NCBI RefSeq assembly: GCF_005780165.1
Contig: NZ_VAUV01000021.1
Location: 1-64,000 of the forward strand
Source: Phragmitibacter flavus
Lineage (GTDB): Bacteria; Verrucomicrobiota; Verrucomicrobiia; Verrucomicrobiales; Verrucomicrobiaceae
Reading direction: 5' to 3'
DNA length: 64,000 bases
Every line of letters starts with the position of its first letter. Within the stretch, counting starts at the first letter, position 1. Positions 1 through 64,000 of the stretch are shown piece after piece. Below the pieces are notes generated by a model. That model made no database searches and had not been told where the DNA came from. It saw only the letters and a list, made by a program, of their open reading frames with translations. A program made the position numbers and the translations under genes.

Positions 1-123
1 GGTTGGTTCATATGATGAACGCCCCACACCTGTGGTTGGAAGAACTAAGCGAGCGCAGACCCCGCCGACCGCGCCAGTTGGCAAGAGTCAAGCGATGCAT
101 GGCGCGTTAGGTATATGCTTATG

Positions 124-143
124 GGCTCCAAGCCTGTGTCACG
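124..143. repeat. Partial copy of the two-hairpin palindromic element
   Basis: The sequence GGCTCCAAGCCTGTGTCACG forms a short hairpin (GGCT-CCA-AGCC) followed by TGTGTCACG. The same right half, with GGCTGCAAGCCTGTGTCACG, occurs at 44271-44290 and 62245-62264. Here only the second hairpin is recognisable. It ends one base before the stop codon of the M42 peptidase gene (145-147 on the minus strand). The remaining bases 1-123 show no gene or element I can name. Confidence 0.6.
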
Positions 144-144
144 G

Positions 145-1236
145 TCAAATCTTCAGCATGAAGTCATCGCCATCGCCAATGCTCTCAACGAAGTCGGTCA
201 GCACCGTGATGATTTTTTCCACATCCTGCAAGTTCGCCATCTCTACGACCGAATGCATGTATCGCAGCGGCAAACTGATCAAGGCGCTGGGAATTCCCGA
301 ACCCACATTAAAGATGCTATCGGTGTCCGTGCCGCTGTAACGTGACGAGGCCTCATGTTGCAAGGAGATCTTCGCCTTCTCCGCCACCTCCATCAGCCGT
401 GCGACGACGAGCGGATGATTGCAAGTCCCGTGCGTGATGCTCGGGCCGCCGCCAAGTTTAACATCACCATGTTTGCTCTTGTCGATGCCAGGAGTGTCAG
501 TCGCATGGGTGACATCGAGCACAACGGCCAGATCAGGCAGCAGACGTTGGGCGATCATCTTCGCCCCGTTGCCACCGATTTCTTCCTGAACCGCATTCAC
601 CGCGATCACGGTGCAGTTTTGGCGTTTCTTTTTCGCATGCAGTTTTTTGATCACCTGCGCAATGATGAAACCGCCGATGCGGTTGTCGAGAGCGCGGCCG
701 AGCAGAAGTTTGTCGCCCATGAACTCCGCGTCATACGCATACACCGCCGGATGACCGACACGGATGCCCGCCTTGGCGACCTCCTTGTCGCTGCTGGCAC
801 CGATGTCGACATAAAGCTCGTTCACCTTAGGCACCTTTTCGTTGTCGCGCTCGCGAATGTGGATGGCCGTGTTGCCAATGATGCCGCGCACCACGCCCTT
901 GTCTCCGAGAATTTCCAGACGACGACCGCGCGCCGTGGCCACATCGGAACCGCCGATCCGGTCCAGATGAAGAAAACCGTCCTTGGTGATCATGTTGACG
1001 ATAAATCCGATTTCATCCGCATGGGATTCAAGCATCACCCGACGAGGCTTTTTGCCACTGCCTTCGAGCGTCGCCCATGCTGTGCCATACGCATCGCTTT
1101 CGACGCGATCAGAAAACTTGCGAAGATAGGATGCCCAGATGCGCTGGCCGCGGACTTCAAATCCGGTCGGGCTGGGGGCGCTGAGGTATTCGATGAGAAA
1201 CGATTTGGATGGGGAATCAAGAGAGGTCTGAGCCAT
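145..1236 (-). CDS. M42 family metallopeptidase (glutamyl aminopeptidase/endoglucanase-like)
   Basis: This 363-residue protein has the full layout of M42 di-metal aminopeptidases, large cytosolic enzymes that trim peptides from the N-terminus. Expected metal and catalytic residues are visible: H72 and D74 in SHADEIGF, D184 in ALDNRIGG, the E218-E219 pair in VQEEIGG, D241 in VLDVTHATD, and H328 near the C-terminus in RYMHSVVEM. Length is normal for the family and there is no signal peptide. The start is an ATG 82 bases downstream of the DUF4870 gene, so it may be the last gene of the rdgB-glycosidase-DUF4870 run. Substrate preference cannot be read from sequence. The stop codon is abutted by a palindromic repeat. 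Confidence 0.93.
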   Translation of the reverse strand: MAQTSLDSPSKSFLIEYLSAPSPTGFEVRGQRIWASYLRKFSDRVESDAYGTAWATLEGSGKKPRRVMLESHADEIGFIVNMITKDGFLHLDRIGGSDVATARGRRLEILGDKGVVRGIIGNTAIHIRERDNEKVPKVNELYVDIGASSDKEVAKAGIRVGHPAVYAYDAEFMGDKLLLGRALDNRIGGFIIAQVIKKLHAKKKRQNCTVIAVNAVQEEIGGNGAKMIAQRLLPDLAVVLDVTHATDTPGIDKSKHGDVKLGGGPSITHGTCNHPLVVARLMEVAEKAKISLQHEASSRYSGTDTDSIFNVGSGIPSALISLPLRYMHSVVEMANLQDVEKIITVLTDFVESIGDGDDFMLKI

Positions 1237-1318
1237 GGGAATTGATGAATAGATGGGATACGAGATACTGCCATGCTTCAGACACGGTGCCTAGTGCATT
1301 TGTATCGACGATCTGACC

Positions 1319-1672
1319 TCAAGCAATCAGCCGGATCGTCAGCGGATACCGATACATCACGCCATCGGCCGACTTGACGGCGGCGATGATGGAGAGCACC
1401 AGCGCGCCCACACACAGCACGATGAACATCGGAATGCCGATCAGAAACAGGCTCAGCACCAAGCATCCAATCGCATAGATGAAGAAGCTGATATGGAAGT
1501 TGAGCGCCTCCTTGGCGTGTTCAGCGGTGAATGGTGCTTCTTGTTTTTTGACGAGATAGATCACCAGTGGCAAAATGAAACCCACTCCGATTACCAAAGA
1601 CAGGTGGCTGAGGACCACCCATATTTGTTCATTGGAATTGCTGTTGGGAAGGGGTGGAGTGGGCTGGTCCAT
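1319..1672 (-). CDS. DUF4870 family small membrane protein
   Basis: The 117-residue product matches the DUF4870 pattern: a short polar N-terminus, then WVVLSHLSLVIG, a helix ending in PLVIYLVKK, the conserved AEHAKEALNFHISF segment near residues 53-66, and two closely spaced helices before a charged tail. It should be an inner-membrane protein with three or four transmembrane segments. The family is widespread, but its role is not established. It lies 42 bases downstream of the glycosidase gene on the same strand, so co-transcription is plausible. Confidence 0.88.
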   Translation of the reverse strand: MDQPTPPLPNSNSNEQIWVVLSHLSLVIGVGFILPLVIYLVKKQEAPFTAEHAKEALNFHISFFIYAIGCLVLSLFLIGIPMFIVLCVGALVLSIIAAVKSADGVMYRYPLTIRLIA

Positions 1673-1714
1673 GGTCGGCAGGATGGGCTGAATTTTCTGA
1701 AGGCAGTTTACTCC

Positions 1715-2485
1715 TCATGGGCGGGGAACCACCACCAAAAAATTGCGGACGTGGGTGAACTCGCGACGATAACGCACCTTACCGGACGACTCTTTCCACC
1801 ACAGCGCGGTGGAACGACCGCCATCAAGGTTAAGCGCGCGATCCACTTCCAGCTCCGTGATGATGCCCTTGATCGAGAGCAGATCAGACAGCTGCCGCAA
1901 AGTTACATAACGACAGGTGCCAATGGCCCATTTGCCATCGTTGTCCGTCATGATGAAGGTTCGCGGACGACTGCGCACCGCTTCGAGGCCCTTTACCGCG
2001 AGACCGCCGTTCACCAGTCGGGGACCCGCCTGCACCAGATCCGTGATGCCCAATACATCGGAAAATTCATCGCGCCACAGCAGCATCGGCCGACCCCGCC
2101 GGACTTGAACCAATCCGCCGAGCAGCGAACTGCGTTGAAATTTCCCCGCCCGCTTTGACGCGGTTATGCTCAATCCCAATGGAGCAAATTCCGGGGTGAA
2201 ATAACCGCCATTACAAGCTGCAAGGGCACCGCTGATGGAGCCCGCCATCTTTCCGAGATCCACCGCAGCTGATGCTGAAGGTTGATCCACCACGCGCAGG
2301 GTGCAGCGTTTGGAATCAAAGAAAATCAGCGTCAATTCCGCATCGACCGGACCTTCAATTTTTTTCTCCACCTGAACTGCTCCGTGACCGAGGTCGACGG
2401 CGGGGCTCTGCGAGGCAACTCTCCAAGCGGGTTGCGCCAAGAGTTCGGTGCTGCACAATACCATGCAGAATAGCAACAGTTTCAC
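1715..2485 (-). CDS. Exported phosphodiester glycosidase (NAGPA-like) family protein
   Basis: The protein carries the two hallmark segments of the phosphodiester glycosidase family: ACNGGYFTPEF in the middle and LNLDGGRSTALWW towards the C-terminus. The family includes the enzyme that uncovers mannose-6-phosphate in animals and bacterial exopolysaccharide-associated proteins. I chose the GTG at 2485 (256 residues), because it overlaps the rdgB stop by four bases (GTGA) and gives a good signal peptide (VKLLLFCMVLCSTELLAQ). A GTG at 2506 is an alternative. Export suggests action on surface or environmental glycans; the substrate is unknown. Confidence 0.85.
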   Translation of the reverse strand: MKLLLFCMVLCSTELLAQPAWRVASQSPAVDLGHGAVQVEKKIEGPVDAELTLIFFDSKRCTLRVVDQPSASAAVDLGKMAGSISGALAACNGGYFTPEFAPLGLSITASKRAGKFQRSSLLGGLVQVRRGRPMLLWRDEFSDVLGITDLVQAGPRLVNGGLAVKGLEAVRSRPRTFIMTDNDGKWAIGTCRYVTLRQLSDLLSIKGIITELEVDRALNLDGGRSTALWWKESSGKVRYRREFTHVRNFLVVVPRP

Positions 2486-3090
2486 GTCGGCTGTGCCTCC
2501 AGCCACTGGATGACTTTTGCCAGCGCGCGTGCCCGGTGGCTCAATTGATTTTTGGTCGCGGCAGGCAGAACCCCGAAGCTGTGTTCGTAACCTTCCGGCA
2601 CAAACAGAGCGTCATATCCAAAACCACCGACACCCTCTTCTTCGCGCAATAAACTTCCTTCCACCGCACCGTCGAAAACGCCTTTCACCACGCCGTCCAA
2701 CGCGAGCACCATGCAACAGCGGAAGCGACCGGTGAACGGTGCTTGTTTGCCACTGGAGATCCGGGCGGTGAGTTCCTTGATAAGCTTTCGGCGGTTGCTG
2801 GCGTCGGTCGCACTCGCTCCTGAATAACGCGCAGAATGCACGCCGGGTTCACCATCGAGAACATCGACTTCAAGACCGGAGTCATCCGAAAGCACCAGCA
2901 CACCCGGCAGCAAAACGCTCGCCGAAAGCGCCTTGATGGCGGCGTTCTCCGCAAACGTCGATCCTGTCTCGTCGGGCGAGGGAAGATGGGGATGGCTGGT
3001 GAGATCCGTTACCTCCCAGCCAGCACCGAGCATGGCGCGAATTTCTTCGGTCTTATGAGAATTTCCGGTGGCGACGAGCAGTTGCTTCAC
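2482..3090 (-). CDS. rdgB: RdgB/HAM1 non-canonical purine NTP pyrophosphatase
   Basis: The 202-residue protein hydrolyses ITP, dITP and XTP to monophosphates, keeping deaminated purines out of nucleic acids. It starts with the family signature LLVATGNSHKTEEI, has the catalytic loop LSDDSGLEVDVL at residues 67-78 with the conserved aspartates 69-70, then GVHSARYSG, and the late GFGYDALFVPEGY motif. The start codon is GTG at 3088-3090. It is the first gene of a minus-strand run, with the glycosidase start overlapping its stop. It is cytosolic and of normal length. Confidence 0.96.
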   Translation of the reverse strand: MKQLLVATGNSHKTEEIRAMLGAGWEVTDLTSHPHLPSPDETGSTFAENAAIKALSASVLLPGVLVLSDDSGLEVDVLDGEPGVHSARYSGASATDASNRRKLIKELTARISSGKQAPFTGRFRCCMVLALDGVVKGVFDGAVEGSLLREEEGVGGFGYDALFVPEGYEHSFGVLPAATKNQLSHRARALAKVIQWLEAQPT

Positions 3091-3220
3091 AATGGCCTAT
3101 TGGTAGCACGAAGCAGCCATGCGCCAAGCAGCATTTGTTTGCCCAACGTTTCATTCGGCCAGAATACCTAATTATGAATTATCATCGAAAGCATCCTCCG
3201 GCCTGCGACGCAGTCGTCCT

Positions 3221-3357
3221 GGACTGCTGCGGCCTGCCGCCGCTGTAGGGAGCGTAGCCTGCTGCGCTGCGGAGGGAGACAACATGGCGGCTTTTGCCGT
3301 GGCAGGCACAAACCGGCAGGCCGGTTTTGGAAAAGCTGCGGCAGGCCGCAGCAGTCC
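3221..3357. repeat. Long palindromic element with 20-bp perfect inverted arms
   Basis: Bases 3221-3240 (GGACTGCTGCGGCCTGCCGC) and 3338-3357 are perfect reverse complements. The roughly 97-base centre contains a second hairpin, AAACCGGC-AG-GCCGGTTT, around 3311-3328. The 345-base gap 3091-3435 holds nothing else I can support as a gene. The nested arms resemble REP/REPIN-type non-autonomous elements, but no transposase is nearby, so its mobility is inference. Confidence 0.75.
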
Positions 3358-3435
3358 ACAGCGCTACGCGCAGAAGAAATGGATTCCGGCATCAACTGCG
3401 CTTGATTAAGCCTTCTGGCAATGAAACTGGAGAGC

Positions 3436-6345
3436 CTATTTGAGCGTCATGAGAAAGGCCATCAGATCGGCGATTTCCTGGTTTTTAAGAATCAGGTTCA
3501 TCGGCGGCATGGGCGAGATCGGTGTGGCGGTGTAATTTTCCGCCATCACCGCATTCGGTTCCAGCAGGCTTTGCAGAAGGTAGGCTTCATCCTTGCGACC
3601 AGCGATTCCATCCAATGCCGGTCCGACCGGGCTGCCTTTTCCGCCCAGCATGTGGCAGTTCAGGCAGGCGGCGACAGGATGGGTGAGAAACAATTTTTCC
3701 CCGTTTTTGGCATCCCCCACCAGCACCTGATCATCGGCGTCCTCAAGCACCAGTTCGCTCAATTTGACATCGTCAAAATAGGTGTCGCCTTTCGCCACAT
3801 GCAGCAAATTGACACTGGCCTTGGTGAGTTCACCGCTGTTGAAGATCACTTCCACCTCACGCCAGTCACCTTTGGCGACAATGGTTTCTGTCTGGATTTT
3901 GGTGCCATGAATGTTGAGGCTAGCCCTGCCACGAAACGCATGAGTTTTGATCCAGCCGCTGAGCCGGTATTGGGTGTTGGGTTTGAGCGCCACATCAGCG
4001 AAGAAGCTGGTGTCGGCAGAATCTCGCGTGATGCAGCGAAACCCAGGCGATGCCGCGTGAAACTGGCCATTCTCTTTGACGATGCTCCATTCCGCCGTGG
4101 CGTTGCCCGGAGGTTTGCTGTAGTCGTAATCGCGGCGTGTCCAACCTTCGGGCAGGCCGTTCGCTGCCAGCTTGTCAAAACCAGGATTGGGCAGCAGGTT
4201 GGGTCCTTCTTTCCAGGGCACTGCGTCATGATGCCGGCCCAGTTGGGTGATCGCCTCATTGAGCCATTCGTCCTTCTTCAACGATTCGTCCCGGCTCAGG
4301 TTTTTGATGGCTTGTTGGATTTCCGGGGTGGTAGGAAAATTCGCCAGTTTGATCAAGGCCGCGAGCCGTGTTTGTGGATCAGGATCGCTCATCACTCCGC
4401 TGCTGAAGTAGCTGTTGGCGGCATCTGCATCACTTCCAAGAGAACGAATGGCATTGCGGCGCAGCGCGGCATCCTTGGCCAGCAATGCGGATTTGGAAGT
4501 CTCCGCATCCAGCAAGCCAAGACCCTGCAAAGTCCACAGGGCATGGATCGCCTGAATGGGATTTGCCGCCGTCGTGATGATGGCCTTCAAAGCATCTGCT
4601 GCATCCACCTTTTTTCCTTCGACCAGCAAACGTTGGGCCGTGAGTCTCCAGTGTTGGGTGTCGTCTGCCAACGCGTCGACCAGTTGCGCCGTGGTGGCTT
4701 GTTGCAGCGACTTTTTCTCCGGCTTCGCCTGATCCCAAACGATGCGGTAGATGCGGCCACGACGATGATCACGCAGATCATTTTCATGAGCACCACCCAC
4801 TCCGGTCTTCGCATCAAATCCACCGCGCGCCACACTGGGGGTGGGGTTGTGTTGAATAATAAAATTCTGGAAATCCGCCACCCAAATCGCACCATCGGGG
4901 CCAACTTCCGCATACACCGGTGAAGTCCATTCGTCACTGCTTGCCAGCACGTTAAAATCGTCCAAAGCCTTGTAGCCTGCGCCGTCGGGCTGCGCATCCA
5001 TCAGCGTGATGACCTTCATGGTGGGCTCACAAATCATCGCTCTTCCCTGGAGTCGCGCGGGCAGATTGGCCGATTCAATAAAGGCACTTCCCGCAGCCGA
5101 GGTAAAACCACCGAACACATCAACCTGCCGGAAATTCGGCGTCACGGTATGCACCACATCCACGGCATTGATCTTCTTCGCCGACATGAAGCGACCTGCT
5201 TTCGGAAAGGTGTTGGCTGGAATGCCACCGTAAAAAATGGGCGCACCATTGGCCGTTCCGCCAAATGAATCGCCGACCGCGTTGAAGCTCTGCGCCCATG
5301 CGTTGTTGGTAAACTGGTGCAAAAACTCCATCTCACTGCCATCCGCCTTGAACCGATAAGTGCCCATGCCGAACTTCATCGCCTTGCCATTCACCGTGCC
5401 GTCAAAATTTGAATAACCCACGCAACCATGAATCCAGTTGTCGTAGCCATAGTGCAAATTGTTCGCCTGGGCGTGGGTGTCGCCGATTCCCCAGCCCGTC
5501 ATGATCTCCTTGCGGACATCCGCCTTGTCATCGCCATTGGTGTCCTTCAAAAAAAGGAAGCGCGGAGGTTGAGAAACAATGACGCCGCCATGGCTCAACA
5601 CGAGGCCGGTGGGAATATTCAAACCTTCCGCAAAAACCGTGAACTTGTCCGCCCGGCCATCGCCATTGGTATCTTCGCAAATCGTGATGCGGTCATTGCC
5701 CTGCCCGTCGGGTTTAACCCCATGCGGATAGTCAAAAGTTTCCGCCACCCAGCAACGTCCGCGCTCATCCCATGCCATGGCAATCGGTTTGCCAATGTCG
5801 GGATCGCTGGCAAAAAGTTCCAGCCGCATGTCCGCAGGCACTTGCGTGCGTTCGATGGAACCTTTGGCCTTAAACGGATGTTGAAAGGTGATCGCTTCCG
5901 GCCTCTTCTCATAGTTGGCCACCTGGGGATGTGGTTCACGCACCTCAGGTTCCCGGCTGCCGAGAAATTTGAGCCACTGATCTTTGTTGGCAGCGCTGAG
6001 CACCTCTTCACGAATTTGAGCCACCGTCGTGCCGGGCTCGGTGGTGATCAATTTCTTGCCGGACAAAGTCGCAGGGACCTTGTCGGAAGCCGCCATCATG
6101 ACGACAGGAAAGTGTTTCACATAAGCTTCCGTCAACGCGCCGGCATCTGCCGTGTAGTCAAAATAAATGGCGTCCCTTCCGAGTTCGGCCATGGCCTGAT
6201 GGAGGACACTGTCTTTACTCGCCTGACTGCGTGAAGGGTCAAACCACAACACCCGCAAATGATCGGGCGGATTTTCGGACGCGGTGGCGAAGATTGAAAA
6301 ATGCGTAATAACCGCAAAAATAGAAAGGCGAAGCGAGTGAATCAT
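3436..6345 (-). CDS. PVC-type propeller protein with C-terminal CxxCH cytochrome domain
   Basis: This is a 969-residue exported protein. Order of parts: signal peptide (about 1-23); a ThuA-like stretch (about 30-115); a beta-propeller of the type once called membrane-bound dehydrogenase, with GKPIAMAWDERGRCWVAET and DTNGDGRADK segments (about 165-560); a helical HEAT-like stretch (about 570-700); a jelly-roll carbohydrate-binding-like region starting NLLPNPGF (about 710-865); and a c-type cytochrome with CLNCH at 894-898 and a probable methionine ligand in SPMPPM. Such proteins are very common in Verrucomicrobia and Planctomycetes and are thought to act on sugars in the periplasm, but a reaction is not established. 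It stands alone between the rdgB run and the response regulator. Confidence 0.88.
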   Translation of the reverse strand: MIHSLRLSIFAVITHFSIFATASENPPDHLRVLWFDPSRSQASKDSVLHQAMAELGRDAIYFDYTADAGALTEAYVKHFPVVMMAASDKVPATLSGKKLITTEPGTTVAQIREEVLSAANKDQWLKFLGSREPEVREPHPQVANYEKRPEAITFQHPFKAKGSIERTQVPADMRLELFASDPDIGKPIAMAWDERGRCWVAETFDYPHGVKPDGQGNDRITICEDTNGDGRADKFTVFAEGLNIPTGLVLSHGGVIVSQPPRFLFLKDTNGDDKADVRKEIMTGWGIGDTHAQANNLHYGYDNWIHGCVGYSNFDGTVNGKAMKFGMGTYRFKADGSEMEFLHQFTNNAWAQSFNAVGDSFGGTANGAPIFYGGIPANTFPKAGRFMSAKKINAVDVVHTVTPNFRQVDVFGGFTSAAGSAFIESANLPARLQGRAMICEPTMKVITLMDAQPDGAGYKALDDFNVLASSDEWTSPVYAEVGPDGAIWVADFQNFIIQHNPTPSVARGGFDAKTGVGGAHENDLRDHRRGRIYRIVWDQAKPEKKSLQQATTAQLVDALADDTQHWRLTAQRLLVEGKKVDAADALKAIITTAANPIQAIHALWTLQGLGLLDAETSKSALLAKDAALRRNAIRSLGSDADAANSYFSSGVMSDPDPQTRLAALIKLANFPTTPEIQQAIKNLSRDESLKKDEWLNEAITQLGRHHDAVPWKEGPNLLPNPGFDKLAANGLPEGWTRRDYDYSKPPGNATAEWSIVKENGQFHAASPGFRCITRDSADTSFFADVALKPNTQYRLSGWIKTHAFRGRASLNIHGTKIQTETIVAKGDWREVEVIFNSGELTKASVNLLHVAKGDTYFDDVKLSELVLEDADDQVLVGDAKNGEKLFLTHPVAACLNCHMLGGKGSPVGPALDGIAGRKDEAYLLQSLLEPNAVMAENYTATPISPMPPMNLILKNQEIADLMAFLMTLK

Positions 6346-6435
6346 ACAAAGTTACCGGGTGAAGTGCATGGTATAGAACGCCCTATTGGCAGCGATGGTT
6401 AAGACGACTTTTGTAGGAAATCAGACATTTGGCTG

Positions 6436-7083
6436 CTACTTGCCGAGAAATTTCACCACCGCTTCGGTGCGGGATTGCACATGCAGTTTGCCGTAGATGG
6501 CATGCAGATGAGCACGCACCGTGCTGGTGCTGATGTTGAGTTGATCCGCAATTTCCTTGTATTGCAATCCCTTTGAAAGCTGGCCAAGAATCTCATTCTC
6601 GCGAGCCGTGAGGGTTTGCAGTTCGGGTGCCATCGTGCGACCAGGGTGAAAATAGGAAACCACCTTGCGGGCAATGTGCATCGACATCGGTGAACCACCC
6701 CGGTGGACTTCCTTCACCGCAGCGAGAATGTCCGCCGGGCGTGCGCGTTTCAGCATGTAGCCGCTGGCACCCGCGCGTAGAGAATCAAAAATGTTCTCCG
6801 TGTCATCATAAGTGGTGAGCATCAAAACGTGCAGGCCCGGCATCGCGGTCTTGAGCGCGGCGACGCACTCGATGCCGCTTCGTCCGGTGAGGTTGATGTC
6901 GGCCAGCAATACATCGGGCGGCAGCTTGGGCACTTCGATAATGGCCTGTTCGGCGCTGGGATAGGTGGCAATGCAGGTGAGGCCAGGTTCGCGGTTGATG
7001 AGTTTCTCCAAAGTTTCTCGGGTGACGCGGTCATCCTCAACAATGGAAACTTTGACGGAGGTGGAAGCGGTGGAAGCGTTCAT
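6436..7083 (-). CDS. NarL/FixJ-family response regulator
   Basis: A 215-residue two-domain regulator. The receiver domain (about 11-130) has the acidic triad E16-D17-D18, the phospho-acceptor D62 in LLADINLTG, LTTYDD, and the conserved lysine in GYMLKRA. The LuxR-type helix-turn-helix (about 150-212) reads LTARENEILGQLSKG, then KEIADQLNISTSTVRAHLHAIYGKL. Its start overlaps the stop of the upstream histidine kinase gene by four bases (ATGA), which makes them a translationally coupled two-component pair. Targets are not known; the divergent pseudopilin cassette is a natural candidate by position only. Confidence 0.95.
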   Translation of the reverse strand: MNASTASTSVKVSIVEDDRVTRETLEKLINREPGLTCIATYPSAEQAIIEVPKLPPDVLLADINLTGRSGIECVAALKTAMPGLHVLMLTTYDDTENIFDSLRAGASGYMLKRARPADILAAVKEVHRGGSPMSMHIARKVVSYFHPGRTMAPELQTLTARENEILGQLSKGLQYKEIADQLNISTSTVRAHLHAIYGKLHVQSRTEAVVKFLGK

Positions 7084-10043
7084 GATTTTGGCCAGGGAAG
7101 CGTGATGGTGATGGTGGTGCCGGTGCCCGGTATGCTGACAATTTCACAGTTTCCCTTCAAGGCAGCCGCGCGGGCGGTGAGATTTTTCAGACCGTTGCCA
7201 AGGGAGTCTAAGGCGATCGAGTGGTCGTCAAAACCCCGCCCATTGTCGCTTAAAACCGACAGCAAATGGTGGGGTTTGGGTTGCACACTCAACGTGATCT
7301 CGCTGGCACCGGAATGTTTTGCCGCATTGTTTTGGGCCTCTTGAATCATCAGGAAATAATGATGACGGAAGTCGGCATTGAGCGGTCGTTCAGCCACATT
7401 GTCCGGAAGTTCAAGCCGGCAACGGATGCCGGCTGCATCAAACATTTGCACGGCTTTCTGTCCCACATATTCCAGCAGGCTGCTGAGGTTGTCGTGGCGT
7501 GGATTCACGGCCCAAACAATTTCATCAAGATGAGTGACGGCTTCCCGGGATGTCTCCGCCAGCTGCCGCAGTTGCTCTTTGGGAGCCTGGCCCGCTGACT
7601 GTTCGTGGTCCGCCAGTTCCGCCAGCAGTGCAATTTGTGTGAGGCTGGCACCTATCTGATCATGCATGTCACGGGCGATTCGTGCCCGTTCACGTTGAAT
7701 GTCTGCTTCACGTTTGAAGGCTTCGGTTTGGCGACGTGTTCTCAGCTTTGAATAGCGATAGGCGGTCACCGCAGTGACCAGAAAAAACAAACCACCCAAA
7801 CCGAGTTGGAACCACAACGTCTGCCAGAAAAATGGCAATACTTGCAAGGACAAGGTGGCGTCCCGGCGACTGGACAAACCATCGTTGTTGGTGGCACGCG
7901 CTCTTAACTGATAGTGACCCGGGCGCAGACTTCCATAAGTGGCCGTGCGCGTCGCGCCACTGTCGATCCAGTCGTCATCCACCCCGTCCATCCGATACCA
8001 GACCGTCACACTTTGCGGTGCCACATAACTCATCGCCGCGAGATCGGCCCGCAAGGTGTTCACTCCAGGTTGGAGAGCCACTGACAGCTGCACCGGCACC
8101 TCACGACCATTCACGCGCAGCCCTTCGATGCTCACCGGCGGCGGAATCAAATTCGTGCCCGGCAACGTCGGGTCCGCCATCACGATGCCACTTCGCGAGG
8201 CAAACCACAGCCGGCCACTGGCCATCGCCATCGCATTGGGCTGGTAACCATTGTTCGCCTGGATGCTTGGCACCCCTTCATTGCGACCGTAGGCCGACGC
8301 GTGAACCTTCACCGCACGGCCATCCGCCACCGCGTTCAGCGATGACAGCGAAACCGCAAAAATGCCCCGGTCACCCGCGCCCCACAAGCGTCCTTGCTGA
8401 TCCAACACCAGCTGTGAAACCGCGTTGCTCCACAATCCATGCGAAGCGTTGACCATTGCCACCTTGCCATCCTTCAAACGTGCCAGTCCACCCCTCGCCG
8501 TGCCCATCCACATCGCGCCATCACGCGTCGTCAAAAACACCCGCACCGGCCCCGCCCCTTTCATCTCCGCAAAACGTTGGAACACCATCCGCCCTTTCTC
8601 CAGCCGGTAGAGTCCGCCATTTTGAGTCGCCGCCCAGACACGGTCAGACTGGTCATGGCCAATCGCCTGCACCTCGACGCCTCCGTTATCGATCACATAA
8701 GTGGTCCACTGTCCGGGCAGGCCACAGACCACGGCATCCCCACGCCCAAACCAAAGCTTGCCATCACGTGCTACACTCATCGCGCGGATGCGCGTCGGAG
8801 ACTCCTTTTTAGGCAGCCCATGAGTCTCAAACACCTCACCATTCCAGCGCACCAAACTCTGTTCACTGGTCGCAATCCACACATCCCCATTGCGACCCAC
8901 CGTCACGCTGGTGGCCAGCTTGCCCGGCCAGTGCAACCCGGCGATAAGATGTTTCCAACGTCGATCCCGTCGCAAAAAAAGTTCCCCCGTCTGCAACGCC
9001 ACCCACACATCGCCGCGCTGATCTTCACAAAACGCCCGGGCCGTCTGCTGCACCGGTGCATCCGGCTCATTCAGCATCGACAACACCCGCTGACGCAGCC
9101 GGCAAGCCCCGCCGCCACCCGTGCCCACCCACACATTGCCCTCGCGATCCTCACTCAGCCACCACACATCCTGGTTGGGCAGATTCACCCGTCTAAAATC
9201 CCCGTCCTCCCAGCAGTGCAGGCCATACCCAAACGTTCCAAACCACAAACGCCCCGTCCTGTCCTCATACAATGACGAGGCCCGCGTTCCCGGCGAATAA
9301 CCCGTCAGATCCGCCAGCTCCACCAGCCCATCGCGGGTCGAATACGCAAACAGCTTCTCGCCAATCCCCATCCACAAACCTCCCTGCTTCGCCGCACAGA
9401 TCACCGGACGATCCCCCGGAATCTCCAGCACCCGCTCAAACCTCCCGTTGCGCCATTTCGCCAGCGACTTATGGCCCGCCGCCCACATCTCGCCCTGGTT
9501 GTCCATTGTCAGCGACGACGCAAAGCTCAACCCCATCCCTTCCTCCACCGGTGCCTGCTCCAGCCGCTCGTTCACCACGCGAAAAATCGGCCCGTTCTCA
9601 TAACCAATCCACAGCACCCCTTCCGCGTCCTCCACCATCGCCACCACCCTCGCATCAAACCGGAGGTCACCAAGCGGCAACGCCAGATCCTGCTCCCCCT
9701 TTTTGAATCGCACCAGCACCTTGTTCACGATCACCCAAAGACACCCATCCCGCGTCGTAAAACCCCCCGCCACCGCCAGCCCTGAAGTTCCATGCGGGGC
9801 CAGATCAATCATCCCAAGCCGCAGCCCGTCCAGTCGCGCCAGCCCTCCGCGTGTGGCAAACATCATCGCCCCATCCGCCGCCTGCGACAGGCACACCACG
9901 TCATTGTTGGGCAACCCGTCATCCGTCTGCCACGCGTGGTGAATCCACGCCGCCTCCACGGCATGCAAACTCGTCATCGTCGTCTGGCAAACCAGCCCGA
10001 CCAGCCCCATCCCGACCAAACACGAATGCCAAAAATATCTCAT
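7080..10043 (-). CDS. Two-component-propeller sensor histidine kinase (HisKA_3 type)
   Basis: About 987 residues from the ATG at 10041-10043, which gives a clean signal peptide; an upstream in-frame ATG at 10097 would add 18 residues. The periplasmic part is a long beta-propeller of regulator repeats (DGLPNNDV, LWFGTFGYGL, VWVGTGGGG and similar), followed by a Y_Y_Y domain (WYRMDGVDDDWIDS). One transmembrane helix precedes the kinase. The HisKA_3 box is RIARDMHDQIGASLTQ with phospho-accepting H794, then the ATPase N-box EAQNNAAKHS, DNGRGFDD, and GNGLKNLTARA. Propeller kinases of this kind usually sense polysaccharide fragments, but the ligand here is unknown. The coding strand is unusually G-rich in the N-terminal half. 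Confidence 0.92.
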   Translation of the reverse strand: MRYFWHSCLVGMGLVGLVCQTTMTSLHAVEAAWIHHAWQTDDGLPNNDVVCLSQAADGAMMFATRGGLARLDGLRLGMIDLAPHGTSGLAVAGGFTTRDGCLWVIVNKVLVRFKKGEQDLALPLGDLRFDARVVAMVEDAEGVLWIGYENGPIFRVVNERLEQAPVEEGMGLSFASSLTMDNQGEMWAAGHKSLAKWRNGRFERVLEIPGDRPVICAAKQGGLWMGIGEKLFAYSTRDGLVELADLTGYSPGTRASSLYEDRTGRLWFGTFGYGLHCWEDGDFRRVNLPNQDVWWLSEDREGNVWVGTGGGGACRLRQRVLSMLNEPDAPVQQTARAFCEDQRGDVWVALQTGELFLRRDRRWKHLIAGLHWPGKLATSVTVGRNGDVWIATSEQSLVRWNGEVFETHGLPKKESPTRIRAMSVARDGKLWFGRGDAVVCGLPGQWTTYVIDNGGVEVQAIGHDQSDRVWAATQNGGLYRLEKGRMVFQRFAEMKGAGPVRVFLTTRDGAMWMGTARGGLARLKDGKVAMVNASHGLWSNAVSQLVLDQQGRLWGAGDRGIFAVSLSSLNAVADGRAVKVHASAYGRNEGVPSIQANNGYQPNAMAMASGRLWFASRSGIVMADPTLPGTNLIPPPVSIEGLRVNGREVPVQLSVALQPGVNTLRADLAAMSYVAPQSVTVWYRMDGVDDDWIDSGATRTATYGSLRPGHYQLRARATNNDGLSSRRDATLSLQVLPFFWQTLWFQLGLGGLFFLVTAVTAYRYSKLRTRRQTEAFKREADIQRERARIARDMHDQIGASLTQIALLAELADHEQSAGQAPKEQLRQLAETSREAVTHLDEIVWAVNPRHDNLSSLLEYVGQKAVQMFDAAGIRCRLELPDNVAERPLNADFRHHYFLMIQEAQNNAAKHSGASEITLSVQPKPHHLLSVLSDNGRGFDDHSIALDSLGNGLKNLTARAAALKGNCEIVSIPGTGTTITITLPWPKS

Positions 10044-10124
10044 GAACTCGAGCAGCAAAATCATTGTGCCCAACATCCATGGGCCAACGCAAGCCATTTG
10101 AGCGGAGCCACCCCCGAACGACTA

Positions 10125-10144
10125 TAGAACATTCGTTCGATGGT
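10125..10144. promoter_or_regulatory. Palindromic GAAC-N4-GTTC site between kinase and pseudopilin cassette
   Basis: TAGAACATTCGTTCGATGGT lies in the divergent gap between the histidine kinase and the first pseudopilin gene. Its core GAAC-ATTC-GTTC (10127-10138) is a perfect dyad. An 18/20 match occurs at 17827-17846 in front of the PEP-CTERM autotransporter-like gene. On the minus strand the flank reads GTTCTATAGT, which could be a -10 region for the kinase. A regulator binding site is plausible; its owner is unknown. Confidence 0.35.
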
Positions 10145-10175
10145 GGATTAATTCCCGTGCTGGTAGCCTTGGTGA

Positions 10176-10943
10176 ATGACATTGCCCATACAGCGTCAAC
10201 GGCCATCCACAAAATCCAGGCCAGCCCTTTCCCGGTCCCGCTCCGCCTTCACCCTCATTGAAGTCCTTACCGTCGTCGTCATCATCAGCATCCTCGTCGC
10301 GCTCTCCGCCCCCATCATCACCTCCATCAACGGTGCCAACACCGTCACCCGCAACGCCTACACCCTCACTGACACCCTCGACCAAGCCCGCTCCTACGCC
10401 ACCGCCAACAACACCTACACCTGGGTCGGCATCTTCGAGGAAAACGCCGACGCCCCCGGAACCCCAGGCATCGGTCGCATCATCCTCGGCATCTTCGCCT
10501 CTACCGACGGCTCAAAAATCTACGCCGACGGCACCCCAAGCCCCGGCCCGCTCGACCCCACCCGCCTGAAACAGATCGGCGAACTCATCCAACTCGAACA
10601 CACCGACCTTGTCACCCTCAGCAGCAGCGACATCCAGCGCGACACCGTTCCCGCCGCCATCCATCAAGTCGCCGAAGACACCTTCACCAGCCCCATCACC
10701 ATCACCCCGCCCCACCACACCGACCCGGCTACCGCCAGCTACACCTTTGCCAAACTCATCCAGTTCAGCCCCCTCGGAGACGCCAGCAAAATCGCCAGCT
10801 CACCCGTGCGCTGCATCGAGTTCGGCCTCCGACCCACCAAAGGCAACATCACCGACACCACCAGCAAAAACCTCGTCGCCGTCCAGCTCTCCGGCATCGG
10901 CGGTCAACCCAGTCTCCACCGTCCCCAACCATCCCAGCCATGA
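10176..10943 (+). CDS. Pseudopilin, Verru_Chthon cassette protein D (GspH-like position)
   Basis: A 255-residue protein with a short basic leader and the class III prepilin signature SAFTLIEVLTVVVIISILVA near residues 23-42. Cleavage would fall before F25, with alanine rather than the usual glycine at -1 and the conserved Glu at +5. The rest fits the pilin-like fold of GspH/minor pseudopilins, beginning with ITSINGANTVTRNAYTLTDTLDQAR. It is the first gene of a five-gene operon whose next start overlaps its stop by four bases. I assign it to the Verru_Chthon cassette D family from its leader, size and neighbours. The substrate moved by this machinery is unknown. Confidence 0.85.
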   Translation: MTLPIQRQRPSTKSRPALSRSRSAFTLIEVLTVVVIISILVALSAPIITSINGANTVTRNAYTLTDTLDQARSYATANNTYTWVGIFEENADAPGTPGIGRIILGIFASTDGSKIYADGTPSPGPLDPTRLKQIGELIQLEHTDLVTLSSSDIQRDTVPAAIHQVAEDTFTSPITITPPHHTDPATASYTFAKLIQFSPLGDASKIASSPVRCIEFGLRPTKGNITDTTSKNLVAVQLSGIGGQPSLHRPQPSQP

Positions 10944-11452
10944 AACCAAATTCGTTCTCCATATCCAGTCGAAAAAAAGCCTTCACACTCGTCGAAACCG
11001 TCCTCGCCCTCGGTGTTGCCGCCGTCAGCATGTCCGCCATCTTCGGCCTCCTGCCCGTCGGACTCAACTGCAACCAATCCTCCACCGAGCAAACCAGCGC
11101 CGCCAACCTCCTCACCGTCCTCGCCGCCGACCTGCGCAGCACCCCCGGCAGCACCAGCACCAGCGCCAGCACCGAAGCCGAAACCCACCGCTCCAACCTC
11201 TTTGAAATCGACCTTCCTGCCAAACCCACCGGCAGCACCGAACCCACCCAACAAACCCTCCACATCGGCGACGACCTCCAGCCCACCTCCGAGCTGTCGC
11301 TTGCCCGTTACCAGCTCAACCTATGGGTTGTCGCACCCGCCACCGACCGCGCCCCCACCACCGTTCGCGCCCTCATCACCTGGCCCGCCAACGCCACCTA
11401 TCAAAAAGCCATCGGCTCACTCGAAACCATGATCGCACTCGACCGCCACTGA
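10940..11452 (+). CDS. Pseudopilin, Verru_Chthon cassette protein B (GspI/PilV-like)
   Basis: The 170-residue product has a prepilin leader with cleavage site KKAFTLVETVLALGVAAVSM (about 12-31), again with Ala at -1 and Glu at +5. The segment ends in FGLLPVGLN, as in GspI/PilV-type minor pilins. The ATG overlaps the upstream stop (ATGA), so translation is coupled. The Thr/Ser/Ala-rich centre and the WVVAPATD segment are shared by cassette B proteins as I remember the family. It should act in the inner membrane/periplasm as a minor pseudopilin. Confidence 0.85.
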   Translation: MKPNSFSISSRKKAFTLVETVLALGVAAVSMSAIFGLLPVGLNCNQSSTEQTSAANLLTVLAADLRSTPGSTSTSASTEAETHRSNLFEIDLPAKPTGSTEPTQQTLHIGDDLQPTSELSLARYQLNLWVVAPATDRAPTTVRALITWPANATYQKAIGSLETMIALDRH

Positions 11453-11457
11453 TCCCC

Positions 11458-12384
11458 ATGAATCACCACCGGCCCGCATCCACTCATCGCCGCGCCTTCA
11501 CCCTGATTGAGCTGCTCATCGTCATGGCCATTCTCGGCATGCTCGTCCTCCTTATGTCGCAGCTCCTTAACGACACCCTCAGCGTCACCGGTCGCGGCAA
11601 CCAGCGCATCGATGCCGACAGCGAAGCCCGCCTCGTCCTCGACCGTATCGGCATCGACATCGCCCGCATGGTCAAACGTCCGGACATCGATTACTACCTG
11701 CAAAAGACCAGCGGCGATGACCAGCTCGCCTTCTTCAGCGAGTCCACCGGCTACTACCCCGACGGCATCGAAAGCGAAACCCCCAAAGGCACCGCGTCGC
11801 TCATCGGTTACCGCATCGAAAACCAAAAACTCGAACGCCTCAGCAAAGCCCTCATTTGGAACGGCGTCAACACCAGCACCCCCGGCGCCACCGGCATCTC
11901 CGCCCAAAACAAACCCATGATCTACGGCATCGGTGCCACCCCCGGCGAAGTCCTCCTCAACAGCTACACCATCAATGGCGGCGGCGGCAGCAGCATCACC
12001 ACCACCGGCAGCGCCAGCGACCCCGACTACCAGGTCATCGGCGAAAATGTCTTCCGCCTCGAGTTCTGCTACCTCATGAAAAACGGCACCCTTTCCGACA
12101 CCCCCTGGCTTGCCCCCAACACCACCATCAACGGCCTGCGCGACGTCGCCGCCATCATCGTCGCCATCGCCGTGCTCGACCCGGCCAGCCGTTCCACCCT
12201 CAACGCCAGCCAGCTCACCGCCGCCTCCGCCAAACTTCCCAACGTCGCCGGCACCACCCTCAGCTCACCACCTCTTCCCCTCTGGCAAACCCAGATCGAC
12301 AACAACGACCTCGACCTCCCCCGTTCCGCCGCCTCCCAAGTGCGCATCTACCAGCGCACCTACCATCTTGACGAAGCCCCCTGA
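11458..12384 (+). CDS. Pseudopilin, Verru_Chthon cassette protein C (GspJ/PilW-like)
   Basis: I place the start at the ATG 11458-11460, five bases after the previous stop; it gives MNHHRPASTHRRAFTLIELL, with the prepilin site A-FTLIE at about residues 14-18. Longer in-frame starts only add arginine-rich sequence read from the upstream gene. The 308-residue product continues VMAILGMLVLLMSQLLNDTL and then the GspJ-like DSEARLVLDRIGIDIARM. The C-terminal part has WLAPNTTINGLRDVAAIIVAIAVLD, as expected for proteins listing measured values. It belongs to the pseudopilin operon. Confidence 0.86.
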   Translation: MNHHRPASTHRRAFTLIELLIVMAILGMLVLLMSQLLNDTLSVTGRGNQRIDADSEARLVLDRIGIDIARMVKRPDIDYYLQKTSGDDQLAFFSESTGYYPDGIESETPKGTASLIGYRIENQKLERLSKALIWNGVNTSTPGATGISAQNKPMIYGIGATPGEVLLNSYTINGGGGSSITTTGSASDPDYQVIGENVFRLEFCYLMKNGTLSDTPWLAPNTTINGLRDVAAIIVAIAVLDPASRSTLNASQLTAASAKLPNVAGTTLSSPPLPLWQTQIDNNDLDLPRSAASQVRIYQRTYHLDEAP

Positions 12385-12396
12385 TTTCCCTCACGC

Positions 12397-15300
12397 ATGC
12401 ACCCACACCTTCCATCCATGAAAATCTGCACACCATCCCCATCCAAGCAAGGCATGGCCCTCGTCATCGTGCTCGCCTTCGTCGTCCTCCTCACCGGACT
12501 CGTCGTCGCCTTCCTTGCCCGCTCCGTGAACAACGAAAAAGTCGCCACCAACTACTCCCATCAAACCCGTTCCGACATCCTCGCCCGGAGCGCCCTCGAC
12601 TACATCATTACCGACCTCAAACAAGAAATCCACAACGGCTCCAACCTCGTTACCGTCGGCCCCGAAGACGCCTCATCAACCCTCTATCTCCCCCAAACCC
12701 CGGCCGACGCCATGGCCCAACGCAGCGGCCTGCCTGCCGATGACACCATCCCCAACCTCATCCGCCGCAGCGTGCGCGACGACACCCTTGTAGTTCCCAG
12801 CCGAGCCTCCGCCATCAACAGCAGCGAAGACGCCTCCATCGACGGCCGCACCATCACCCCTGCCCGTTGGAACCGCCACTACCTCATCCCCCGCTTCGAT
12901 GCCGCCACCAACACCGACACCACTCCCGATGCTGACACCGGATTCATCGCCCCTGACTGGGTCCTGCTCACCCGTAACGGCCCCGCCGTCCACACCAACC
13001 TCGGCAGCGGCCCCACCGCCCTCAACAACGCCGACAAAGACAACAGCAACTACGTCATCGGCCGTTACGCCTACGCCATCTACGACGAGGGCGGCCTTCT
13101 CGACCTCAACGCCGCCGGTTATCCTGAAGGGCTCCTTACCGACGTCAAAAGCCGCAAAAACAACCTCGCCCTCGCCGATCTAACTCGAATTCCCATCGAT
13201 AAAACAAAAACCACCTTCCTTTCCCAGGCCCAGATCAACCAGTTTGTCGGCTGGCGCAACTACGCCTCCTCCCAGCCCATCGGCGGCTTCGGTGCCTTCA
13301 CCTTTGATGCCGCCCGTGCCAAATACTGGCACAAACACTTTGTTTTGGAGAACCAGACCGGCTTCCTCAAAACCATCGCCCCCGAAGATGCCGTTCCGCC
13401 CCTCACCGACCAGGCCCTGCTCAGCCGCCAGCAGTTGATCCGGCTTTTTGGCTCATTGGACATCAGCCCCAACGCCCTGCAATACTTCGGCACCTTCAGC
13501 CGCACACTCGACCAACCCTCCTTCGCCCCCGATCCCAACCGGCCCAAAGTCCTGGCTGCAGCCAAGGGCGGGAATAGCGCGGCGGGATTGAATGCCGATG
13601 ATTTGATCAACCCCAGCTTCCTCACCACCAGAGTCGGTAGCACTTTTACCCGCAACAACGGAGAAACCGCCAAGTCCGGCGAACCCCTGGTGAAAAGACG
13701 CTTCGCCCTCAACCGCCTCGCCTGGCTCACCTATCAAGGGCCCAGCGCCACACGCAATACCTCCACGACCACCACCACGGGTGATGACGCCGACATCGGC
13801 TTGCTCAAACAACATGGAATTAGCGAAGAATTGCTCGAAGAGGGCACCGCCGAAAACATCAGAAAATACTTCGGGCTGACCTGGGATAACACCGATCATT
13901 GCTGGCAATACGACGTCCACAACGGCTCCTCCGGTGCGATCAAGAAGCTCGGCGACATTGCCCAGCTCTCCCCCGCCCGCGAACCCGATTTCTTCGAACT
14001 GCTCAAAGCCGCCATGCACGTCGGTTCGCTGGGCAAAGCACTGCTTCCCAGCGGTGGCGGCTCCATTGAGCCATACAGCTACAACCACTATGCAGAAAAC
14101 TCCGTTGACCTCCAGATTATCCAGATCGGAGCCAACATCATCAGCCAGTTCCAACCCTCGAACTACCCGCCCATCATTATCTTCAACGATGGAAGCGGAC
14201 ATGCTTCGATGCCCCGCAAAATCGCGGGTGTGACCAACTTGCCCTATCTGCAAAATCTCATGACCGGCGTGCTCCAGGTGCGCGCTCCCAACCCCCTGCC
14301 CAATAGCATGGGACCCGGTGCCACTTACCCCTCCGGAACCAAAATCATCGACCCCGGCGTGGGTGCCCTGATGATGCTTCCCGTCGTTTGGAATCCCCAC
14401 GACCCCGCCAGTTCCACCGGCGGGATTGGACCGACGCGCTTCCGTGTCGTCGCGGACAGCACCACGCCCGATCTACTGGACTCAAGCACGCGCACTCCCT
14501 ATTGTGTGTATGCCAACTCAGGGGGCAATTGGTCTTTCGACGCGGGGAACAACTCTCCACAAAGGGACTGGTATGCCGACTCGACCCGCACCGGCGCGCA
14601 AATCAGCCGCGCACTCACCGCTGACACTACCGCGATTGAGTTCTTGGTGCAGTCCGGCGGACTGCCGCTCTTTCCCGAGCCCGCCATGCTGGTTCGCCCT
14701 CGCACCATCACCGATCCCAACGGCAACAGCGTGCAAATTTCCCTCGGCGATGGGCACCTGATCAATACGGACAATGTGCTTAGAGATTTGCGCGTCTCCC
14801 CGGGAACCGCAATCAGCGGCCTGCCCAATTACTTTGCCAACGCGCTGAACATGAATCAACCCGGCCAGACACAAGATCCCGCAGGCACGGCCTATCTGGG
14901 TTTCTGTCTTGGCACCGTCCCACTCGCCTGGACCAAGGGCAGCGACGAGAGCACCACGGCTTACTCCGCAGCCAGAGACGGCGTTTTCTGGGGCAGCGTC
15001 AACCATCCCCTTCCCACCACCAGGGGATGCTACATGACGTATCGGGTGCAATATGAAAATCCCTTCAGCCCTGGAGACTGGATTACGTATGACACAAAAT
15101 ATGGCAAAGTCATGTTTGACCGGTGTCAATTCGGAGTTGGCACTCCCAGCTTGATTTGCGGCTTCAGGGGGGGCGGCCAAGGCGAGGGCCACTGGGCCAC
15201 TGCGACAGACCCGCGCAGCAGCCGCTTCGGACTATTCTGGAATGGAACGGCTTCTTGGGCGGGTAATTACACCCCGGTGGGAAGCATCGTCATACCGCTG

Positions 15301-16716
15301 CCAATCCCCGGCCCCGAATTGGCGATTTCGCATTATGGCGGCAGCAGCCCCCACGCAGCCGGATGGCTCAACCCGGCCAGCGCCACCCTCTACACCATCC
15401 GGCCTGACGCGCACGCAGGTTTTGGATTCATGAAATGCTGGTTGGATCACGCCACGAGTGCCAACGAAAACAGCGGCTGGATGGCATGGATTTCTGCCGA
15501 CGGCAAATCCTTTCCCGGCATCGCTCCGGGACTGCTCAGCCAGAACAACACCAGCGCCCACTACGTCCCCTCGGCTTACTTCGGTGCCGGACAGGGAAAT
15601 GACGCCCATGCACCCCACTATTTCGCGGACCCTGATGGGATGGTGAGACGCGCGATGGGCGGATTTGTCGCCGAAGGCAACTCAACCTCACCGGGTTATG
15701 AGGGCTGGGGCAATAAATACCCTTCCGCCAACACCACCGTGGGCCTGCCCATGGCCAGAGCTTTCGGCTGGGATTCCAGCACCTACCGGCCGCCCAACCC
15801 CAATCCTACCATCACCGAGCACAACGTCGCGACTCAAGCCACCAGTCAGGCACAGAGTCGGCCCTATTTCCTCAACCGGCCTTTCCGCAACGTGGGAGAA
15901 CTGGGCTACGTCTTCACGGACACACCCTGGCGCAACATTGATTTCTCAAACGCGGAAAGCGGCGGTGTCGCGCTGCTGGACGTGTTCTGCATCAGCGAAT
16001 CGGAGAACAACGACGGCCTCGTCGCTGGCAAGATCAATCTCAACACCCGCCAGATTCCCGTCCTGAAGGCGGTGCTGACCGAGGCCTATCTCGACCCTGC
16101 TCTGGCATCCAATGGCTTTGCAACCTCACGCATCGACGCGGAACACACCGCCGGGCTTGTGTCCCAGGCTCTCGTCGCCCGCACCAGCAGCACTGCCAGC
16201 GGCATGGGACCGCTGCGCAATCTCAGCGAGCTTGTCGGTAAACTTGGCGATAAAACAGGAATCACGCATCCTTCCGTCAAAGGCGTGTCCAAGGTGCCCC
16301 TATCCACCGCAAACGGCTTTTACGATGGCAAGCACTCCTACAGCGGCTTCAGCGATGCGGGATGGAACAACACCGACCAACGTCCCCGACAGACTGATCC
16401 GCCCACCGACATCTACTCCGCCTACATGAGTTCTGAGGCATTCAGCACCAACACCAACAATAGCGGCACCCGGGAGACCCTCAGCTACATCCATCGCTTC
16501 CGCGAGGCACCCATTCGTGCCCTGGCGGCCGCCGGACAAACGAGAACTTGGAACTTGATGATCGACGTCATCGCCCAGTCTGGCCGCTATCCCAAGTCCG
16601 CCACCAGTTTGAATCAGTTTCGCGCCGAAGGCGAACAACGTTACTGGGTCCATGTGGCGATTGATCGGCTCACTGGTGAAATCATCGACAAACAAATCGA
16701 AGTTGTAAAAGAATGA
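12397..16716 (+). CDS. Verru_Chthon cassette protein A (GspK/PilX-like large component)
   Basis: A 1439-residue protein with one N-terminal membrane helix (GMALVIVLAFVVLLTGLVVA), followed by the PilX/GspK-like DILARSALDYIITDLKQEI. A second ATG at 12418 (MKICTPSP) is an equally good start. The body is a long exported domain with no catalytic motif I recognise; its C-terminal part (FLNRPFRNVGELGYVFTDTP, GKINLNTRQIPVLKAVLTEA) recalls the GspK saddle region. Size and position after the three pilin-like genes match cassette A. Codon use changes inside the gene near 13.55 kb, from almost uniform C-ending codons to a balanced pattern. It probably caps the pseudopilus. Confidence 0.82.
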   Translation: MHPHLPSMKICTPSPSKQGMALVIVLAFVVLLTGLVVAFLARSVNNEKVATNYSHQTRSDILARSALDYIITDLKQEIHNGSNLVTVGPEDASSTLYLPQTPADAMAQRSGLPADDTIPNLIRRSVRDDTLVVPSRASAINSSEDASIDGRTITPARWNRHYLIPRFDAATNTDTTPDADTGFIAPDWVLLTRNGPAVHTNLGSGPTALNNADKDNSNYVIGRYAYAIYDEGGLLDLNAAGYPEGLLTDVKSRKNNLALADLTRIPIDKTKTTFLSQAQINQFVGWRNYASSQPIGGFGAFTFDAARAKYWHKHFVLENQTGFLKTIAPEDAVPPLTDQALLSRQQLIRLFGSLDISPNALQYFGTFSRTLDQPSFAPDPNRPKVLAAAKGGNSAAGLNADDLINPSFLTTRVGSTFTRNNGETAKSGEPLVKRRFALNRLAWLTYQGPSATRNTSTTTTTGDDADIGLLKQHGISEELLEEGTAENIRKYFGLTWDNTDHCWQYDVHNGSSGAIKKLGDIAQLSPAREPDFFELLKAAMHVGSLGKALLPSGGGSIEPYSYNHYAENSVDLQIIQIGANIISQFQPSNYPPIIIFNDGSGHASMPRKIAGVTNLPYLQNLMTGVLQVRAPNPLPNSMGPGATYPSGTKIIDPGVGALMMLPVVWNPHDPASSTGGIGPTRFRVVADSTTPDLLDSSTRTPYCVYANSGGNWSFDAGNNSPQRDWYADSTRTGAQISRALTADTTAIEFLVQSGGLPLFPEPAMLVRPRTITDPNGNSVQISLGDGHLINTDNVLRDLRVSPGTAISGLPNYFANALNMNQPGQTQDPAGTAYLGFCLGTVPLAWTKGSDESTTAYSAARDGVFWGSVNHPLPTTRGCYMTYRVQYENPFSPGDWITYDTKYGKVMFDRCQFGVGTPSLICGFRGGGQGEGHWATATDPRSSRFGLFWNGTASWAGNYTPVGSIVIPLPIPGPELAISHYGGSSPHAAGWLNPASATLYTIRPDAHAGFGFMKCWLDHATSANENSGWMAWISADGKSFPGIAPGLLSQNNTSAHYVPSAYFGAGQGNDAHAPHYFADPDGMVRRAMGGFVAEGNSTSPGYEGWGNKYPSANTTVGLPMARAFGWDSSTYRPPNPNPTITEHNVATQATSQAQSRPYFLNRPFRNVGELGYVFTDTPWRNIDFSNAESGGVALLDVFCISESENNDGLVAGKINLNTRQIPVLKAVLTEAYLDPALASNGFATSRIDAEHTAGLVSQALVARTSSTASGMGPLRNLSELVGKLGDKTGITHPSVKGVSKVPLSTANGFYDGKHSYSGFSDAGWNNTDQRPRQTDPPTDIYSAYMSSEAFSTNTNNSGTRETLSYIHRFREAPIRALAAAGQTRTWNLMIDVIAQSGRYPKSATSLNQFRAEGEQRYWVHVAIDRLTGEIIDKQIEVVKE

Positions 16717-17549
16717 ACCCGCGCACTCTCCTTCCACTCCTCTTCACCCTTGCGCTTGCGCTTCACGCGCGCGCCCAGGATCCCGCCACCCTGCCCCAGG
16801 GACCGCTGCTAAACCGGGCTCCGCAGTTTTCCCAATGGGTCATCACCACAAAACCTCTCGACGGCGCGAAACCCGCCGAAGCGCAAGCGGGCTCCACACC
16901 GCGGAATGACGACGGCACCACACGCCCGAAAACAACCTCTGTGACCAAAAACAACCAGTTGATCCATGAACAAACCGTCTATGCTGGAGGCGATAAAGTC
17001 GACATCTGGCGCATCGGCGGTCAGGCCCTGATGTCGGCCGCTGGCAAACCCTGGATGACCATTTCTTCGGTCGGCACTTCGTTCAACGCGACGGATTATC
17101 AAAAGGCGGACTTTGCCGGGTTCGACTGGATCGCGCCGGGCAACTACACTGGCATCAAAGAAGTCGGCGGAAGGAAGTGCCTCACCTTTAGCGGTAAGAC
17201 GATTTGTCTCGACCCCCAGGAAATCGATCTATTAAAAACGTCAGCGGAACAGCAGGTTTCCGTCATGGAAACGATGAAAAACGAGGAGGTTCGTCCCGGC
17301 GATCCTCCGCTGCCTGAGGCAAAACCCTTCCGCATGGAAGACTACCATGTGCAGGTCGCCGCTTACATTGATCTGGAAACCCGTTTGCCCGTCATGCTCC
17401 AATATGAACTGCCTGAGGGGCCTATGACGCGCACCTACCAGTTCCAGCCCAACGTCGATCGATTGAGCCTCCCATCCGAGGTGCAGGATGTGCTCAAGGG
17501 GGCCGCTGACCACCAAAAGAGCCTTAACGTCGGCCGCCCGCCAATCTGA
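16713..17549 (+). CDS. Exported protein of unknown family, fifth gene of the pseudopilin operon
   Basis: The 278-residue product has a clear signal peptide (MNPRTLLPLLFTLALALHARAQ) and no later membrane helix. Its start overlaps the cassette A stop by four bases (ATGA), so it belongs to the same operon. I see TTKPLDGAKPAEAQ, a tryptophan-rich stretch (VDIWRIGGQALMS), and a late segment (YIDLETRLPVMLQYE) reminiscent of outer-membrane lipoprotein-like beta folds, but I cannot name a family. It may be a periplasmic or surface partner of the pseudopilus. No terminator hairpin is visible right after it. Confidence 0.8.
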   Translation: MNPRTLLPLLFTLALALHARAQDPATLPQGPLLNRAPQFSQWVITTKPLDGAKPAEAQAGSTPRNDDGTTRPKTTSVTKNNQLIHEQTVYAGGDKVDIWRIGGQALMSAAGKPWMTISSVGTSFNATDYQKADFAGFDWIAPGNYTGIKEVGGRKCLTFSGKTICLDPQEIDLLKTSAEQQVSVMETMKNEEVRPGDPPLPEAKPFRMEDYHVQVAAYIDLETRLPVMLQYELPEGPMTRTYQFQPNVDRLSLPSEVQDVLKGAADHQKSLNVGRPPI

Positions 17550-17703
17550 GCGCCACATTGGTGTTCGAAAATGAATATCCGAACAACAACAGGGCAAACG
17601 GATTGGCAAACTCATGCACTGCCCTGCACTGCAACACCAAGAGCCGTCACCCTTCGCATCATCAGGTCATCAGGTCAGGTGGCCAAACCGCCATCCAAAC
17701 ATG

Positions 17704-17725
17704 GCGAAGCAAAACTTCGCGGTCC
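17704..17725. repeat. Small hairpin element shared with 59.47 kb
   Basis: The arms GCGAAG and CTTCGC flank CAAAA and are followed by GGTCC. The same arrangement occurs at 59471-59492 (20 of 22 bases equal). It sits in the 349-base gap 17550-17898 between the pseudopilin operon and the PEP-CTERM gene. Apart from the dyad at 17829-17840, that gap shows a direct CATCAGGTCATCAGGTCAGG stretch near 17660 and no gene. Confidence 0.5.
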
Positions 17726-17826
17726 GTTCAAACCATTGATGAATTCGATCCCACGTCAACCGATGTCTGATTGCCCACAACCCCCGTCCGAAGCCCCATA
17801 AAATGGACCTTCCAGAGCACTCCAAC

Positions 17827-17846
17827 TAGAACATCCGTTCAATGGT
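17827..17846. promoter_or_regulatory. GAAC-N4-GTTC dyad upstream of the autotransporter-like gene
   Basis: TAGAACATCCGTTCAATGGT matches 18 of 20 bases of the site at 10125-10144. The core GAAC-ATCC-GTTC is at 17829-17840, about 60 bases before the start codon. A possible -10 hexamer (GATAAT or TAATAT) follows at 17863-17870, so the dyad would overlap a -35 region. A regulator covering this site could block or recruit polymerase; that is inference. Confidence 0.35.
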
Positions 17847-17898
17847 TAGCCTCATGAGATCTGATAATATGGAGTGAAAATAATACTTCACCAAGGCC

Positions 17899-20883
17899 AT
17901 GAAAAATCCAGCTTCCTCCATCAAACATACCCGCTGCTTGTGGCGCAAAACCCTGCTAACACTCGGCTTCACCGCCGCCAGCTCTCTCAGCACAATAACA
18001 GCTGCTGATTTCACTTGGCAAGGCAATCAGGATGCCCTCTGGAATAATGGAAATAACTGGGATCCGGCCGTTTTCCCAGACAACACGGACACCGCCATCT
18101 TTAACAACGATGGCAACAGTTTCACCATCCTTGACCTGGGAGGCGGCGCCTCCATCCTTAACATCACTTACGACACCACCGCCGCCGCTTACACCATCGG
18201 CGCAGGCGCAGTGGGCAGCCAGACGCTTACACTATCCAACACTGGTGCGATCACCAACAATGCCGCCGTTACCAACAGTCAGTTGATCAATGCCAATGTC
18301 GCCCTCGGCGGCGCATCCGCCACCATCGCCAACCACAGTGCTGCCAGCCTCCTCACCATCGCGGGAGCCGTGAGCGGCGCAGGCGGCTTCACCAAAGATG
18401 GCGTCGGCGCACTGACACTCAGTGGCCTTAACACCAACACCGGCGACACCACCCTCAACGCGGGCACCTTGAACCTCGACCACGCCGCCGCGCTGGGCAA
18501 TACCACTGCGGGAGCACTGATCATCAATGGCGGCACCATCAACAATACCAGCGGCGCGGCCATCACCACCACCACGGCGAAGGCGCAGACCTGGGCCGGT
18601 GATGTTACTTTCATTGGCAGCAACAATTTGAATTTCAACGGTGGCGTCGTCACCCTCACCGGCGCTGGTTCACGCACCGTGACGGTCAGCGCGGGCACGC
18701 TCGGCGTGGGTCGCATCACCAGCGCCAGCACCGGATTGAATGTCGCCGGCCCAGGCGTATTGGCCGTCACCACCAGCGCTGCCAGCACCATCGGCGGCAC
18801 ACTGGATGTCGCCACCGGCAGCACCCTGCGCTTCAATACCGGAGCCACCGGCCCACTCACGAATGACTTCATCGCCACCGGCCTGACTGGCGGAGGCATC
18901 ATCGAGAATGGTGGAGGCGTGGAACGCTGGCTGTTCATCAACAACGCCGTGGACAACACCTTCACCGGCATACTACAAAACGGTGCTGCAGGCGGCATGG
19001 GCTTAAACAAGGGCGGTGTGGGAACGCTCACTCTCACCGGGGCAAACACCCATAGCGGTGTCACCACCGTGCGCCTTGGCAACCTCAATCTCAGTGCCAC
19101 CGGCTCGATCACTGCCAGCAGCAGCACCGGCAGCATCGTGGTGAATGCCGCAACAGGCACCACGGCGACTATGACGGTGGATGGAGGCAGCATCCTGGTG
19201 GGGGCGAACAATGCTGGAAACGCATCCATTATCGTGGGCAATGTCAATGGTGGTGCAGGCATTTTCAACGTGGGAGCTGGATCCGATGTGACCACCGGCG
19301 GAGTCACTGGCCCCGCAAGAGAAATACACGTTGGCCGCGGCGGTTTTGGCACCGCCAACATCACGGGTGGCACGGTCACGGTCGGAGGATTCATTGTCGG
19401 CGGCATCGCCACGAACGGAGTGGGCATCTGGAATGTCAGCGGCGGGTCCGTCTCCGTTGGCACAAACGGCAACTGGGGTGCCACTTTTGGTGCCAGCGGA
19501 GGCACCACCGGTGTGCTGAACCTCACTGGAGGAACCTTCAACAACACCCATACGGGAACGAGCGCCGGCTTGTGGGTCGGCGAAAACGGCAGGGCAGAGT
19601 TCAACATTTCCGGCACTGGACAGGCCAATCTGGGCGGCAACACCTCCAACGGAAACTCCGGCCTCGTCATCGGCAAGAACAACGGTGCGGCAGGCATCGT
19701 CAACCTCGGTGCCGTCGGCGCAGGTGGCGGCACCATCAGCACCACCATGGTTTCCCACACCGGCAACGGCACCGGCAGGCTCAACTTTCACGGCGGCACC
19801 TTGCAGGCCAGGACAGGCGCAGCCGCGAACTTCATGTCCGGACTCACCAGCGCCCACGTCTATGCTGAAGGCGGCACCATTGATAACAACGGGCAGGCCA
19901 TCACCATCGCCCAAGCCCTGCTTGCCCCGACCGGTTTCGGCATCAATGCGCTGGATACCACCGGACTGGCCACCACCGGCTACACCACCGCGCCCCTCGT
20001 CACCATCACCGGCGGCACCGGCACCGCTGCCACCGCCAATGCCACCGTCGATGCCAGCGGCAACCTCACCGGCTTCATCATCACCAACCCCGGCTCTGAT
20101 TACACCGCAGGCGACACCCTCACCGTGACCCTCTCCGGCGGCGGAAAAAACACCACTTCCGCCAGCACCACCTCCGCCACCCTCAGCGAAAACGCAGGTG
20201 GCGGCATGACCTACATCGGCACCGGCACCACCACCCTCACCGCTGCAAACACCTACACCGGGGGCACCATCATCACCCAAGGTCGCCTGTTGGCCAATAA
20301 CACCACCGGCTCGGCCACGGGCACCGGAAGTGTCAGCGTAACTTCTGGAGCCACGTTGGGCGGAACCGGTAGCATTAGTGGCGGCCGCACGGCCAACATC
20401 ACGCTTGGTGCCGGGAGTTTTCTCGCGGTTGGCAACACCCACGGTGCAGGCGGCCTCGCAGAAACCTTGGAACTTGGCACGGGCGGCACCATCACCAGCA
20501 CCGCCGACACCACTTTCCAGTTTGATCTCATGGGCGCTGGCACCGCCGGTGCTGCCCCTGCCGCGTATAACTTCAACAACGACTATCTCGACTTCACCAC
20601 TGCCGCTGCAATAGATATCCTTGGCGTCATTCAACTCTCGGCCGCAGATACCAGTTCATGGCTGCCTGAAGAACAAATCTGGAAACTCATCGACTGGACC
20701 GGCATTACCGATTTGGGCGCATCGATGGACCTGGTCTACTCCGGTATCATCGACAACTACGTGCTTAGTTCCTTCACTGACGACAGTGGTTTTTACATTA
20801 GGGCATCCCTGGTCCCTGAACCATCCCGTGTGTTGCTGATGATGGCCGGGCTTTGTCTGCTTGGACTGCGCCGCAAACGTTGA
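17899..20883 (+). CDS. Autotransporter-associated beta-strand repeat protein with PEP-CTERM
   Basis: A 994-residue exported protein. After a signal peptide (cleavage around AADFTW, residues 36-40) come Gly/Thr/Asn-rich beta-helix repeats. Several fit the autotransporter-associated repeat, such as GVGALTLSGLNTNTGDTTLN, GVGTLTLTGANTHSGVTTVR and GTTTLTAANTYTGGTIITQG. The middle also has repeated units of the type GTANITGGTVTVGGFIVGG. The C-terminus is a PEP-CTERM sorting tag: VPEPSRVLLMMAGLCLLGLR followed by RKR. There is no autotransporter barrel domain, so anchoring would rely on an exosortase-like system not seen in this window. It is likely a surface or matrix protein. Confidence 0.9.
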   Translation: MKNPASSIKHTRCLWRKTLLTLGFTAASSLSTITAADFTWQGNQDALWNNGNNWDPAVFPDNTDTAIFNNDGNSFTILDLGGGASILNITYDTTAAAYTIGAGAVGSQTLTLSNTGAITNNAAVTNSQLINANVALGGASATIANHSAASLLTIAGAVSGAGGFTKDGVGALTLSGLNTNTGDTTLNAGTLNLDHAAALGNTTAGALIINGGTINNTSGAAITTTTAKAQTWAGDVTFIGSNNLNFNGGVVTLTGAGSRTVTVSAGTLGVGRITSASTGLNVAGPGVLAVTTSAASTIGGTLDVATGSTLRFNTGATGPLTNDFIATGLTGGGIIENGGGVERWLFINNAVDNTFTGILQNGAAGGMGLNKGGVGTLTLTGANTHSGVTTVRLGNLNLSATGSITASSSTGSIVVNAATGTTATMTVDGGSILVGANNAGNASIIVGNVNGGAGIFNVGAGSDVTTGGVTGPAREIHVGRGGFGTANITGGTVTVGGFIVGGIATNGVGIWNVSGGSVSVGTNGNWGATFGASGGTTGVLNLTGGTFNNTHTGTSAGLWVGENGRAEFNISGTGQANLGGNTSNGNSGLVIGKNNGAAGIVNLGAVGAGGGTISTTMVSHTGNGTGRLNFHGGTLQARTGAAANFMSGLTSAHVYAEGGTIDNNGQAITIAQALLAPTGFGINALDTTGLATTGYTTAPLVTITGGTGTAATANATVDASGNLTGFIITNPGSDYTAGDTLTVTLSGGGKNTTSASTTSATLSENAGGGMTYIGTGTTTLTAANTYTGGTIITQGRLLANNTTGSATGTGSVSVTSGATLGGTGSISGGRTANITLGAGSFLAVGNTHGAGGLAETLELGTGGTITSTADTTFQFDLMGAGTAGAAPAAYNFNNDYLDFTTAAAIDILGVIQLSAADTSSWLPEEQIWKLIDWTGITDLGASMDLVYSGIIDNYVLSSFTDDSGFYIRASLVPEPSRVLLMMAGLCLLGLRRKR

Positions 20884-20965
20884 GTGTTGCCGACAAGCAA
20901 CGCCATGAATTGTCTGTCAGACCAAAGTTTGATTCATTGCCCAGAGTTAATTTGAACTGCCTATC

Positions 20966-22042
20966 ATGAACCGGTTATTTTTGTTTTTCATCGCAGCCTA
21001 TCTAAGTGCTTTCGCAGAAATTGCAAAGGCGGCACCCAAGCTGCCCAAAGATGCGGCGAATGTGCTTGCCTCGTTGTTGAGTCCGCTATCTCAGGGGCAG
21101 GCGCAGGAAGTGCCGAATCGGTTCAAAGCCATCCTATCATTCATGGAGCTGGCGGAGCAACGTTCACCATTGGGGGCCGAGGAAATTCTGCGCCGGGCTT
21201 ACAATGAACGAAAAGACATCGGGCCAATGCGCAAAACCGCATCGGTCATGGCATTGAGTGCAGCCTGGCGGCAGGCGCGCGCCATGGGGTCTTTCAATTC
21301 TGATCATGCTTTCACCGGTCGAATCATCAAAGGTGAAGACTATGGCAAATCGGTGGTTTTTGAGCAGGTGGTGCCGGCCTCGCAGGCGCCGCAGTTTGCC
21401 GCAGAAATCGCCAACTACCGGCTCATCGAACCCAGCCGCGCCCGCAAGGCGGATGAGGCGGTGAGCCATCGTGATGCAGCCACTCTCGCCGGCTTGGAAA
21501 GTATCGCTCAGGAGGCGAGAAGGATGGATACGGTGGGGCTCCATGCCGAAGCCTGGCAGCGTGACATGGAAGCGGCGGGCGAGTTGGCGAATCAGCAACC
21601 GCGCGTCAGAATTCGCATGCTCACCCAGGCGACCCCCGCCAGGAAGAATGGCGATGCTTGGCAGACCAGGGTGGACCTTGGAAACGCTTCAGATATTCCC
21701 TCCGAAGTGACGCTGCATTGCTACATGATCGGCAGGCTTTGGAAGAGCAATGATACTTATGTCATGAAGCGCCATACCCGGCAGCTGAAGTTGCGCGGAA
21801 ATGAAACGAGGCAGTTGATCCTGTCCACGCCAAGCCGGGGACAATGCAAGCAAATGATGGACGACCATGAGCGCCTGAACAAAAATGAACGGATGGTGAG
21901 CGAACTGGATTATGTCGGTTCATTGAGTGTCGTTGAACATGACGGAACGACACTGGCAACCGCCGCCACTTACCCCAGCCTGCTGAAGATTCTCGACGAG
22001 CAACAACAGTTCCCCAGCGGCATTGCCATCGTTGGCAAGTAG
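20966..22042 (+). CDS. Exported protein of unknown family, paralogue of the gene at 31.6 kb
   Basis: A 358-residue protein with a signal peptide ending near AAPKLPKD. It is collinear with the product of 31643-32719 over its whole length, with long identical blocks such as RFxxILSFMELAEQRSPxGA, EEILRRAYNER, EVTLHCYMIGRLWK and SELDYVGSL. The N-terminal half looks helical; the C-terminal half (WQTRVDLGNASDIPSEVTLHC) looks like a beta sandwich. I recognise no family and no catalytic motif. The next gene begins on its stop codon. Confidence 0.85.
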   Translation: MNRLFLFFIAAYLSAFAEIAKAAPKLPKDAANVLASLLSPLSQGQAQEVPNRFKAILSFMELAEQRSPLGAEEILRRAYNERKDIGPMRKTASVMALSAAWRQARAMGSFNSDHAFTGRIIKGEDYGKSVVFEQVVPASQAPQFAAEIANYRLIEPSRARKADEAVSHRDAATLAGLESIAQEARRMDTVGLHAEAWQRDMEAAGELANQQPRVRIRMLTQATPARKNGDAWQTRVDLGNASDIPSEVTLHCYMIGRLWKSNDTYVMKRHTRQLKLRGNETRQLILSTPSRGQCKQMMDDHERLNKNERMVSELDYVGSLSVVEHDGTTLATAATYPSLLKILDEQQQFPSGIAIVGK

Positions 22043-22935
22043 TGGCCGTTTCGCTGATGGCGCACTTCAAAACTTGGCTTTACCCACTTATGAAGAATCT
22101 CTTTCGGTTGATCTGCTACGACATCTGCAAACAGCTTTTTTCGAGGCCTGCTTTCGCGCCGATGGTGGCTTTGGCTGGTGGCCTTGGTGCGGCGACCGTC
22201 ATTGCGTTTGTCCAGATGGATGTGTTGAATGCACGCGACGCTTCAGGGCGCGCCGCAGCGGTGGTTTCCCGCATCGCAGAAACACCAAGGGCCGTGCCGG
22301 ATGAACAACTGAATCACCAAGCGCAATCGGTCAATTATCCACGGGCGCTGGCCCGGGCGTTCGCGCTGGACAAAGGGAGCGAACGTGAAGACCTCCTCCG
22401 TGATCTGCTTTCCAGCTGGGCTGAGCGGAACGAGGCGGCGCTGGTGAGTTGGATTGCGGCGTTGAAGGATCCAGCCGTCCGACGTTCCATCTGCTCCACC
22501 GTTTGTCTGGCTGTGGCGGAGAAAAACCCGAGCAAGGCCATCGCGCTGGCGCTCGCTCCTGGTTTGGACGAACACGATGACGGCGGATTGCTCGAGTATT
22601 TGACCATGCAGTGGTGCGAGAAAGAAGTCGCAACCGCCCTCGAATGGGTGCTCGAACAAGCGCCGGGCGAATGGCGGGACCGCCTGTTGGCGAGAGCTTC
22701 CTTCGTGCTTTCCAAATCGGATCCGGCGGCGGCGGCGCAACTCGTTTCCGGCTTGGAGCCAGGAAACCTGCAGAAAGAAGCCGTCATGGCCGTGCTCCAC
22801 CAATGGGCGCTCAAAGACTCCAAAGCCGCCCTCCAGTGGGCGGCAGCCTTTCCCGAACCGACGCTCCGCGAACGCGCGTTCGCCGAGATCTCGAACATCC
22901 GCAATCTGTCAGCCGCCCGTGACGTGGAATCATGA
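22042..22935 (+). CDS. Membrane-anchored helical-repeat protein of unknown function
   Basis: Reading from the GTG that overlaps the previous stop (TAGTG), the product is 297 residues; ATGs at 22057 or 22090 are alternatives. A membrane helix near residues 38-58 (FAPMVALAGGLGAATVIAFV) is followed by about 40-residue helical repeats with a tryptophan pattern: ALVSWIAALKDPAVRRSI, ALEWVLEQAPGEWRDRLL and ALQWAAAFPEPTLRERAFAE. Proteins with such W-x-x-x-x-P repeats are frequent in Verrucomicrobia and usually unannotated. It is probably a scaffold on the outer face of the inner membrane. The reading frame ends without a terminator hairpin. Confidence 0.7.
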   Translation: MAVSLMAHFKTWLYPLMKNLFRLICYDICKQLFSRPAFAPMVALAGGLGAATVIAFVQMDVLNARDASGRAAAVVSRIAETPRAVPDEQLNHQAQSVNYPRALARAFALDKGSEREDLLRDLLSSWAERNEAALVSWIAALKDPAVRRSICSTVCLAVAEKNPSKAIALALAPGLDEHDDGGLLEYLTMQWCEKEVATALEWVLEQAPGEWRDRLLARASFVLSKSDPAAAAQLVSGLEPGNLQKEAVMAVLHQWALKDSKAALQWAAAFPEPTLRERAFAEISNIRNLSAARDVES

Positions 22936-23019
22936 TGGCAAGCGCCTCCATAGTTCGACTTCTCCACCCTCCCTGGCTGCTGGAAAGGCTTCAATACACA
23001 ACCTGAGAATCCCAAAACA

Positions 23020-25881
23020 ATGCACAAACCTATAAAAAACTGGCTGGCGTCCTTGATGCTGCCAATGATTGCCCTTGGACTGCCACAAGCGCAGGCCTAC
23101 ACTCACCCCAGCATCCCCTTCACCATTGAGGATCTGGATACCATCAAGGCCAACCTCGACAAGGAGCCTTGGAAGTCCGGTTACGCCGCGCTCGCCGGTG
23201 CCAGCACCTCCCAGCTCAACTGGCCGATGGAGGGCCCGACCGCGAATGTCAGCCGCACTCCGGACATCAATCTCACCACCTGGAAAAACGACATGAACGC
23301 CATCTACAACCTGGCGCGCATGTGGTATTTTACCGGCAACCACGCCTATGCGCAGAAAGCCCACGGCATCCTCCTCGCCTGGGCCAACAACCACACCAGC
23401 TTCTCGGGCCAGGAAATGTCCCTTTCCGTCGGCGACTTCGCCCCCGTTTACATCGGCGGCGCCGACATCCTCCGCGGCACCTGGCCCGGCTGGACCGAGG
23501 CCGACACCACGACGGTCAAAAACTACTTCCGCAACGTTTACTGGCCGCAAACACTGGGCGACTTCACCACCACCGGCCCCGCCAACAAGGGCTACCTCAA
23601 CCTGGCCGCCGGCATCGCCATCGCCGCCTTCCTCGACGACACGGAAAAGTTCAACCGGATCGTCGATATTTTCCGCACCACCCCGGCCGCAGGCTTGCCC
23701 AACACCCTGCCTATCGGAGTGATGGGGGAGACCGGTCGCGACGCCGGCCACCTCTACGGCGGAATCTTCAGCGCCGCCTTCTTCGCCGAAGTGGCCTGGA
23801 AGCAGGGGATTGACCTTTACTCCGAATTGGACAACCGCTTGCTTGCTTGTGGCGAATATTACGCCCGTAACACCTACAAGTCCGACAATCCCTTCGTCCC
23901 CTTCGGCACCATCGATTGGAACTACTACGCCAACAACGCCTATCCCTACACCGCCAATCGAGGAGCCTTCTTTCTCCTCCAAAACGCCTACAAAAACCGC
24001 CTCCGTCTCCCCACCCCCTGGATCGATCACAAGATGATTGAGCAGGGCGTCGACGGCGGCAACTTCATGTATGCCAAGGCCGCCGACTTCAGCACCGCCA
24101 CCCCGCTGTCGCCCGTCGTCCGCCCGCCGGTTTCCCCGGCCTCGGGCGGCTTGACCCTCACCACCCTCGGCGGTCAGACCGCCGGTCGCAGCCTCTCCTA
24201 CGCCAGCGGCGTGTGGACCATGAGCGGCCTTGGCGGCGGCACCTGGACCGACGGCGCCGACGACTGCCAGTTTGCCTACCGACCCATGACCGGCGACTGC
24301 GCCATGGTCGCCAAAGTCACCTCCGCCACCTGGTCGGGCAACGGCAACGGCAAGGTCGGCCTCATGATTCGCGATAACCTCGTCGGCACCGTCGCCCAGC
24401 GCCACTGGGTCGGCATCGTCCCCAACCCCGCCAACATACTGATGGAGGCCCATGTGCGTGGCTGGACGGAAATCTGGGGCGGAAACAACCGCTCGGCGCG
24501 TTCGGCCGGACTTCCCCCCGGCATCCCTTACTGGGTCAAAATCGAACGTCGCGGCAACTTGGTCACCTCCTACACCTCGCAGGATGGCGTCAGCTGGGGC
24601 CCCTGGCTCGCCGGCTACTTCGCCAATCTCCCGGCCACCATTAACATGGGCCTGTTCATCTGCAGCGGCAACAGCAACGTCACCACCGCCACCTTCGAGC
24701 ACGTGGCCTACACCGGCGGCACCGGCGGCCTCGTCACGACCCCGGCCGCTCCCGCCGGGCTGCTGTCGATCGGTTCCAACAAAGCGATCACCGTGCGCTG
24801 GTTGCAGTCCTACGGGGCCACCGCCTACGACCTCCTCCGCTCCACCACTTCCGGCAGCGGCTACACCGTCATCGCCGGCAACCTCGGCACCGACAAAACC
24901 AGCTACGTGGACAAGGCGGTCGCCGCCGGCACCACCTACTACTACGTCGTCCGCGCCAAGAACTCCGTCGGCACCAGTGCCAACTCCCCGCAGTTCAGCG
25001 GCTCCCTGTGGCCGGTGCCGATGAGCAACCTCGCCCTCGGTGGCGGCACCGCCAGCGACAGCGGCAACTCGGTCGCCACCAACTCCGCCAACGCCTTCGA
25101 CAACAACCCCGGCTCCCTCTGGTTCCACCAGGGTGCCACCGGATGGGTGCAGTTTGACTTCGGCGCTGGCAACGCCCAGGTCATCAAACGCTACACCGTC
25201 TCCGCCTCCCCTGTGATCATCCTCCCTCGCGACCCGAAGAACTGGCAGTTCCAAGCCTCAAACGACGGCACCACCTGGACCACCCTCGACATCCAGACGA
25301 ACCAGGCCTTCCCCATCCGGATGCAGCAGAACACCTATAATCTAAGCAACACCACCGCTTATCGTTATCACCGGTTCAACGTCACCGCCAACAACGGCGA
25401 CGCCGGCCTCCTGCACCTCGGTGACGTCGGTCTGTGGAGCGATGTCGGCCGCACCATCCCGGACGGTCGCTACCACATCGTCAGCCGTCTCAGCAACAAG
25501 GTCATGGACGCTGCCGCCGCCGCCAACGGCACCCCGCTCGTCCAGTGGGGCCATAACGGCTTCAACGGCCAGAAGTGGGACATCACCCACGTCGGCAACG
25601 GCCAGTATCGCGTCACCAATGCCGCCAGCGGCAAGGTGATGGACGTGGCCGGCGCCAGCAGCGCCAATGGCACCCCGTTACACCTCTGGGACTGGCTCAA
25701 TGGCAACAACCAAAAATGGACCTTCACCGCCGCCGGCGACGGCTACTGGAAGCTGATCGCCGTCCACAGCGGCAAATCCGGCGACCTGACCGGTGGCAGC
25801 ACGGCCAACGGTGCCAGCATCATCCAATGGCAATACAGCGGGAACGAGAACCAGCATTGGTTGGTCGCCCCGACTCCCTGA
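23020..25881 (+). CDS. Alginate-lyase-like exported enzyme with FN3, discoidin and ricin-type lectin domains
   Basis: A 953-residue secreted protein. Order of parts: signal peptide to about residue 26; alginate lyase-like helical toroid (about 27-370) with AIYNLARMWYFTGNHAYAQK and MGETGRDAGHLYGGIFSAAF; a concanavalin-like DUF1349-type region (about 385-565, GKVGLMIRDNL); a fibronectin III domain (about 575-660); an F5/8 discoidin domain (about 670-805); and a ricin-type beta-trefoil (about 815-953) with the repeated GNNQKWTFTAAGDGYWKLIA-type units. The catalytic domain points to uronate-rich polysaccharide; exact substrate is uncertain. Its coding strand is strongly C-rich. It is transcribed apart from its neighbours. 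Confidence 0.87.
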   Translation: MHKPIKNWLASLMLPMIALGLPQAQAYTHPSIPFTIEDLDTIKANLDKEPWKSGYAALAGASTSQLNWPMEGPTANVSRTPDINLTTWKNDMNAIYNLARMWYFTGNHAYAQKAHGILLAWANNHTSFSGQEMSLSVGDFAPVYIGGADILRGTWPGWTEADTTTVKNYFRNVYWPQTLGDFTTTGPANKGYLNLAAGIAIAAFLDDTEKFNRIVDIFRTTPAAGLPNTLPIGVMGETGRDAGHLYGGIFSAAFFAEVAWKQGIDLYSELDNRLLACGEYYARNTYKSDNPFVPFGTIDWNYYANNAYPYTANRGAFFLLQNAYKNRLRLPTPWIDHKMIEQGVDGGNFMYAKAADFSTATPLSPVVRPPVSPASGGLTLTTLGGQTAGRSLSYASGVWTMSGLGGGTWTDGADDCQFAYRPMTGDCAMVAKVTSATWSGNGNGKVGLMIRDNLVGTVAQRHWVGIVPNPANILMEAHVRGWTEIWGGNNRSARSAGLPPGIPYWVKIERRGNLVTSYTSQDGVSWGPWLAGYFANLPATINMGLFICSGNSNVTTATFEHVAYTGGTGGLVTTPAAPAGLLSIGSNKAITVRWLQSYGATAYDLLRSTTSGSGYTVIAGNLGTDKTSYVDKAVAAGTTYYYVVRAKNSVGTSANSPQFSGSLWPVPMSNLALGGGTASDSGNSVATNSANAFDNNPGSLWFHQGATGWVQFDFGAGNAQVIKRYTVSASPVIILPRDPKNWQFQASNDGTTWTTLDIQTNQAFPIRMQQNTYNLSNTTAYRYHRFNVTANNGDAGLLHLGDVGLWSDVGRTIPDGRYHIVSRLSNKVMDAAAAANGTPLVQWGHNGFNGQKWDITHVGNGQYRVTNAASGKVMDVAGASSANGTPLHLWDWLNGNNQKWTFTAAGDGYWKLIAVHSGKSGDLTGGSTANGASIIQWQYSGNENQHWLVAPTP

Positions 25882-25988
25882 CCAGCGCACCTCGTCAACG
25901 CGCAGCGATGCCTTGCCGGGTTGGATTCCTCCCAAGCGATCAAGTTTTTCTGCGTCCAGCGCTTCAACGCGCCGGCCAAACCGAGCTT

Positions 25989-26106
25989 GGTCTGTGGTCT
26001 GTGGTCTGTGGTCTGTGGTCTGTGGTCTGTGGTCTGTGGTCTGTGGTCTGTGGTCTGTGGTCTGTGGTCTGTGGTCTGTGGTCTGTGGTCTGTGGTCTGT
26101 GGTCTG
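25989..26106. repeat. 7-bp tandem repeat, GGTCTGT, 16 perfect copies plus six bases
   Basis: Bases 25989-26100 are sixteen uninterrupted copies of GGTCTGT, followed by GGTCTG and then divergence. All three reading frames stay open through it because 7 and 3 are coprime, which creates the spurious VCGLWSV-type open frames here. The gap 25882-26451 (570 bases) holds this array, a lectin-domain remnant and a short AGCATAA repeat, with no intact gene. Confidence 0.95.
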
Positions 26107-26117
26107 CCACCGGACAC

Positions 26118-26303
26118 ACCAACGGTCAGAAAGGAACAGTCACACCTGTGGGCGATGGTGCCTACAAGCTTGCGAAGGCAAAAAGCGGCAAGGCGGCTGA
26201 CGGCAGCGGCGGCAGCAACGCAGATGGAGTCACCGGCGATACGGCAATGGAGACCACTAGCAGTGACGGCTCTCCATTTTCTCTTTACCCGTTCACAGCC
26301 TGA
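26118..26303 (+). pseudogene. Remnant of a ricin-type lectin domain
   Basis: Directly after the heptamer array the plus strand encodes TNGQKGTVTPVGDGAYKLAK and then AKSGKAADGSGGSNADGV. This matches a beta-trefoil repeat of the kind ending the upstream lyase (NNQKWTFTAAGDGYWKLIAV, then HSGKSGDLTGGSTANGA). After about 38 residues the match is lost and the frame runs to a stop at 26301-26303. There is no start codon or signal peptide, so it is best read as the decayed 3-prime end of another lectin-bearing gene, or a partial duplication of the lyase tail. Confidence 0.6.
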
Positions 26304-26433
26304 CGAACTGCTGGGGCGATCCGTGCGCCATGCTTGTGACGAAGCCTGGCGGCATGAATCGTCTCATGATGAGAACAACGCATCCCCTGTCGGCAAAGGC
26401 GTCCCTTGAGGGTGCATCGCAGGCTCAAGGGAA

Positions 26434-26452
26434 AGCATAAAGCATAAAGCAT
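26434..26452. repeat. AGCATAA heptamer repeat touching the DUF1501 stop codon
   Basis: Two and a half copies of AGCATAA run directly into the stop codon of the minus-strand DUF1501 gene (26452-26454). It is one of several 7-bp arrays in this window that end at a start or stop codon. Confidence 0.6.
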
Positions 26453-27723
26453 CACACAAAAATTTCGGCGACTGCATTGCCCCGGTCTCCGATGGTGAAA
26501 GGTCGTCCAGAAGGTGACATGACCACCTCATGGACTGGTAGTGCCATCGCGGCACCAATCGTTGCAATGAAATCCTGGACCGTGACGGGACTTTCGGTGG
26601 CGGCGTAGCCTTTGTCGTCGCTGGCTCCATGAACATAACCGCCCTTGACGCCGCCCCCGGCAAACACGGTGGAGAACACACGCGGATGATGATCACGACC
26701 GGAGTTTTCGTTGATGCCGGGGGTGCGTCCGAATTCTGTGCCGACCACCACCAGGGTGGATTCAAGCAGGCCTTGTTGCTGCAAATCTTCAAGCAATGCG
26801 GCCATGCCTTGATCGAGTGCGGTGCCAAGACCGTTCATTCTGTCGTCGATGCCGGCATGCATGTCCCATCCTCCGAAGTAGACCTCAACAAAACGCACCC
26901 CCGCTTGGACCAGTCGGCGGGCAAGCAGACAGCTTTGGCCAAACCCGCGGCCATAACGTTCGCGCGTTGGTGCATTTTCTTTTTTGAGGTCAAAAGCTTC
27001 CAGTTCCTTGCTGGCGAGAAGGGTAACGGTTTCATCATAGAGTTCGGTGTAGGCCTTTACTTCAGCGCTACGGAACTTTTCGAGAAATGCCTGGTCGAAA
27101 CGACTGGTGAGGTTGAGCCGACGGTTGAAGTGGGCCCCGTCCAACCCGGTTTCTGCGCTTTGCAGACCTTTCTCTGGATCGCTGATGGGAACCGGTGAAT
27201 AGGCGGGCGGAAAAAATCCTGCATTGGCGGTTCCTTGACCAATGACCACGCTTGAGGGCAGGGTTTTGTGGGAGGGACCTTTGAAGTGGCGGGCCCAGGG
27301 GCCAAGGGTGGGGTGAACGATGGTGCCGCGCTCTTCGTAGGCGGTGTGCATGAGGTAGGAGGCGGGGCCATGAACTCCGTTTTTGGTGGTGGTGGAACGG
27401 ATGATCGACATTTTGTCGGCATGTTTGGCCAGGCGCGTCATGTAGCCGCCGAACTGGATGCCGCCGACATTGGTTTTGATGAGATCTTTTGCACCCTTGG
27501 TGTCGCCGGTCTTTGGATCAAAGGTATCGATGTGGCTCATGCCGCCTCCCATATAAAGATAGATGACCGATTTTGCCCTGCCTTTGACGTTGGGCGGAAC
27601 CGCTGAGGACGCACCGAAGGCTTGATCGGCTTCCGCAAGAAGGCTAACTCCGAGGGTCGTTTTGGCGGCTCGCATGATGAAGGCGCGTCGTGAGGATGGG
27701 TCTAGTTTCAAAGATGGGTTCAT
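26452..27723 (-). CDS. DUF1501 domain-containing exported protein
   Basis: 423 residues from the ATG at 27721-27723, 13 bases after the DUF1549 gene; longer frames upstream lie inside that gene. The N-terminus has a twin-arginine-like signal (SSRRAFIMRAAKTTLGVSLL). The DUF1501 core, related to the alkaline phosphatase/sulfatase fold, shows VIYLYMGGGMSHIDTFDPKT, GFGQSCLLARRLVQAGVRFV, VVVGTEFGRTPGINENSGRD and DHHPRVFSTVFAGGGVKGG. DUF1501 and DUF1549/DUF1553 proteins occur as adjacent pairs across Planctomycetes and Verrucomicrobia, where a role in polymer use is suspected but unproven. A heptamer repeat touches the stop codon. Confidence 0.92.
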   Translation of the reverse strand: MNPSLKLDPSSRRAFIMRAAKTTLGVSLLAEADQAFGASSAVPPNVKGRAKSVIYLYMGGGMSHIDTFDPKTGDTKGAKDLIKTNVGGIQFGGYMTRLAKHADKMSIIRSTTTKNGVHGPASYLMHTAYEERGTIVHPTLGPWARHFKGPSHKTLPSSVVIGQGTANAGFFPPAYSPVPISDPEKGLQSAETGLDGAHFNRRLNLTSRFDQAFLEKFRSAEVKAYTELYDETVTLLASKELEAFDLKKENAPTRERYGRGFGQSCLLARRLVQAGVRFVEVYFGGWDMHAGIDDRMNGLGTALDQGMAALLEDLQQQGLLESTLVVVGTEFGRTPGINENSGRDHHPRVFSTVFAGGGVKGGYVHGASDDKGYAATESPVTVQDFIATIGAAMALPVHEVVMSPSGRPFTIGDRGNAVAEIFV

Positions 27724-27736
27724 GGTAGATAGGATG

Positions 27737-29953
27737 TTATTGGATGAAGTAAAATTCGCGGGTGTTGATGAGCGCCCAGATGATGTCGGCATAGGCGTCG
27801 TCGCCATGAGCGGCCAGTTCCTGGCGGGCAATGTCTTTCTCGGTAAGGGTGGGGCGACGGTTGAGGATACTTAGAAAGACGCTTTCGACCTTATCAGGTG
27901 GCGAAGCGACCTTGGACATGTTGCGCATGACAAGGGAGTCTTGATTGGTCAGCATTTTCTGAACTTGACCATTCATCAGCATCAAGATCTGCGGGATGTT
28001 ACCCTCGCGGTTTCCTCCGTCCATGACTTGGCGGGTAGATTGTCCGAACTGCAAAAGAAAATGTCCGGCAGGGGCAGGTTGTGGTAACTCCGAAGCACGC
28101 ATGAGTTTCAGCCCTTCATGAGTCAGATAACCATCGGCGGAGCCAGTCGTCATGTCTGGCGTGGATGCGTTCATCTCGCTCATGCCGCCTCCCGTGTCGG
28201 CCATGGCGAGGCCGCCGGCGGCCTTGCTGCGGATTCGTGCATCAACACTCTCCACGGCCTGCAGTTTGCGGAGAATGATTTGTGCATCAAGGGCGGGATT
28301 GAGCATGTTCATTTCGACCGCCCGGCCATAAAGGTCACTTTCGTTGTTTTTGAACTTGTCGGGTTCTCCGAGCACCAGGGTCATGAAAGAATCCCAGGCC
28401 TGTTCAGCGCTCATCCGGCGCAACACGGGTCCCTGGAAATGATAAGGTTCACCCATGGCCAGCTCATGGTTGGTTGCCTGGCTTTGATAGGCGCGGGTGT
28501 TGTAAAGGATGCGCATGAATTCTTTGAGGTTGAATTTCAAGCGAATCATTTCGCTGGTCAGGTGCTTCAACAACGCGGGGTTGTAAGCATCGTCAGGGTT
28601 GTCCAGTTGGGTGACTGAAGGCATGAGGGAAAGACCAAAAGCGCGCTGCCACATGCGGTTGGCAATGGACATGGCAAAGCGTGGGTTTTCGGCATGGGTT
28701 ACCCAGCCGGCAAAGGATTGCCGTAACCCGTCAACGTCCCCGGTGCGCCGCGCTGCCATGGTTTTGTAAGCCGCGTTGTGGCGCGGGTTGGTGTCTGGCC
28801 AAACGATCAATTTGGGTTCGACGGGTTCCCCGGGAGTTCCGTCTTTGTAAGCGTAGTCGTGAGGCAGGCGCAGGCGGTTTTCCTGCAGGTCGTTGATGTC
28901 GTAGAGATTTGATCCCACCAGGTTGTTGATTTTTCCACCGAAGGATTTGCCGTCTCTGCCATTGGCGGTCAGTAGATCTTGCGCGGCCTGCACCAGATCG
29001 CGTCGGCGTTCGCGAGGAAAGTCGCTGTTGCTGGTCATGGTGGAGGTGGCGCCGAAGAAGGCGGCCATCTGGTAGAAATCGCGCTGGGTCCATTCGGCGA
29101 ACGGATGGTCATGGCATTGGGCGCAGGAGAGGTCGGTTCCAAGAAACACCGAGAGGGTGTTGGCCAGGTTGTCGAGGGGCATTGAGGAGTCTCTTAACAA
29201 ATAACCGGCGGGGCCGTTGTTCCAGACTTTGCCTTTGGCGGCGAGAAGTTCGTAAACCAGTTCGTTCCAGGGGCGGTTGTTGCGAATCTGCTCCTTCATC
29301 CATTGGATGTAGTTGGAGCTGCGGATATAAAATCCGTAGTGATCGACGATGCGCAGCATTTCCGCCAGATAGTTGTATAAGTGGCTGACATGGCCGTCGG
29401 ATTCGAGCAGGGTGTCGATAAGTCGCATGCGCTTGTCGTTGGCATTGCTCTGGAGAAATGAGACGGTTTCTTGCTGGTTGGGAATACGCCCGGCAATATC
29501 GAGATAGGCGCGGCGCACAAACTGTTCGTCGTTCAATGGGGGGTTGGGTTTTAGAGGCGCGAACTTGCCGTCTTTGCGGGTGGCATCATGACTGAGTTTT
29601 TGGTTTGCTTTATGAAGCCCGGCGAGCACCAGTTCATCCACCTTGGCGGCGGCTTGCGCGGCGTTCATGTGGGTCGGCACGCTGTTAAGTGCGCTGGCGA
29701 GTGGAGAGGGCGGCAATGATCGGGCTGCCTTTTGGTCTTCCGCAGACAAAAGTTCCAGGGCAATGGCGTGAATGTTGCCATTGGCAAGCTGGATGTGGAC
29801 GCTATCTCCCTGCAGCATGATGAAGGTGGCACTGACCTTCCGTCCCTCGACATCCGTCCAAATGCGGGGGGTTTTGGTATCTGCAAGAATGGAACCGGCG
29901 GCCAGTTGGATGGCGAGCAAGATGGAGATGCGGGTTGCTTTGAATAACCTCAT
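27737..29953 (-). CDS. DUF1549/DUF1553 cytochrome-like protein with N-terminal SHD1 domain
   Basis: A 738-residue exported protein. After the signal peptide comes an SLA1 homology domain 1-like segment (RIWTDVEGRKVSATFIMLQG, about 30-75). DUF1549 follows from about 105, with NDEQFVRRAYLDIAGRIPNQ and a heme-type motif CAQCHDHPFAEW (C277, C280, H281). DUF1553 occupies the C-terminal half (RFAMSIANRMWQRAFG to SVFLSILNRRPTLTEKDIAR). The DUF1501 gene follows 13 bases later on the same strand, so the two form an operon. The protein is periplasmic or outer-membrane associated; its electron-transfer partner is not known. Confidence 0.92.
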   Translation of the reverse strand: MRLFKATRISILLAIQLAAGSILADTKTPRIWTDVEGRKVSATFIMLQGDSVHIQLANGNIHAIALELLSAEDQKAARSLPPSPLASALNSVPTHMNAAQAAAKVDELVLAGLHKANQKLSHDATRKDGKFAPLKPNPPLNDEQFVRRAYLDIAGRIPNQQETVSFLQSNANDKRMRLIDTLLESDGHVSHLYNYLAEMLRIVDHYGFYIRSSNYIQWMKEQIRNNRPWNELVYELLAAKGKVWNNGPAGYLLRDSSMPLDNLANTLSVFLGTDLSCAQCHDHPFAEWTQRDFYQMAAFFGATSTMTSNSDFPRERRRDLVQAAQDLLTANGRDGKSFGGKINNLVGSNLYDINDLQENRLRLPHDYAYKDGTPGEPVEPKLIVWPDTNPRHNAAYKTMAARRTGDVDGLRQSFAGWVTHAENPRFAMSIANRMWQRAFGLSLMPSVTQLDNPDDAYNPALLKHLTSEMIRLKFNLKEFMRILYNTRAYQSQATNHELAMGEPYHFQGPVLRRMSAEQAWDSFMTLVLGEPDKFKNNESDLYGRAVEMNMLNPALDAQIILRKLQAVESVDARIRSKAAGGLAMADTGGGMSEMNASTPDMTTGSADGYLTHEGLKLMRASELPQPAPAGHFLLQFGQSTRQVMDGGNREGNIPQILMLMNGQVQKMLTNQDSLVMRNMSKVASPPDKVESVFLSILNRRPTLTEKDIARQELAAHGDDAYADIIWALINTREFYFIQ

Positions 29954-30016
29954 AAAGTGACTTGGTGTTGTTAGTCATTAAAACGAGAAAGTGCCGGGGG
30001 CATTAGGACGAAGGCA

Positions 30017-30044
30017 TAGAACGAATATCCTAGGACGCATATCC
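30017..30044. promoter_or_regulatory. Tandem 14-bp repeats in a divergent promoter gap
   Basis: TAGAACGAATATCC (30017-30030) is directly followed by TAGGACGCATATCC (30031-30044), 12 of 14 bases equal. A partial copy, TAGGACG, lies at 30004-30010. The repeats sit between the divergent DUF1549 gene (start 29953) and the anchored PA14-like gene (start 30104). Adjacent direct repeats of this size in a divergent gap are typical of regulator half-sites; the regulator is unknown. Confidence 0.4.
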
Positions 30045-30103
30045 AATGGCGGGAGGTTCAGCGTTTGGTCATGCTGGAGGGATGATCTTCACACTCTTTA
30101 CAC

Positions 30104-31465
30104 ATGAATATCCCCAACCGTCATGATTCACCGCCTGTCAGGCCGGTGAAGATCCAAAGTCTTCAGCGGGAGCATGAGCTGTTGTCGATGCCTGAACCGC
30201 TGGAAGCGGAGGTGAGCATGGATGAGGTATCTGCTGCGGGGAAGAAGGACCATGTTTTTGTTAGCTACTGGCGCAAGGCCGGTGGCGGGTCACTTTCGGT
30301 GAGCATCGCCTTGCATGTGGCGTTGTTGGTGGCGGCCTATTTTATCGTGGATACGATTTCGCCGCCCGAAGCCAAGGTGGATTTTGTGCCGGGGGGAGGC
30401 AGCAAGGCGGCGGCGCAGGCCTCGCAGGAGCGCACCCATCAGGTGCAGCAAAAGAAGTTCAACAAGATGCAGCAGTCGATGCCGATGAAGCGGATTGTGG
30501 TGGAAAGTTCGAGCGCGACGATTTCGTTGCCTGATCTGCCGCTGGAGGACATTGATTTGCCGGATACCAGCAGCATGATGGGTGGGGCGATGGGGGGCGG
30601 GGGATTCGGTTCTGCTGGCGTTGGCTTGGGTTCAGGGAATGGCATCGGCTCGGGAGCGATGAAGGGATTTGCGGGGATGACTTTTTTTGGGAAGATTGGT
30701 GGAGATGGGATTCCCGGCAGTTTCTATGATTTGAAACAGGATCGAAAAAGGCAGCCGCTAACTTATGGCAGGGGCAACCAGGCAGAGACGTTTCGGGAGT
30801 ATGCGGGACATATCAACAAGGTGGCGGCCAGGCGGTTTGGTGCGTCGGTGTTGGATGGCTATTACAAGGCGAGTCAGGAGGTGAATTTCACTTATCTTTT
30901 GGTGCCCACAGATACCTTGGCGACGGAGGGGCCGAAGTGTTTTGGTGCGGAGAAAGAAGTGCAGCCGAGCGGGTGGTTTGTGCATTACACGGGCAATGTG
31001 GTGGCTCCTGACAATGGCGAATGGCGCTTTGTGGGGTTTTTCGATGACTTGTTGATTGTTTACATCAATGGCAAGCCGGTGCTGGATGGTTCGTGGAATC
31101 CGATGGTGGAGCGGAGTGGGAGAAACGGGGATGTGGATGATATTCGCCAGGAGTTTCGTGGGCCGTCGATTGCGGGCGATCGCACGGCTTATGTGGGCAG
31201 GTGGATCAAGTTCAGCGGGTCGACCCGCATTGACATTGTGGTGGGGGAGACGCCAGGAGGCAAGGTGGGGGGATTGTTGATGGTGGAGAAGAAGGGGGCG
31301 ACTTATGAGAGGCGGGCGGATGGAACGCCGATTCTTCCGTTGTTTAGTGCGGTGGCGTTGGATGCGGGAGAGAAGAAGGGGTTGATGGAGAATGCTTTCG
31401 CCAAGCGGGTTCAGGTGGATCCGAACATGCCGGTGTTCGAGGTGAAGAAGTCGGTGTTTAGGTGA
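30104..31465 (+). CDS. Membrane-anchored TonB-like N-terminus with PA14-like domain, unknown function
   Basis: A 453-residue protein. A soluble cytoplasmic N-terminus of about 60 residues is followed by one membrane helix (SLSVSIALHVALLVAAYFIV, about 63-83), as in TonB-type proteins. A long linker follows, with SLPDLPLEDIDLPDTSSMMG and a Gly-rich segment (GGGGFGSAGVGLGSGNGIGS). The C-terminal half resembles a PA14 fold: GWFVHYTGNVVAPDNGEWRF, then VGFFDDLLIVYINGKPVLDG. This suggests a periplasmic carbohydrate-contacting or structural role. I cannot assign a family with certainty. It is divergent from the DUF1549 pair and followed by the 358-residue paralogue, which starts 178 bases later. Confidence 0.72.
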   Translation: MNIPNRHDSPPVRPVKIQSLQREHELLSMPEPLEAEVSMDEVSAAGKKDHVFVSYWRKAGGGSLSVSIALHVALLVAAYFIVDTISPPEAKVDFVPGGGSKAAAQASQERTHQVQQKKFNKMQQSMPMKRIVVESSSATISLPDLPLEDIDLPDTSSMMGGAMGGGGFGSAGVGLGSGNGIGSGAMKGFAGMTFFGKIGGDGIPGSFYDLKQDRKRQPLTYGRGNQAETFREYAGHINKVAARRFGASVLDGYYKASQEVNFTYLLVPTDTLATEGPKCFGAEKEVQPSGWFVHYTGNVVAPDNGEWRFVGFFDDLLIVYINGKPVLDGSWNPMVERSGRNGDVDDIRQEFRGPSIAGDRTAYVGRWIKFSGSTRIDIVVGETPGGKVGGLLMVEKKGATYERRADGTPILPLFSAVALDAGEKKGLMENAFAKRVQVDPNMPVFEVKKSVFR

Positions 31466-31642
31466 GGGGGGGATTGGATGGGCTTTAAGCAGGAGAGCAG
31501 ACAACCAGAAGAAAGCCGCGTGAGAGATGGATAGGGAACTCAGGCGGGTGCGATGTTGATCGAATCAGCGCTAAAACCTTTGTTCTATTGGCTATGATTT
31601 TGAGGCTGCTGTTCGTTATATTTTGACCATTTCCATTTTCCC

Positions 31643-32719
31643 ATGATTTCACGTTATCTGCCGTTCGCCCTTGTGATCCTTTGTCTTTGTTCCTTGCAGG
31701 CAATGGCGGCTCCCAAACTGCCCAAAGATCCCGAGAAAGTTTTGGCTTCAAGATTGAATCCGTTGTCCAAGGGGCAGGCGCGGGAAGTGCCCAATCGATT
31801 CCGAATCATCCTTTCATTCATGGAGTTGGCGGAGCAACGTTCGCCTCAAGGAGCAGAGGAAATTCTGCGCCGGGCTTACAACGAACGTGGTGATATCGGT
31901 CCGATGCGTCGAACCGCTTCGGTCATTGCGATCACGGCGGCTTGGCGGGAGGCGCGTGCACTGGGGGCGTTTGACGAGCAACATGCCTTCACGACAAAGA
32001 TTACCAAGGGTGCTGACGTGGGGCAGTCGGTGGTTTTTGAACCGATTGTGCCGGTGGCAGAGGCACCGGAGTTTGCTGCGGAGCTGGCCAACTACCGGCT
32101 GGTTCAACCGAGTCGTGCACGCAAGGAGGGGGAGCCACTTTCGCATCGGGATTCCGCCGCCATCGAGGGATTGCAGAACATCATGCAGGAAGCGAAGAAA
32201 ATGGACACGGTGGGCAACCATGCAGAGGCCTGGAAACGAGATATGGAGGCCGCCGGCGATCTGGCAAAGCAGGTGCCCAAAGTGCGGTTGAGCATGATGT
32301 CTTTTTCCTCACCCTCAAAAAAGAACGGGGAGGTCTGGCAGACCAGGATTGATATTGGCAACGCCTCCGAAGTGCCGAGCGAGGTGACCCTTCATTGTTA
32401 CATGATCGGCAGGCTCTGGAAGAAAAAGGATATTTATGTCATGCAGCATCACACCCAGCAGCTCAAGCTGCGCGGGACGGAGGTGAAGGAGCTGACGCTG
32501 GCCACCCGTAGTCGCAGCCATTGCAAGAAGGTGATGGATGATCACGAAAAGCTCAGCAAAGATGAACGCAAAAAGAGCGAGCTGGATTATGTGGGCTCGT
32601 TGACCATCGTTCAGCACAATGGCACGACGTTGGCCACTGCGGCGACCTACAGTTCGTTGTTGAAGCTTCTCGATGCCAAGCAGCAGTTTCCCGGTGAGGT
32701 TTTGATTCTGGGCAAGTAG
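31643..32719 (+). CDS. Exported protein of unknown family, paralogue of the gene at 21.0 kb
   Basis: Also 358 residues with a signal peptide (cleavage around AMAAPKLPKD). It aligns end to end with the product of 20966-22042, roughly two thirds identical by eye, with no gaps that I can see. Shared blocks include EILRRAYNER, GPMRxTASV, ANYRLxxPSRARK, EVTLHCYMIGRLWKxxDxYV and LDYVGSL. The two copies are 10.7 kb apart in the same direction with different neighbours, so this is an old duplication rather than a recent tandem. Function is unknown. It converges on panC with a 15-base gap and no terminator hairpin between. Confidence 0.85.
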   Translation: MISRYLPFALVILCLCSLQAMAAPKLPKDPEKVLASRLNPLSKGQAREVPNRFRIILSFMELAEQRSPQGAEEILRRAYNERGDIGPMRRTASVIAITAAWREARALGAFDEQHAFTTKITKGADVGQSVVFEPIVPVAEAPEFAAELANYRLVQPSRARKEGEPLSHRDSAAIEGLQNIMQEAKKMDTVGNHAEAWKRDMEAAGDLAKQVPKVRLSMMSFSSPSKKNGEVWQTRIDIGNASEVPSEVTLHCYMIGRLWKKKDIYVMQHHTQQLKLRGTEVKELTLATRSRSHCKKVMDDHEKLSKDERKKSELDYVGSLTIVQHNGTTLATAATYSSLLKLLDAKQQFPGEVLILGK

Positions 32720-32734
32720 GCAGCCCTCCGATAC

Positions 32735-33586
32735 TCAGATTCCAAGCTCAAGGTTGTCGATGAGCCGGGTCTTTCCAAAGAATACGGCGGTGGCCAGCAG
32801 GCTGCGGTCGTTGGCACAGGGATCGGGGATCAGCGTGTCCCGGTTGACGCAGGCGATGTAGTCCAACCGATGCAGCGGGGCGGCATAGGCGAGATGTTTT
32901 TCGAACATGGCGGTGAGCATGTTGGAATCCGTTTCGCCGCTGAGGAAACGTTCGTTGACGAACTCCAGCCCCCGGCGGATTTCCACGGCCTGATCGCGCT
33001 CATCTTGATTGAGATAACGATTTCTGGAACTGAGCGCGAGGCCGTCGGGTTCGCGCACGGTTTCGATGCCGATGATCTCCACCGGAACGTCCAGGTCGCG
33101 CGTCATGCGGCGGATGATGGCGAGCTGTTGATAATCTTTTTTTCCAAACACCGAGTGCGTCGGCTGGATGATGTTGAAGAGTTTTAGCACGACCAGACAG
33201 ACGCCATCAAAATGTCCAGGGCGGCTTGCCCCGCACAGGGTGGTGGAGAGACTGGTCTCCAGAACCTGCATGGATCGGTCGGGTGGATAAACTTCGTTTG
33301 CATCGGGCGCAAAAATCATGTCGACGCCAGCTGCCTCACATTTTTCGGCATCGGCTTGAAGTTCGCGGGGGTATTTGGAGAAATCTTCGTTGGGGCCAAA
33401 CTGGGTGGGATTGACGAAGATACTCACCACCACGCTGCCTTCGGGTCCGGCGATCTGCCGTGCTTCATGAACGAGCTTGAGATGACCTTCGTGCAAGGCT
33501 CCCATGGTCGGCACCAGCACGATCCGGGCAGGAATTTTCCCGGCGTGCCAGGCACGCACTTCGTTGATGGTGGACAACACTAGCAT
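32735..33586 (-). CDS. panC: Pantothenate synthetase
   Basis: A 283-residue cytosolic enzyme that joins pantoate and beta-alanine using ATP, the last step of pantothenate (vitamin B5) synthesis. The HIGH-type motif is VPTMGALHEGHLKLV, with H32 and H35. FVNPTQFGPNEDFSKYPR, GHFDGVCLVVLKLFNIIQP, the KMSKS-like VFGKKDYQQL, and ALSSRNRYL all match the family. Length is normal. It stands alone between a plus-strand gene and the large cytochrome gene; panB is not in the window. Confidence 0.96.
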   Translation of the reverse strand: MLVLSTINEVRAWHAGKIPARIVLVPTMGALHEGHLKLVHEARQIAGPEGSVVVSIFVNPTQFGPNEDFSKYPRELQADAEKCEAAGVDMIFAPDANEVYPPDRSMQVLETSLSTTLCGASRPGHFDGVCLVVLKLFNIIQPTHSVFGKKDYQQLAIIRRMTRDLDVPVEIIGIETVREPDGLALSSRNRYLNQDERDQAVEIRRGLEFVNERFLSGETDSNMLTAMFEKHLAYAAPLHRLDYIACVNRDTLIPDPCANDRSLLATAVFFGKTRLIDNLELGI

Positions 33587-33657
33587 GCGTTCCGATAGCC
33601 ACAGAGGCGCGTTTCACAAGCGGCAAGTGAGGCGATGTTGTCCGGAGGTCGGCGAGA

Positions 33658-36600
33658 TTACCGAAGCGAGCGAAGGTATTCGAAGAGGTCGGTGACTTGC
33701 TGGTCGGGGAGGGCGTCGATGAGCCCTTCGGGCATGAGGGAGCGGCGCAGGAATTTGGCTTCGCGGATGGCGGATTTGTTGATGCGCTGGTCTTCGGCTC
33801 CGACGGTGCGGAGGATGACGGCTTGTTGGTCTTGGGAGGCGAGGAAACCTTCGCGGATGGTGCCGTCCTTGAGTTCGACCCGGTAGATGTAATAGGCGCT
33901 TTCAAGGGCGGCGTTGGGGGTGAGGATGTTGCGCAGGATGGCTTCGGTGCCCATCGCGCCGACGCCGCTGAGGTCGGGTCCGATGTGATTGCCCTGACCT
34001 TTGATGAGATGGCAGCCCATGCAGATCATGGCGGTGAGTTTGCCGGCTTCGGCGTTGCCGGGTTTGCTGGCGAGGGCGCGGTGTTTGGCGAATTTGGCGT
34101 CGAGGACGGTGGCTTCTTCTGCGGTGAGGACGGGAGGGATGTCGGAGGTTTTGGCGGGTTGGGCTCCGGGTTGGAGTTTGCCCCAGACGTTGTCGCTGGA
34201 GGTGTTGAGGAGGAGATTGGGCGTGGAGTCGGGAAGGCCGCGATCAAAGCTGGCGCGGATTTGGTCGGGGGTGCGTTCGGTGTTCCAGACGCGGAAGTTG
34301 GACATGGCTCCACGGGTGCCGCTGGGTGCGGTGGACCAGGCGATGCGAGGATTTTCGATTTTTCGAGGGGCGGGTTTTTGGCTGATGCCGGTGGGTTCGC
34401 CGTCTTGATAAAGTTTCCAGATGCCGGCGGCATCGCGAGTGGCGGCGACATGGGTCCACATGCCGGGGGTGATGGGTTTTGAGGACACGACGGCGTCGGC
34501 GATTGGGGGGAAGGCGTAGACGCGGAAACGGCCGCCGAAGAAGTTGAGGTCGAGCTGGCCGGGGGCTCCGAAAATGCCGTCGGAGTTGCCGGGCTGGCGG
34601 GTATCGGGATCGAGTCGGATCCACGTTTCGACCGTCATGGGGCCTTCGAGGGTAAGGTTGATTTGGGTCCAGGCGTTTTCGGTGCCGTCGAGCATGAGAA
34701 CGTCGCGAAAGAGGCTGGAGGAGCTTTGAAGAAGAGCCGCGAGTTGAGGGTCGTTGGGCAGCAGAACTTGCAGGCGTTCGAGCAGGGAGGCGTCGAGGTC
34801 GATGGCATCAATGGTGCCGGATTGGGCGGCGTTGACGATGGTTTTGGCGGTGGATGGATTGGTTGCGAGCCGGTTGAGGGCGGTGCGGCGTTGGGAGGAG
34901 GGGAGTAAAGGCCAGAGGTCGAGGGTGAGGGTGGCGGCTTCGGCGGATTGGCTGCTGGTGAGGGCGAGGAGGGCGGAGTCGCGGATGGCGGGATCGGCGG
35001 AATTTTTGATGAGGTTGACCAGTAACGTGGTTTCACTGGTGCCGATTTCGGCGAGGGCGCGAAGGGCGGCGAGGGTATGCTCCGGTTTTTGGATGAGGGC
35101 GATGACTTGCGGTTCGACGGCGGTGAGTTTGAATCCGGCGGCGAGGTTTAACGCAAGGGCGGTATCGTTGATCTTGAAGAGATTGATGGTGGTTTCGGTG
35201 AGGAGGGGGGCGAGTTTAGTGGTGTCGAGTCGGCTACGAATCTGGAGGAGTGAATCGAGGACGGCGATGCGGGTGACGGGATTGTCGAGGGCGAGTTGCA
35301 GGGCTTCGATGACGCCGGGTTGATCGAGGTATTCAACGAGGCGGAGGATTTCGGCTTGTTCGGGGGCACGTTGAAGTTGGGGAAGGAGTTTGGCGACGCG
35401 GATGGCGCTGGACTGGGGTTCGAGGGAGAGGGTGGCGAGCAGGATGGCTTCGGTGGGAAGGTCGGTGGCGGCGGGGGAATCGAGAAACGTTTCGACGGCT
35501 AAAGGCTGTTTTTCGAGGGCCAGCCGGACGAGATAACGTTGGAATTCGCGTTCGTAGGCGGGACCGACTTTGATGATGTTTTGGGCTTTGTGGGATGAGG
35601 GGGCGGTGGGCGAGGCGAGGGGGGCTTCAGCGAGTGAAAGGAGGATTTGGAGGGATTGGGTTTGTTCGGCGGGGGTGAGTTGGGGATGGTTGAAGAAGAT
35701 GCCGGCGACGCGGGCGGTTTCGGCGCGGACTTCGGGATCTTGGTCTTTGGCGGTGTTGGCGAGGAGGGTGAGTGATTCGGCGGCGGTGATGTGTTTTGGT
35801 TGGTTGCCAAGGAGGCGGATGGTTTCGCGGCGGAGGTTGCGATTGGGGTTGGCGAGGAGGGCTTTGACGAATGGGTGGTCGAGATGCGGGGAGTTGAGGC
35901 CTTCGAGGGCCCAGAGGGCCTGGATGCTGGCGGCGGGGCTTCTTTTGCCGTTTTCGATGAGGGCGCGGAGGTCTTCAGCGAGGTCGGTTTTTTTCTGATC
36001 GACGACGGTTTGCCAGGCGAGGTGGCTTTGGGCGAGGGAGTCGTGGCCGAGTTTGGCGAGGAGTTCGTTGTTGGAGAGTTTGGTGAAGTCGGGGACTTGA
36101 TGCGGGGTTTTGGTTTTGGCTTTGATGCGCCAGATGCGGCCACGGATTTTGTCGCGCTCGGGGTGGTTGCGGGGGACTTCGTTGTGGGAGATGATTTTGT
36201 TATACCAATCGACGATGTAAACGCAGCCGTCGGGGCCGAGGGTGAGAGCGACGGGGCGGAACATTTCGTCGGTGGACTCGAGGAAATCGGGCAGATGTTC
36301 GGTGCGCCAGTGGGGTCCGTCGCGATGGAGTTTGATGGCGTTGATTTTCCGCGTGATGGGGTTGGCGACGAGCATGACATCGGCCCAGGGGGCAGGATAA
36401 GCGCCGTTGGCATCGGTGAGGGCGAGGCCGCTGAGGCCGGTGCCGCCGAGGCGGAAGTTGGTGATGCTGGGGAATTCGGGGGCGTAGCTTTTCCACTGTT
36501 TGTTGGAGCAGCCGGGGTAGTTGGCGTATTCGTGGAAGGGCATGACGGCGTAGCCAAAATCGTTGGCCTCCTGGATGAAAGCTTCGCCTTCGCCGTTGAG

Positions 36601-37983
36601 GACAAGACCCCAGATGTTGCAGGGGCCGTTGCTTGTGATGTCGAAGCCGGAGCCGTCGGGGCGGAATTTGGCCATGCGGGTTTGGTCGAACTTGATGGCG
36701 CGTTCGGGGGCGTCGTTGGGGCGGCGGACTTTGCCGTAGTTGAAGGCACCTTGGGCGAACCAGAGGTAACCTCCCGGGGCGCGGGTGAACTGGTGGGGGA
36801 AGAGGTGGGAATCCTGGACGCCGAAGCCGGTGAGGATGGTTTCGCGCTGATCGGCTTTGCCGTCGTTGTCGGTGTCTTTGAGGTAGACGATGTCGGGTCC
36901 ATGCAGGGCGTAGCAGCCGTCTTTATAAGGAAGAATGCCGAGGGGAATGGCGAGTCCGTCGGCAAACACGCGGGGTTTCTGGGGGCCGGGGGCAAAGGGG
37001 GCGTCGTAGACGAGGATTTTGTCTTTGGCGTGACTTTGATAGAGGGCATCGGCGGCGGCGGGGTTTTCATTGCCGTCGACGGGGTATTCCATGGCGGTCA
37101 TGGTCCAGAGGCGGCCGCGGTCGTCGAAATGCACGGCGATGAATTTACCGATGCCGGCGTCGGGGTCTTCGGCAGCGACGAGTTCGACTTCAAAACCGTC
37201 GGGGACCTTGAAGGTGGCGAGTTGTTCCTGCGGGGTTTTGGGGGTGACGGTGAGGGCGTTGCCTTCTTTGAGAGGGACTACGTTGGCGGAGGCTTTGGGT
37301 TTCTTTGCAGGGGGGTGGCCGACCTTGTCCCAATTGGGGGCGTTGGGAGTGGCGGGCAGCTCTTCGATGGTGACGTCTTTTACCTGCACCTGGGCGACGC
37401 CGCCGCTGTGGATCTGGATGGCGATCTTGCCGTCGAGGGCGATTTTGGGATCGGCTTCAGTGTAGTCGAGCGCGGGGACGTCGTTGATCCAGGTTTGGAT
37501 GCGTGGTCCGGTGGTAAGGATGCGGAAATCATTCCAGTCGTTTTTGATGACGGAGGATTGCACGGCAGCGAGATTGGCGGATTCACTGATGACTTTGTTG
37601 CGGCGCGATTCGTCATACATCTTGCCCCACCAGCCGTCGCCGGCATCAACCTGGTAGCCGCTCATTTCGGTGTTGTTGGGGACGCGTAAGCTGCGGATTT
37701 GAATGCCGCTGTTGATCATGCCGGTGGTGGGGTCGCCGGTGAGTTTGATTTTTAGACGCAGGTCGAAGTTGTGGTAGCTGCGGTTGGTGGCGAGGAAGAA
37801 ATTGTGGGGGATCTTTTCGGTGATTGAGCCGCCGGAAATGGCGCCATCTTTGACGGACCACCATTTGAGATCGCCTTCCCAGCCTTCGAGGGTTTTGCCG
37901 TCGAAGAGGGGCACGGGCGCAGCATTGGTGACTGGAGCGAGCGTAATGCAGGCGAAGGTGAGGAGGAGATGGAAAAGGCGCAT
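33658..37983 (-). CDS. Giant fusion: DUF1080 hydrolase, PVC propeller, HEAT repeats, LamG and CxxCH cytochrome
   Basis: 1441 residues from the ATG at 37981-37983, which gives a normal signal peptide (MRLFHLLLTFACITLAPVTN); frames extending upstream lack one. Order: DUF1080/3-keto-disaccharide hydrolase domain (about 25-210, FDGKTLEGWEGDLKWWSVKD); propeller with GKFIAVHFDDRGRLWTMTAM and DTDNDGKADQRETI (about 270-640); HEAT-like helices (about 660-1070); LamG/concanavalin-like domain (about 1090-1265, MTVETWIRLDPDT); and cytochrome c with CMGCH at 1321-1325 and a long C-terminal extension (LKDGTIREGFLASQDQQAVI). DUF1080 proteins act on 3-keto-glycosides in related bacteria, which suggests oxidation and hydrolysis fused in one protein. 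Periplasmic or cell-surface. Confidence 0.87.
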   Translation of the reverse strand: MRLFHLLLTFACITLAPVTNAAPVPLFDGKTLEGWEGDLKWWSVKDGAISGGSITEKIPHNFFLATNRSYHNFDLRLKIKLTGDPTTGMINSGIQIRSLRVPNNTEMSGYQVDAGDGWWGKMYDESRRNKVISESANLAAVQSSVIKNDWNDFRILTTGPRIQTWINDVPALDYTEADPKIALDGKIAIQIHSGGVAQVQVKDVTIEELPATPNAPNWDKVGHPPAKKPKASANVVPLKEGNALTVTPKTPQEQLATFKVPDGFEVELVAAEDPDAGIGKFIAVHFDDRGRLWTMTAMEYPVDGNENPAAADALYQSHAKDKILVYDAPFAPGPQKPRVFADGLAIPLGILPYKDGCYALHGPDIVYLKDTDNDGKADQRETILTGFGVQDSHLFPHQFTRAPGGYLWFAQGAFNYGKVRRPNDAPERAIKFDQTRMAKFRPDGSGFDITSNGPCNIWGLVLNGEGEAFIQEANDFGYAVMPFHEYANYPGCSNKQWKSYAPEFPSITNFRLGGTGLSGLALTDANGAYPAPWADVMLVANPITRKINAIKLHRDGPHWRTEHLPDFLESTDEMFRPVALTLGPDGCVYIVDWYNKIISHNEVPRNHPERDKIRGRIWRIKAKTKTPHQVPDFTKLSNNELLAKLGHDSLAQSHLAWQTVVDQKKTDLAEDLRALIENGKRSPAASIQALWALEGLNSPHLDHPFVKALLANPNRNLRRETIRLLGNQPKHITAAESLTLLANTAKDQDPEVRAETARVAGIFFNHPQLTPAEQTQSLQILLSLAEAPLASPTAPSSHKAQNIIKVGPAYEREFQRYLVRLALEKQPLAVETFLDSPAATDLPTEAILLATLSLEPQSSAIRVAKLLPQLQRAPEQAEILRLVEYLDQPGVIEALQLALDNPVTRIAVLDSLLQIRSRLDTTKLAPLLTETTINLFKINDTALALNLAAGFKLTAVEPQVIALIQKPEHTLAALRALAEIGTSETTLLVNLIKNSADPAIRDSALLALTSSQSAEAATLTLDLWPLLPSSQRRTALNRLATNPSTAKTIVNAAQSGTIDAIDLDASLLERLQVLLPNDPQLAALLQSSSSLFRDVLMLDGTENAWTQINLTLEGPMTVETWIRLDPDTRQPGNSDGIFGAPGQLDLNFFGGRFRVYAFPPIADAVVSSKPITPGMWTHVAATRDAAGIWKLYQDGEPTGISQKPAPRKIENPRIAWSTAPSGTRGAMSNFRVWNTERTPDQIRASFDRGLPDSTPNLLLNTSSDNVWGKLQPGAQPAKTSDIPPVLTAEEATVLDAKFAKHRALASKPGNAEAGKLTAMICMGCHLIKGQGNHIGPDLSGVGAMGTEAILRNILTPNAALESAYYIYRVELKDGTIREGFLASQDQQAVILRTVGAEDQRINKSAIREAKFLRRSLMPEGLIDALPDQQVTDLFEYLRSLR

Positions 37984-38217
37984 GGGAAGGAAAGACAAGG
38001 GAGGGGTGGGATGGAGGATACGTGGAATGATGACGAGGTCTGGCGGTGAGGCACCCACCATTAAACGATGAAAATCCACCTTGGGAAATCGGTGCATTTT
38101 CCAGAGTCTAGCGATGAAGGCGGGAAAGATGAAGGGGCATTTTATGAGACGTCTGATTGCACCAACATCCATCGACGATGAGTTGCGTGAGGAGAATTTG
38201 TCGGCTAGGAATTTTTC

Positions 38218-39162
38218 ATGCACATTCCTGAAGAGACCTCATCGGCGGTTCAAGATTCCTTGCTGGCCATCTGTTTGTTTGCCGCGTTTGCGGACGGGGA
38301 GAAATCGGAAGTGGAGCGGGAGGAAGTGCGTCGAGCGGCAGTGGATTTCGGATCGGAGAATCTTGGCATCTTGTCGCGAAAGATCCTGATGCGGAAGCTG
38401 TCGTTGCAGGAGGTGGCTGCGGGATTGGAATCGTCGCAGGACAAGTTGCTGGCTTATGAGATGGCGCTGGCGGTTTGTGAGTCGGACGGTGAGGTAAATG
38501 CGAGCGAGAGGGAGTTTTTGGACGAGTTGAAGGGACTGCTGGCGTTGAAGACGGAAGATGCGGGGGCGGTCGAGAAGGAAGTGGACGAGGTGGCGCTGGC
38601 TCCGGTGAGTGTGGTGCCGCCTCCGTTGCCGGTTGCGGCTGCCGGGCCGGAGAATGGCGGGATGATTTTGAAGTATGCGATTCTAAATGGGGCGCTGGAG
38701 TTGTTGCCGGAGACGTTGGCGACGATGGCGATTATTCCGATGCAGATGAAGATGGTGTATCGGATCGGCAAGACCCATGGGTTTGAGCTGGACCAGTCGC
38801 ACATCAAGGAGTTTTTGGGGACGATTGGGGTTGGGATGGGATCGCAGGTGATGGAGGGTTTTGCGCGCAAATTGATGCAGGGATTCGGCAAAAAACTGGG
38901 CGGCAAGATGGGTGGGAAGGTGGCCAATCAGTTGACGGGTTCGGCATTTTCTTTTGCGTCGACTTATGCGTTGGGCAAGGTGGCGGAGAGTTATTATGCG
39001 AGCGGGCGGAAGCTGGATGTGGCTTCAATCAGGGGAATGTTTGGGCCAATGAGGGACCAAGCCGAGCAGTTGCACGGGAAGTATCTGCCGGACATTCAGG
39101 CAAAGGCCGGGGAGTTGACACCGTCGAAGATTTTTTCGCTGGTGCGGGGTGGGGAGGTTTGA
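38218..39162 (+). CDS. TerB-like plus DUF697/EcsC-like protein
   Basis: A 314-residue protein. The first 100 residues are a TerB-like helical domain with two acidic repeats (FAAFADGEKSEVEREEVRRA and AVCESDGEVNASEREFLDEL). A Pro-rich linker (VSVVPPPLPVAAAG) leads to a DUF697/EcsC-like membrane-associated domain (about 150-280) with ILNGALELLPETLATMAIIP and MVYRIGKTHGFELDQSHIKE, then a glycine-rich helix pair. TerB domains occur in tellurite-resistance and stress modules and sometimes in phage-defence systems; nothing here shows which. It converges on the ParA-like gene, with only 36 bases between the stops. Confidence 0.82.
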   Translation: MHIPEETSSAVQDSLLAICLFAAFADGEKSEVEREEVRRAAVDFGSENLGILSRKILMRKLSLQEVAAGLESSQDKLLAYEMALAVCESDGEVNASEREFLDELKGLLALKTEDAGAVEKEVDEVALAPVSVVPPPLPVAAAGPENGGMILKYAILNGALELLPETLATMAIIPMQMKMVYRIGKTHGFELDQSHIKEFLGTIGVGMGSQVMEGFARKLMQGFGKKLGGKMGGKVANQLTGSAFSFASTYALGKVAESYYASGRKLDVASIRGMFGPMRDQAEQLHGKYLPDIQAKAGELTPSKIFSLVRGGEV

Positions 39163-39198
39163 GGGGGCGTTGGTGGCGATTGCTAGTGATTCAGCAGA

Positions 39199-40191
39199 TT
39201 ATTCGGGCCTCTTGTCCAGTGCATTAAGAATCTGCTCGGCAAGATCGCGAAAGTCTTCGCCACTGTCCTTCGCACTTTTAGAATGGGCACCAATTGCTCC
39301 ATCAGAGGGTTTCAACTTGAAGATCGGTTTGCGTGCTTCCATCGCCATTGGCATCAAGCTCCGGTAATGTTTTAAGAGGCCCAGGCAATTTGGGTCGTCA
39401 ACCGTTGAAGTGATGGAGTTGGGGGGCAGGCTCAAAACTTTTTCTCTAAACGTCGAAGGTATTTTCCTGGCCCACTTTTCATAGGCCCAAACAGGTTTGC
39501 TGTCGCGGATCCCAAACTGAATCACGACATAACCCAATGGCTGCATTGTCGCTTCGGGGAGGAGCAGATCGGGTGCAGGATTTTGTGTGAGCCGAATTCG
39601 CCAGTCTTTGCGCCAAGTGGTGAGCGTTGGCCCGAGGTTTCGAAGACCTTGGATGGAGAAAAGGTCGGGAGCCAGGGGGATTACGACGGCATCGGCACAA
39701 ATGAGTGCAGCGCGATTGATGGCTCCGAAATTAGGTCCCACATCGACGAGCACAAGGTCAGCTTCAAAACTATCGGCCGCTTGGCGGATAATCCGATACA
39801 GCGAACTGGTGACGCGGAATGCGGGCTCCTGTCGATCCAGACACTTGCCCCAAGCTTCAGAAAGGTTCGATTCAAAGTTGGAGAGGTTCAGGTCTCCAGG
39901 GATGAGGCGAATATTGGAGGAGATGTGTTGAAAGGGGGTGGGGCCGATGTCGCCGAGACCGCGAATAATGGGGGTAAGCGGTGCCATGATGCTCTGATCC
40001 TGGGCGTTGTCTGGATCCCACAATTTTTCGAGTTCCGGTTCGGTGAGGAACATCGAAGTCAGGTTCGCCTGAGGGTCGAGGTCCGCGACAAGGACACGTT
40101 TACCCATTTCGGCCAACATCCACGCGAGGTGATAGAGCAGCGTGGTTTTTCCTACGCCGCCCTTGTTGTTGAAGAAGGCAAGTGTCTTCAT
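39199..40191 (-). CDS. ParA-like ATPase paired with an AlbA_2 protein
   Basis: A 330-residue ParA/MinD-type ATPase with the deviant Walker A NNKGGVGKTT (signature K10, K15), Walker A' DLDPQANLT (D37-D39), and VLVDVGPNFGAINRAALICA. The C-terminal region (VWAYEKWARKIPSTFREKVL, GAIGAHSKSAKDSGEDFRDL) is longer than in plasmid ParA proteins. No parB or parS-like site is nearby. Its ATG overlaps the stop of the upstream AlbA_2 gene by four bases (ATGA), so the two are translationally coupled. I infer an accessory two-gene module, not chromosome partitioning. Confidence 0.9.
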   Translation of the reverse strand: MKTLAFFNNKGGVGKTTLLYHLAWMLAEMGKRVLVADLDPQANLTSMFLTEPELEKLWDPDNAQDQSIMAPLTPIIRGLGDIGPTPFQHISSNIRLIPGDLNLSNFESNLSEAWGKCLDRQEPAFRVTSSLYRIIRQAADSFEADLVLVDVGPNFGAINRAALICADAVVIPLAPDLFSIQGLRNLGPTLTTWRKDWRIRLTQNPAPDLLLPEATMQPLGYVVIQFGIRDSKPVWAYEKWARKIPSTFREKVLSLPPNSITSTVDDPNCLGLLKHYRSLMPMAMEARKPIFKLKPSDGAIGAHSKSAKDSGEDFRDLAEQILNALDKRPE

Positions 40192-41399
40192 CGCTGCAGG
40201 TGCTTCGGAATAATGGCGAGGAAGTGACTGGATTGATAGTCGAAACTGGGTGGCGGACTTTGGTTGTCGTTGAGTGCACGTTGGGCACGGGCGATGCCGC
40301 GCCCGAAGCGATTCACATACCCTAGGGTGTGCATAGCCTCGGCGATGATCGGATTTCGGTAAGCATTGACTCGAGGGAAATTCTCGGGGGAGGCGTCTCC
40401 ATACAATCCACCGGGGTTCTGAATCTCGATGCGATCGTTAAATTGGTAAAAACGAATCGGGCTGGTCGACTGATAATCCCTGTGCAGCACGGCATTCATG
40501 AGCAGTTCGCGAACTGCCTCGGGCGGGAAGTCGAAGACCGCTTGTTCGCGTAATTCTGAAACCGCCACAGGTCGTTGGGTGAATCGGCCTTTGAGAAAGC
40601 TATCCAATTCAGACAGGAGTGTGATGAGGCTACCTGTGAAGGTTTTTTCTGCCAGCACGGTGTCGGCAAGTTCGGGGCCGTCGTATTGGACGAACTGCAC
40701 TTTTGCGCCGGGGAAGAGGTCTAGGGGATCATAAGCGAAGACCAGCATGCCAGCATTGGTCGGGCAGTTGCGTTTGAGGTTGTAGAAGCGCAGCGCGGCA
40801 AGCTGTTCAGGAAGGTCCCTGTGGTTTTCTGCAATGACTTCCGCCGCGATGGCTTGCGGGCGGTAAGTGTGACGAAATGTTTCTGTATCGAGGCGTTCAA
40901 GATCACCTTCTGGGCAAGGTGTAACATCGAACGTCCGAAAATTTGCGGTCCTACGTTCGATCAGAACTCGTTCTTCTGATTCGCTGGCCACGCCCTTTCG
41001 TGGGCCGATCCGAATGTGGGTGCGTCCTTTGTATCGCACGGGTGGCATATCATTTGGGTGCACTTCCACCACGATGACTTCACCGTCTCCGCCTGGATGC
41101 GGCACACGGCTTACATTCATAACGGGGAGGGGCATGATGGCACCATCGGATCGGAGGCCCACCAGTTTTTCAAGCATTTCGGTGGATACCGACAGGCGAT
41201 AAGCTGGGTTGTTCTCGTCAATGCCGATAACCAAATAACCCGCGAGGCCCCGACCTGCCATGTCGTTGGAAAAGGCGCAGATGGCTTCACGAAACTTCTC
41301 GTTGTCCTGGGCCGCTCGAGTGAGCTCAACACGGTCTGCCTCGCCGCTTGAAATCAATTGCCTTAGGTCTTCGGATGTCATGTGCTTGAAGTCCACCAT
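40188..41399 (-). CDS. AlbA_2/Schlafen-like DNA-binding protein with RecG-like ATPase C-terminus
   Basis: About 403 residues from the ATG at 41397-41399; ATGs at 41453, 41438 and 41381 are alternatives. The N-terminal AlbA_2 domain reads DRVELTRAAQDNEKFREAIC, then GYLVIGIDEN and THIRIGPRKGVASESEERVL. The C-terminal part belongs to the HATPase_c_4/RecG-like group, with AVRELLMNAVLHRDYQSTSP, RIEIQNPGGLYG and YVNRFGRGIARAQ. Proteins of this group are often called predicted transcriptional regulators and are frequent in accessory islands. It is coupled to the ParA-like gene by a four-base overlap. Base composition is more balanced than in the genes on either side, which fits a transferred module. 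Confidence 0.88.
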   Translation of the reverse strand: MVDFKHMTSEDLRQLISSGEADRVELTRAAQDNEKFREAICAFSNDMAGRGLAGYLVIGIDENNPAYRLSVSTEMLEKLVGLRSDGAIMPLPVMNVSRVPHPGGDGEVIVVEVHPNDMPPVRYKGRTHIRIGPRKGVASESEERVLIERRTANFRTFDVTPCPEGDLERLDTETFRHTYRPQAIAAEVIAENHRDLPEQLAALRFYNLKRNCPTNAGMLVFAYDPLDLFPGAKVQFVQYDGPELADTVLAEKTFTGSLITLLSELDSFLKGRFTQRPVAVSELREQAVFDFPPEAVRELLMNAVLHRDYQSTSPIRFYQFNDRIEIQNPGGLYGDASPENFPRVNAYRNPIIAEAMHTLGYVNRFGRGIARAQRALNDNQSPPPSFDYQSSHFLAIIPKHLQR

Positions 41400-41474
41400 A
41401 GCGGGATTTGTTGAACATGATAGGATGATTGCATCCATTGTGTCCCGCGACACGCTGCGGAATTGGCTAATGAC

Positions 41475-42449
41475 TTACAGGATCAACATGCAGTCGCCGT
41501 AGCTGTAGAAGCGGTATTTTTGTTGGATGGCTTCTTGGTAGGCGCGGAGGATGAGGTCTTTGCCGGCGAGGGCGCTGACGAGCATCAACAGGGTGGATTT
41601 GGGGAGGTGGAAGTTGGTGATGAGGGCGTCGATGACTTTGAATTGATACGGCGGGTAGATGAAGATGTTGGTGCTGCCGGTGTCGGGGATGAGGCTGCCG
41701 TGTTTGGCGGCGATGCTTTCGAGGACGCGGGTGGCGGTGGTGCCGACAGCAATGACGCGGTTGGCGGCGTTGATCTCGGCGGCGGATTCGGAGGTCAGGG
41801 CGTAGTGCTCGGCGTGCATTTGGTGGTCTTGCACGTTTTCGGCTTTGACGGGTTGGAAGGTGCCGACGCCAACGTGGAGGGTGACGAACGAGTGGGGGAT
41901 TTGGCTGAGGATTTCAGGGGTGAAGTGGAGGCCGGCGGTGGGAGCGGCGATGGATCCGTCGTGTTGGGCGAAGACGGTTTGGTAGCGGGGTTTGTCGTCG
42001 TCGCGATCCTCGCGGTGCATGTAGGGAGGGAGGGCGAGATGCCCGTGTTGGTTTTCGTCGATGGGGTGGTCGAAGGTGAGGTCGCGGTCGCCGTTCTCGT
42101 GGATGAAGGTGACGGTGCCGGTGGAGGGGCCGATGTGAATGGTATCGTTGAGGCGCAGTTTGCGGCCGGGCTTGACCATGCAGCGCCAGTGGGTGGGGGT
42201 GATGGCTTCGAGGCGGAGAAGTTCTTTGGTGCCGTCGTTGGAGAAAAAGCGGGCGGGGACGACGCGGGTGTTGTTGAGGACGAGTCGGTCGCCGGGTTGG
42301 ATGAATTGGGGGAGGTCGGTGAAGTGGTGGTGGGAGATGGTTTGGCGGGCGCGGTCGACGACGAGCATGCGCGAGGCGGCACGATCGGGGAGGGGCTCAC
42401 TGGCGATGAGTTCTTCGGGGAGGTGGTAGTCGAAGTCGGAAGTGAGCAT
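41475..42449 (-). CDS. queA: tRNA preQ1(34) S-adenosylmethionine ribosyltransferase-isomerase
   Basis: A 324-residue enzyme that transfers and isomerises the ribosyl group of SAM to preQ1 in tRNA, giving epoxyqueuosine. The family starts LTSDFDYHLPEELIASEPLP and shows DRAASRMLVVDR, LNNTRVVPARFF, APTAGLHFTPEIL, VTLHVGVGTFQPV, and the C-terminal TNFHLPKSTLLMLVSALAG. It is somewhat shorter than the E. coli enzyme. The start codon is followed upstream by heptamer repeats (42454-42474). No other queuosine gene is in the window. Confidence 0.96.
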   Translation of the reverse strand: MLTSDFDYHLPEELIASEPLPDRAASRMLVVDRARQTISHHHFTDLPQFIQPGDRLVLNNTRVVPARFFSNDGTKELLRLEAITPTHWRCMVKPGRKLRLNDTIHIGPSTGTVTFIHENGDRDLTFDHPIDENQHGHLALPPYMHREDRDDDKPRYQTVFAQHDGSIAAPTAGLHFTPEILSQIPHSFVTLHVGVGTFQPVKAENVQDHQMHAEHYALTSESAAEINAANRVIAVGTTATRVLESIAAKHGSLIPDTGSTNIFIYPPYQFKVIDALITNFHLPKSTLLMLVSALAGKDLILRAYQEAIQQKYRFYSYGDCMLIL

Positions 42450-42453
42450 GAAA

Positions 42454-42474
42454 GGCTAAAGGATAAAGGATAAA
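42454..42474. repeat. Heptamer repeat at the queA start
   Basis: GGCTAAA, GGATAAA and GGATAAA follow in register, then GGCT. The array begins four bases upstream of the queA ATG, so it must lie in or next to the ribosome binding region. It belongs to the GGMTRAA family also seen at 42525, 43330, 44159 and 59436. Confidence 0.75.
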
Positions 42475-42515
42475 GGCTGGGAAAGATGGGCCCGATCTAA
42501 GTGGGTGCGGCTCTT

Positions 42516-42545
42516 GTTTTAGACTTTCGCCTTTATCCCTTATCC
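42516..42545. repeat. Left inverted arm flanking the SDR gene
   Basis: This 30-base stretch consists of GTTTTAGACTTTCGCC, TTTATCC and CTTATCC. It is the reverse complement of 43330-43359 in 27 of 30 positions. It ends five bases before the SDR stop codon (42551-42553). Read on the minus strand it is GGATAAG, GGATAAA and GGCGAAA plus flank. Confidence 0.7.
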
Positions 42546-42550
42546 TTTTC

Positions 42551-43321
42551 TTAAATGGTCATGGAGGAGTAGCCGCCGTCGACGACCATTTCGTGGCCGG
42601 TGATGAAGGAGCTGGCTTCGTTGGAGGCGAGAAGAAGGGCGGCGCCGATGAGTTCTTTGGCTTCGCCGAAGCGGGCGGCTGGGGTGTGACCGAGGATCTT
42701 GGCGATGCGCTCGGGAACGAGGACTTTTTTGTTTTGCTCGGCAGGGAAGAAGCCGGGCACGAGGGTGTTGACGCGGATGCCGAGCGGGGCCCATTCGCGG
42801 GCGAGGTTTTTGGAGAGGTTGTGGACGGCGGCTTTGCTCAGCGAATAGGTGAAGACGCGGCTGAGGGGGACCAATCCGGACATGGAGCCGAGGTTGATGA
42901 TGCTGGCGGGGATTTGGTTTTCGACAAAATATTTGCCGAAGACCTGGCAGGCGAGGAAGACGGCTTTGGTGTTGATGTTGATGATGCGGTCGTATTCGTC
43001 TTCTTCGATTTCAAGAAATGGAGTGGCGGAGTTGACTCCGGCACCATTGATGAGGATGTCGCATTTGCCGCTTTTGGTGAGGACTTCATCAAGGACACCC
43101 TGGATGGCAAGTTTGCTGGAGGCGTCGGCGGCGATAAAATAACCTTTGCCTCCGGCGACGGTGATGGCGGCGAGTCGACGTTCGGCTTTGGCGGGGTCGC
43201 GTCCGACGATGACCACTTCGGCTCCGGCTTCGGCGAAGCCTTCGGCGATGGCGCCACAAAGTTCACCGGTGCCGCCAATGACAACGGCGGTGCGGCCTGC
43301 GAGGGAGAAAAGGGAGCTCAT
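42551..43321 (-). CDS. SDR family oxidoreductase, D-mannonate oxidoreductase type
   Basis: A 256-residue short-chain dehydrogenase. The nucleotide loop is [10 protein letters not shown] rather than the classic TGxxxGxG. NGAG is at 92-95, S146 lies in INLGSMSGL, and Y159-K163 form the YxxxK pair. The C-terminal segment ([20 protein letters not shown], then [12 protein letters not shown]) is typical of the mannonate/fructuronate reductase branch. With the KDG kinase 970 bases away, it fits glucuronate or alginate-derived uronate breakdown; the mannonate dehydratase is not in the window. The gene is bracketed by inverted 30-bp arms at its start and stop. Confidence 0.87.
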
Positions 43322-43329
43322 ATAGGAAA

Positions 43330-43359
43330 GGATAAAGGATAAGGGCGAAAGGCTAAAAC
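43330..43359. repeat. Right inverted arm flanking the SDR gene
   Basis: GGATAAA, GGATAAG, GGCGAAA and GGCTAAA follow in register, then AC. The array begins eight bases upstream of the SDR ATG. It pairs with 42516-42545 as an inverted repeat (27 of 30). The match extends past the heptamers into GCTAAAAC, so it is not just chance similarity of simple repeats. Confidence 0.7.
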
Positions 43360-43467
43360 GGATGAACGGCTATCCAAGCGGGGGATGGAGGGGGGTTCAA
43401 CTGGAAATTGAGGCGGTGATGTTTGTGGTTGAGGTGTCGGGGGGATGGGTGGAGTGTTTGGGATTGG

Positions 43468-44148
43468 ATGATCGGTTATCTGCTGACGTTTTTGGCGGGG
43501 ATTTTGTTGGGCGCGAGTGCGCTGTCGTTGTGGCTTTTGCTGAGGTTTCTGGGCGAGTTGAAGCGGGCGCGGGTGGTGAAGGCTTCGGAGGTGTTCGCGG
43601 GAGCGCCGGGAGAGAAAGATCTGGCGGCGCTGGCGGCGGTTGGGGCTTGCAAGAATCGTTTGAGGTGGAGTCGGGAGTTGAATCCGGAGTGGTTGCTGCC
43701 GTTGCTGGATGAGATTCCGCGTTTGGTGAGGGAGATTGCGGAGATCTATCATCCGGAGTCGCCGGAGCCGTTGCTGGCACCGGGGTTGAGTCATTTCACG
43801 CGGGCGACGGAACTGGCGGCGGCGGATGTGACGCAGTTTTTGCAGCAGCGAACGATTGGCCGGCTGGTGGATGTGAGTGCGCACAAGGCGCTTCGGGTGT
43901 GGGAGCGGGGGCGGGGCTTTGTGAATCACCGCACGATGCAAAGTTTGGGGAAATGGTATAAACGGGCGTTGCCGGTTTGGCAGGTGTTGAGTTTCAAGAG
44001 TCCGCTGACGTGGGCGTCAATGGCGGTGAACAACGTGGCGACGCGGACCTTGCAGCCGGCGATTGTGGATATTGTGGCGCGGCGCGCGGTGGAGTTGTAT
44101 AGCGGCCGGGTGGCGGCATCAATGGGGGACGGGGAGGTGGTGAAGTGA
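43468..44148 (+). CDS. Membrane-anchored protein of unknown function
   Basis: 226 residues from the ATG at 43468-43470 (MIGYLLTFLAGILLGASALS). The first membrane helix is residues 1-26. A cytoplasmic helical domain follows, with GACKNRLRWSRELNPEWLLP, LVREIAEIYHPESPEPLLAP and FLQQRTIGRLVDVSAHKALR. A hydrophobic stretch near VLSFKSPLTWASMAVNNVAT may contact the membrane. I recognise no family. It runs opposite to the flanking SDR and kinase genes, and heptamer repeats follow its stop codon at 44159-44172. Confidence 0.7.
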   Translation: MIGYLLTFLAGILLGASALSLWLLLRFLGELKRARVVKASEVFAGAPGEKDLAALAAVGACKNRLRWSRELNPEWLLPLLDEIPRLVREIAEIYHPESPEPLLAPGLSHFTRATELAAADVTQFLQQRTIGRLVDVSAHKALRVWERGRGFVNHRTMQSLGKWYKRALPVWQVLSFKSPLTWASMAVNNVATRTLQPAIVDIVARRAVELYSGRVAASMGDGEVVK

Positions 44149-44158
44149 AAAGGGGGGA

Positions 44159-44172
44159 GGATAAAGGATGAA
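44159..44172. repeat. Two GGATRAA heptamers after a stop codon
   Basis: GGATAAA followed by GGATGAA, then GGCGGGT, ten bases after the stop of the 43468-44148 gene. The two units belong to the same heptamer family as at 42454 and 59436. Confidence 0.55.
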
Positions 44173-44242
44173 GGCGGGTGGGGTGGATGGTTGTGCGCTC
44201 AGTCAACTTATCGTGGGGAGGTGGGCGTGGAGCCGTTCGGTT

Positions 44243-44290
44243 GACAGGCAAAATGCCTGACACACCCACAGGCTGCAAGCCTGTGTCACG
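44243..44290. repeat. Complete two-hairpin element ending at the kdgK stop codon
   Basis: Hairpin one is CAGGCA-AAA-TGCCTG, then a CACACCC spacer, then hairpin two ACAGGCT-GCA-AGCCTGT, then GTCACG. The element ends exactly at 44290; the stop codon of the minus-strand kinase gene is 44291-44293. The same layout is found twice at 62165-62264 and partly at 124-143. Confidence 0.8.
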
Positions 44291-45376
44291 TTACCTTTGG
44301 ACTTTGGCGTCGCCGCCTTGGGCGAGTTTTTGGACTTCGGCAAGGGTGGCCATGCTGGTGTCGCCGGGGGTGCTCATGGCGAGGGCTCCATGGGCGGCGG
44401 CGAGGTCGAGGGTCAATTGTGGGGATTGATTGGTAAGGGAGCCGTAGATGAGGCCGGCAACGAATCCGTCGCCGCCGCCGATGCGGTCGAGGATGTCGAG
44501 TTTGGGGTAGTTACGGGCGCGGAGGAAGGTGCCGTTGATGTAGGCGAGGGCCCCCCAGTCGTTGACGGTGGCGGTGTGGACGCGGCGCAGGGTGGCGGCG
44601 ACGGTGTGGATGTTGGGGTATTGGGCACGCATGGTTTCGATGGCTTGGGATAAGGCATCGGCTTGGGCGGAGAAGATGTCGGTGGGATCGTTGTTGGCGG
44701 CAAGGGCGGCGGGTTCGCTGTCGGTGAGGACGCCGAACATGACGTCGATATGCGGGGCGAGGCGGTGGTTGAGGGCTTGGGCGGCGGGGAATCCGCCGCG
44801 TTCCTGCCAGAGGGAGGGTCGGTAGTTGAGGTCGTAGGAGACGGTGACGCCATGGCGTTTGGCGGCGGCGCAGGCTTCGATGGTGAGCTGGGCGGTGGTT
44901 TCGGACAGGCCGGCAAAGATGCCGCCGGTGTGGAGCCATTTGCAGGCACCGTCGGCGAAGAGGGCGTCCCAATCGTAGTCGCCGGGTTTGAGCTGGGAGG
45001 CGGCGGAGTGGCCGCGGTCGACGCAGCCTTTGGCGCCGCGGATGCCGAAGCCGCGTTCGGTGAAGTTGATGGGGTTGCGGACGGCGCGTCCGATGCCGTC
45101 GTAGGGAACCCATTTGATGTGGGTGGTGTCGACGCCGCCCTGGAGAATGAGGTCTTCGAGAAGTCGACCGATTTCGTTGTCGGCAAAGGCGGTGAGGACG
45201 CCGGTGCGCAGTCCGAAGCAGCGGCGCAGTCCGCGGGCGACGTTGTATTCGCCGCCACCTTCCCAGGCGCTGAAGCGACGGGAGGTGCGGATGCGGGATT
45301 CACCGGGATCGAGGCGTAAAAGGACTTCGCCGAGGGCGAGCAGATCGAGGGACGGTGAGGTTGCGGTGGAAGACAT
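44291..45376 (-). CDS. kdgK: 2-keto-3-deoxygluconate kinase (PfkB family)
   Basis: 361 residues from the ATG at 45374-45376 (MSSTATSPSLDLLALGEVLL); the longer upstream frame is not supported. PfkB features: N-terminal GEVLLRLDPG, GGGEYNVARGLRRCFG, the substrate and hinge region, YDLNYRPSLW, and the C-terminal anion-hole motif DRIGGGDGFVAG with catalytic D303. The sequence pattern fits KDG kinase, which makes 2-keto-3-deoxy-6-phosphogluconate in uronate breakdown, and the nearby mannonate-type SDR supports that. Other PfkB sugar kinases cannot be ruled out. Confidence 0.85.
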   Translation of the reverse strand: MSSTATSPSLDLLALGEVLLRLDPGESRIRTSRRFSAWEGGGEYNVARGLRRCFGLRTGVLTAFADNEIGRLLEDLILQGGVDTTHIKWVPYDGIGRAVRNPINFTERGFGIRGAKGCVDRGHSAASQLKPGDYDWDALFADGACKWLHTGGIFAGLSETTAQLTIEACAAAKRHGVTVSYDLNYRPSLWQERGGFPAAQALNHRLAPHIDVMFGVLTDSEPAALAANNDPTDIFSAQADALSQAIETMRAQYPNIHTVAATLRRVHTATVNDWGALAYINGTFLRARNYPKLDILDRIGGGDGFVAGLIYGSLTNQSPQLTLDLAAAHGALAMSTPGDTSMATLAEVQKLAQGGDAKVQR

Positions 45377-45852
45377 GGGAGGGGAACAAACCCAGTTCAG
45401 GGCGGGTGGCAAGGGACAAGGGGGATTTTGGTCGCGGGCGGGCAAGCGAGCGAAGGTGAATAATGGTGGCATGAGTGGGACAGGAATGTCGCTTCTCCTA
45501 TTTTGAGAGGGGGTTTTTGAACATGACAAGGGGGGTATGAGGAGCTGTTTGCCGAACTGGATTGTGCGCATTTTGCGTTTTGATGCCCCGCCGTTGTCCC
45601 GGAGGGGTGATTGCAGAAATATTGGTGGGCGAATTAAGCGTATTTCTGTAAGTTAGACAAAGAAGTAGGGCCACTTACTCGATAACAGAAACAATCGAAG
45701 TAAGGACCAGATGAAATGTAGGGAACACTTACAATAAGGATAAGTTGGGGTAGTTGAGTTGAGTGAAGTGCGGGCGATTGGCTAAGAACAGATTTTTAAG
45801 CTGGTTCGAAGTTAGGGCAGTTAATCTCAAACGAGGGTTATTTTATTTATTT
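45377..45852. other. 476-base gap between kdgK and the ice-binding-like gene
   Basis: No convincing gene is present. The clearest structure is an inverted repeat, CAGAAATA at 45614-45621 and TATTTCTG at 45641-45648 with a 19-base loop. The A/T-rich stretch from 45640 to 45852 is the likely promoter region of the downstream PEP-CTERM gene and is distinct in composition from the surrounding G-rich DNA. I could not identify a riboswitch. Confidence 0.5.
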
Positions 45853-46641
45853 ATGAAAACAAACAGGTTGGCTGGCAATACGTTGGGCTGGAGCTGGTTG
45901 GTGATTGGTATGTTGGGTGCGGGGTTAAGTCTTGATCTGAAGTCGCAAACGGTGTCTTTGGGGACGGCGGAAAATTTCGCCGTGCTGGGGGCGACGACGG
46001 TGACCAACACGGGGGCGTCGGTTTTGAATGGTGATCTCGGGGTGAGTCCTGGAACAGCCTTGACGGGTTTTTTTGCTGTGGATGGGGGGCCCGGAGTGGT
46101 GAATGGATCAATCTACTCTGCGGGGGCGGAGGCCTTGCAGGCGCAGGAGGATGCTGAAGACGCATTCGATGCGATTGCCGCCATGGCGTTCACTACGGAT
46201 TTGACGGGGCAGAATCTGGGTGGCTTGACTCTAACTCCAGGGGTTTATCATTTTGATACTTCGGCGCAGTTGACGGGGAATCTGACCTTGGATGGAGTGG
46301 GTGAGTATATCTTTCAGATTGGCTCGACCCTGACAACGGCGTCCAATGCATCGATCACGGGAATCAACGGGGCGGATGCGAGCCAGTTCTTCTTTAATGT
46401 GGGTTCGTCGGCGACGTTGGGGACCGGAACGCAGTTTGCGGGGACGATTCTGGCGTTGACGAGCATTACGCTAACGACGGGGGCCGACATCGATTATGGA
46501 CGGGCTATTGCGTTGAACGGGGCGGTGACGATGGATACGAATTTCATCAATGCGGTGCCTGAGCCATCTTCCGCGCTGCTGGTGGGTGGGGCGTTGATCT
46601 ATTTTGGCATGTTCCGCTCACGCCACAGCATGGGCAGTTGA
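45853..46641 (+). CDS. DUF3494 ice-binding-like protein with PEP-CTERM
   Basis: 262 residues from the ATG at 45853-45855, inside an A/T-rich leader. After a signal peptide comes the DUF3494 domain: VSLGTAENFAVLGATTVTNT, GDLGVSPGTALTGF, LTGQNLGGLTLTPGVYHFDT, LTLDGVGEYIFQIGSTLTTA and FFFNVGSSATLGTGTQFAGT. The tail is a PEP-CTERM tag (VPEPSSALLVGGALIYFG followed by a basic end). DUF3494 proteins bind ice or act as surface adhesins; this is the second PEP-CTERM protein in the window. Ice binding itself cannot be inferred from habitat-free sequence. Confidence 0.9.
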   Translation: MKTNRLAGNTLGWSWLVIGMLGAGLSLDLKSQTVSLGTAENFAVLGATTVTNTGASVLNGDLGVSPGTALTGFFAVDGGPGVVNGSIYSAGAEALQAQEDAEDAFDAIAAMAFTTDLTGQNLGGLTLTPGVYHFDTSAQLTGNLTLDGVGEYIFQIGSTLTTASNASITGINGADASQFFFNVGSSATLGTGTQFAGTILALTSITLTTGADIDYGRAIALNGAVTMDTNFINAVPEPSSALLVGGALIYFGMFRSRHSMGS

Positions 46642-46712
46642 GGGGTCAATTCTGCAAGGATTGCGTTGGATTGGTCAGCAGGGGGTTCTACCTCCGGCTA
46701 ACGGTTAAGGAG

Positions 46713-48911
46713 TTAATTGCGCTCGTTGAAGCGGCGTTCACTGACGTCAACGGGGGCGCCGTTTGGACCGGAGGTGAAGGTGCCGAGGCCGTTTTCGCGG
46801 GTCGAGGAACGGAACTGGGCATCGTCGGTGAAGACGGTGACACCATTGGGGCCGCGGACGAGATAGACCTCGCCGAATTGCTCGATGCGAACGGTTTTGC
46901 CGGCGATGTCGATTTTGGCGCTGTCGAGGCTGACGTTTCCTGAGAATGAGACGCCGCCGTTGCTGCCTTCGGCGTAGAGTTTCATGACTTGTTCGGCATT
47001 GAGGTGACTGTTGCCAATGTTGATCCAGCCATTGGTGCCGAGAACCTGGACTTTAAGGGAGTCGGAGTAGATGCTGGAGTTATTGATGTTGATGCTGCCT
47101 TGTTGGGCGATGAGTTCGGCGGCGGTATTGGTGTCGATGCTGGTGGATTCGTATCCGCCGTTGATGGTGATGTCGCCCTCGAGGGTTTCAAGTTTAAGCA
47201 GAGCATCGGGGTTTTCCGCAAAAGCGCGCAGGACACCGGAGCTGGAAATGTTGATGTTACGGCGGGCGGTGAGTCGGAGGTTTCCACGAGATCCGACGTC
47301 GGCGTCAACATTGATGTCGCGTCCTGCCTGGGCGTCGATGTTGTCGGCGCGAATCCACGGGGAGTAGTAGTATTCGGAGTCCGGCGTATTGATGTTGATG
47401 TCGCGTCCGGCGCTGAGGAGGAGGTTGGCGGACCCAAATTCGTCGTCGGCGACCCTGAAACTGCTGCCCTCGCTTTCACTTTCACCTTCACCGGGGCCGA
47501 GATAGATGTCGGCGTTGATGTTAATGTCGGAGGTGGGGCTGGCGGCGATGAGGGCGAGGCTGGTTGTGCCTTCAAAGTTGATGAAGGTTTCGGGGCCGAT
47601 GTTGACGTTGCCGTTCTGACTGTAGAGGGTCAGATTTTGGAGGTCTGAATAGTAGAGTTGCAGACCGTATTCTTCGGCATCCCTGCCGTCGCCGATGAAG
47701 GAATCATTGTTGACGGAGACGTCGCCGACGGCGGAAAGAATGACGTTGGGAGTTTCGACGATTTCGAAGTTGGGGCTGCCATTGATGATGAGGTCTTCGA
47801 ATTTGAAGACTGCCCAAGGTTTGCTGGAGAGGTAGGTGTCGACGCGCGGGTCGGCGGGGTTGAGGTCGAGCGGGGTGGCGGTGTCGAAGGCGAAGTTGGG
47901 GAAGGGTTGTTCGCCGTTGTAGGTGGTGCCCTGGGAAACCAGCGCGTTGCCGGTGATGCTGTTGAAGGCGGTGATTTGGGGGTTGGTGCGGATGTTGGCG
48001 CTGCTGTTGAGGACGCTGGTGCCGGTGATCAGGCCGACGGAACTGCCGCCTCCGCCGGGGATCTCATCGCCTGGGGTGCCGCCGCCGGGGACGGTGGGTT
48101 CGGGAGGGGTATTTGGGGTGTCAGGCTCGGTGCCTGGTGGGAGGGTTGGGACGGACTTGAGGACATCAATGTAGGTGTTGCTTTCGATGGCGATCTGAGT
48201 GCCGCGACCAGGAAGGTAGAGTCGGGTCCCTGCGAGTTCGCCGTTTTTGAGTTTCTTTTGCTGGTCTTTGACGGCGTCGGCAACTTGCTGGTGGTTGGGC
48301 ATCCATTCTTCGTCGCCGCTGATGAGTTTGGAGGTTTTGAGGAGGCGGGCGAGATCGATGTCGACGGGTTCAGGGATGGTGTCGCTGTCGGTCTGCATGA
48401 CGATCATTTCGCCGGCTTTGACGGTGCGGAACTTGGAGGGGTCGTTATTGAAAAAGAGGTCGACCTCGCCCTCAATGACGATGAGTTTGATGAAGCCGTC
48501 GGGGAGGTATTCGAAGAGAACCGTGGTGCCGGTGACGGCGGCGGTGACGGCGGCGGTGCGAACTTTGGCTCCGCCGATTTTTTTGGGGACCTGGAGCAGC
48601 ATGACGCCCTGGTCGAGGTCGATGGTGCGGGCTCCGGCGCGGAGGGTGAAGCGGGAGTTGGCACCGAGCCGGGTGAGGGATTTGTCGGGGAATCGGAGTT
48701 CGGCGCGGGAGGCTTCGCCGGTGGTGACGGAACTGATGCGGTCGATGGTCTCGCCGACGTTGGCGTTGCGGACGACGTCGTCGGATTTGACGACGCTGAC
48801 CTTGTTGTGAAGACGGGTGATTTCTGCGGTGTCGTAGTCGGCGGCTCCGAGAGGGAGGGTCGATGCGACAATGGCGAGAGCGAGAATGGGGAGGATGCCG
48901 GTTGGTTTCAT
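46713..48911 (-). CDS. FecR-domain protein with haemagglutinin-like repeats
   Basis: A 732-residue exported protein. Residues 1-24 are the signal peptide. A FecR-type domain (about 35-160) shows VGETIDRISSVTTGEASRAE, FTLRAGARTIDLDQGVMLLQ and FIKLIVIEGEVDLFFNNDPS. A proline-rich linker (PDTPNTPPEPTVPGGGTPGD, about 275-295) leads to a long beta-helix-like part with Asn/Ile repeats (DININADIYLG, INISSSGVL, INNSSIYSDSL, INIGNSHLNAEQ). There is no adjacent TonB receptor or ECF sigma, so it is not the classic FecR system. The outer-membrane barrel gene lies 20 bases upstream on the same strand. Confidence 0.88.
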   Translation of the reverse strand: MKPTGILPILALAIVASTLPLGAADYDTAEITRLHNKVSVVKSDDVVRNANVGETIDRISSVTTGEASRAELRFPDKSLTRLGANSRFTLRAGARTIDLDQGVMLLQVPKKIGGAKVRTAAVTAAVTGTTVLFEYLPDGFIKLIVIEGEVDLFFNNDPSKFRTVKAGEMIVMQTDSDTIPEPVDIDLARLLKTSKLISGDEEWMPNHQQVADAVKDQQKKLKNGELAGTRLYLPGRGTQIAIESNTYIDVLKSVPTLPPGTEPDTPNTPPEPTVPGGGTPGDEIPGGGGSSVGLITGTSVLNSSANIRTNPQITAFNSITGNALVSQGTTYNGEQPFPNFAFDTATPLDLNPADPRVDTYLSSKPWAVFKFEDLIINGSPNFEIVETPNVILSAVGDVSVNNDSFIGDGRDAEEYGLQLYYSDLQNLTLYSQNGNVNIGPETFINFEGTTSLALIAASPTSDININADIYLGPGEGESESEGSSFRVADDEFGSANLLLSAGRDININTPDSEYYYSPWIRADNIDAQAGRDINVDADVGSRGNLRLTARRNINISSSGVLRAFAENPDALLKLETLEGDITINGGYESTSIDTNTAAELIAQQGSININNSSIYSDSLKVQVLGTNGWINIGNSHLNAEQVMKLYAEGSNGGVSFSGNVSLDSAKIDIAGKTVRIEQFGEVYLVRGPNGVTVFTDDAQFRSSTRENGLGTFTSGPNGAPVDVSERRFNERN

Positions 48912-48931
48912 GGCGGTGACGGGTCGGTCGG

Positions 48932-49903
48932 TTAGAAGCGGAATTTCAGGGCGATGGAGGGGCCGGCGATTTGGGTTTCGTAGTCGAAGACATCGCGGCT
49001 GCTGCGGTTGATGGCGTAGTTGTAGTGGGCGCTGAGTTCGAGGTATTCCTTGGGCCGCCAGGTGAGGGAGGCGCTGTAGGTTTGGAACCAGTCCTGACGG
49101 CCATCGAGGTTGAAGTAGTCGTAGTAGGCGACGCGTCCGGCGAGGGTGAAGATGAGGCGGCGTGTGATTTTGAAGCTGTAGGCGGCTTGTGCGGCGTATT
49201 CGTGGCGTTGGAGAAGGTCGGGATCGGTGTCGAGGGCGAAGACGGCGAGGATGTTGGTATTGAAGCTGTTGAGGCGGTCGATGAGGAAAGTTTTTTGGGC
49301 GCCGATGCGGAGGTTGTGGGTTTCGTAGATGGCGTCGTCGTCGATGTTTTGAGTGATGCGCTGGTATTGATAGTGGGCGTGCAGGATGGTGTTGGCCAGT
49401 TCGGGCAGGATGATGAGGGTGCCGAGGGTGGCGTCGCCGACCTGGTAGTCGAGGACGTCGAATTCATCGTAGAGATACCAGTGCTGGCCAATGTAGGCGT
49501 CGGCGTAGAAGCGGCTGTGGAGGCGTTTTTGCCAAGCAAGGTTGACGCCACCGTTGTAGAACCAGTCGTCGAATTTGCCGATGTCGACGTTGGCGGCGTT
49601 ATCGGTCCAAAACATGCTGCTGTCGACCCAGGCGCTGAAGGAGCGGGCTTTTTCCTGGCGTTTGAGGATGAGCTGCTGACCGATGTCGTTGTCGCCGGGC
49701 GAGATGGGGGCAAAGGTGTTGTCTTCTTCGAGTTCGGCGAGGGGTTCGGTGCTGGATTCCCGAACTTGGGGTGCGACAGTTGAAGAGGTGTTGCTGGCCG
49801 CGCGGGAGGGATCCAAAAACGTTTGGGCGGGAAGGAGGCCGGGTGCCAGCGTGACTGCGAGGGCGAAGAGGTGGGTGAGTGGGAACCAGATTTTCGGTGT
49901 CAT
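48932..49903 (-). CDS. Outer-membrane beta-barrel protein
   Basis: 323 residues from the ATG at 49901-49903 (MTPKIWFPLTHLFALAVTLA), which gives a signal peptide; the longer frame adds a basic stretch lacking one. The body has alternating amphipathic beta strands with many aromatic ends, such as QTYSASLTWRPKEYLELSAH and the final strand TQIAGPSIALKFRF, ending in the phenylalanine typical of BAM-assembled proteins. I infer a 12- to 16-strand barrel, with no named family. It lies upstream of the FecR-domain gene and divergent from the CHASE2 cyclase. Confidence 0.82.
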   Translation of the reverse strand: MTPKIWFPLTHLFALAVTLAPGLLPAQTFLDPSRAASNTSSTVAPQVRESSTEPLAELEEDNTFAPISPGDNDIGQQLILKRQEKARSFSAWVDSSMFWTDNAANVDIGKFDDWFYNGGVNLAWQKRLHSRFYADAYIGQHWYLYDEFDVLDYQVGDATLGTLIILPELANTILHAHYQYQRITQNIDDDAIYETHNLRIGAQKTFLIDRLNSFNTNILAVFALDTDPDLLQRHEYAAQAAYSFKITRRLIFTLAGRVAYYDYFNLDGRQDWFQTYSASLTWRPKEYLELSAHYNYAINRSSRDVFDYETQIAGPSIALKFRF

Positions 49904-50125
49904 GGATTTGGCGGGTGATGGTGCGTCGCGAATGCTTGGACGTCTTTGATTCTGACGATGAAAACGGAGCCGACGAGAAAGGCATTGGTGCCGCATGGCC
50001 CGGGGAAGGGTTAAGAGGCCTTAATGGATTCTCCTACGATCGGTTGAATTAGTCCCGATCAACGGAATTGTCTGCTACTTTTTTGCATCAAATTTTGTGA
50101 TAGGGGGTATAGGAATTTTTTTACC

Positions 50126-52357
50126 ATGGCACGTAAATCTTTGGCAAACGGGACGGGCTTGTCTGACTCGGTCAGTCAGACGGTGGTTTTGCCGGTGATT
50201 TTTGGGGTGGGGCTGTTGCTGGCTCTCGGCTATGGATGGTTTGGTGACCGGGGCTGGCTGGCGTGGATGGATCGTCAATTTTTGGACGAGTTTCATCGAC
50301 GGGGGGTGAAGGCGGTGGAGCGTGAGGATGTGGTGATCTTGGGGATTGATGATGCGAGTTTTAAACTGGACGGGCTGTGGCCGGAGGAGATTGAGGAGTC
50401 GGTGGCGTTGAAGGCGATGCAGAGACCGTGGCCGTGGTCGAGGGTGGTATGGGCGGAGTTGCTGGAGCGGATGTTTGCGGCAGGGGTGAAGGTGGTGTTT
50501 TTGGATGTGACATTTAAGGGGCCATCGCTGGACCCGGCTGAGGATGAGCGGTTGCGGGAGGTGTTGCAGAAACATGCGGGGAAGGTGGTGTTGGGAATGA
50601 ATTTTGAGGGATCGTCGGCGTCATTGTCGGCAGGAAGCAGGATCAGGCTGACGGGGCCGCCGGAGTCGATCTGGGAAAGTGGTGAGGGCCGCTGGGATGG
50701 GCCGGTCCATCTGAATTTTTGGGCCGAAGGGGAGGTGGTGCGGAAGGTGTCGTTGCTGGCGACGTTGGAGGAAGCGGAGTTGAAGGATTATTTGGGAGCA
50801 GTGGGAGATTATGGCGGCATGTCGGTGGAGGAGGCGGAGAAGGTCGGTGACGAGCTTGAGGTGGAGATGGCAAGGGTGAATCCGCAGGATGGGATTCCTT
50901 CGGTGGCGATGTGGGTGGCAAACAAGGTCGGTGCCGGGGGTGCGGAACTGGAGTTGAGGGAGCCGCGGTTTCGGTTTGCCGATGCGGGGGCCTATCCGCC
51001 GGTGTCCATTCACGAAGTGTTTGTGGAGAGTTTGTGGGAGTCGAATTTTGGATCGGGTGAGGCATTTCGTGACAAGGTGGTGTTTGTCGGGGCGACGGCG
51101 TCGGTGATGCAGGATTTTCATTCCACGCCGGTGGGAAGGATGGCGGGGGTGCAGTTGCATGCGCATGCACTGGCGGCGGTGATGGATCGGAATTTTTTGA
51201 AGGAGGCTCCGCGTTGGTGGCCATTGGCGGGCGTTGGGATGGGGATGTTGCTCTCGTGGGCTTTGGTGACATTGATCAGGCAGCCGGTGGTGTGTTTGCT
51301 GGTGTTGTGGGGGGTGAGCGTGGCGCTGCTGGTGGGGGCGTGGTGGGCGTTTGATGGGTTGTCGATGGAAGTGAGTCCGCTGCCGGGTGGGTTGGCGCTG
51401 AACCTTTGCGGTCTGGCAGGGTTGTCGGGAAATTACCTGACACAGATGCGCGAGAAGAAGAAGTTACGAAGGTTTCTGGAGCGATACACGTCGCCAGAGT
51501 TTGTGAAGGAGATGATGTCGGACAGGGAAGGTCTCTACACGATGCTCGGTGGTGCGGAGCGGACGGTGACGGTGTTGTTTTCTGACGTGCGGGGGTTTAC
51601 CAGCATGGCGGAGGAGATGAGTCCGGCGGACATGGTGAAGCAGTTGAACGAGTATCTCAGCAGCATGGTGGAGCAGGTGATTCGGCATCGTGGGTTGGTG
51701 GACAAGTTCATTGGGGACGCGGTGATGGCGTTGTGGGGAAGCACCCGGTTGTTGCAGGCCGAGGGAGGTCGCAGGGAGGATGCGCGTCAGTCGGTGGAGT
51801 CAGCGTTGGCGATGCGGGCGGCGTTGACGAGGTTGAATGAGCAATGGCGGAAGCGGGGCATTGCGGAGTTCAAGATTGGGATGGGGATTCACCAGGGCAA
51901 TGTGGTGGTGGGCAACATTGGATCCGCAGCTCCGTATGAGAAGATGGATTTGACGGTGATCGGCGACAGCGTGAATCTGGCCTCGCGGCTGGAGGGGGTG
52001 ACCAAGGAATATGGGGTGGATCTGGTGATCAGCGGGACGGTATGGGAGTTGGTGAAGGACGAGTATTTGTGTCGTTCGGCGGACCTCGTGAGGGTGAAAG
52101 GCAAGGTATTGCCGGTGGAGGTTTTTACGGTGATCGGTCCGATGGTGACAGCGAGGCCGCCGGGATTGAAGGATTATGAAAAGGGGATCGTGAGTTATCG
52201 AGAAGGGAAGTTTGTTGAGGCGCTGGAATGGTTTGGAAAGGCGCGTGAGGCGGGCCTGGATGATGTGTTGACGTCGACTTATATTTCGCGGTGCGAGGCG
52301 CTGATGGCATCGCCGCCGGAGAAGTGGGATGGGGTTTTTGTGATGACGAAGAAGTAG
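50126..52357 (+). CDS. CHASE2-domain class III adenylate/guanylate cyclase
   Basis: A 743-residue membrane protein. One helix near 18-40 is followed by an extracytoplasmic CHASE2 sensor (about 50-330, DDASFKLDGLWPEEIEESVA, GKVVLGMNFEG, FVGATASVMQDFHSTPVG). Three helices (about 350-420) precede a class III cyclase domain with metal aspartates D487 (LFSDVRGFTSMAEEMSP) and D531 (DKFIGDAVMALWGS), then MGIHQGNVVVGNIGS and TVIGDSVNLASRLEG. The C-terminus has a TPR-like repeat (YEKGIVSYREGKFVEALEWF). It should turn a periplasmic signal into cAMP or cGMP; the nucleotide is not certain. It is divergent from the barrel gene, with a 222-base gap holding a small dyad, GTTGA and TCAAC at 50043-50063. Confidence 0.93.
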   Translation: MARKSLANGTGLSDSVSQTVVLPVIFGVGLLLALGYGWFGDRGWLAWMDRQFLDEFHRRGVKAVEREDVVILGIDDASFKLDGLWPEEIEESVALKAMQRPWPWSRVVWAELLERMFAAGVKVVFLDVTFKGPSLDPAEDERLREVLQKHAGKVVLGMNFEGSSASLSAGSRIRLTGPPESIWESGEGRWDGPVHLNFWAEGEVVRKVSLLATLEEAELKDYLGAVGDYGGMSVEEAEKVGDELEVEMARVNPQDGIPSVAMWVANKVGAGGAELELREPRFRFADAGAYPPVSIHEVFVESLWESNFGSGEAFRDKVVFVGATASVMQDFHSTPVGRMAGVQLHAHALAAVMDRNFLKEAPRWWPLAGVGMGMLLSWALVTLIRQPVVCLLVLWGVSVALLVGAWWAFDGLSMEVSPLPGGLALNLCGLAGLSGNYLTQMREKKKLRRFLERYTSPEFVKEMMSDREGLYTMLGGAERTVTVLFSDVRGFTSMAEEMSPADMVKQLNEYLSSMVEQVIRHRGLVDKFIGDAVMALWGSTRLLQAEGGRREDARQSVESALAMRAALTRLNEQWRKRGIAEFKIGMGIHQGNVVVGNIGSAAPYEKMDLTVIGDSVNLASRLEGVTKEYGVDLVISGTVWELVKDEYLCRSADLVRVKGKVLPVEVFTVIGPMVTARPPGLKDYEKGIVSYREGKFVEALEWFGKAREAGLDDVLTSTYISRCEALMASPPEKWDGVFVMTKK

Positions 52358-52439
52358 GGCGGAATCGCATGGAGCCTTCACGCAATTTTCACGCTTTCCT
52401 GCTTGTTTTGTGGGGCGTGGGCTGGGATGCTTGATTCGC

Positions 52440-53264
52440 ATGAAAATTTTCTCCTTCCTGGTGGCGCTTGCTAGCGTTTTTTCGCTTTCAAGCTGTGTGG
52501 AACTCGGTTCGCTGATCACGGTGAACAAAGATGGCAGCGGCACGATTGAAGAAACAGTGCTGTTGAGTGCTCAGTTGAAGGCGATGGTGGCTTCGATGCC
52601 GCCGGGTGCGGGGGATGGCGCGGGTGCGGCGGGGAATCCTGCGGCGGCGTTGAGCGGTCTGGTGCCTGATAAAAAGAAGGCGGATGAGAATGCCTTAAAG
52701 TATGGCGAAGGGGTGACGGTGAAGAGCGTGGATGAAGTGACCCTGCCGGATGGCCGGGGCGGGGCGAAAGTGACTTATGATTTTGCTGACATCACCAAAG
52801 TAAAATATCATCCGGGCAAGGAGGAGGCCGAGAAGGAGGGGGTGGAGCAAGAGCCGGTGACTTTTGGGTTTTCTGGCGGCGAACTGACCATCAACATTCC
52901 TCAAGGCAAGACGGGTGAGACCATTGAGAAGCTGGATGAGGAGCAATTGAAGAAGGCGCAGGAGATTGATCCGGCGCAGATGGCGATGATGAAACCGATG
53001 TTCGCGGGCATGCGCATGTCGTTTGCGGTGAAGGCGGCTTCAGGGATTGCCAGCACGGATGCGGCGCATCTGGACGGCGATACGGTGACCATCATGGACA
53101 TGCAGGTGGACAAACTTTTTGACAACCCGGAGAGCTTCAAAAAGTTCGCGGCGATGATGGAAGAGCAGTCGGAGCCAGATCCGAAAAAGCTGGCGGAGCA
53201 GTTCCGTGGGGTTGAAGGCATCAAGGTTGAGGAGAAAGAAATAATCTCAATCAAGCTGAAGTAA
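52440..53264 (+). CDS. Putative lipoprotein of unknown family
   Basis: 274 residues from the ATG at 52440-52442. The signal peptide ends in a lipobox (FSLSSC), so the mature protein should be lipid-anchored on Cys20. A domain of about 250 residues follows, with GSLITVNKDGSGTIEETVLL, GVTVKSVDEVTLPDGRGGAK and VTYDFADITKVKYHPGKE, and a helical middle part (GETIEKLDEEQLKKAQEIDP). I recognise no named family. A clear terminator follows at 53277-53321. Confidence 0.82.
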   Translation: MKIFSFLVALASVFSLSSCVELGSLITVNKDGSGTIEETVLLSAQLKAMVASMPPGAGDGAGAAGNPAAALSGLVPDKKKADENALKYGEGVTVKSVDEVTLPDGRGGAKVTYDFADITKVKYHPGKEEAEKEGVEQEPVTFGFSGGELTINIPQGKTGETIEKLDEEQLKKAQEIDPAQMAMMKPMFAGMRMSFAVKAASGIASTDAAHLDGDTVTIMDMQVDKLFDNPESFKKFAAMMEEQSEPDPKKLAEQFRGVEGIKVEEKEIISIKLK

Positions 53265-53276
53265 TTTGAAATCCAT

Positions 53277-53321
53277 GCCGGTGAATGGTCGGTGTTTGAA
53301 CGGGCCTTCACCGGCGTTTTT
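53277..53321 (+). terminator. Rho-independent terminator after the lipoprotein gene
   Basis: The arms GCCGGTGAA (53277-53285) and TTCACCGGC (53307-53315) form a perfect nine-base-pair stem with a 21-base loop, followed by GTTTTTG. It begins 12 bases after the lipoprotein stop and ends before the cobalamin adenosyltransferase gene. This is the clearest intrinsic terminator I could find in the window. Confidence 0.85.
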
Positions 53322-53347
53322 GTATCTGGATTAAATGGATAAAAATT

Positions 53348-53905
53348 ATGTCAATAAGCACTCGAAAAGGCGATGAAGGGGAGACGGATTTGCTGTTTGG
53401 CTGCCGGGTGAAGAAGGATTATCCGCGTATCGAAGTGGTGGGGGCGGTCGATGAGTTGAATGCAGCACTGGGGTTGTTGCGGGTGTCGGCGAAATTTGAG
53501 ATGAGTCAGCGTGAGGTGCCAAAGTTTCAGGAGACGTTGATTACCTTGATGGGCGAACTGGCGACGCCGGTGGGATCGGAACACCGGTATGAGGAACGCT
53601 TCGGCGGGAGTGTGAATGCGGACATGGTGAAGCATCTGGACGACTTGGTGGCCGAACTGGAGGCGATGGGAGCGCTGAAGATCAAGGGTTGGGCGCTGCC
53701 GGGGGCGGCGGGGGTGATGTCGGGGGCTTACGCGGACTTGGCGCGCACGGTGTGTCGTCGCGCCGAGCGGGCGGTGGTGGGGCTTGAGGGAACGGAAGAG
53801 GCGGTGCCGAACGGTGAGATCGTGAAGTATTTGAATCGCCTGTCCGATGTGCTGTGGTTGCTGGCGCGGATGGAGGAGAAAGGCGGGGGAGAGGAATCAT
53901 CGTGA
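53348..53905 (+). CDS. Cob(I)alamin adenosyltransferase (PduO/MMAB type)
   Basis: A 185-residue cytosolic enzyme that transfers adenosine from ATP to reduced cobalamin, making adenosylcobalamin. The ATP motif STRKGDEGETDLLFG is at the N-terminus, VGAVDELNAALGLLR follows, and the catalytic Arg region ARTVCRRAERAVVGLE and LNRLSDVLWLLARMEE are near the end. The overall pattern is PduO/MMAB rather than CobA. A small downstream gene starts on its stop codon. No cobalamin-dependent enzyme is in the window. Confidence 0.94.
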   Translation: MSISTRKGDEGETDLLFGCRVKKDYPRIEVVGAVDELNAALGLLRVSAKFEMSQREVPKFQETLITLMGELATPVGSEHRYEERFGGSVNADMVKHLDDLVAELEAMGALKIKGWALPGAAGVMSGAYADLARTVCRRAERAVVGLEGTEEAVPNGEIVKYLNRLSDVLWLLARMEEKGGGEESS

Positions 53906-54120
53906 AGGTGCTGGCGCAGGAACTGGGGTTGTTCATGCTTGGAGAAAAGAGCGACGGAGAGCTGTTGCTGGAGGTGGAGTGCGGGACAACGGCGGTGTTT
54001 ACGGTGGCAGTGAAGTTGAACGATGAGGAACGGCTAGGGTATGAGTCGGGTGGGGTGGACTTCATCAAGCCACTGGCCTGGAAGGTCCATGATCGACCGG
54101 ATGACTATTTGCGGCGGTAG
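53902..54120 (+). CDS. Small protein of unknown function coupled to the adenosyltransferase
   Basis: A GTG at 53902 overlaps the adenosyltransferase stop (GTGA) and gives 72 residues: VKVLAQELGLFMLGEKSDGE, then LLLEVECGTTAVFTVAVKLN and HDRPDDYLRR. It looks like a compact beta-rich fold; I cannot name a family. Translational coupling and sensible codon use support it as a real gene. Confidence 0.6.
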   Translation: MKVLAQELGLFMLGEKSDGELLLEVECGTTAVFTVAVKLNDEERLGYESGGVDFIKPLAWKVHDRPDDYLRR

Positions 54121-54303
54121 GTTTATCGTCATCCTCACTCTGCGTCTGCGCGGCATCGAGTTTTGTGATTTAGCCGCACAAAGGGAATCTTTGATCACCT
54201 AATGAGCTGGCGTAGCCCACCAACCAACCCATAAAAATTGCCAGTTTCACGAATGAGCATGGCATGGAGGCATCGATCAATGATCCATCCGGCGAGGATC
54301 TCC

Positions 54304-54504
54304 GTCCCAACGGGACGACTCATAAAAGCCCGGCACAGGGTGCCGGGTTGCGGTCGAGGATCGGGTAGCGTCCTGCATGGACGCTTCATGCGGAGTGCGT
54401 GTGCCGACCCGTGTGCGCATGAGCCGTCCATTCAGGACGCTCACCCTAATGACTCCCTTACCCGGCACCCTGTGCCGGGCTAATATGAATTGTCCCGTTG
54501 GGAC
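54304..54504. repeat. REPIN-like palindromic element, about 201 bp
   Basis: The outer arms GTCCCAACGGGAC (54304-54316) and GTCCCGTTGGGAC (54492-54504) are reverse complements. The inner arms 54327-54348 and 54460-54481 match perfectly over 22 bases, each itself containing CCCGGCAC-AGG-GTGCCGGG. The centre has further small hairpins (AGCGTCC-TGCAT-GGACGCT at 54367-54385). The 434-base gap 54121-54554 holds only this element. Nested paired hairpins of this kind resemble REPINs moved by a RAYT transposase encoded elsewhere. Confidence 0.8.
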
Positions 54505-54554
54505 ATAAAAAGCAATATCAGCGCACCCCGTCCGCATATCCAGGGAGTCGTTTG

Positions 54555-55361
54555 TTATTGGGCGGTCCGTTTTTGTTTTGCGGGAAGGAGGGATTTGACG
54601 AGGTCGGCCAGCGCACACCACAACCAGGCGAAACCGAACAGGCCGACAACCCAGGTGGCATAGGTGAATTGTTGACGGGCGAGCTGGCTTGGGCGTTTGC
54701 CCCAGACGATGACCGGCGCACGGGGAGCACTTTGAAGTTGGTGGCGGGATTCGGCTTTGAGGATGGCACCTTCGGATGGGCGGGGGTTTTCACGAGTGGG
54801 GCGAATGATGGTTCCGTGGTTGAGAGGTTGCTGCCAGCTGGACGGGGCGATGAGGTCGCCGTGGACAACCCAGGCGGGGACGGGTTGGTCACGGGTCCAA
54901 CGGGATTCAGCAAGAGGGGCAATGATCGAGTTATGATGGATGGTGCCGCCTTGCCGGGTGCGGGTCGTGAACGAGTGCATGGAAGCGTATTGGGTGTGGA
55001 TGATGACGTCGGTGAGTTCGGCAAACTCCGCGTCGGGATGATGCTGAACTTGGTGGATGGAAACGTGGTGCAGGTGTTCGCCGAAGAGGGCGGATCGCTG
55101 ATGGCGCATGCCTTGTCCAGTGACAAAGGCGGCACCCAGACAGCCGAGGCCGAGGAGGAACATGGGTGCGCCGTGGCGTTCGAGGGCTCCGGTGGACCAG
55201 AGCATACAGACGCCTCCGACGACACCGGTGATGAGATAACCGAAGCCGCCGAGAAACCCGATGGACATGGCTCCGACGGATTGCGTGACGAGGATGACCA
55301 GGAGGCCGAGAAGCAGCTGGTGATGCCAGCGATGGAGGCCGGGTTTGGGGACGAGTCGCAT
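54555..55361 (-). CDS. Integral membrane protein of unknown function
   Basis: A 268-residue protein with three N-terminal hydrophobic segments (LLLGLLVILVTQSVGAMSIG, GGFGYLITGVVGGVCMLWST, GAPMFLLGLGCLGAAFVTGQ), a soluble centre rich in His and Gln (SALFGEHLHHVSIHQVQHHP, then VVHGDLIAPSSWQQPLNHGT), and a fourth helix near the end (TYATWVVGLFGFAWLWCALA). No family is recognised. It lies 30 bases downstream of the SH3-like protein gene on the same strand, so the two may work together. Confidence 0.72.
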   Translation of the reverse strand: MRLVPKPGLHRWHHQLLLGLLVILVTQSVGAMSIGFLGGFGYLITGVVGGVCMLWSTGALERHGAPMFLLGLGCLGAAFVTGQGMRHQRSALFGEHLHHVSIHQVQHHPDAEFAELTDVIIHTQYASMHSFTTRTRQGGTIHHNSIIAPLAESRWTRDQPVPAWVVHGDLIAPSSWQQPLNHGTIIRPTRENPRPSEGAILKAESRHQLQSAPRAPVIVWGKRPSQLARQQFTYATWVVGLFGFAWLWCALADLVKSLLPAKQKRTAQ

Positions 55362-55391
55362 GAAAGCGTAGCGATTGGATCGATAGATGCC

Positions 55392-56162
55392 TCAACCGGC
55401 CCATGGGAGGGTGGCGAATTCACTTTGAAGGTGTCGGCCCTGGACCCAACCGGTGAAGCCGCTTTCGGTTTGGATGAGATACCATTCATTGTCGAAGCTG
55501 ACATGTTCGCGTTCGCTGGTGCGCGAGGCGGGGTCCCATAAAAGAATTTTGAACTGCGATCCCTGACGGGTGTTGGCGAGGATCTTTTTGGCGTTGCGTG
55601 TCTGGTAGACGGGGAAGGTTTTGATGACGGTGCCCTGGACGTCAATGGTGTAGAACTCCTGGGGGATGTGAGTGAGTTGAAGGTCTTGGGTGAAGACATG
55701 TTTTTCAGTTTTGTTCCAGAAACCCATCCAGTTTTTGGAGATGAGGGTGCCGTTGCCTGGAATGAGAAGTTCCCCGTGCGCTTCGATGAAACCGATTTTG
55801 GTGAGTTTGCCGTCAATTTGGGCAAAGAGAACGCTGGAGGTGAAGTCGCCTTCCTGAACGGCGGAAACCACAAGGACTTCGCGCGGGTTTTCACCCGAAA
55901 CGCGGTGGGAAGTCAGGGTGATTTCGTGGGACTGGGAATCCGTAAATGTTTGGTCGAGCGGGATGGAGTCTTTACCTGTGGTCAGCAGGGTTTGCGATTG
56001 ATCAGGTGAAGATTTGAGTTGGTAGGACTGCGGTTGGCCGTTGCCGCTGAGATCGGCACGGATAGGCGGAGGAAGGGATGGGGCTTGATCCTGAGCGTGT
56101 GCGGAGCAATGCGAGATGAAGGTGGCGAGGAGAATCAACCAAATGGCCAGTGTTGCGTTCAT
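55392..56162 (-). CDS. Exported protein with C-terminal SH3-like domain
   Basis: 256 residues with a signal peptide (MNATLAIWLILLATFISHCS, cleavage after AHAQ). The first part has repeated beta strands (LSGNGQPQSYQLKSSPDQSQ). The C-terminal 85 residues look like a bacterial SH3 domain: VYQTRNAKKILANTRQGSQF, then EWYLIQTESGFTGWVQGRHL. SH3-like domains often bind cell wall; no catalytic domain accompanies it. The membrane protein gene follows 30 bases later. Confidence 0.76.
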   Translation of the reverse strand: MNATLAIWLILLATFISHCSAHAQDQAPSLPPPIRADLSGNGQPQSYQLKSSPDQSQTLLTTGKDSIPLDQTFTDSQSHEITLTSHRVSGENPREVLVVSAVQEGDFTSSVLFAQIDGKLTKIGFIEAHGELLIPGNGTLISKNWMGFWNKTEKHVFTQDLQLTHIPQEFYTIDVQGTVIKTFPVYQTRNAKKILANTRQGSQFKILLWDPASRTSEREHVSFDNEWYLIQTESGFTGWVQGRHLQSEFATLPWAG

Positions 56163-56359
56163 GCGGCAAATATGGTTTGGGGGATCGATGGCGCAACTGC
56201 AAGCTGGACTTTCGACTTGCGGGTTTGAAGGCCTTAGGATTCACGGGCGGGCATATATCCGGCAATGTCTTTGGCTCGTGGAGCACACAGGCATTTTCCT
56301 GGTAAGGTGGCTAATGACAACAGATTGACATCGCGTCATTTTGTGGGCATGGTATTCAC

Positions 56360-56620
56360 ATGATTCGCACGCAGATTCAATTGCCGGACGAAGTTTTTGA
56401 TCGAGCTAAAAAAGTTTGTGAAGCTCGGGAAATTTCTCTCGCTGAGCTTGCCCGGCGTGGTCTGGAATACATTCTCAATGTCTATTCGGCCCCCGAAGAC
56501 AGCCTGACGGATTGGCAGCCACCCAAACCTCGCCGCCTTGGTTGGAAAGGGCTAAGCGATGAGGAGCTCAAAGCCGAGGCTCAAATGACCATCACCGAGT
56601 TGACATTGAAGCGCCGCTAA
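56360..56620 (+). CDS. Ribbon-helix-helix antitoxin (VapB-like)
   Basis: 86 residues beginning MIRTQIQLPDEVFDRAKKVC with an RHH-type DNA-binding core (about 1-40, EISLAELARRGLEYIL) and a flexible toxin-binding tail (WQPPKPRRLGWKGLSDEELK). The PIN-domain toxin starts five bases after its stop. It should neutralise the toxin and repress the operon. The gene sits in a short unremarkable promoter gap. Confidence 0.85.
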   Translation: MIRTQIQLPDEVFDRAKKVCEAREISLAELARRGLEYILNVYSAPEDSLTDWQPPKPRRLGWKGLSDEELKAEAQMTITELTLKRR

Positions 56621-56625
56621 ACCTC

Positions 56626-57072
56626 ATGCTTTCCATCGACACCAACATTCTTCTGCATGCCCTCAACGAAGATTCGCCGAGTCACGAAGCTGCCTATGCG
56701 TGGATCATTTCGATTCAGCGGGAGGAGAATGTGGCGATCTCTGAGTTCATCCTTGCAGAGCTTTACGGCTTGCTTCGCAATCCTGCTGTTTCAAAACATC
56801 CGCTGAATGGTGAAGATGCGGTTGCGGTCATTCAGACTTACCGTCATCATCCTCTTTGGCGTCTGATCGGTTTCCCTAGCGAAACTCGCTCTCTACATGA
56901 TGACCTCTGGAAACACGCCAAATCAAAGTCATTTGCTTTTCGCCGACTATACGATGCGCGTTGCGCACTGACCATGATTGCCCAGGGTGTGACGGAGTTT
57001 GCGACGGCGAATGTTAAAGATTTCCAAAACCTTGGGTTTCAAAGAGTCTGGAATCCGTTAATCAGCGAATGA
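56626..57072 (+). CDS. vapC: PIN-domain toxin (VapC-like)
   Basis: A 148-residue PIN-domain ribonuclease. The acidic cluster is visible as D5 (LSIDTNILLHAL), E40/E45 (ISEFILAELYGLL), D110 (RRLYDARCALTM) and D132 (TANVKDFQNLGF). Length matches VapC toxins, which cleave tRNA or rRNA. The pairing with the RHH gene five bases upstream is the standard toxin-antitoxin order. Its RNA target is unknown. Confidence 0.88.
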   Translation: MLSIDTNILLHALNEDSPSHEAAYAWIISIQREENVAISEFILAELYGLLRNPAVSKHPLNGEDAVAVIQTYRHHPLWRLIGFPSETRSLHDDLWKHAKSKSFAFRRLYDARCALTMIAQGVTEFATANVKDFQNLGFQRVWNPLISE

Positions 57073-57137
57073 AGTTGGCCGCTATTTTTCCTCTGTGCGA
57101 GAATGTCCAACAGAGCAGAAGATTCATATTGGGAGCA

Positions 57138-57395
57138 TCACATGCCGAATTCGGATACGGTTGCGTCGTCGTCTAGTTCATTCGCAAGACGATTGAAGTC
57201 GCCAATGCTCAATTCAGAAGGGAATGGGGCAGTGAAGTTAGGGGTGACTGCGTGTCGGGCAATTCCCGGTGCTGCCGCAAGCAGTGAGCGGAGAAAGCTT
57301 TGATTGAGAACCTCATTGAAGGAAAAGCCCGACCGCATCATTTCTTCACGCAGAAGAACCATCGTATCCGGGTCAAGGGTGACGGTCATTCTCAT
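57138..57395 (-). CDS. Orphan antitoxin-like RHH protein
   Basis: 85 residues starting MRMTVTLDPDTMVLLREEMM with an RHH-like core and the tail IGDFNRLANELDDDATVSEF, typical of type II antitoxins. It runs opposite to the VapBC pair with 65 bases between the stops. No toxin gene follows it, so either the partner is lost or it acts elsewhere. Both this gene and the VapBC pair lie in a low-GC patch within a G-rich neighbourhood. Confidence 0.72.
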   Translation of the reverse strand: MRMTVTLDPDTMVLLREEMMRSGFSFNEVLNQSFLRSLLAAAPGIARHAVTPNFTAPFPSELSIGDFNRLANELDDDATVSEFGM

Positions 57396-57454
57396 GCAGG
57401 CATCTTGACATGAGTTGAATCACCGTCAAGGCAGCCTCGGATTCGTGGGTGCCG

Positions 57455-57997
57455 CTAGAACAGATCAGGATGATGTTGGGGACAGATGCAGCGCCAATGG
57501 TCGATGGGGGGATCGAGGTGGGGGAGTGCTTGGGCGAATGGGGAGAGATGGGCTTCGAGGCGGGTGGCTTTGGTGAAGTCGGAGGGGGTGACGAAGGGTT
57601 GTTCGTTGAGGGTAATGCGGAGGGTGTTGGGGCCGCACCAGATGAAAACTTTTTCGCCGTGGAGGGTGGTCCACTTGGGTTGTTCGATCCACTGGGTGTT
57701 GGGAATCAGGGAGGGGAAGGTCTTTTGATATTCGTCGATGCGATAGGAGACTCCGGGCTGGGGTTGGGGCGGGGGTTTAGACGTGGGGTGATGAATAACG
57801 GGGATTTGCAGCAGTTGGAGTTTTTGGAGGAGTTCGTCGGGGTCCTGATAGGGAAAGACGGCGAGGAGTTCGTCGGTGTCGTTGGCGTGCCCTCCGATGG
57901 CGCGGACGTAGCGAAAGATGGTGAGCGGAGCGCAGTGCTGGCGGAGTTCGTCGGGGGTGAAGACTTCGAACAGGTAACGCTGCTGGGCTTGGGGCAC
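57455..57997 (-). CDS. Conserved-looking protein of unknown function
   Basis: 180 residues with no signal peptide. It begins MPQAQQRYLFEVFTPDELRQ and continues with FRYVRAIGGHANDTDELLAV, a Pro/Gln linker (TSKPPPQPQPGVSYRIDEYQ), and a beta-rich C-terminal half (KVFIWCGPNTLRITLNEQPF). I recognise no family. Codon use matches the neighbouring large genes, which supports it as real. It is monocistronic by spacing. Confidence 0.66.
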   Translation of the reverse strand: MPQAQQRYLFEVFTPDELRQHCAPLTIFRYVRAIGGHANDTDELLAVFPYQDPDELLQKLQLLQIPVIHHPTSKPPPQPQPGVSYRIDEYQKTFPSLIPNTQWIEQPKWTTLHGEKVFIWCGPNTLRITLNEQPFVTPSDFTKATRLEAHLSPFAQALPHLDPPIDHWRCICPQHHPDLF

Positions 57998-58059
57998 GGG
58001 TTGGGAGGCGGTGGAGATTTATCGCGAGTGGGGGAGCGTAGAGAGAAATATTTGGGACG

Positions 58060-58126
58060 CCACGGAGGGCATGCCTACCGTGGTTTTTGATGGCCGATGG
58101 CCAATGAAAGGCTCGGGACGAGCCTT
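58060..58126. repeat. Variant two-hairpin element near the DUF1552 stop
   Basis: Hairpin one uses the arms CCACGG (58060-58065) and CCGTGG (58078-58083) around AGGGCATGCCTA and is followed by TTTTT. A GATGGCC repeat follows, then hairpin two AAGGCTCG-GGA-CGAGCCTT (58108-58126). It ends six bases before the stop codon of the minus-strand DUF1552 gene. The layout is like the elements at 44.2 and 62.2 kb, but the sequence differs. Confidence 0.6.
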
Positions 58127-58132
58127 CTACCT

Positions 58133-59428
58133 TTAAATGAGGCCGGGGATGGAGGTGCTGGTGCTGCTGCCGAATTGGTCGGTTTCCATGCCCATGTGCT
58201 GGAGCATTTGAACGAAGAGATTGCTTAGTGGGGTGTTGTTTTTCTGGTCGAAGGCGAGGTGTTGTCCGTGCTGGAAACCGCCGCCGGCGAGGATGAGGGG
58301 GAGGTTGCGGAAGTCGTGGGAGTTGGCGTTGCCGAGGTTGCTGCCGAACAGGACCATGGTGTTGTCGAGGAGGTTGCCGTTGCCTTCTTTTTTGGCTTTG
58401 AGGTTGGTGAGGAGGGTGTTGAAGGCGTTGAACTCGGCGCGTTCGATGAGTCGGAGTTGGTCGATTTTTTCGGGGTCCTGACCGTGGTGGGAAAGATTGT
58501 GGTGGTCGATGGTGACGCCGGGGACCGGGGGGACGTCGCCGCGCTGGCTGATGAGCAGGGTGACGAGTCGGGTGCTGTCGGTTTGCAAAGCGAGGGGAAG
58601 GAGGTCGAAGAGGAGTTGCATGCGACCGATGGTGTCGGCTTCATTGGCGATGTCCTGGGGGGCGCTGGCGTCAACGTTGGGTTTGGGTTTTTGCACCCAG
58701 TCTTCGGCTTTGTGAAGACGTTGTTCCATCTCGCGGACGGAAGTAAAATATTCGTCGAGCTTTTCGCGGTCGGCATGGCCGATGCGGCTGGCGAACCGTT
58801 TGGCGTCTTCGCGGACGGTGTCCATGATGCTGCGGCCTTCCTTGAGTTTGCGCATCTGGCCGTGGACTTCGCCGGGACTGCCGTTGAGGAAAAGTTTGGC
58901 GAAGATTTTGGAGGGTCGGGATTCGCCGGGGATCATGACGCCGCCACGGGTGTAGCTTTGGCTGCTGGTGTAGTTGGTGCCGAGGACGAGGGAGGGGTAG
59001 CGGGTTTCGAAGCCGATTTTTTCGGCGACGAGTTGGTCGATGGAGATGGTGTTGCGGAAGCCGCCGAGGCCGGGGTGTTTGGCGGCGGTGAGCCAGGTGA
59101 GTTCGGAGGCGTGTCCGTCGCGTCCGGCCTGGTCGGGATGGGAGAGGCCGGAGAGGATGGTGTATTGATCGCGGTGTTGTTTAAGGAGGCTGAGGTAGGG
59201 GGTGTCGCTGTAGGCGCGACCGGTTTCGGTGGGGATGAGGTCAGGGGTGTAAAGGCCGAGGGAGTTGCAGATGGTGATCATGCGTTTCGGCGCGGTGGTC
59301 GAGCTGGCGGCGGCTGATGCGGCGGCTTGGGCGCGGGCGCTGTGGGCGGGCCACATGGCGTCGAGAAAAGGGAGGGCGAGGGAGACGCCGGTGCCGCGAA
59401 GGAAGGCGCGGCGGGAGAGAGGATTCAT
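58133..59428 (-). CDS. DUF1552 exported protein
   Basis: A 431-residue protein with a Tat-like signal (LSRRAFLRGTGVSLALPFLD). The family pattern is clear: RMITICNSLGLYTPDLIPTE, ILSGLSHPDQAGRDGHASEL, LLISQRGDVPPVPGVTIDHH and LAGGGFQHGQHLAFDQKNNT. DUF1552 proteins pair with DUF1592 cytochromes in Planctomycetes and Verrucomicrobia, as they do here. Heptamer repeats sit eight bases before its ATG. The enzymatic role is not known. Confidence 0.92.
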   Translation of the reverse strand: MNPLSRRAFLRGTGVSLALPFLDAMWPAHSARAQAAASAAASSTTAPKRMITICNSLGLYTPDLIPTETGRAYSDTPYLSLLKQHRDQYTILSGLSHPDQAGRDGHASELTWLTAAKHPGLGGFRNTISIDQLVAEKIGFETRYPSLVLGTNYTSSQSYTRGGVMIPGESRPSKIFAKLFLNGSPGEVHGQMRKLKEGRSIMDTVREDAKRFASRIGHADREKLDEYFTSVREMEQRLHKAEDWVQKPKPNVDASAPQDIANEADTIGRMQLLFDLLPLALQTDSTRLVTLLISQRGDVPPVPGVTIDHHNLSHHGQDPEKIDQLRLIERAEFNAFNTLLTNLKAKKEGNGNLLDNTMVLFGSNLGNANSHDFRNLPLILAGGGFQHGQHLAFDQKNNTPLSNLFVQMLQHMGMETDQFGSSTSTSIPGLI

Positions 59429-59435
59429 AGGGAAA

Positions 59436-59470
59436 GGATGAAGGATGAAGGATGAAGGATGAAGGCTGAA
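59436..59470. repeat. GGATGAA heptamer array between DUF1592 and DUF1552 genes
   Basis: Four copies of GGATGAA and one of GGCTGAA run in register from 59436 to 59470. A small hairpin (GCGAAGT-GAA-ACTTCGC, 59471-59487) and GGTCC follow, matching 17704-17725. The array begins eight bases upstream of the DUF1552 ATG, and the hairpin ends 13 bases before the DUF1592 stop, so nearly the whole 72-base gap is repeat. Confidence 0.8.
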
Positions 59471-59500
59471 GCGAAGTGAAACTTCGCGGTCCCTTTTGGG

Positions 59501-61996
59501 CTATTTGGTTTGGAAGGTGGGGCTGGCGACGATTTCGTGGATGAGGGTGCGGAGGCCGCTGCCTTGTTGGGTGGTGCGGTGGAGGATTTCTTCGACGGGC
59601 TGACGGTCGGCGAAGGTGATGCCGGCGCCGGTGGCGTAGGTGAGGAGTTTGCTGGCGAGGGCGCGGGTGATTTGTTCTTGTTGGGTAAGGAGGAGTTTTT
59701 TGAAGTCGTGGATGCTGGTGAAGGTGCGGCCGTCGGGAAGGATGCCGCTGGAGTCGACGGCGGGACCGAGTTTGTATTGCCAGATGCTGCGGCCTTCGAA
59801 TTTGCCGGGGGGCTGATCGCCTTTTTCCTGGGAGCGATAGCGGTCGCGATAACCGCCAATGACGTCGAAGTTTTCGAGGGCGAATCCGGGCGGATCGATC
59901 TTGCTGTGGCAGCCCATGCAACTGGCGACGTTGCGGTGTTTGTCGAGGAGTTCACGGATGGTGGTGGCGCCACGGGTGTCGGGTTCGATGGAGCCGACGT
60001 TGGCGGGTGGGGGTTGAGGGGGCTGGCCGAGGAGTCGTTTCATGACCCAGGTGCCGCGCATGACGGGGGAGGTGGTGGTGCCGTTGGCGGTGACTTTGAG
60101 GACGGCGGCCTGGGTGATGACGCCGCCGCGCGGGCTGTCGGGCGGGAGGGAGACTTTGCGGAATTGTTCGCCGCGCACGTTGGGGAGGTTGTAGTGCTCG
60201 GCGAGGCGCGAGTTCACCATGACGAAGTCGGAGTGGATGATGTTGGTGATGGGGAGGTTTTTGGTGAGGAGTTCGCGGAAGAATTCCTGGCTTTCGGTGA
60301 CCATGGCGCGTTTGAGCATTTCCTCGAATTCGGGGTAGAGCCGGGCATCGGGACTGGTGGCGTCGATGCTGCGGAGGTCGAGCCACTGGCCGGTGAAGTT
60401 TTCGACGAAGGCGGCTGATTTGGGGTGGTTGAGGAGGCGTTCGGTTTGGGCTTTGAGGGTGGCGGGGTCGCGGAGTTTTTTGGCGGTGGCGAGTTGCAGG
60501 AGTTCGTCGTCGGGCAGGGAACTCCAGAAGAAATAGGAGAGTCGCGAGGCGAGGGCGTGGTCGTCGAGCGGGCCGGGTCGTTCCTCGAACATCAGAAAGG
60601 ACGGGGAGGTGAGGATGGCGCGGAAGCCGATGCGCATGGCTTGTTCGAACTTGTCGCCCTGGGTGAGGGCGGTTTGAACGAGGTCGGCGTAGGGGGCGAT
60701 TTCGCCGGGGTCGAGCGGACGGCGGAAGGCTTTGGTGGCGAAGCGTTCAAGGACGGGGACGACGCTGGCGGCGGGATCGGTGGGGGCAATTTCGAAGGCG
60801 CGGGCACCGGGATCTTTGGTGCGGTGTTTTTTGGGATCGAGCGGGGTGATGGGGACGTTGGGGAAGAGGTCTGTCAGGCTTTTTGGTGGCCAGGTTTCGT
60901 CGTCGAACAGGGGGCCTTCGACATCGATCCATTGCACGGCGAGACCGGTGCCTTTGAAGTCGGTGGTGGTTTCGTAGTCGGAAAGTCTTTTGCCGTCCTG
61001 GTCGCGACCGACGCCGGTGGGGAGGAAGAGCAGGTGTTCGCCTTTTTGGATGCGTCCGGTGAATTCGATTTCGCGGGGCTGGTCGGGGGGCATGTCGAAG
61101 AAGCCGAGGAGACGTTTCTCGCGGAAGTTGTTGGTGTAGAGTCGCAGGGTGACGTCGGTGCCGGCGCTTTGGTAGGCGTAGGCGGAGATGCGGATGCGGT
61201 AGTTGCCGGTGCGCTGGACGCGGAATTGTTGGAGGCCGAGCTGGTAGTCGGCGGCGGTGAACAGAACGAGGGCGTCGGGGAGGTCGCGGAAGACGACGCG
61301 TTTGCGGCTGTATTTGTCCTTGGGATTGGGGGATGGGTTGTCGGGAAGGGCGAGGTTTTCTTTGACGCCTTTTTCGTCCTTGTAGGTGTAGCGGTTTTTT
61401 TTGGGTTCGGGTTTGGCGGTGAGGTTGATGGCTTCGTCGAGCGCGGCGTCGGCGACTTCGAGGTATTTTTCCATGTGCAGCGTGGAGAGGCGGAGGCCTT
61501 CGGCGACGTTGTCGAAGCCGTGCATGGGTGGGTCTTCGGGGAGCATGTCCTTCAAGGGGATGGAGATGCCGAGGAGATCTTGCAGGGTGCGTTCGTGTTC
61601 GGTGCGGTTGAGGCGGCGGAGGATGGTGCGGCCGGTGGCGGACTGGATTTTGGCGGAGTGCTGGGTGAGGGCATTGCTGACGCGGCTGGTGAAGTCTTTG
61701 AGGGCGGTAGGCTCGGGTCGGTCTTGTTTGGCGGGAGGCATTTCGCCGTCGCGGACGCGGTCGTGGATGAGGATCCACTTGTCATAGTTGGCGCGGTTGG
61801 CAGGGTCCCAGGAGAGGGCGGTGAGGTCGAGTCCGCCTTTCTGCACGTCGGCGTCGTGGCATTCGAAGCAGTTTGACTGGAGGAAGGGCTGGAGAGGTTT
61901 GGTGGCGGCGTCGGGATTTCCTGAAGCGAGGATGGAGGAAGATGCCAGGAGGGTGGCGCCTAGAAGCAGCAGGAGGTGGACGCGTGCGAGGTTCAC
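59501..61996 (-). CDS. DUF1592 family cytochrome-like protein
   Basis: An 831-residue exported protein with the full set of domains known to travel together: cytochrome-type CFECH at 43-47, DUF1587 (LNRTEHERTLQDLLGI), DUF1595 (VPVLERFATKAFRRPLDPGE), DUF1592 (YFFWSSLPDDELLQLATAKK), DUF1588 (PRGGVITQAAVLKVTANGTT, SCMGCHSKIDPPGFALENFD) and DUF1585 at the end (LASKLLTYATGAGITFADRQ). The signal peptide is MNLARVHLLLLLGATLLASS. It pairs with the DUF1552 gene 72 bases downstream. The role is thought to be periplasmic polymer breakdown; no reaction is proven. Confidence 0.92.
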   Translation of the reverse strand: MNLARVHLLLLLGATLLASSSILASGNPDAATKPLQPFLQSNCFECHDADVQKGGLDLTALSWDPANRANYDKWILIHDRVRDGEMPPAKQDRPEPTALKDFTSRVSNALTQHSAKIQSATGRTILRRLNRTEHERTLQDLLGISIPLKDMLPEDPPMHGFDNVAEGLRLSTLHMEKYLEVADAALDEAINLTAKPEPKKNRYTYKDEKGVKENLALPDNPSPNPKDKYSRKRVVFRDLPDALVLFTAADYQLGLQQFRVQRTGNYRIRISAYAYQSAGTDVTLRLYTNNFREKRLLGFFDMPPDQPREIEFTGRIQKGEHLLFLPTGVGRDQDGKRLSDYETTTDFKGTGLAVQWIDVEGPLFDDETWPPKSLTDLFPNVPITPLDPKKHRTKDPGARAFEIAPTDPAASVVPVLERFATKAFRRPLDPGEIAPYADLVQTALTQGDKFEQAMRIGFRAILTSPSFLMFEERPGPLDDHALASRLSYFFWSSLPDDELLQLATAKKLRDPATLKAQTERLLNHPKSAAFVENFTGQWLDLRSIDATSPDARLYPEFEEMLKRAMVTESQEFFRELLTKNLPITNIIHSDFVMVNSRLAEHYNLPNVRGEQFRKVSLPPDSPRGGVITQAAVLKVTANGTTTSPVMRGTWVMKRLLGQPPQPPPANVGSIEPDTRGATTIRELLDKHRNVASCMGCHSKIDPPGFALENFDVIGGYRDRYRSQEKGDQPPGKFEGRSIWQYKLGPAVDSSGILPDGRTFTSIHDFKKLLLTQQEQITRALASKLLTYATGAGITFADRQPVEEILHRTTQQGSGLRTLIHEIVASPTFQTK

Positions 61997-62164
61997 GAAG
62001 GGAGGGATATCGACAGGGAGGAAGTGGGCGTTCTATTAAAACGGATGAGGATGGGGAATCCTTGGGGTCGGTGAGAGGTTTTCTGAATTTGGAGAGGGCC
62101 TGGGGTTAACGGCGGGAGTTGTTCACGGCGGTTGGTAGCGAGGAGGCGTTTGAGCTAGAAAGGG

Positions 62165-62264
62165 AGACAGACAGGATGTCTGTCACACGCACAGACTGGA
62201 AGTCTGTGTTACGACGGGCAGGCAGAATGCCTGCCTCACCCACAGGCTGCAAGCCTGTGTCACG
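62165..62264. repeat. Two tandem copies of the two-hairpin element
   Basis: Unit one has hairpins GACAGAC-AGGAT-GTCTGTC and ACAGACT-GGA-AGTCTGT (62165-62213). Unit two has GGCAGGC-AGAAT-GCCTGCC and ACAGGCT-GCA-AGCCTGT, then GTCACG (62214-62264). The stems differ between units by paired changes that keep base pairing. The second unit ends six bases before the stop codon of the Gfo/Idh/MocA gene (62271-62273). The gap 61997-62270 holds nothing else. Confidence 0.85.
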
Positions 62265-62270
62265 GACCGA

Positions 62271-63644
62271 TTAAATGCCAAAGCCGTCGCGGTAGACTTT
62301 GTGGATGATGGCGTCGGCGTTGGGTTCGTTGAGGGCTTTGAGGTTGATGCTGTCCCATTCGATGCGTTTGTTGAAGCGGGTGGCGAGGAGGCCGACCAAC
62401 AGGGCTTCGGTGAAGGGGGCGGAATAGTGGAAGCCGGAGTGGGCGTTTTCGGGTTTGTTGGCTTTGATGGCTTCGAGCCATTCCTGACGATGACCGACGG
62501 TGCAGCGGGCGATGGTTTTGGGGGGCATGTTGGCGACGAGTTCGCTCATTTTTTCTTCGGGCACAAGACGTGGGGTGCCGGCCCAGCCGGGGGCGAGGAG
62601 GACGCCTTTGTCACCGACAAAATAGATGCCGTTGTCGCCGAGTTCGCGACCGGCTTCGAACCCGGGAGGGTTGGCGGGTTTTTTGCCGCCGTCATACCAG
62701 ACCATCCTGACGGGTGGTTGCTCGCCGCGGGCGGGGAAGTGATACGTGATGATGCTCCAGGCAGGGTAGGACTGGTTGTTGTTTTCAGCGTGTTCGGATT
62801 CGACCCAGTCGGGCTGGCCGAGGTCGAGGGCGTAGAAGGCGGGGTCGGCGTTGTGCACGGCCATGTCGCCGAGGGCGCCGCAACCGTAGTCCCACCAGCC
62901 GCGCCAGCGACGGGGGCAGATTTCGGGATGATAGGCGCGTTCTTTGACGGGGCCCTGCCAGAGGTTCCAGTCGAGGGTTTCGGGAGTGGGCGGGGTGTCG
63001 GTGGGGAAGGCTTTGCCCTGGCTGTCCCAGAATTTGCCGGGTCGGTCGGACCACACGTGGACTTCGGTGACTTTGCCGATGGCACCGGCCTGGATCCATT
63101 CGCGGGTGAGGCGCAGTCCTTCGCCGGCGTGGCCCTGGTTGCCCATCTGGGTGACGAGGCCGGTTTCTTTGGCGACTTCGGCCATTTTGCGCGCTTCGCC
63201 GATGGAGTGGGCGAGCGGTTTTTCGACGTAGACGTGTCGTCCGGCGCGCATGGCGAGGAGGCTGGCGGGGGCGTGGAGGTGGTCGGGGGTGCAGATGACG
63301 ACGGCGTCGATGTCCTTGTGGGATTCGATGAGCTTGCGGTAGTCGGAGTGGAGTTTGGCGTTGGGGTATTTGGCGATGGTGTTGGCGGCGTGTTTGGTGT
63401 CGACGTCGCAGAGGGTGACGATGTTGGCGAGGCCGGATTTTTCGAGGTCGGCGATGACGCCTGCGCCTTGTCCGCCGACGCCGATGCAGCCGAGGTTGAC
63501 CTTTTCACTGGGCGGGGTGAAGCCGGGTCCGCCGATGACATGACGGGGGACGAATTGGAAACCGAAGGCGGCGGCAGCGGTGCTGGTGACGAAGCGGCGG
63601 CGGGAGAGAGGGCTGTGGGCGGGAGGAGGCGTGGGCATGGACAT
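62271..63644 (-). CDS. Tat-exported Gfo/Idh/MocA family oxidoreductase
   Basis: 457 residues from the ATG at 63642-63644 (an ATG two codons later is also possible); the longer upstream frame only reads the heptamer array. A twin-arginine signal (LSRRRFVTSTAAAAFGF) precedes the Rossmann fold (VNLGCIGVGGQGAGVIADLE). The EKPLAHS motif and MGNQGHAGEGLRLTREWIQA are typical of the family, and WDYGCGALGDMAVHNADPAF gives the C-terminal sheet. Exported members are common in Planctomycetes and Verrucomicrobia and use NAD(P) on sugars; the substrate is unknown. Confidence 0.92.
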   Translation of the reverse strand: MSMPTPPPAHSPLSRRRFVTSTAAAAFGFQFVPRHVIGGPGFTPPSEKVNLGCIGVGGQGAGVIADLEKSGLANIVTLCDVDTKHAANTIAKYPNAKLHSDYRKLIESHKDIDAVVICTPDHLHAPASLLAMRAGRHVYVEKPLAHSIGEARKMAEVAKETGLVTQMGNQGHAGEGLRLTREWIQAGAIGKVTEVHVWSDRPGKFWDSQGKAFPTDTPPTPETLDWNLWQGPVKERAYHPEICPRRWRGWWDYGCGALGDMAVHNADPAFYALDLGQPDWVESEHAENNNQSYPAWSIITYHFPARGEQPPVRMVWYDGGKKPANPPGFEAGRELGDNGIYFVGDKGVLLAPGWAGTPRLVPEEKMSELVANMPPKTIARCTVGHRQEWLEAIKANKPENAHSGFHYSAPFTEALLVGLLATRFNKRIEWDSINLKALNEPNADAIIHKVYRDGFGI

Positions 63645-63678
63645 GGGGAGGAAACGTGGGGCGGGGGGAGGGTCTTGC

Positions 63679-63846
63679 GGAAGTCGGAAGTTGGAAGTTG
63701 GAAGTTGGAAGTTGGAAGTCGGAAGTCGGAAGTTGGAAGTTGGAAGTCGGAAGTTGGAAGTTGGAAGTCGGAAGTTGGAAGTTGGAAGTCGGAAGTTGGA
63801 AGTTGGAAGTTGGAAGTCGGAAGTCGGAATGCGGAATGCGGAATGA
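63679..63846. repeat. 7-bp array: 21 GGAAGTY units plus three GGAATGM units
   Basis: From 63679 every seventh base starts GGAAGTC or GGAAGTT, 21 times without a break, followed by GGAATGC, GGAATGC and GGAATGA. The C/T choice shows a partial period of three units (C-T-T, 21 bp) in the middle. On the minus strand it reads as LPTSNFR-type peptide and creates false open frames. It begins 34 bases upstream of the Gfo/Idh/MocA start. Confidence 0.95.
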
Positions 63847-63902
63847 AGAACGCTGAGTGCGCGAAGCGGTTGAAGTTTTTGGGAGTGTTGTATACTTGGG
63901 GA

Positions 63903-64000
63903 ATGGATGCTGTGATTGCTTTGCCGGGGTGGGATGCACAGTTGGCGCTGCGGGAGCGGCTGATGACGCGTTCGCATGCGATGACGCAGACTTGGAGTGA
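63903..64000 (+). CDS. Possible 5-prime end of a gene cut by the window
   Basis: An ATG at 63903-63905 opens a frame running to the window edge (32 codons, beginning MDAVIALPGWDAQLALRERL). It lies seven bases after TATACT (63891-63896), with TTGAAG 15 bases further upstream, so the transcript could start at or near the ATG and be leaderless. I recognise no family from so few residues. Confidence 0.35.
   Translation, partial: MDAVIALPGWDAQLALRERLMTRSHAMTQTWS

Follow-up and report, generated by a model that had tools for sequence, protein, structure and literature searches.

The region at 10176-17549 of the window (the whole 64,000-nucleotide stretch that was analysed) holds five tightly packed genes on the + strand, in the order D-B-C-A plus a fifth gene, and probably (with a probability of roughly 0.6) encodes an alternative pseudopilus tip of the GspH-I-J-K type together with a LolA-like helper, the neighbouring PEP-CTERM protein being the likely cargo. 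In this arrangement, D-B-C-A would be an alternative set of minor pseudopilins for a type II secretion system (T2SS) machine, or a related type IV filament machine, that is encoded elsewhere, and the tip would act in trans on a shared machine while being specific for the cargo with which it is paired. D, B and C would prime the tip and stack it, whereas A, which would be a GspK enlarged by several hundred residues, would cap the tip and carry a recognition head. The fifth gene is apparently translationally coupled to A, and its product may, as suggested by its modelled fold, act in the periplasm as a carrier or chaperone, handling some hydrophobic portion of either cargo or tip. The putative cargo would be the adjacent beta-repeat PEP-CTERM protein.

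All five frames that had been proposed in a sequence-only reading of the window are found where it placed them (Table 1), as is the four-base overlap of the fifth gene with A, the former starting at 16713 and the latter ending at 16716. The D/B junction likewise has a 4-bp overlap. In the case of gene A, an alternative ATG start at 12397 is possible. The sensor kinase gene is divergent from gene D, with 78 bp between the two, and the product of the candidate cargo gene is not a predicted lipoprotein.

Table 1. The five-gene cassette and its neighbours (window coordinates; a slash marks the leader cleavage site)
Feature	Position	Strand	Description
Neighbour, putative regulator	6436..7083	-	LuxR-type response regulator
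Neighbour, putative regulator	7080..10097	-	Sensor kinase (Reg_prop, Y_Y_Y, HisKA_3, HATPase)
Gene D	10176..10943	+	GspH-like minor pseudopilin, leader S-A/FTLIEV; relative of Verru_Chthon D (TIGR02596)
Gene B	10940..11452	+	PilV/GspI-like minor pseudopilin; relative of Verru_Chthon B (TIGR02598)
Gene C	11458..12384	+	GspJ-like minor pseudopilin; relative of Verru_Chthon C (TIGR02599)
Gene A	12418..16716	+	Giant GspK-like protein, 1432 aa from ATG 12418
Fifth gene	16713..17549	+	278 aa; LolA/RseB/LprG-like half-barrel by model
Neighbour, putative cargo	17899..20883	+	994-aa beta-strand-repeat protein with PEP-CTERM sorting signal; TIGR02601 and TIGR02595 above cut-offs

The best NCBIfam families for the four proteins are Verru_Chthon D, B, C and A, with E-values of 3e-10, 7e-10, 2e-8 and 8e-7, respectively, and all four gene types are present together in the window. 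The matches cover the N-terminal 60-70 residues only in each of the four proteins, and the curated Verru_Chthon cut-offs are missed in every case (40.5 of 70 bits for D, 39.3 of 51.4 for B, 34 of 256.5 for C, and 27.4 of 332.3 for A). By sequence, the four proteins are related to the Verru_Chthon proteins of NCBIfam but have diverged from them. Beyond these families, D is matched first by ComGD and next by GspH, and across the aligned members both TIGR02596 and GspH match in five of five, as do GspG and others by way of the helix. For window B there are only weak matches to ComGF, ComGE and PilV (E 0.005-0.011), and GspI is absent among the NCBIfam matches listed; across members, PilV matches in 5/5 and GspI in 3/5. 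The GspJ match of window C (E 1e-5) extends past the helix to cover profile positions 2-125 of 192, and is found in four of the five members, while A matches GspK with an E-value of 3e-6. Thus, the earlier description of an H-I-J-K-like set holds by way of matches to GspH, PilV/GspI, GspJ and GspK, but all of them lie below curated cut-offs (for instance, 25.5 of 80 bits for GspH, 25.5 of 64.85 for GspJ, and 26.8 of 130 for GspK), and the GspK cut-off is passed in none of 38 relative genomes. It can also be observed that a large share of the family signal of D, B, C and A comes from the common prepilin helix.

A prepilin-type N-terminal leader is present on D, B and C, the counterparts of H, I and J, and in the window all three read A-F-T-L-x-E. 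The Pfam N_methyl score of gene B is 18.9 against a cut-off of 21.2 when the protein is taken singly, and above the cut-off in the genome search. The alanine before phenylalanine that had been singled out is indeed present in D, B and C, but as a distinctive mark it was rejected, with alanine about as common as glycine at this position (19 Ala and 21 Gly among 40 leaders found with one pattern in the window and loci L001-L017). For instance, D, B and C of Verrucomicrobium sp. BvORR034 and BvORR106 carry glycine instead. The leader of A has G-M, reading G/MALVIVLAF, and is without Glu5. GspK proteins lack Glu5, and the GspK alignment used here likewise shows none.

Gene A encodes the largest protein of the set, in which a long stretch separates the N-terminal helix from a C-terminal part resembling GspK. 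Approximately residues 1080-1250 (numbered from the Gly of the leader) align with GspK 140-301 at a pairwise E-value of 2.8e-7 and a probability of 93% (hhalign, in which E-values refer to one pair at a time). Over 24 comparisons, the C-terminal region matches GspK with pairwise E-values from 2.8e-7 to 1.1e-6, the best reversed control reaching 0.056, and a separate profile comparison of A with GspK gives 4.4e-6. The A-subfamily alignment holds 12 sequences (L042 untrimmed), and the GspK set was built from frames at 14 of 30 loci, minus two that were misread (L061 and L068). The first half of GspK has no significant profile match in A (E 0.03), T2SSK is not among the Pfam matches listed for A, and comparison with PDB sequences returns chance-level matches only (E 0.44). 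For a 1200-residue fragment of A from the BvORR106 relative, chosen since window A is above the length limit, the AlphaFold model had a pLDDT of 30, and the structural check set by the earlier reading thereby yielded no fold for A.

The five-gene A proteins align with the other A proteins over 223 columns (pairwise E 3.6e-14; 13 of the 14 others used, with L009 left out and the leaders of L002, L006 and L016 untrimmed or wrongly trimmed), and on sequence grounds window A is distantly related to the remaining A proteins in this genome. The C-terminal motif is NRPFR...GKINLN in the five-gene form and STAGK[IV]N in eight of the 14 other A proteins. For the other A proteins, the match to GspK is confined to the N-terminal helix (E 8.6e-6).

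No other prepilin leader, T2SSE ATPase or secretin is found on the window contig at E <= 0.001, in agreement with the earlier remark that a main pilin, an ATPase and a secretin are missing nearby. The accompanying proposal that the tip is separated from its machine is also supported, as T2SS genes sit elsewhere in the genome, with a run at C9:255-275 kb that includes an ATPase, T2SSF, T2SSG, T2SSK and a secretin, all above Pfam cut-offs. In the whole genome there are nine T2SSE matches above the cut-off and six secretins. A related cassette in genome G049 has a PilB/GspE-type ATPase gene about 1 kb away, with one 308-aa frame between.

In this genome, a PEP-CTERM gene lies within 1 kb of eight of 15 cassettes (null mean 0.32) and of 7/14 when the window cassette is left out; 150 of 220 PEP-CTERM candidates and 150 of 360 beta-repeat candidates were scored. 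In a second genome (G011; 150 of 156 candidates scored), PEP-CTERM genes lie within 3 kb of five of the 11 giant A genes among the matches listed, against a null of 0.31, and at 1 kb a PEP-CTERM frame is found by three of the 11. For the placement test, the lengths of some contigs are estimates, and the spans of cassettes as well as the coordinates of PEP-CTERM genes were compiled manually. The adjacency of cassettes and PEP-CTERM genes exceeds chance, and the position of cassettes beside surface-protein genes suggests that individual tips may be dedicated to cargoes of their own. For seven of the 15 cassettes, no PEP-CTERM gene is listed at a distance of up to 3 kb, and five of the ten five-gene loci have none confirmed within about 2 kb.

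It is rather unlikely that the cassette instead forms the tip of a type IV pilus serving adhesion or DNA uptake, with the extra region of A as an adhesin, the part played by PilY1 in the fimU-pilV-W-X-Y1 operon, and the PEP-CTERM genes as other surface genes of the island. Such a pilus would fit with B being nearer to PilV than to GspI across members, with ComGD as the best general match of D, with the ambiguous ATPase of G049 (scoring 630 bits with PilB and 618 with GspE, under the cut-off of each), and with the size of A, which is sufficient for an adhesin. However, the GspK profile resemblance of A, the match of C to GspJ past the helix, and the strong PEP-CTERM link in two genomes all speak against it.

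The fifth protein, described earlier as exported but impossible to place, can now be placed by its predicted structure, and its export is likely, as judged by eye from a signal-peptide-like N-terminus that has no lipobox. No match was found in NCBIfam or among PDB sequences, and in Pfam there is only an unrelated weak match to VIR_N, in one of six members (E 0.017). The AlphaFold model (mean pLDDT 61.7) is matched in Foldseek by LprG (E 1.2e-6) and RseB (8e-6), the best rows having low TM-scores (0.34 by query and 0.42 by target) and an rmsd near 10, and VIA Z values are 12.4 to 2yzy, 11.2 to RseB and 10.3 to LprG. Ependymin-related and VioE structures, which have a like fold, match about equally well. 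The model suggests a half-barrel of the LolA/RseB/LprG fold class and hence a periplasmic carrier, the ligand of which would be hydrophobic. Two other candidates for the fifth gene were rejected: PilY1 has no Pfam support and does not fit a model that shows a small half-barrel, and TIGR02597, the number of which lies between those of the cassette models, has a lone genome match on C4, a contig without a counted cassette.

With RseB and MucB among the structural matches, and a sensor kinase and response regulator adjoining the window cassette, the fifth protein might be an RseB-like sensor that regulates an envelope response to tip assembly, but LprG, LppX and LolA match about equally well, and this role is considered improbable.

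The fifth gene follows A at ten loci in nine genomes, with D-B-C seen at nine, and the five-gene order is also seen elsewhere in the phylum, in genomes from other families and orders; this recurrence shows that the arrangement is not due to chance. The A/fifth junction is a 4-bp overlap at seven of the ten loci, an 8-bp overlap at one, and a 3-bp gap at two. There are at least 15 A-type cassettes in this genome, two of them with no partner genes found. Part of the gene calling was by a crude script, which missed some genes. A preset check, that the fifth gene be found next to other cassettes, came out divided: it was not found beside this genome's 14 other cassettes (among frames of at least 70 aa in loci L001-L017, which include them), but follows A at nine further loci of the same subtype. 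It was found nowhere else in this genome by a profile search in which six of 21 candidates were scored, and is missing at three of nine A-subfamily loci found via A (L041, L042 and L043). These absences are weak, with only the six candidates scored in the former search and at most two per genome in the search with A. As a general component of the cassettes, the fifth gene was rejected, since it was not found beside the 14 others and is missing at the latter three loci. That this is an ordinary, highly diverged and drifting Verru_Chthon copy, with a periplasmic housekeeping gene riding along, is very improbable, for the sub-threshold scores throughout and the many paralogous cassettes in the genome are countered by a divergent five-gene form with open frames in nine genomes of several families, by near-constant junctions across loci, and by a fifth gene found once in the genome, beside A, with 6/21 candidates scored.

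If the cassette is an alternative tip with a LolA-like helper, it bears on cargo selection by the T2SS, for which we know of no settled answer. The at least 15 A-type cassettes, eight of them within 1 kb of putative cargo genes, would then be natural tip/cargo pairs for swapping, and such swaps could put recognition at the pseudopilus tip to a direct test. The cassettes may also offer a handle on the route of PEP-CTERM proteins to the surface. More tentatively, Verrucomicrobia might possess one or a few T2SS machines served by many exchangeable, cargo-coded tips, with giant GspK heads paired to PEP-CTERM neighbours, and a five-gene subtype that adds a dedicated soluble LolA-like carrier. In Pseudomonas, the four minor pseudopilins form a tip, topped by the GspK homologue, that is described as critical for substrate recognition and binding (PMC6211770). 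Another study describes the accessory T2SS subunit GspN as required for lipoprotein cargo, and its authors propose a possible soluble LolA-like chaperone (PMC12802150). A protein with the LolA fold that is linked to a set of pseudopilins naturally suggests itself as a candidate of this kind.

New here is the adjacency of cassettes and PEP-CTERM genes in two genomes. Sixty-five PEP-CTERM proteins are reported for Verrucomicrobium spinosum in a paper (PMC1569441) whose available portion does not contain the word cassette, and the available portion of an Akkermansia outer-membrane proteome paper (PMC4960237) does not name type II secretion. Literature searches for Verru_Chthon, for Chthoniobacter pseudopilins and for Verru or Chthon cassettes gave nothing relevant among the papers listed, and no paper was found on PEP-CTERM with pseudopilins in Verrucomicrobia or the T2SS, on V. 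spinosum pilin cassettes, or on Verrucomicrobia minor pilins with the T2SS. Judged by their listing, none of the papers found for LolA with pseudopilins deals with a pairing of the two.

Among known systems, the Verru_Chthon A-D proteins (TIGR02600, TIGR02598, TIGR02599 and TIGR02596) have the same four gene types and provide the best family for each, but the window proteins fall below all cut-offs, are accompanied by an extra gene, and have a different C-terminal motif in A. The GspH-I-J-K tip of the T2SS (for example, XcpU-V-W-X) has in common with the cassette the gene order, the leaders, a K-like last protein without Glu5, and the GspK-like C-terminal region. However, A has 1432 aa, whereas ordinary frames that match GspK in relatives are mostly 310-510 aa, and the cassette lies outside the machine operon and is followed by a LolA-like gene rather than GspL. 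The minor pilin operon of type IV pili is fimU-pilV-pilW-pilX-pilY1, and here too four minor pilins precede a fifth envelope protein and B is PilV-like, but the fifth protein of the cassette is by model a 278-aa half-barrel and not a large PilY1. GspN/PulN is similarly periplasmic, with a predicted hydrophobic groove, attached to the T2SS and required by some of its cargo; it is an AsmA-like beta-taco protein encoded in the machine operon (PMC12802150), whereas the fifth protein is a modelled LolA/RseB half-barrel in a separate tip cassette. Finally, LolA/LolB, RseB/MucB and LprG/LppX have their fold class in common with the AlphaFold model of the fifth protein, which differs from them in having no superfamily sequence match and, by eye, no lipobox, and in being tied to a pseudopilin cassette.

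The five frames of the cassette lie where the sequence-only reading had placed them, with 4-bp overlaps between D and B and between A and the fifth gene; the D/B overlap was 4 bp in all five loci measured. NCBIfam assigns D, B, C and A to Verru_Chthon cassette proteins D, B, C and A, respectively, through matches that are confined to the first 60-70 residues and fall under every curated cut-off. The Verru_Chthon A family, TIGR02600, was matched by five of six aligned A rows (best E 2.2e-8), the sixth being a contig-edge fragment missing the N-terminus. In addition, profile comparison relates the window A to other A proteins of the P. flavus genome over 223 columns (pairwise E 3.6e-14), and two motifs lie near the C-terminus of the 14 other A proteins of this genome, G-x-[IV]-N-x-N in all 14 and DDE[TS]SK[IVL]N in nine. 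By TIGR02600, the genome holds at least 15 cassettes. A literature search found no published account of such cassettes among the matches listed.

Beyond Verru_Chthon, the NCBIfam matches of D are to ComGD first and GspH next, those of C to GspJ (profile positions 2-125 of 192) and those of A to GspK, with only weak matches of B to ComGF, ComGE and PilV. Among aligned members, GspH was matched by 5/5 D proteins (GspG and others equally), PilV by 5/5 and GspI by 3/5 B proteins, GspJ by 4/5 C proteins, and GspK by 5/6 A rows. Much of this resemblance to Gsp families could be explained by similarity of the helix alone. For A, the likeness to GspK exceeds helix-only similarity, because the NRPFR...GKINLN region also matches. 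When profiles of 12 subfamily A proteins (the window type and its relatives) and 12 GspK proteins from related genomes were compared, E values were 4.4e-6 for A against whole GspK, 3e-4 for the N-terminal helix, and 2.8e-7 (pairwise) for the NRPFR...GKINLN region. With A cut into 12 overlapping segments, each run against two halves of GspK, only three segments matched, all covering this region; the next best gave 0.015, and the best value of the reversed-GspK control was 0.056. The first half of GspK had no profile-profile match in A (E 0.03), and the several hundred A residues between the helix and the GspK-like part are without a match. An AlphaFold model of an A fragment from a relative (pLDDT 30) was left unused.

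In line with the proposed separation of the cassette from the rest of a machine, the window's contig has no T2SSE ATPase, secretin or further prepilin leader at E <= 0.001. A T2SS gene run is found on another contig, C9, where the ATPase, T2SSF, T2SSG, a second prepilin, T2SSK and the secretin score above Pfam cut-offs, J-, PilN/L- and M-like matches score under them, and the I position is one short gene without a match. Two more GspK-like genes of ordinary length score under the GspK cut-off. In genome G049, a distance of about 1 kb, with one 308-aa frame in it, separates a PilB/GspE-type ATPase gene from a subfamily D-B-C-A cassette that lacks the fifth gene.

A search with the window proteins found no B, C or D homologue adjacent to two full-length A genes (L003, L012). 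A divergent D-B-C-A cassette with a weak TIGR02600 score (L009) has a GspG-like prepilin upstream, as judged by eye, and may thus include a main pseudopilin of its own. Divergent from the window cassette, at a distance of 78 bp, are the genes of a HisKA_3 sensor kinase bearing a Reg_prop propeller and of a LuxR-type regulator; HisKA_3/LuxR-type pairs also directly adjoin cassettes on C5 (L006) and C8 (L011).

Locations and neighbours of the features discussed (G000, P. flavus genome; C, contig; L, locus)
Feature	Location	Host or genome	PEP-CTERM neighbour
Five-gene cassette	window 10176-17549	Phragmitibacter flavus	confirmed
Fifth gene	window 16713-17549	Phragmitibacter flavus	
Kinase and regulator	window 6436-10097	G000	
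PEP-CTERM gene	window 17899-20883	G000	
Fifth-gene locus	L026	Chthoniobacter flavus	confirmed
Fifth-gene locus	L028	Spartobacteria MAG	confirmed
Fifth-gene locus	L029	Verrucomicrobium sp. BvORR034	confirmed
Fifth-gene locus	L030	Verrucomicrobium sp. BvORR106	confirmed
Fifth-gene locus	L037	G339	beta-repeat gene without PEP-CTERM
Fifth-gene locus	L038	G339	none confirmed
Fifth-gene locus	L027	Phragmitibacter MAG	none confirmed
Fifth-gene locus	L039	G109	none confirmed
Fifth-gene locus	L040	G359	none confirmed
Gene 3' of fifth gene	L026 10705-12261	Chthoniobacter flavus	
Gene 3' of fifth gene	L027 2699-4246	Phragmitibacter MAG	
T2SS gene run	C9:255-275 kb	G000	
GspK-like genes	C5:111 kb; C9:51 kb	G000	
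A gene, L003	C2:311-315 kb	G000	
A gene, L012	C9:285-289 kb	G000	
Divergent cassette	L009 5110-11154 (C6:75-81 kb)	G000	
Shared frame	L011 8458-14574 (C8:143.5-149.6 kb)	G000	
T2SSE ATPase match	region of L004 2-6940 (C2)	G000	within about 1.5 kb
Giant GspK-like frame	region of L007 326-3706 (C5)	G000	about 1.3 kb
Cassette near ATPase	L043 8694-15706 (C1)	G049	

In the product of the next gene after the window cassette, beta-strand repeats and a PEP-CTERM signal each score above cut-off. PEP-CTERM frames lie within 1 kb of 8 of the 15 P. flavus cassettes (7/14 excluding the window), whereas random placement gave a mean of 0.32 and reached 8 in none of 4000 trials; at least seven of these eight frames have beta-strand repeats. 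The remaining seven cassettes have no PEP-CTERM frame within 3 kb among the matches listed. In genome G011, likewise among the matches listed, such frames lie within 3 kb of 5/11 giant A genes (null 0.31; observed value reached in 0 of 4000 trials) and within 1 kb of 3/11. A confirmed PEP-CTERM gene lies within about 2 kb at five of the ten five-gene loci, those of L029 and L030 having been scanned in the identical contigs L023 and L024; at the four with none confirmed, the neighbours were assessed by reading. L042, a subfamily cassette without the fifth gene, adjoins two PEP-CTERM genes.

In L011, a beta-repeat PEP-CTERM protein and the next A share one stop-free frame, through either natural fusion or loss of a stop codon. 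The PEP-CTERM link may not be limited to the cassettes counted here, as suggested by a T2SSE ATPase match near a large beta-repeat PEP-CTERM gene (L004) and a giant GspK-like frame, without a TIGR02600 match, near another PEP-CTERM gene (L007).

Homologues of the fifth gene were found in 3 of 37 other relatives searched, at five loci in the genome collection, three being the same contigs as judged by length, and in 5 of 387 phylum genomes, one of them P. flavus, for a total of 10 loci in nine genomes. An A homologue directly precedes the fifth gene in all ten, and D-B-C is present in nine, the tenth being truncated by a contig edge. A and the fifth gene overlap by 4 bp in seven loci and by 8 bp in one, and 3 bp separate them in the other two. 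The expectation of a fifth gene beside other cassettes thus holds for nine further loci but fails elsewhere: a profile search of P. flavus (best 6 of 21 candidates) gave one match, in the window, the gene was not found among the frames of at least 70 aa in L001-L017, where the other 14 cassettes lie, and it was not found next to A in L041, L042 or L043. Among clearly related A loci found via A (387 genomes, best two candidates per genome), six of nine have it. The fifth gene is not universal among cassettes. In two loci, L026 and L027, the genes 3' of it encode proteins that resemble each other, with frame lengths of about 516-519 aa; the C. flavus product has no NCBIfam match.

The fifth protein, which the sequence-only reading could not place, indeed has no family match in NCBIfam, Pfam or PDB sequences, but its predicted structure does suggest a fold. 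The N-terminus is signal-peptide-like. For the AlphaFold model, made with 6 sequences and of mean pLDDT 61.7, Foldseek matched LprG at E 1.2e-6, but with TM-scores of 0.34/0.42 and an rmsd near 10, and RseB at 8e-6; LppX and LolA also matched. VIA-align Z scores were 12.4 for 2yzy, 12.1 for an ependymin-related protein, 11.2 for RseB, 10.9 for VioE and 10.3 for LprG. Given these matches of the model, the fifth protein is most likely a half-barrel of LolA/RseB/LprG type.

In Pseudomonas, according to PMC6211770, the four minor pseudopilins build a tip with the GspK homologue uppermost, described as critical for recognizing and binding substrates. By analogy, we infer that each cassette may supply an alternative tip, acting in trans, to a machine encoded elsewhere, where the large extra region of A would be a recognition head and the adjacent PEP-CTERM protein its putative cargo. 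A LolA-like carrier, apparently made in step with A, would be added in the five-gene subtype and might hold, in the periplasm, a hydrophobic stretch of the cargo or of the tip. Gene order, family relationships, the fold class and the PEP-CTERM adjacency are observations, on which the roles of tip and carrier, the action in trans and the cargo pairing are a proposal.

The window cassette is a sister of Verru_Chthon cassettes and would work like the minor-pseudopilin tip set of T2SS/T4P, yet it scores under the curated cut-offs of both, and is therefore classed as a new variant rather than as a member. For an accessory part such as the fifth protein, a published precedent is GspN, described in PMC12802150 as an accessory T2SS subunit with a predicted hydrophobic groove, needed for surface display of lipoprotein cargo but not of soluble cargo; its authors suggest that a soluble LolA-like chaperone could take part.
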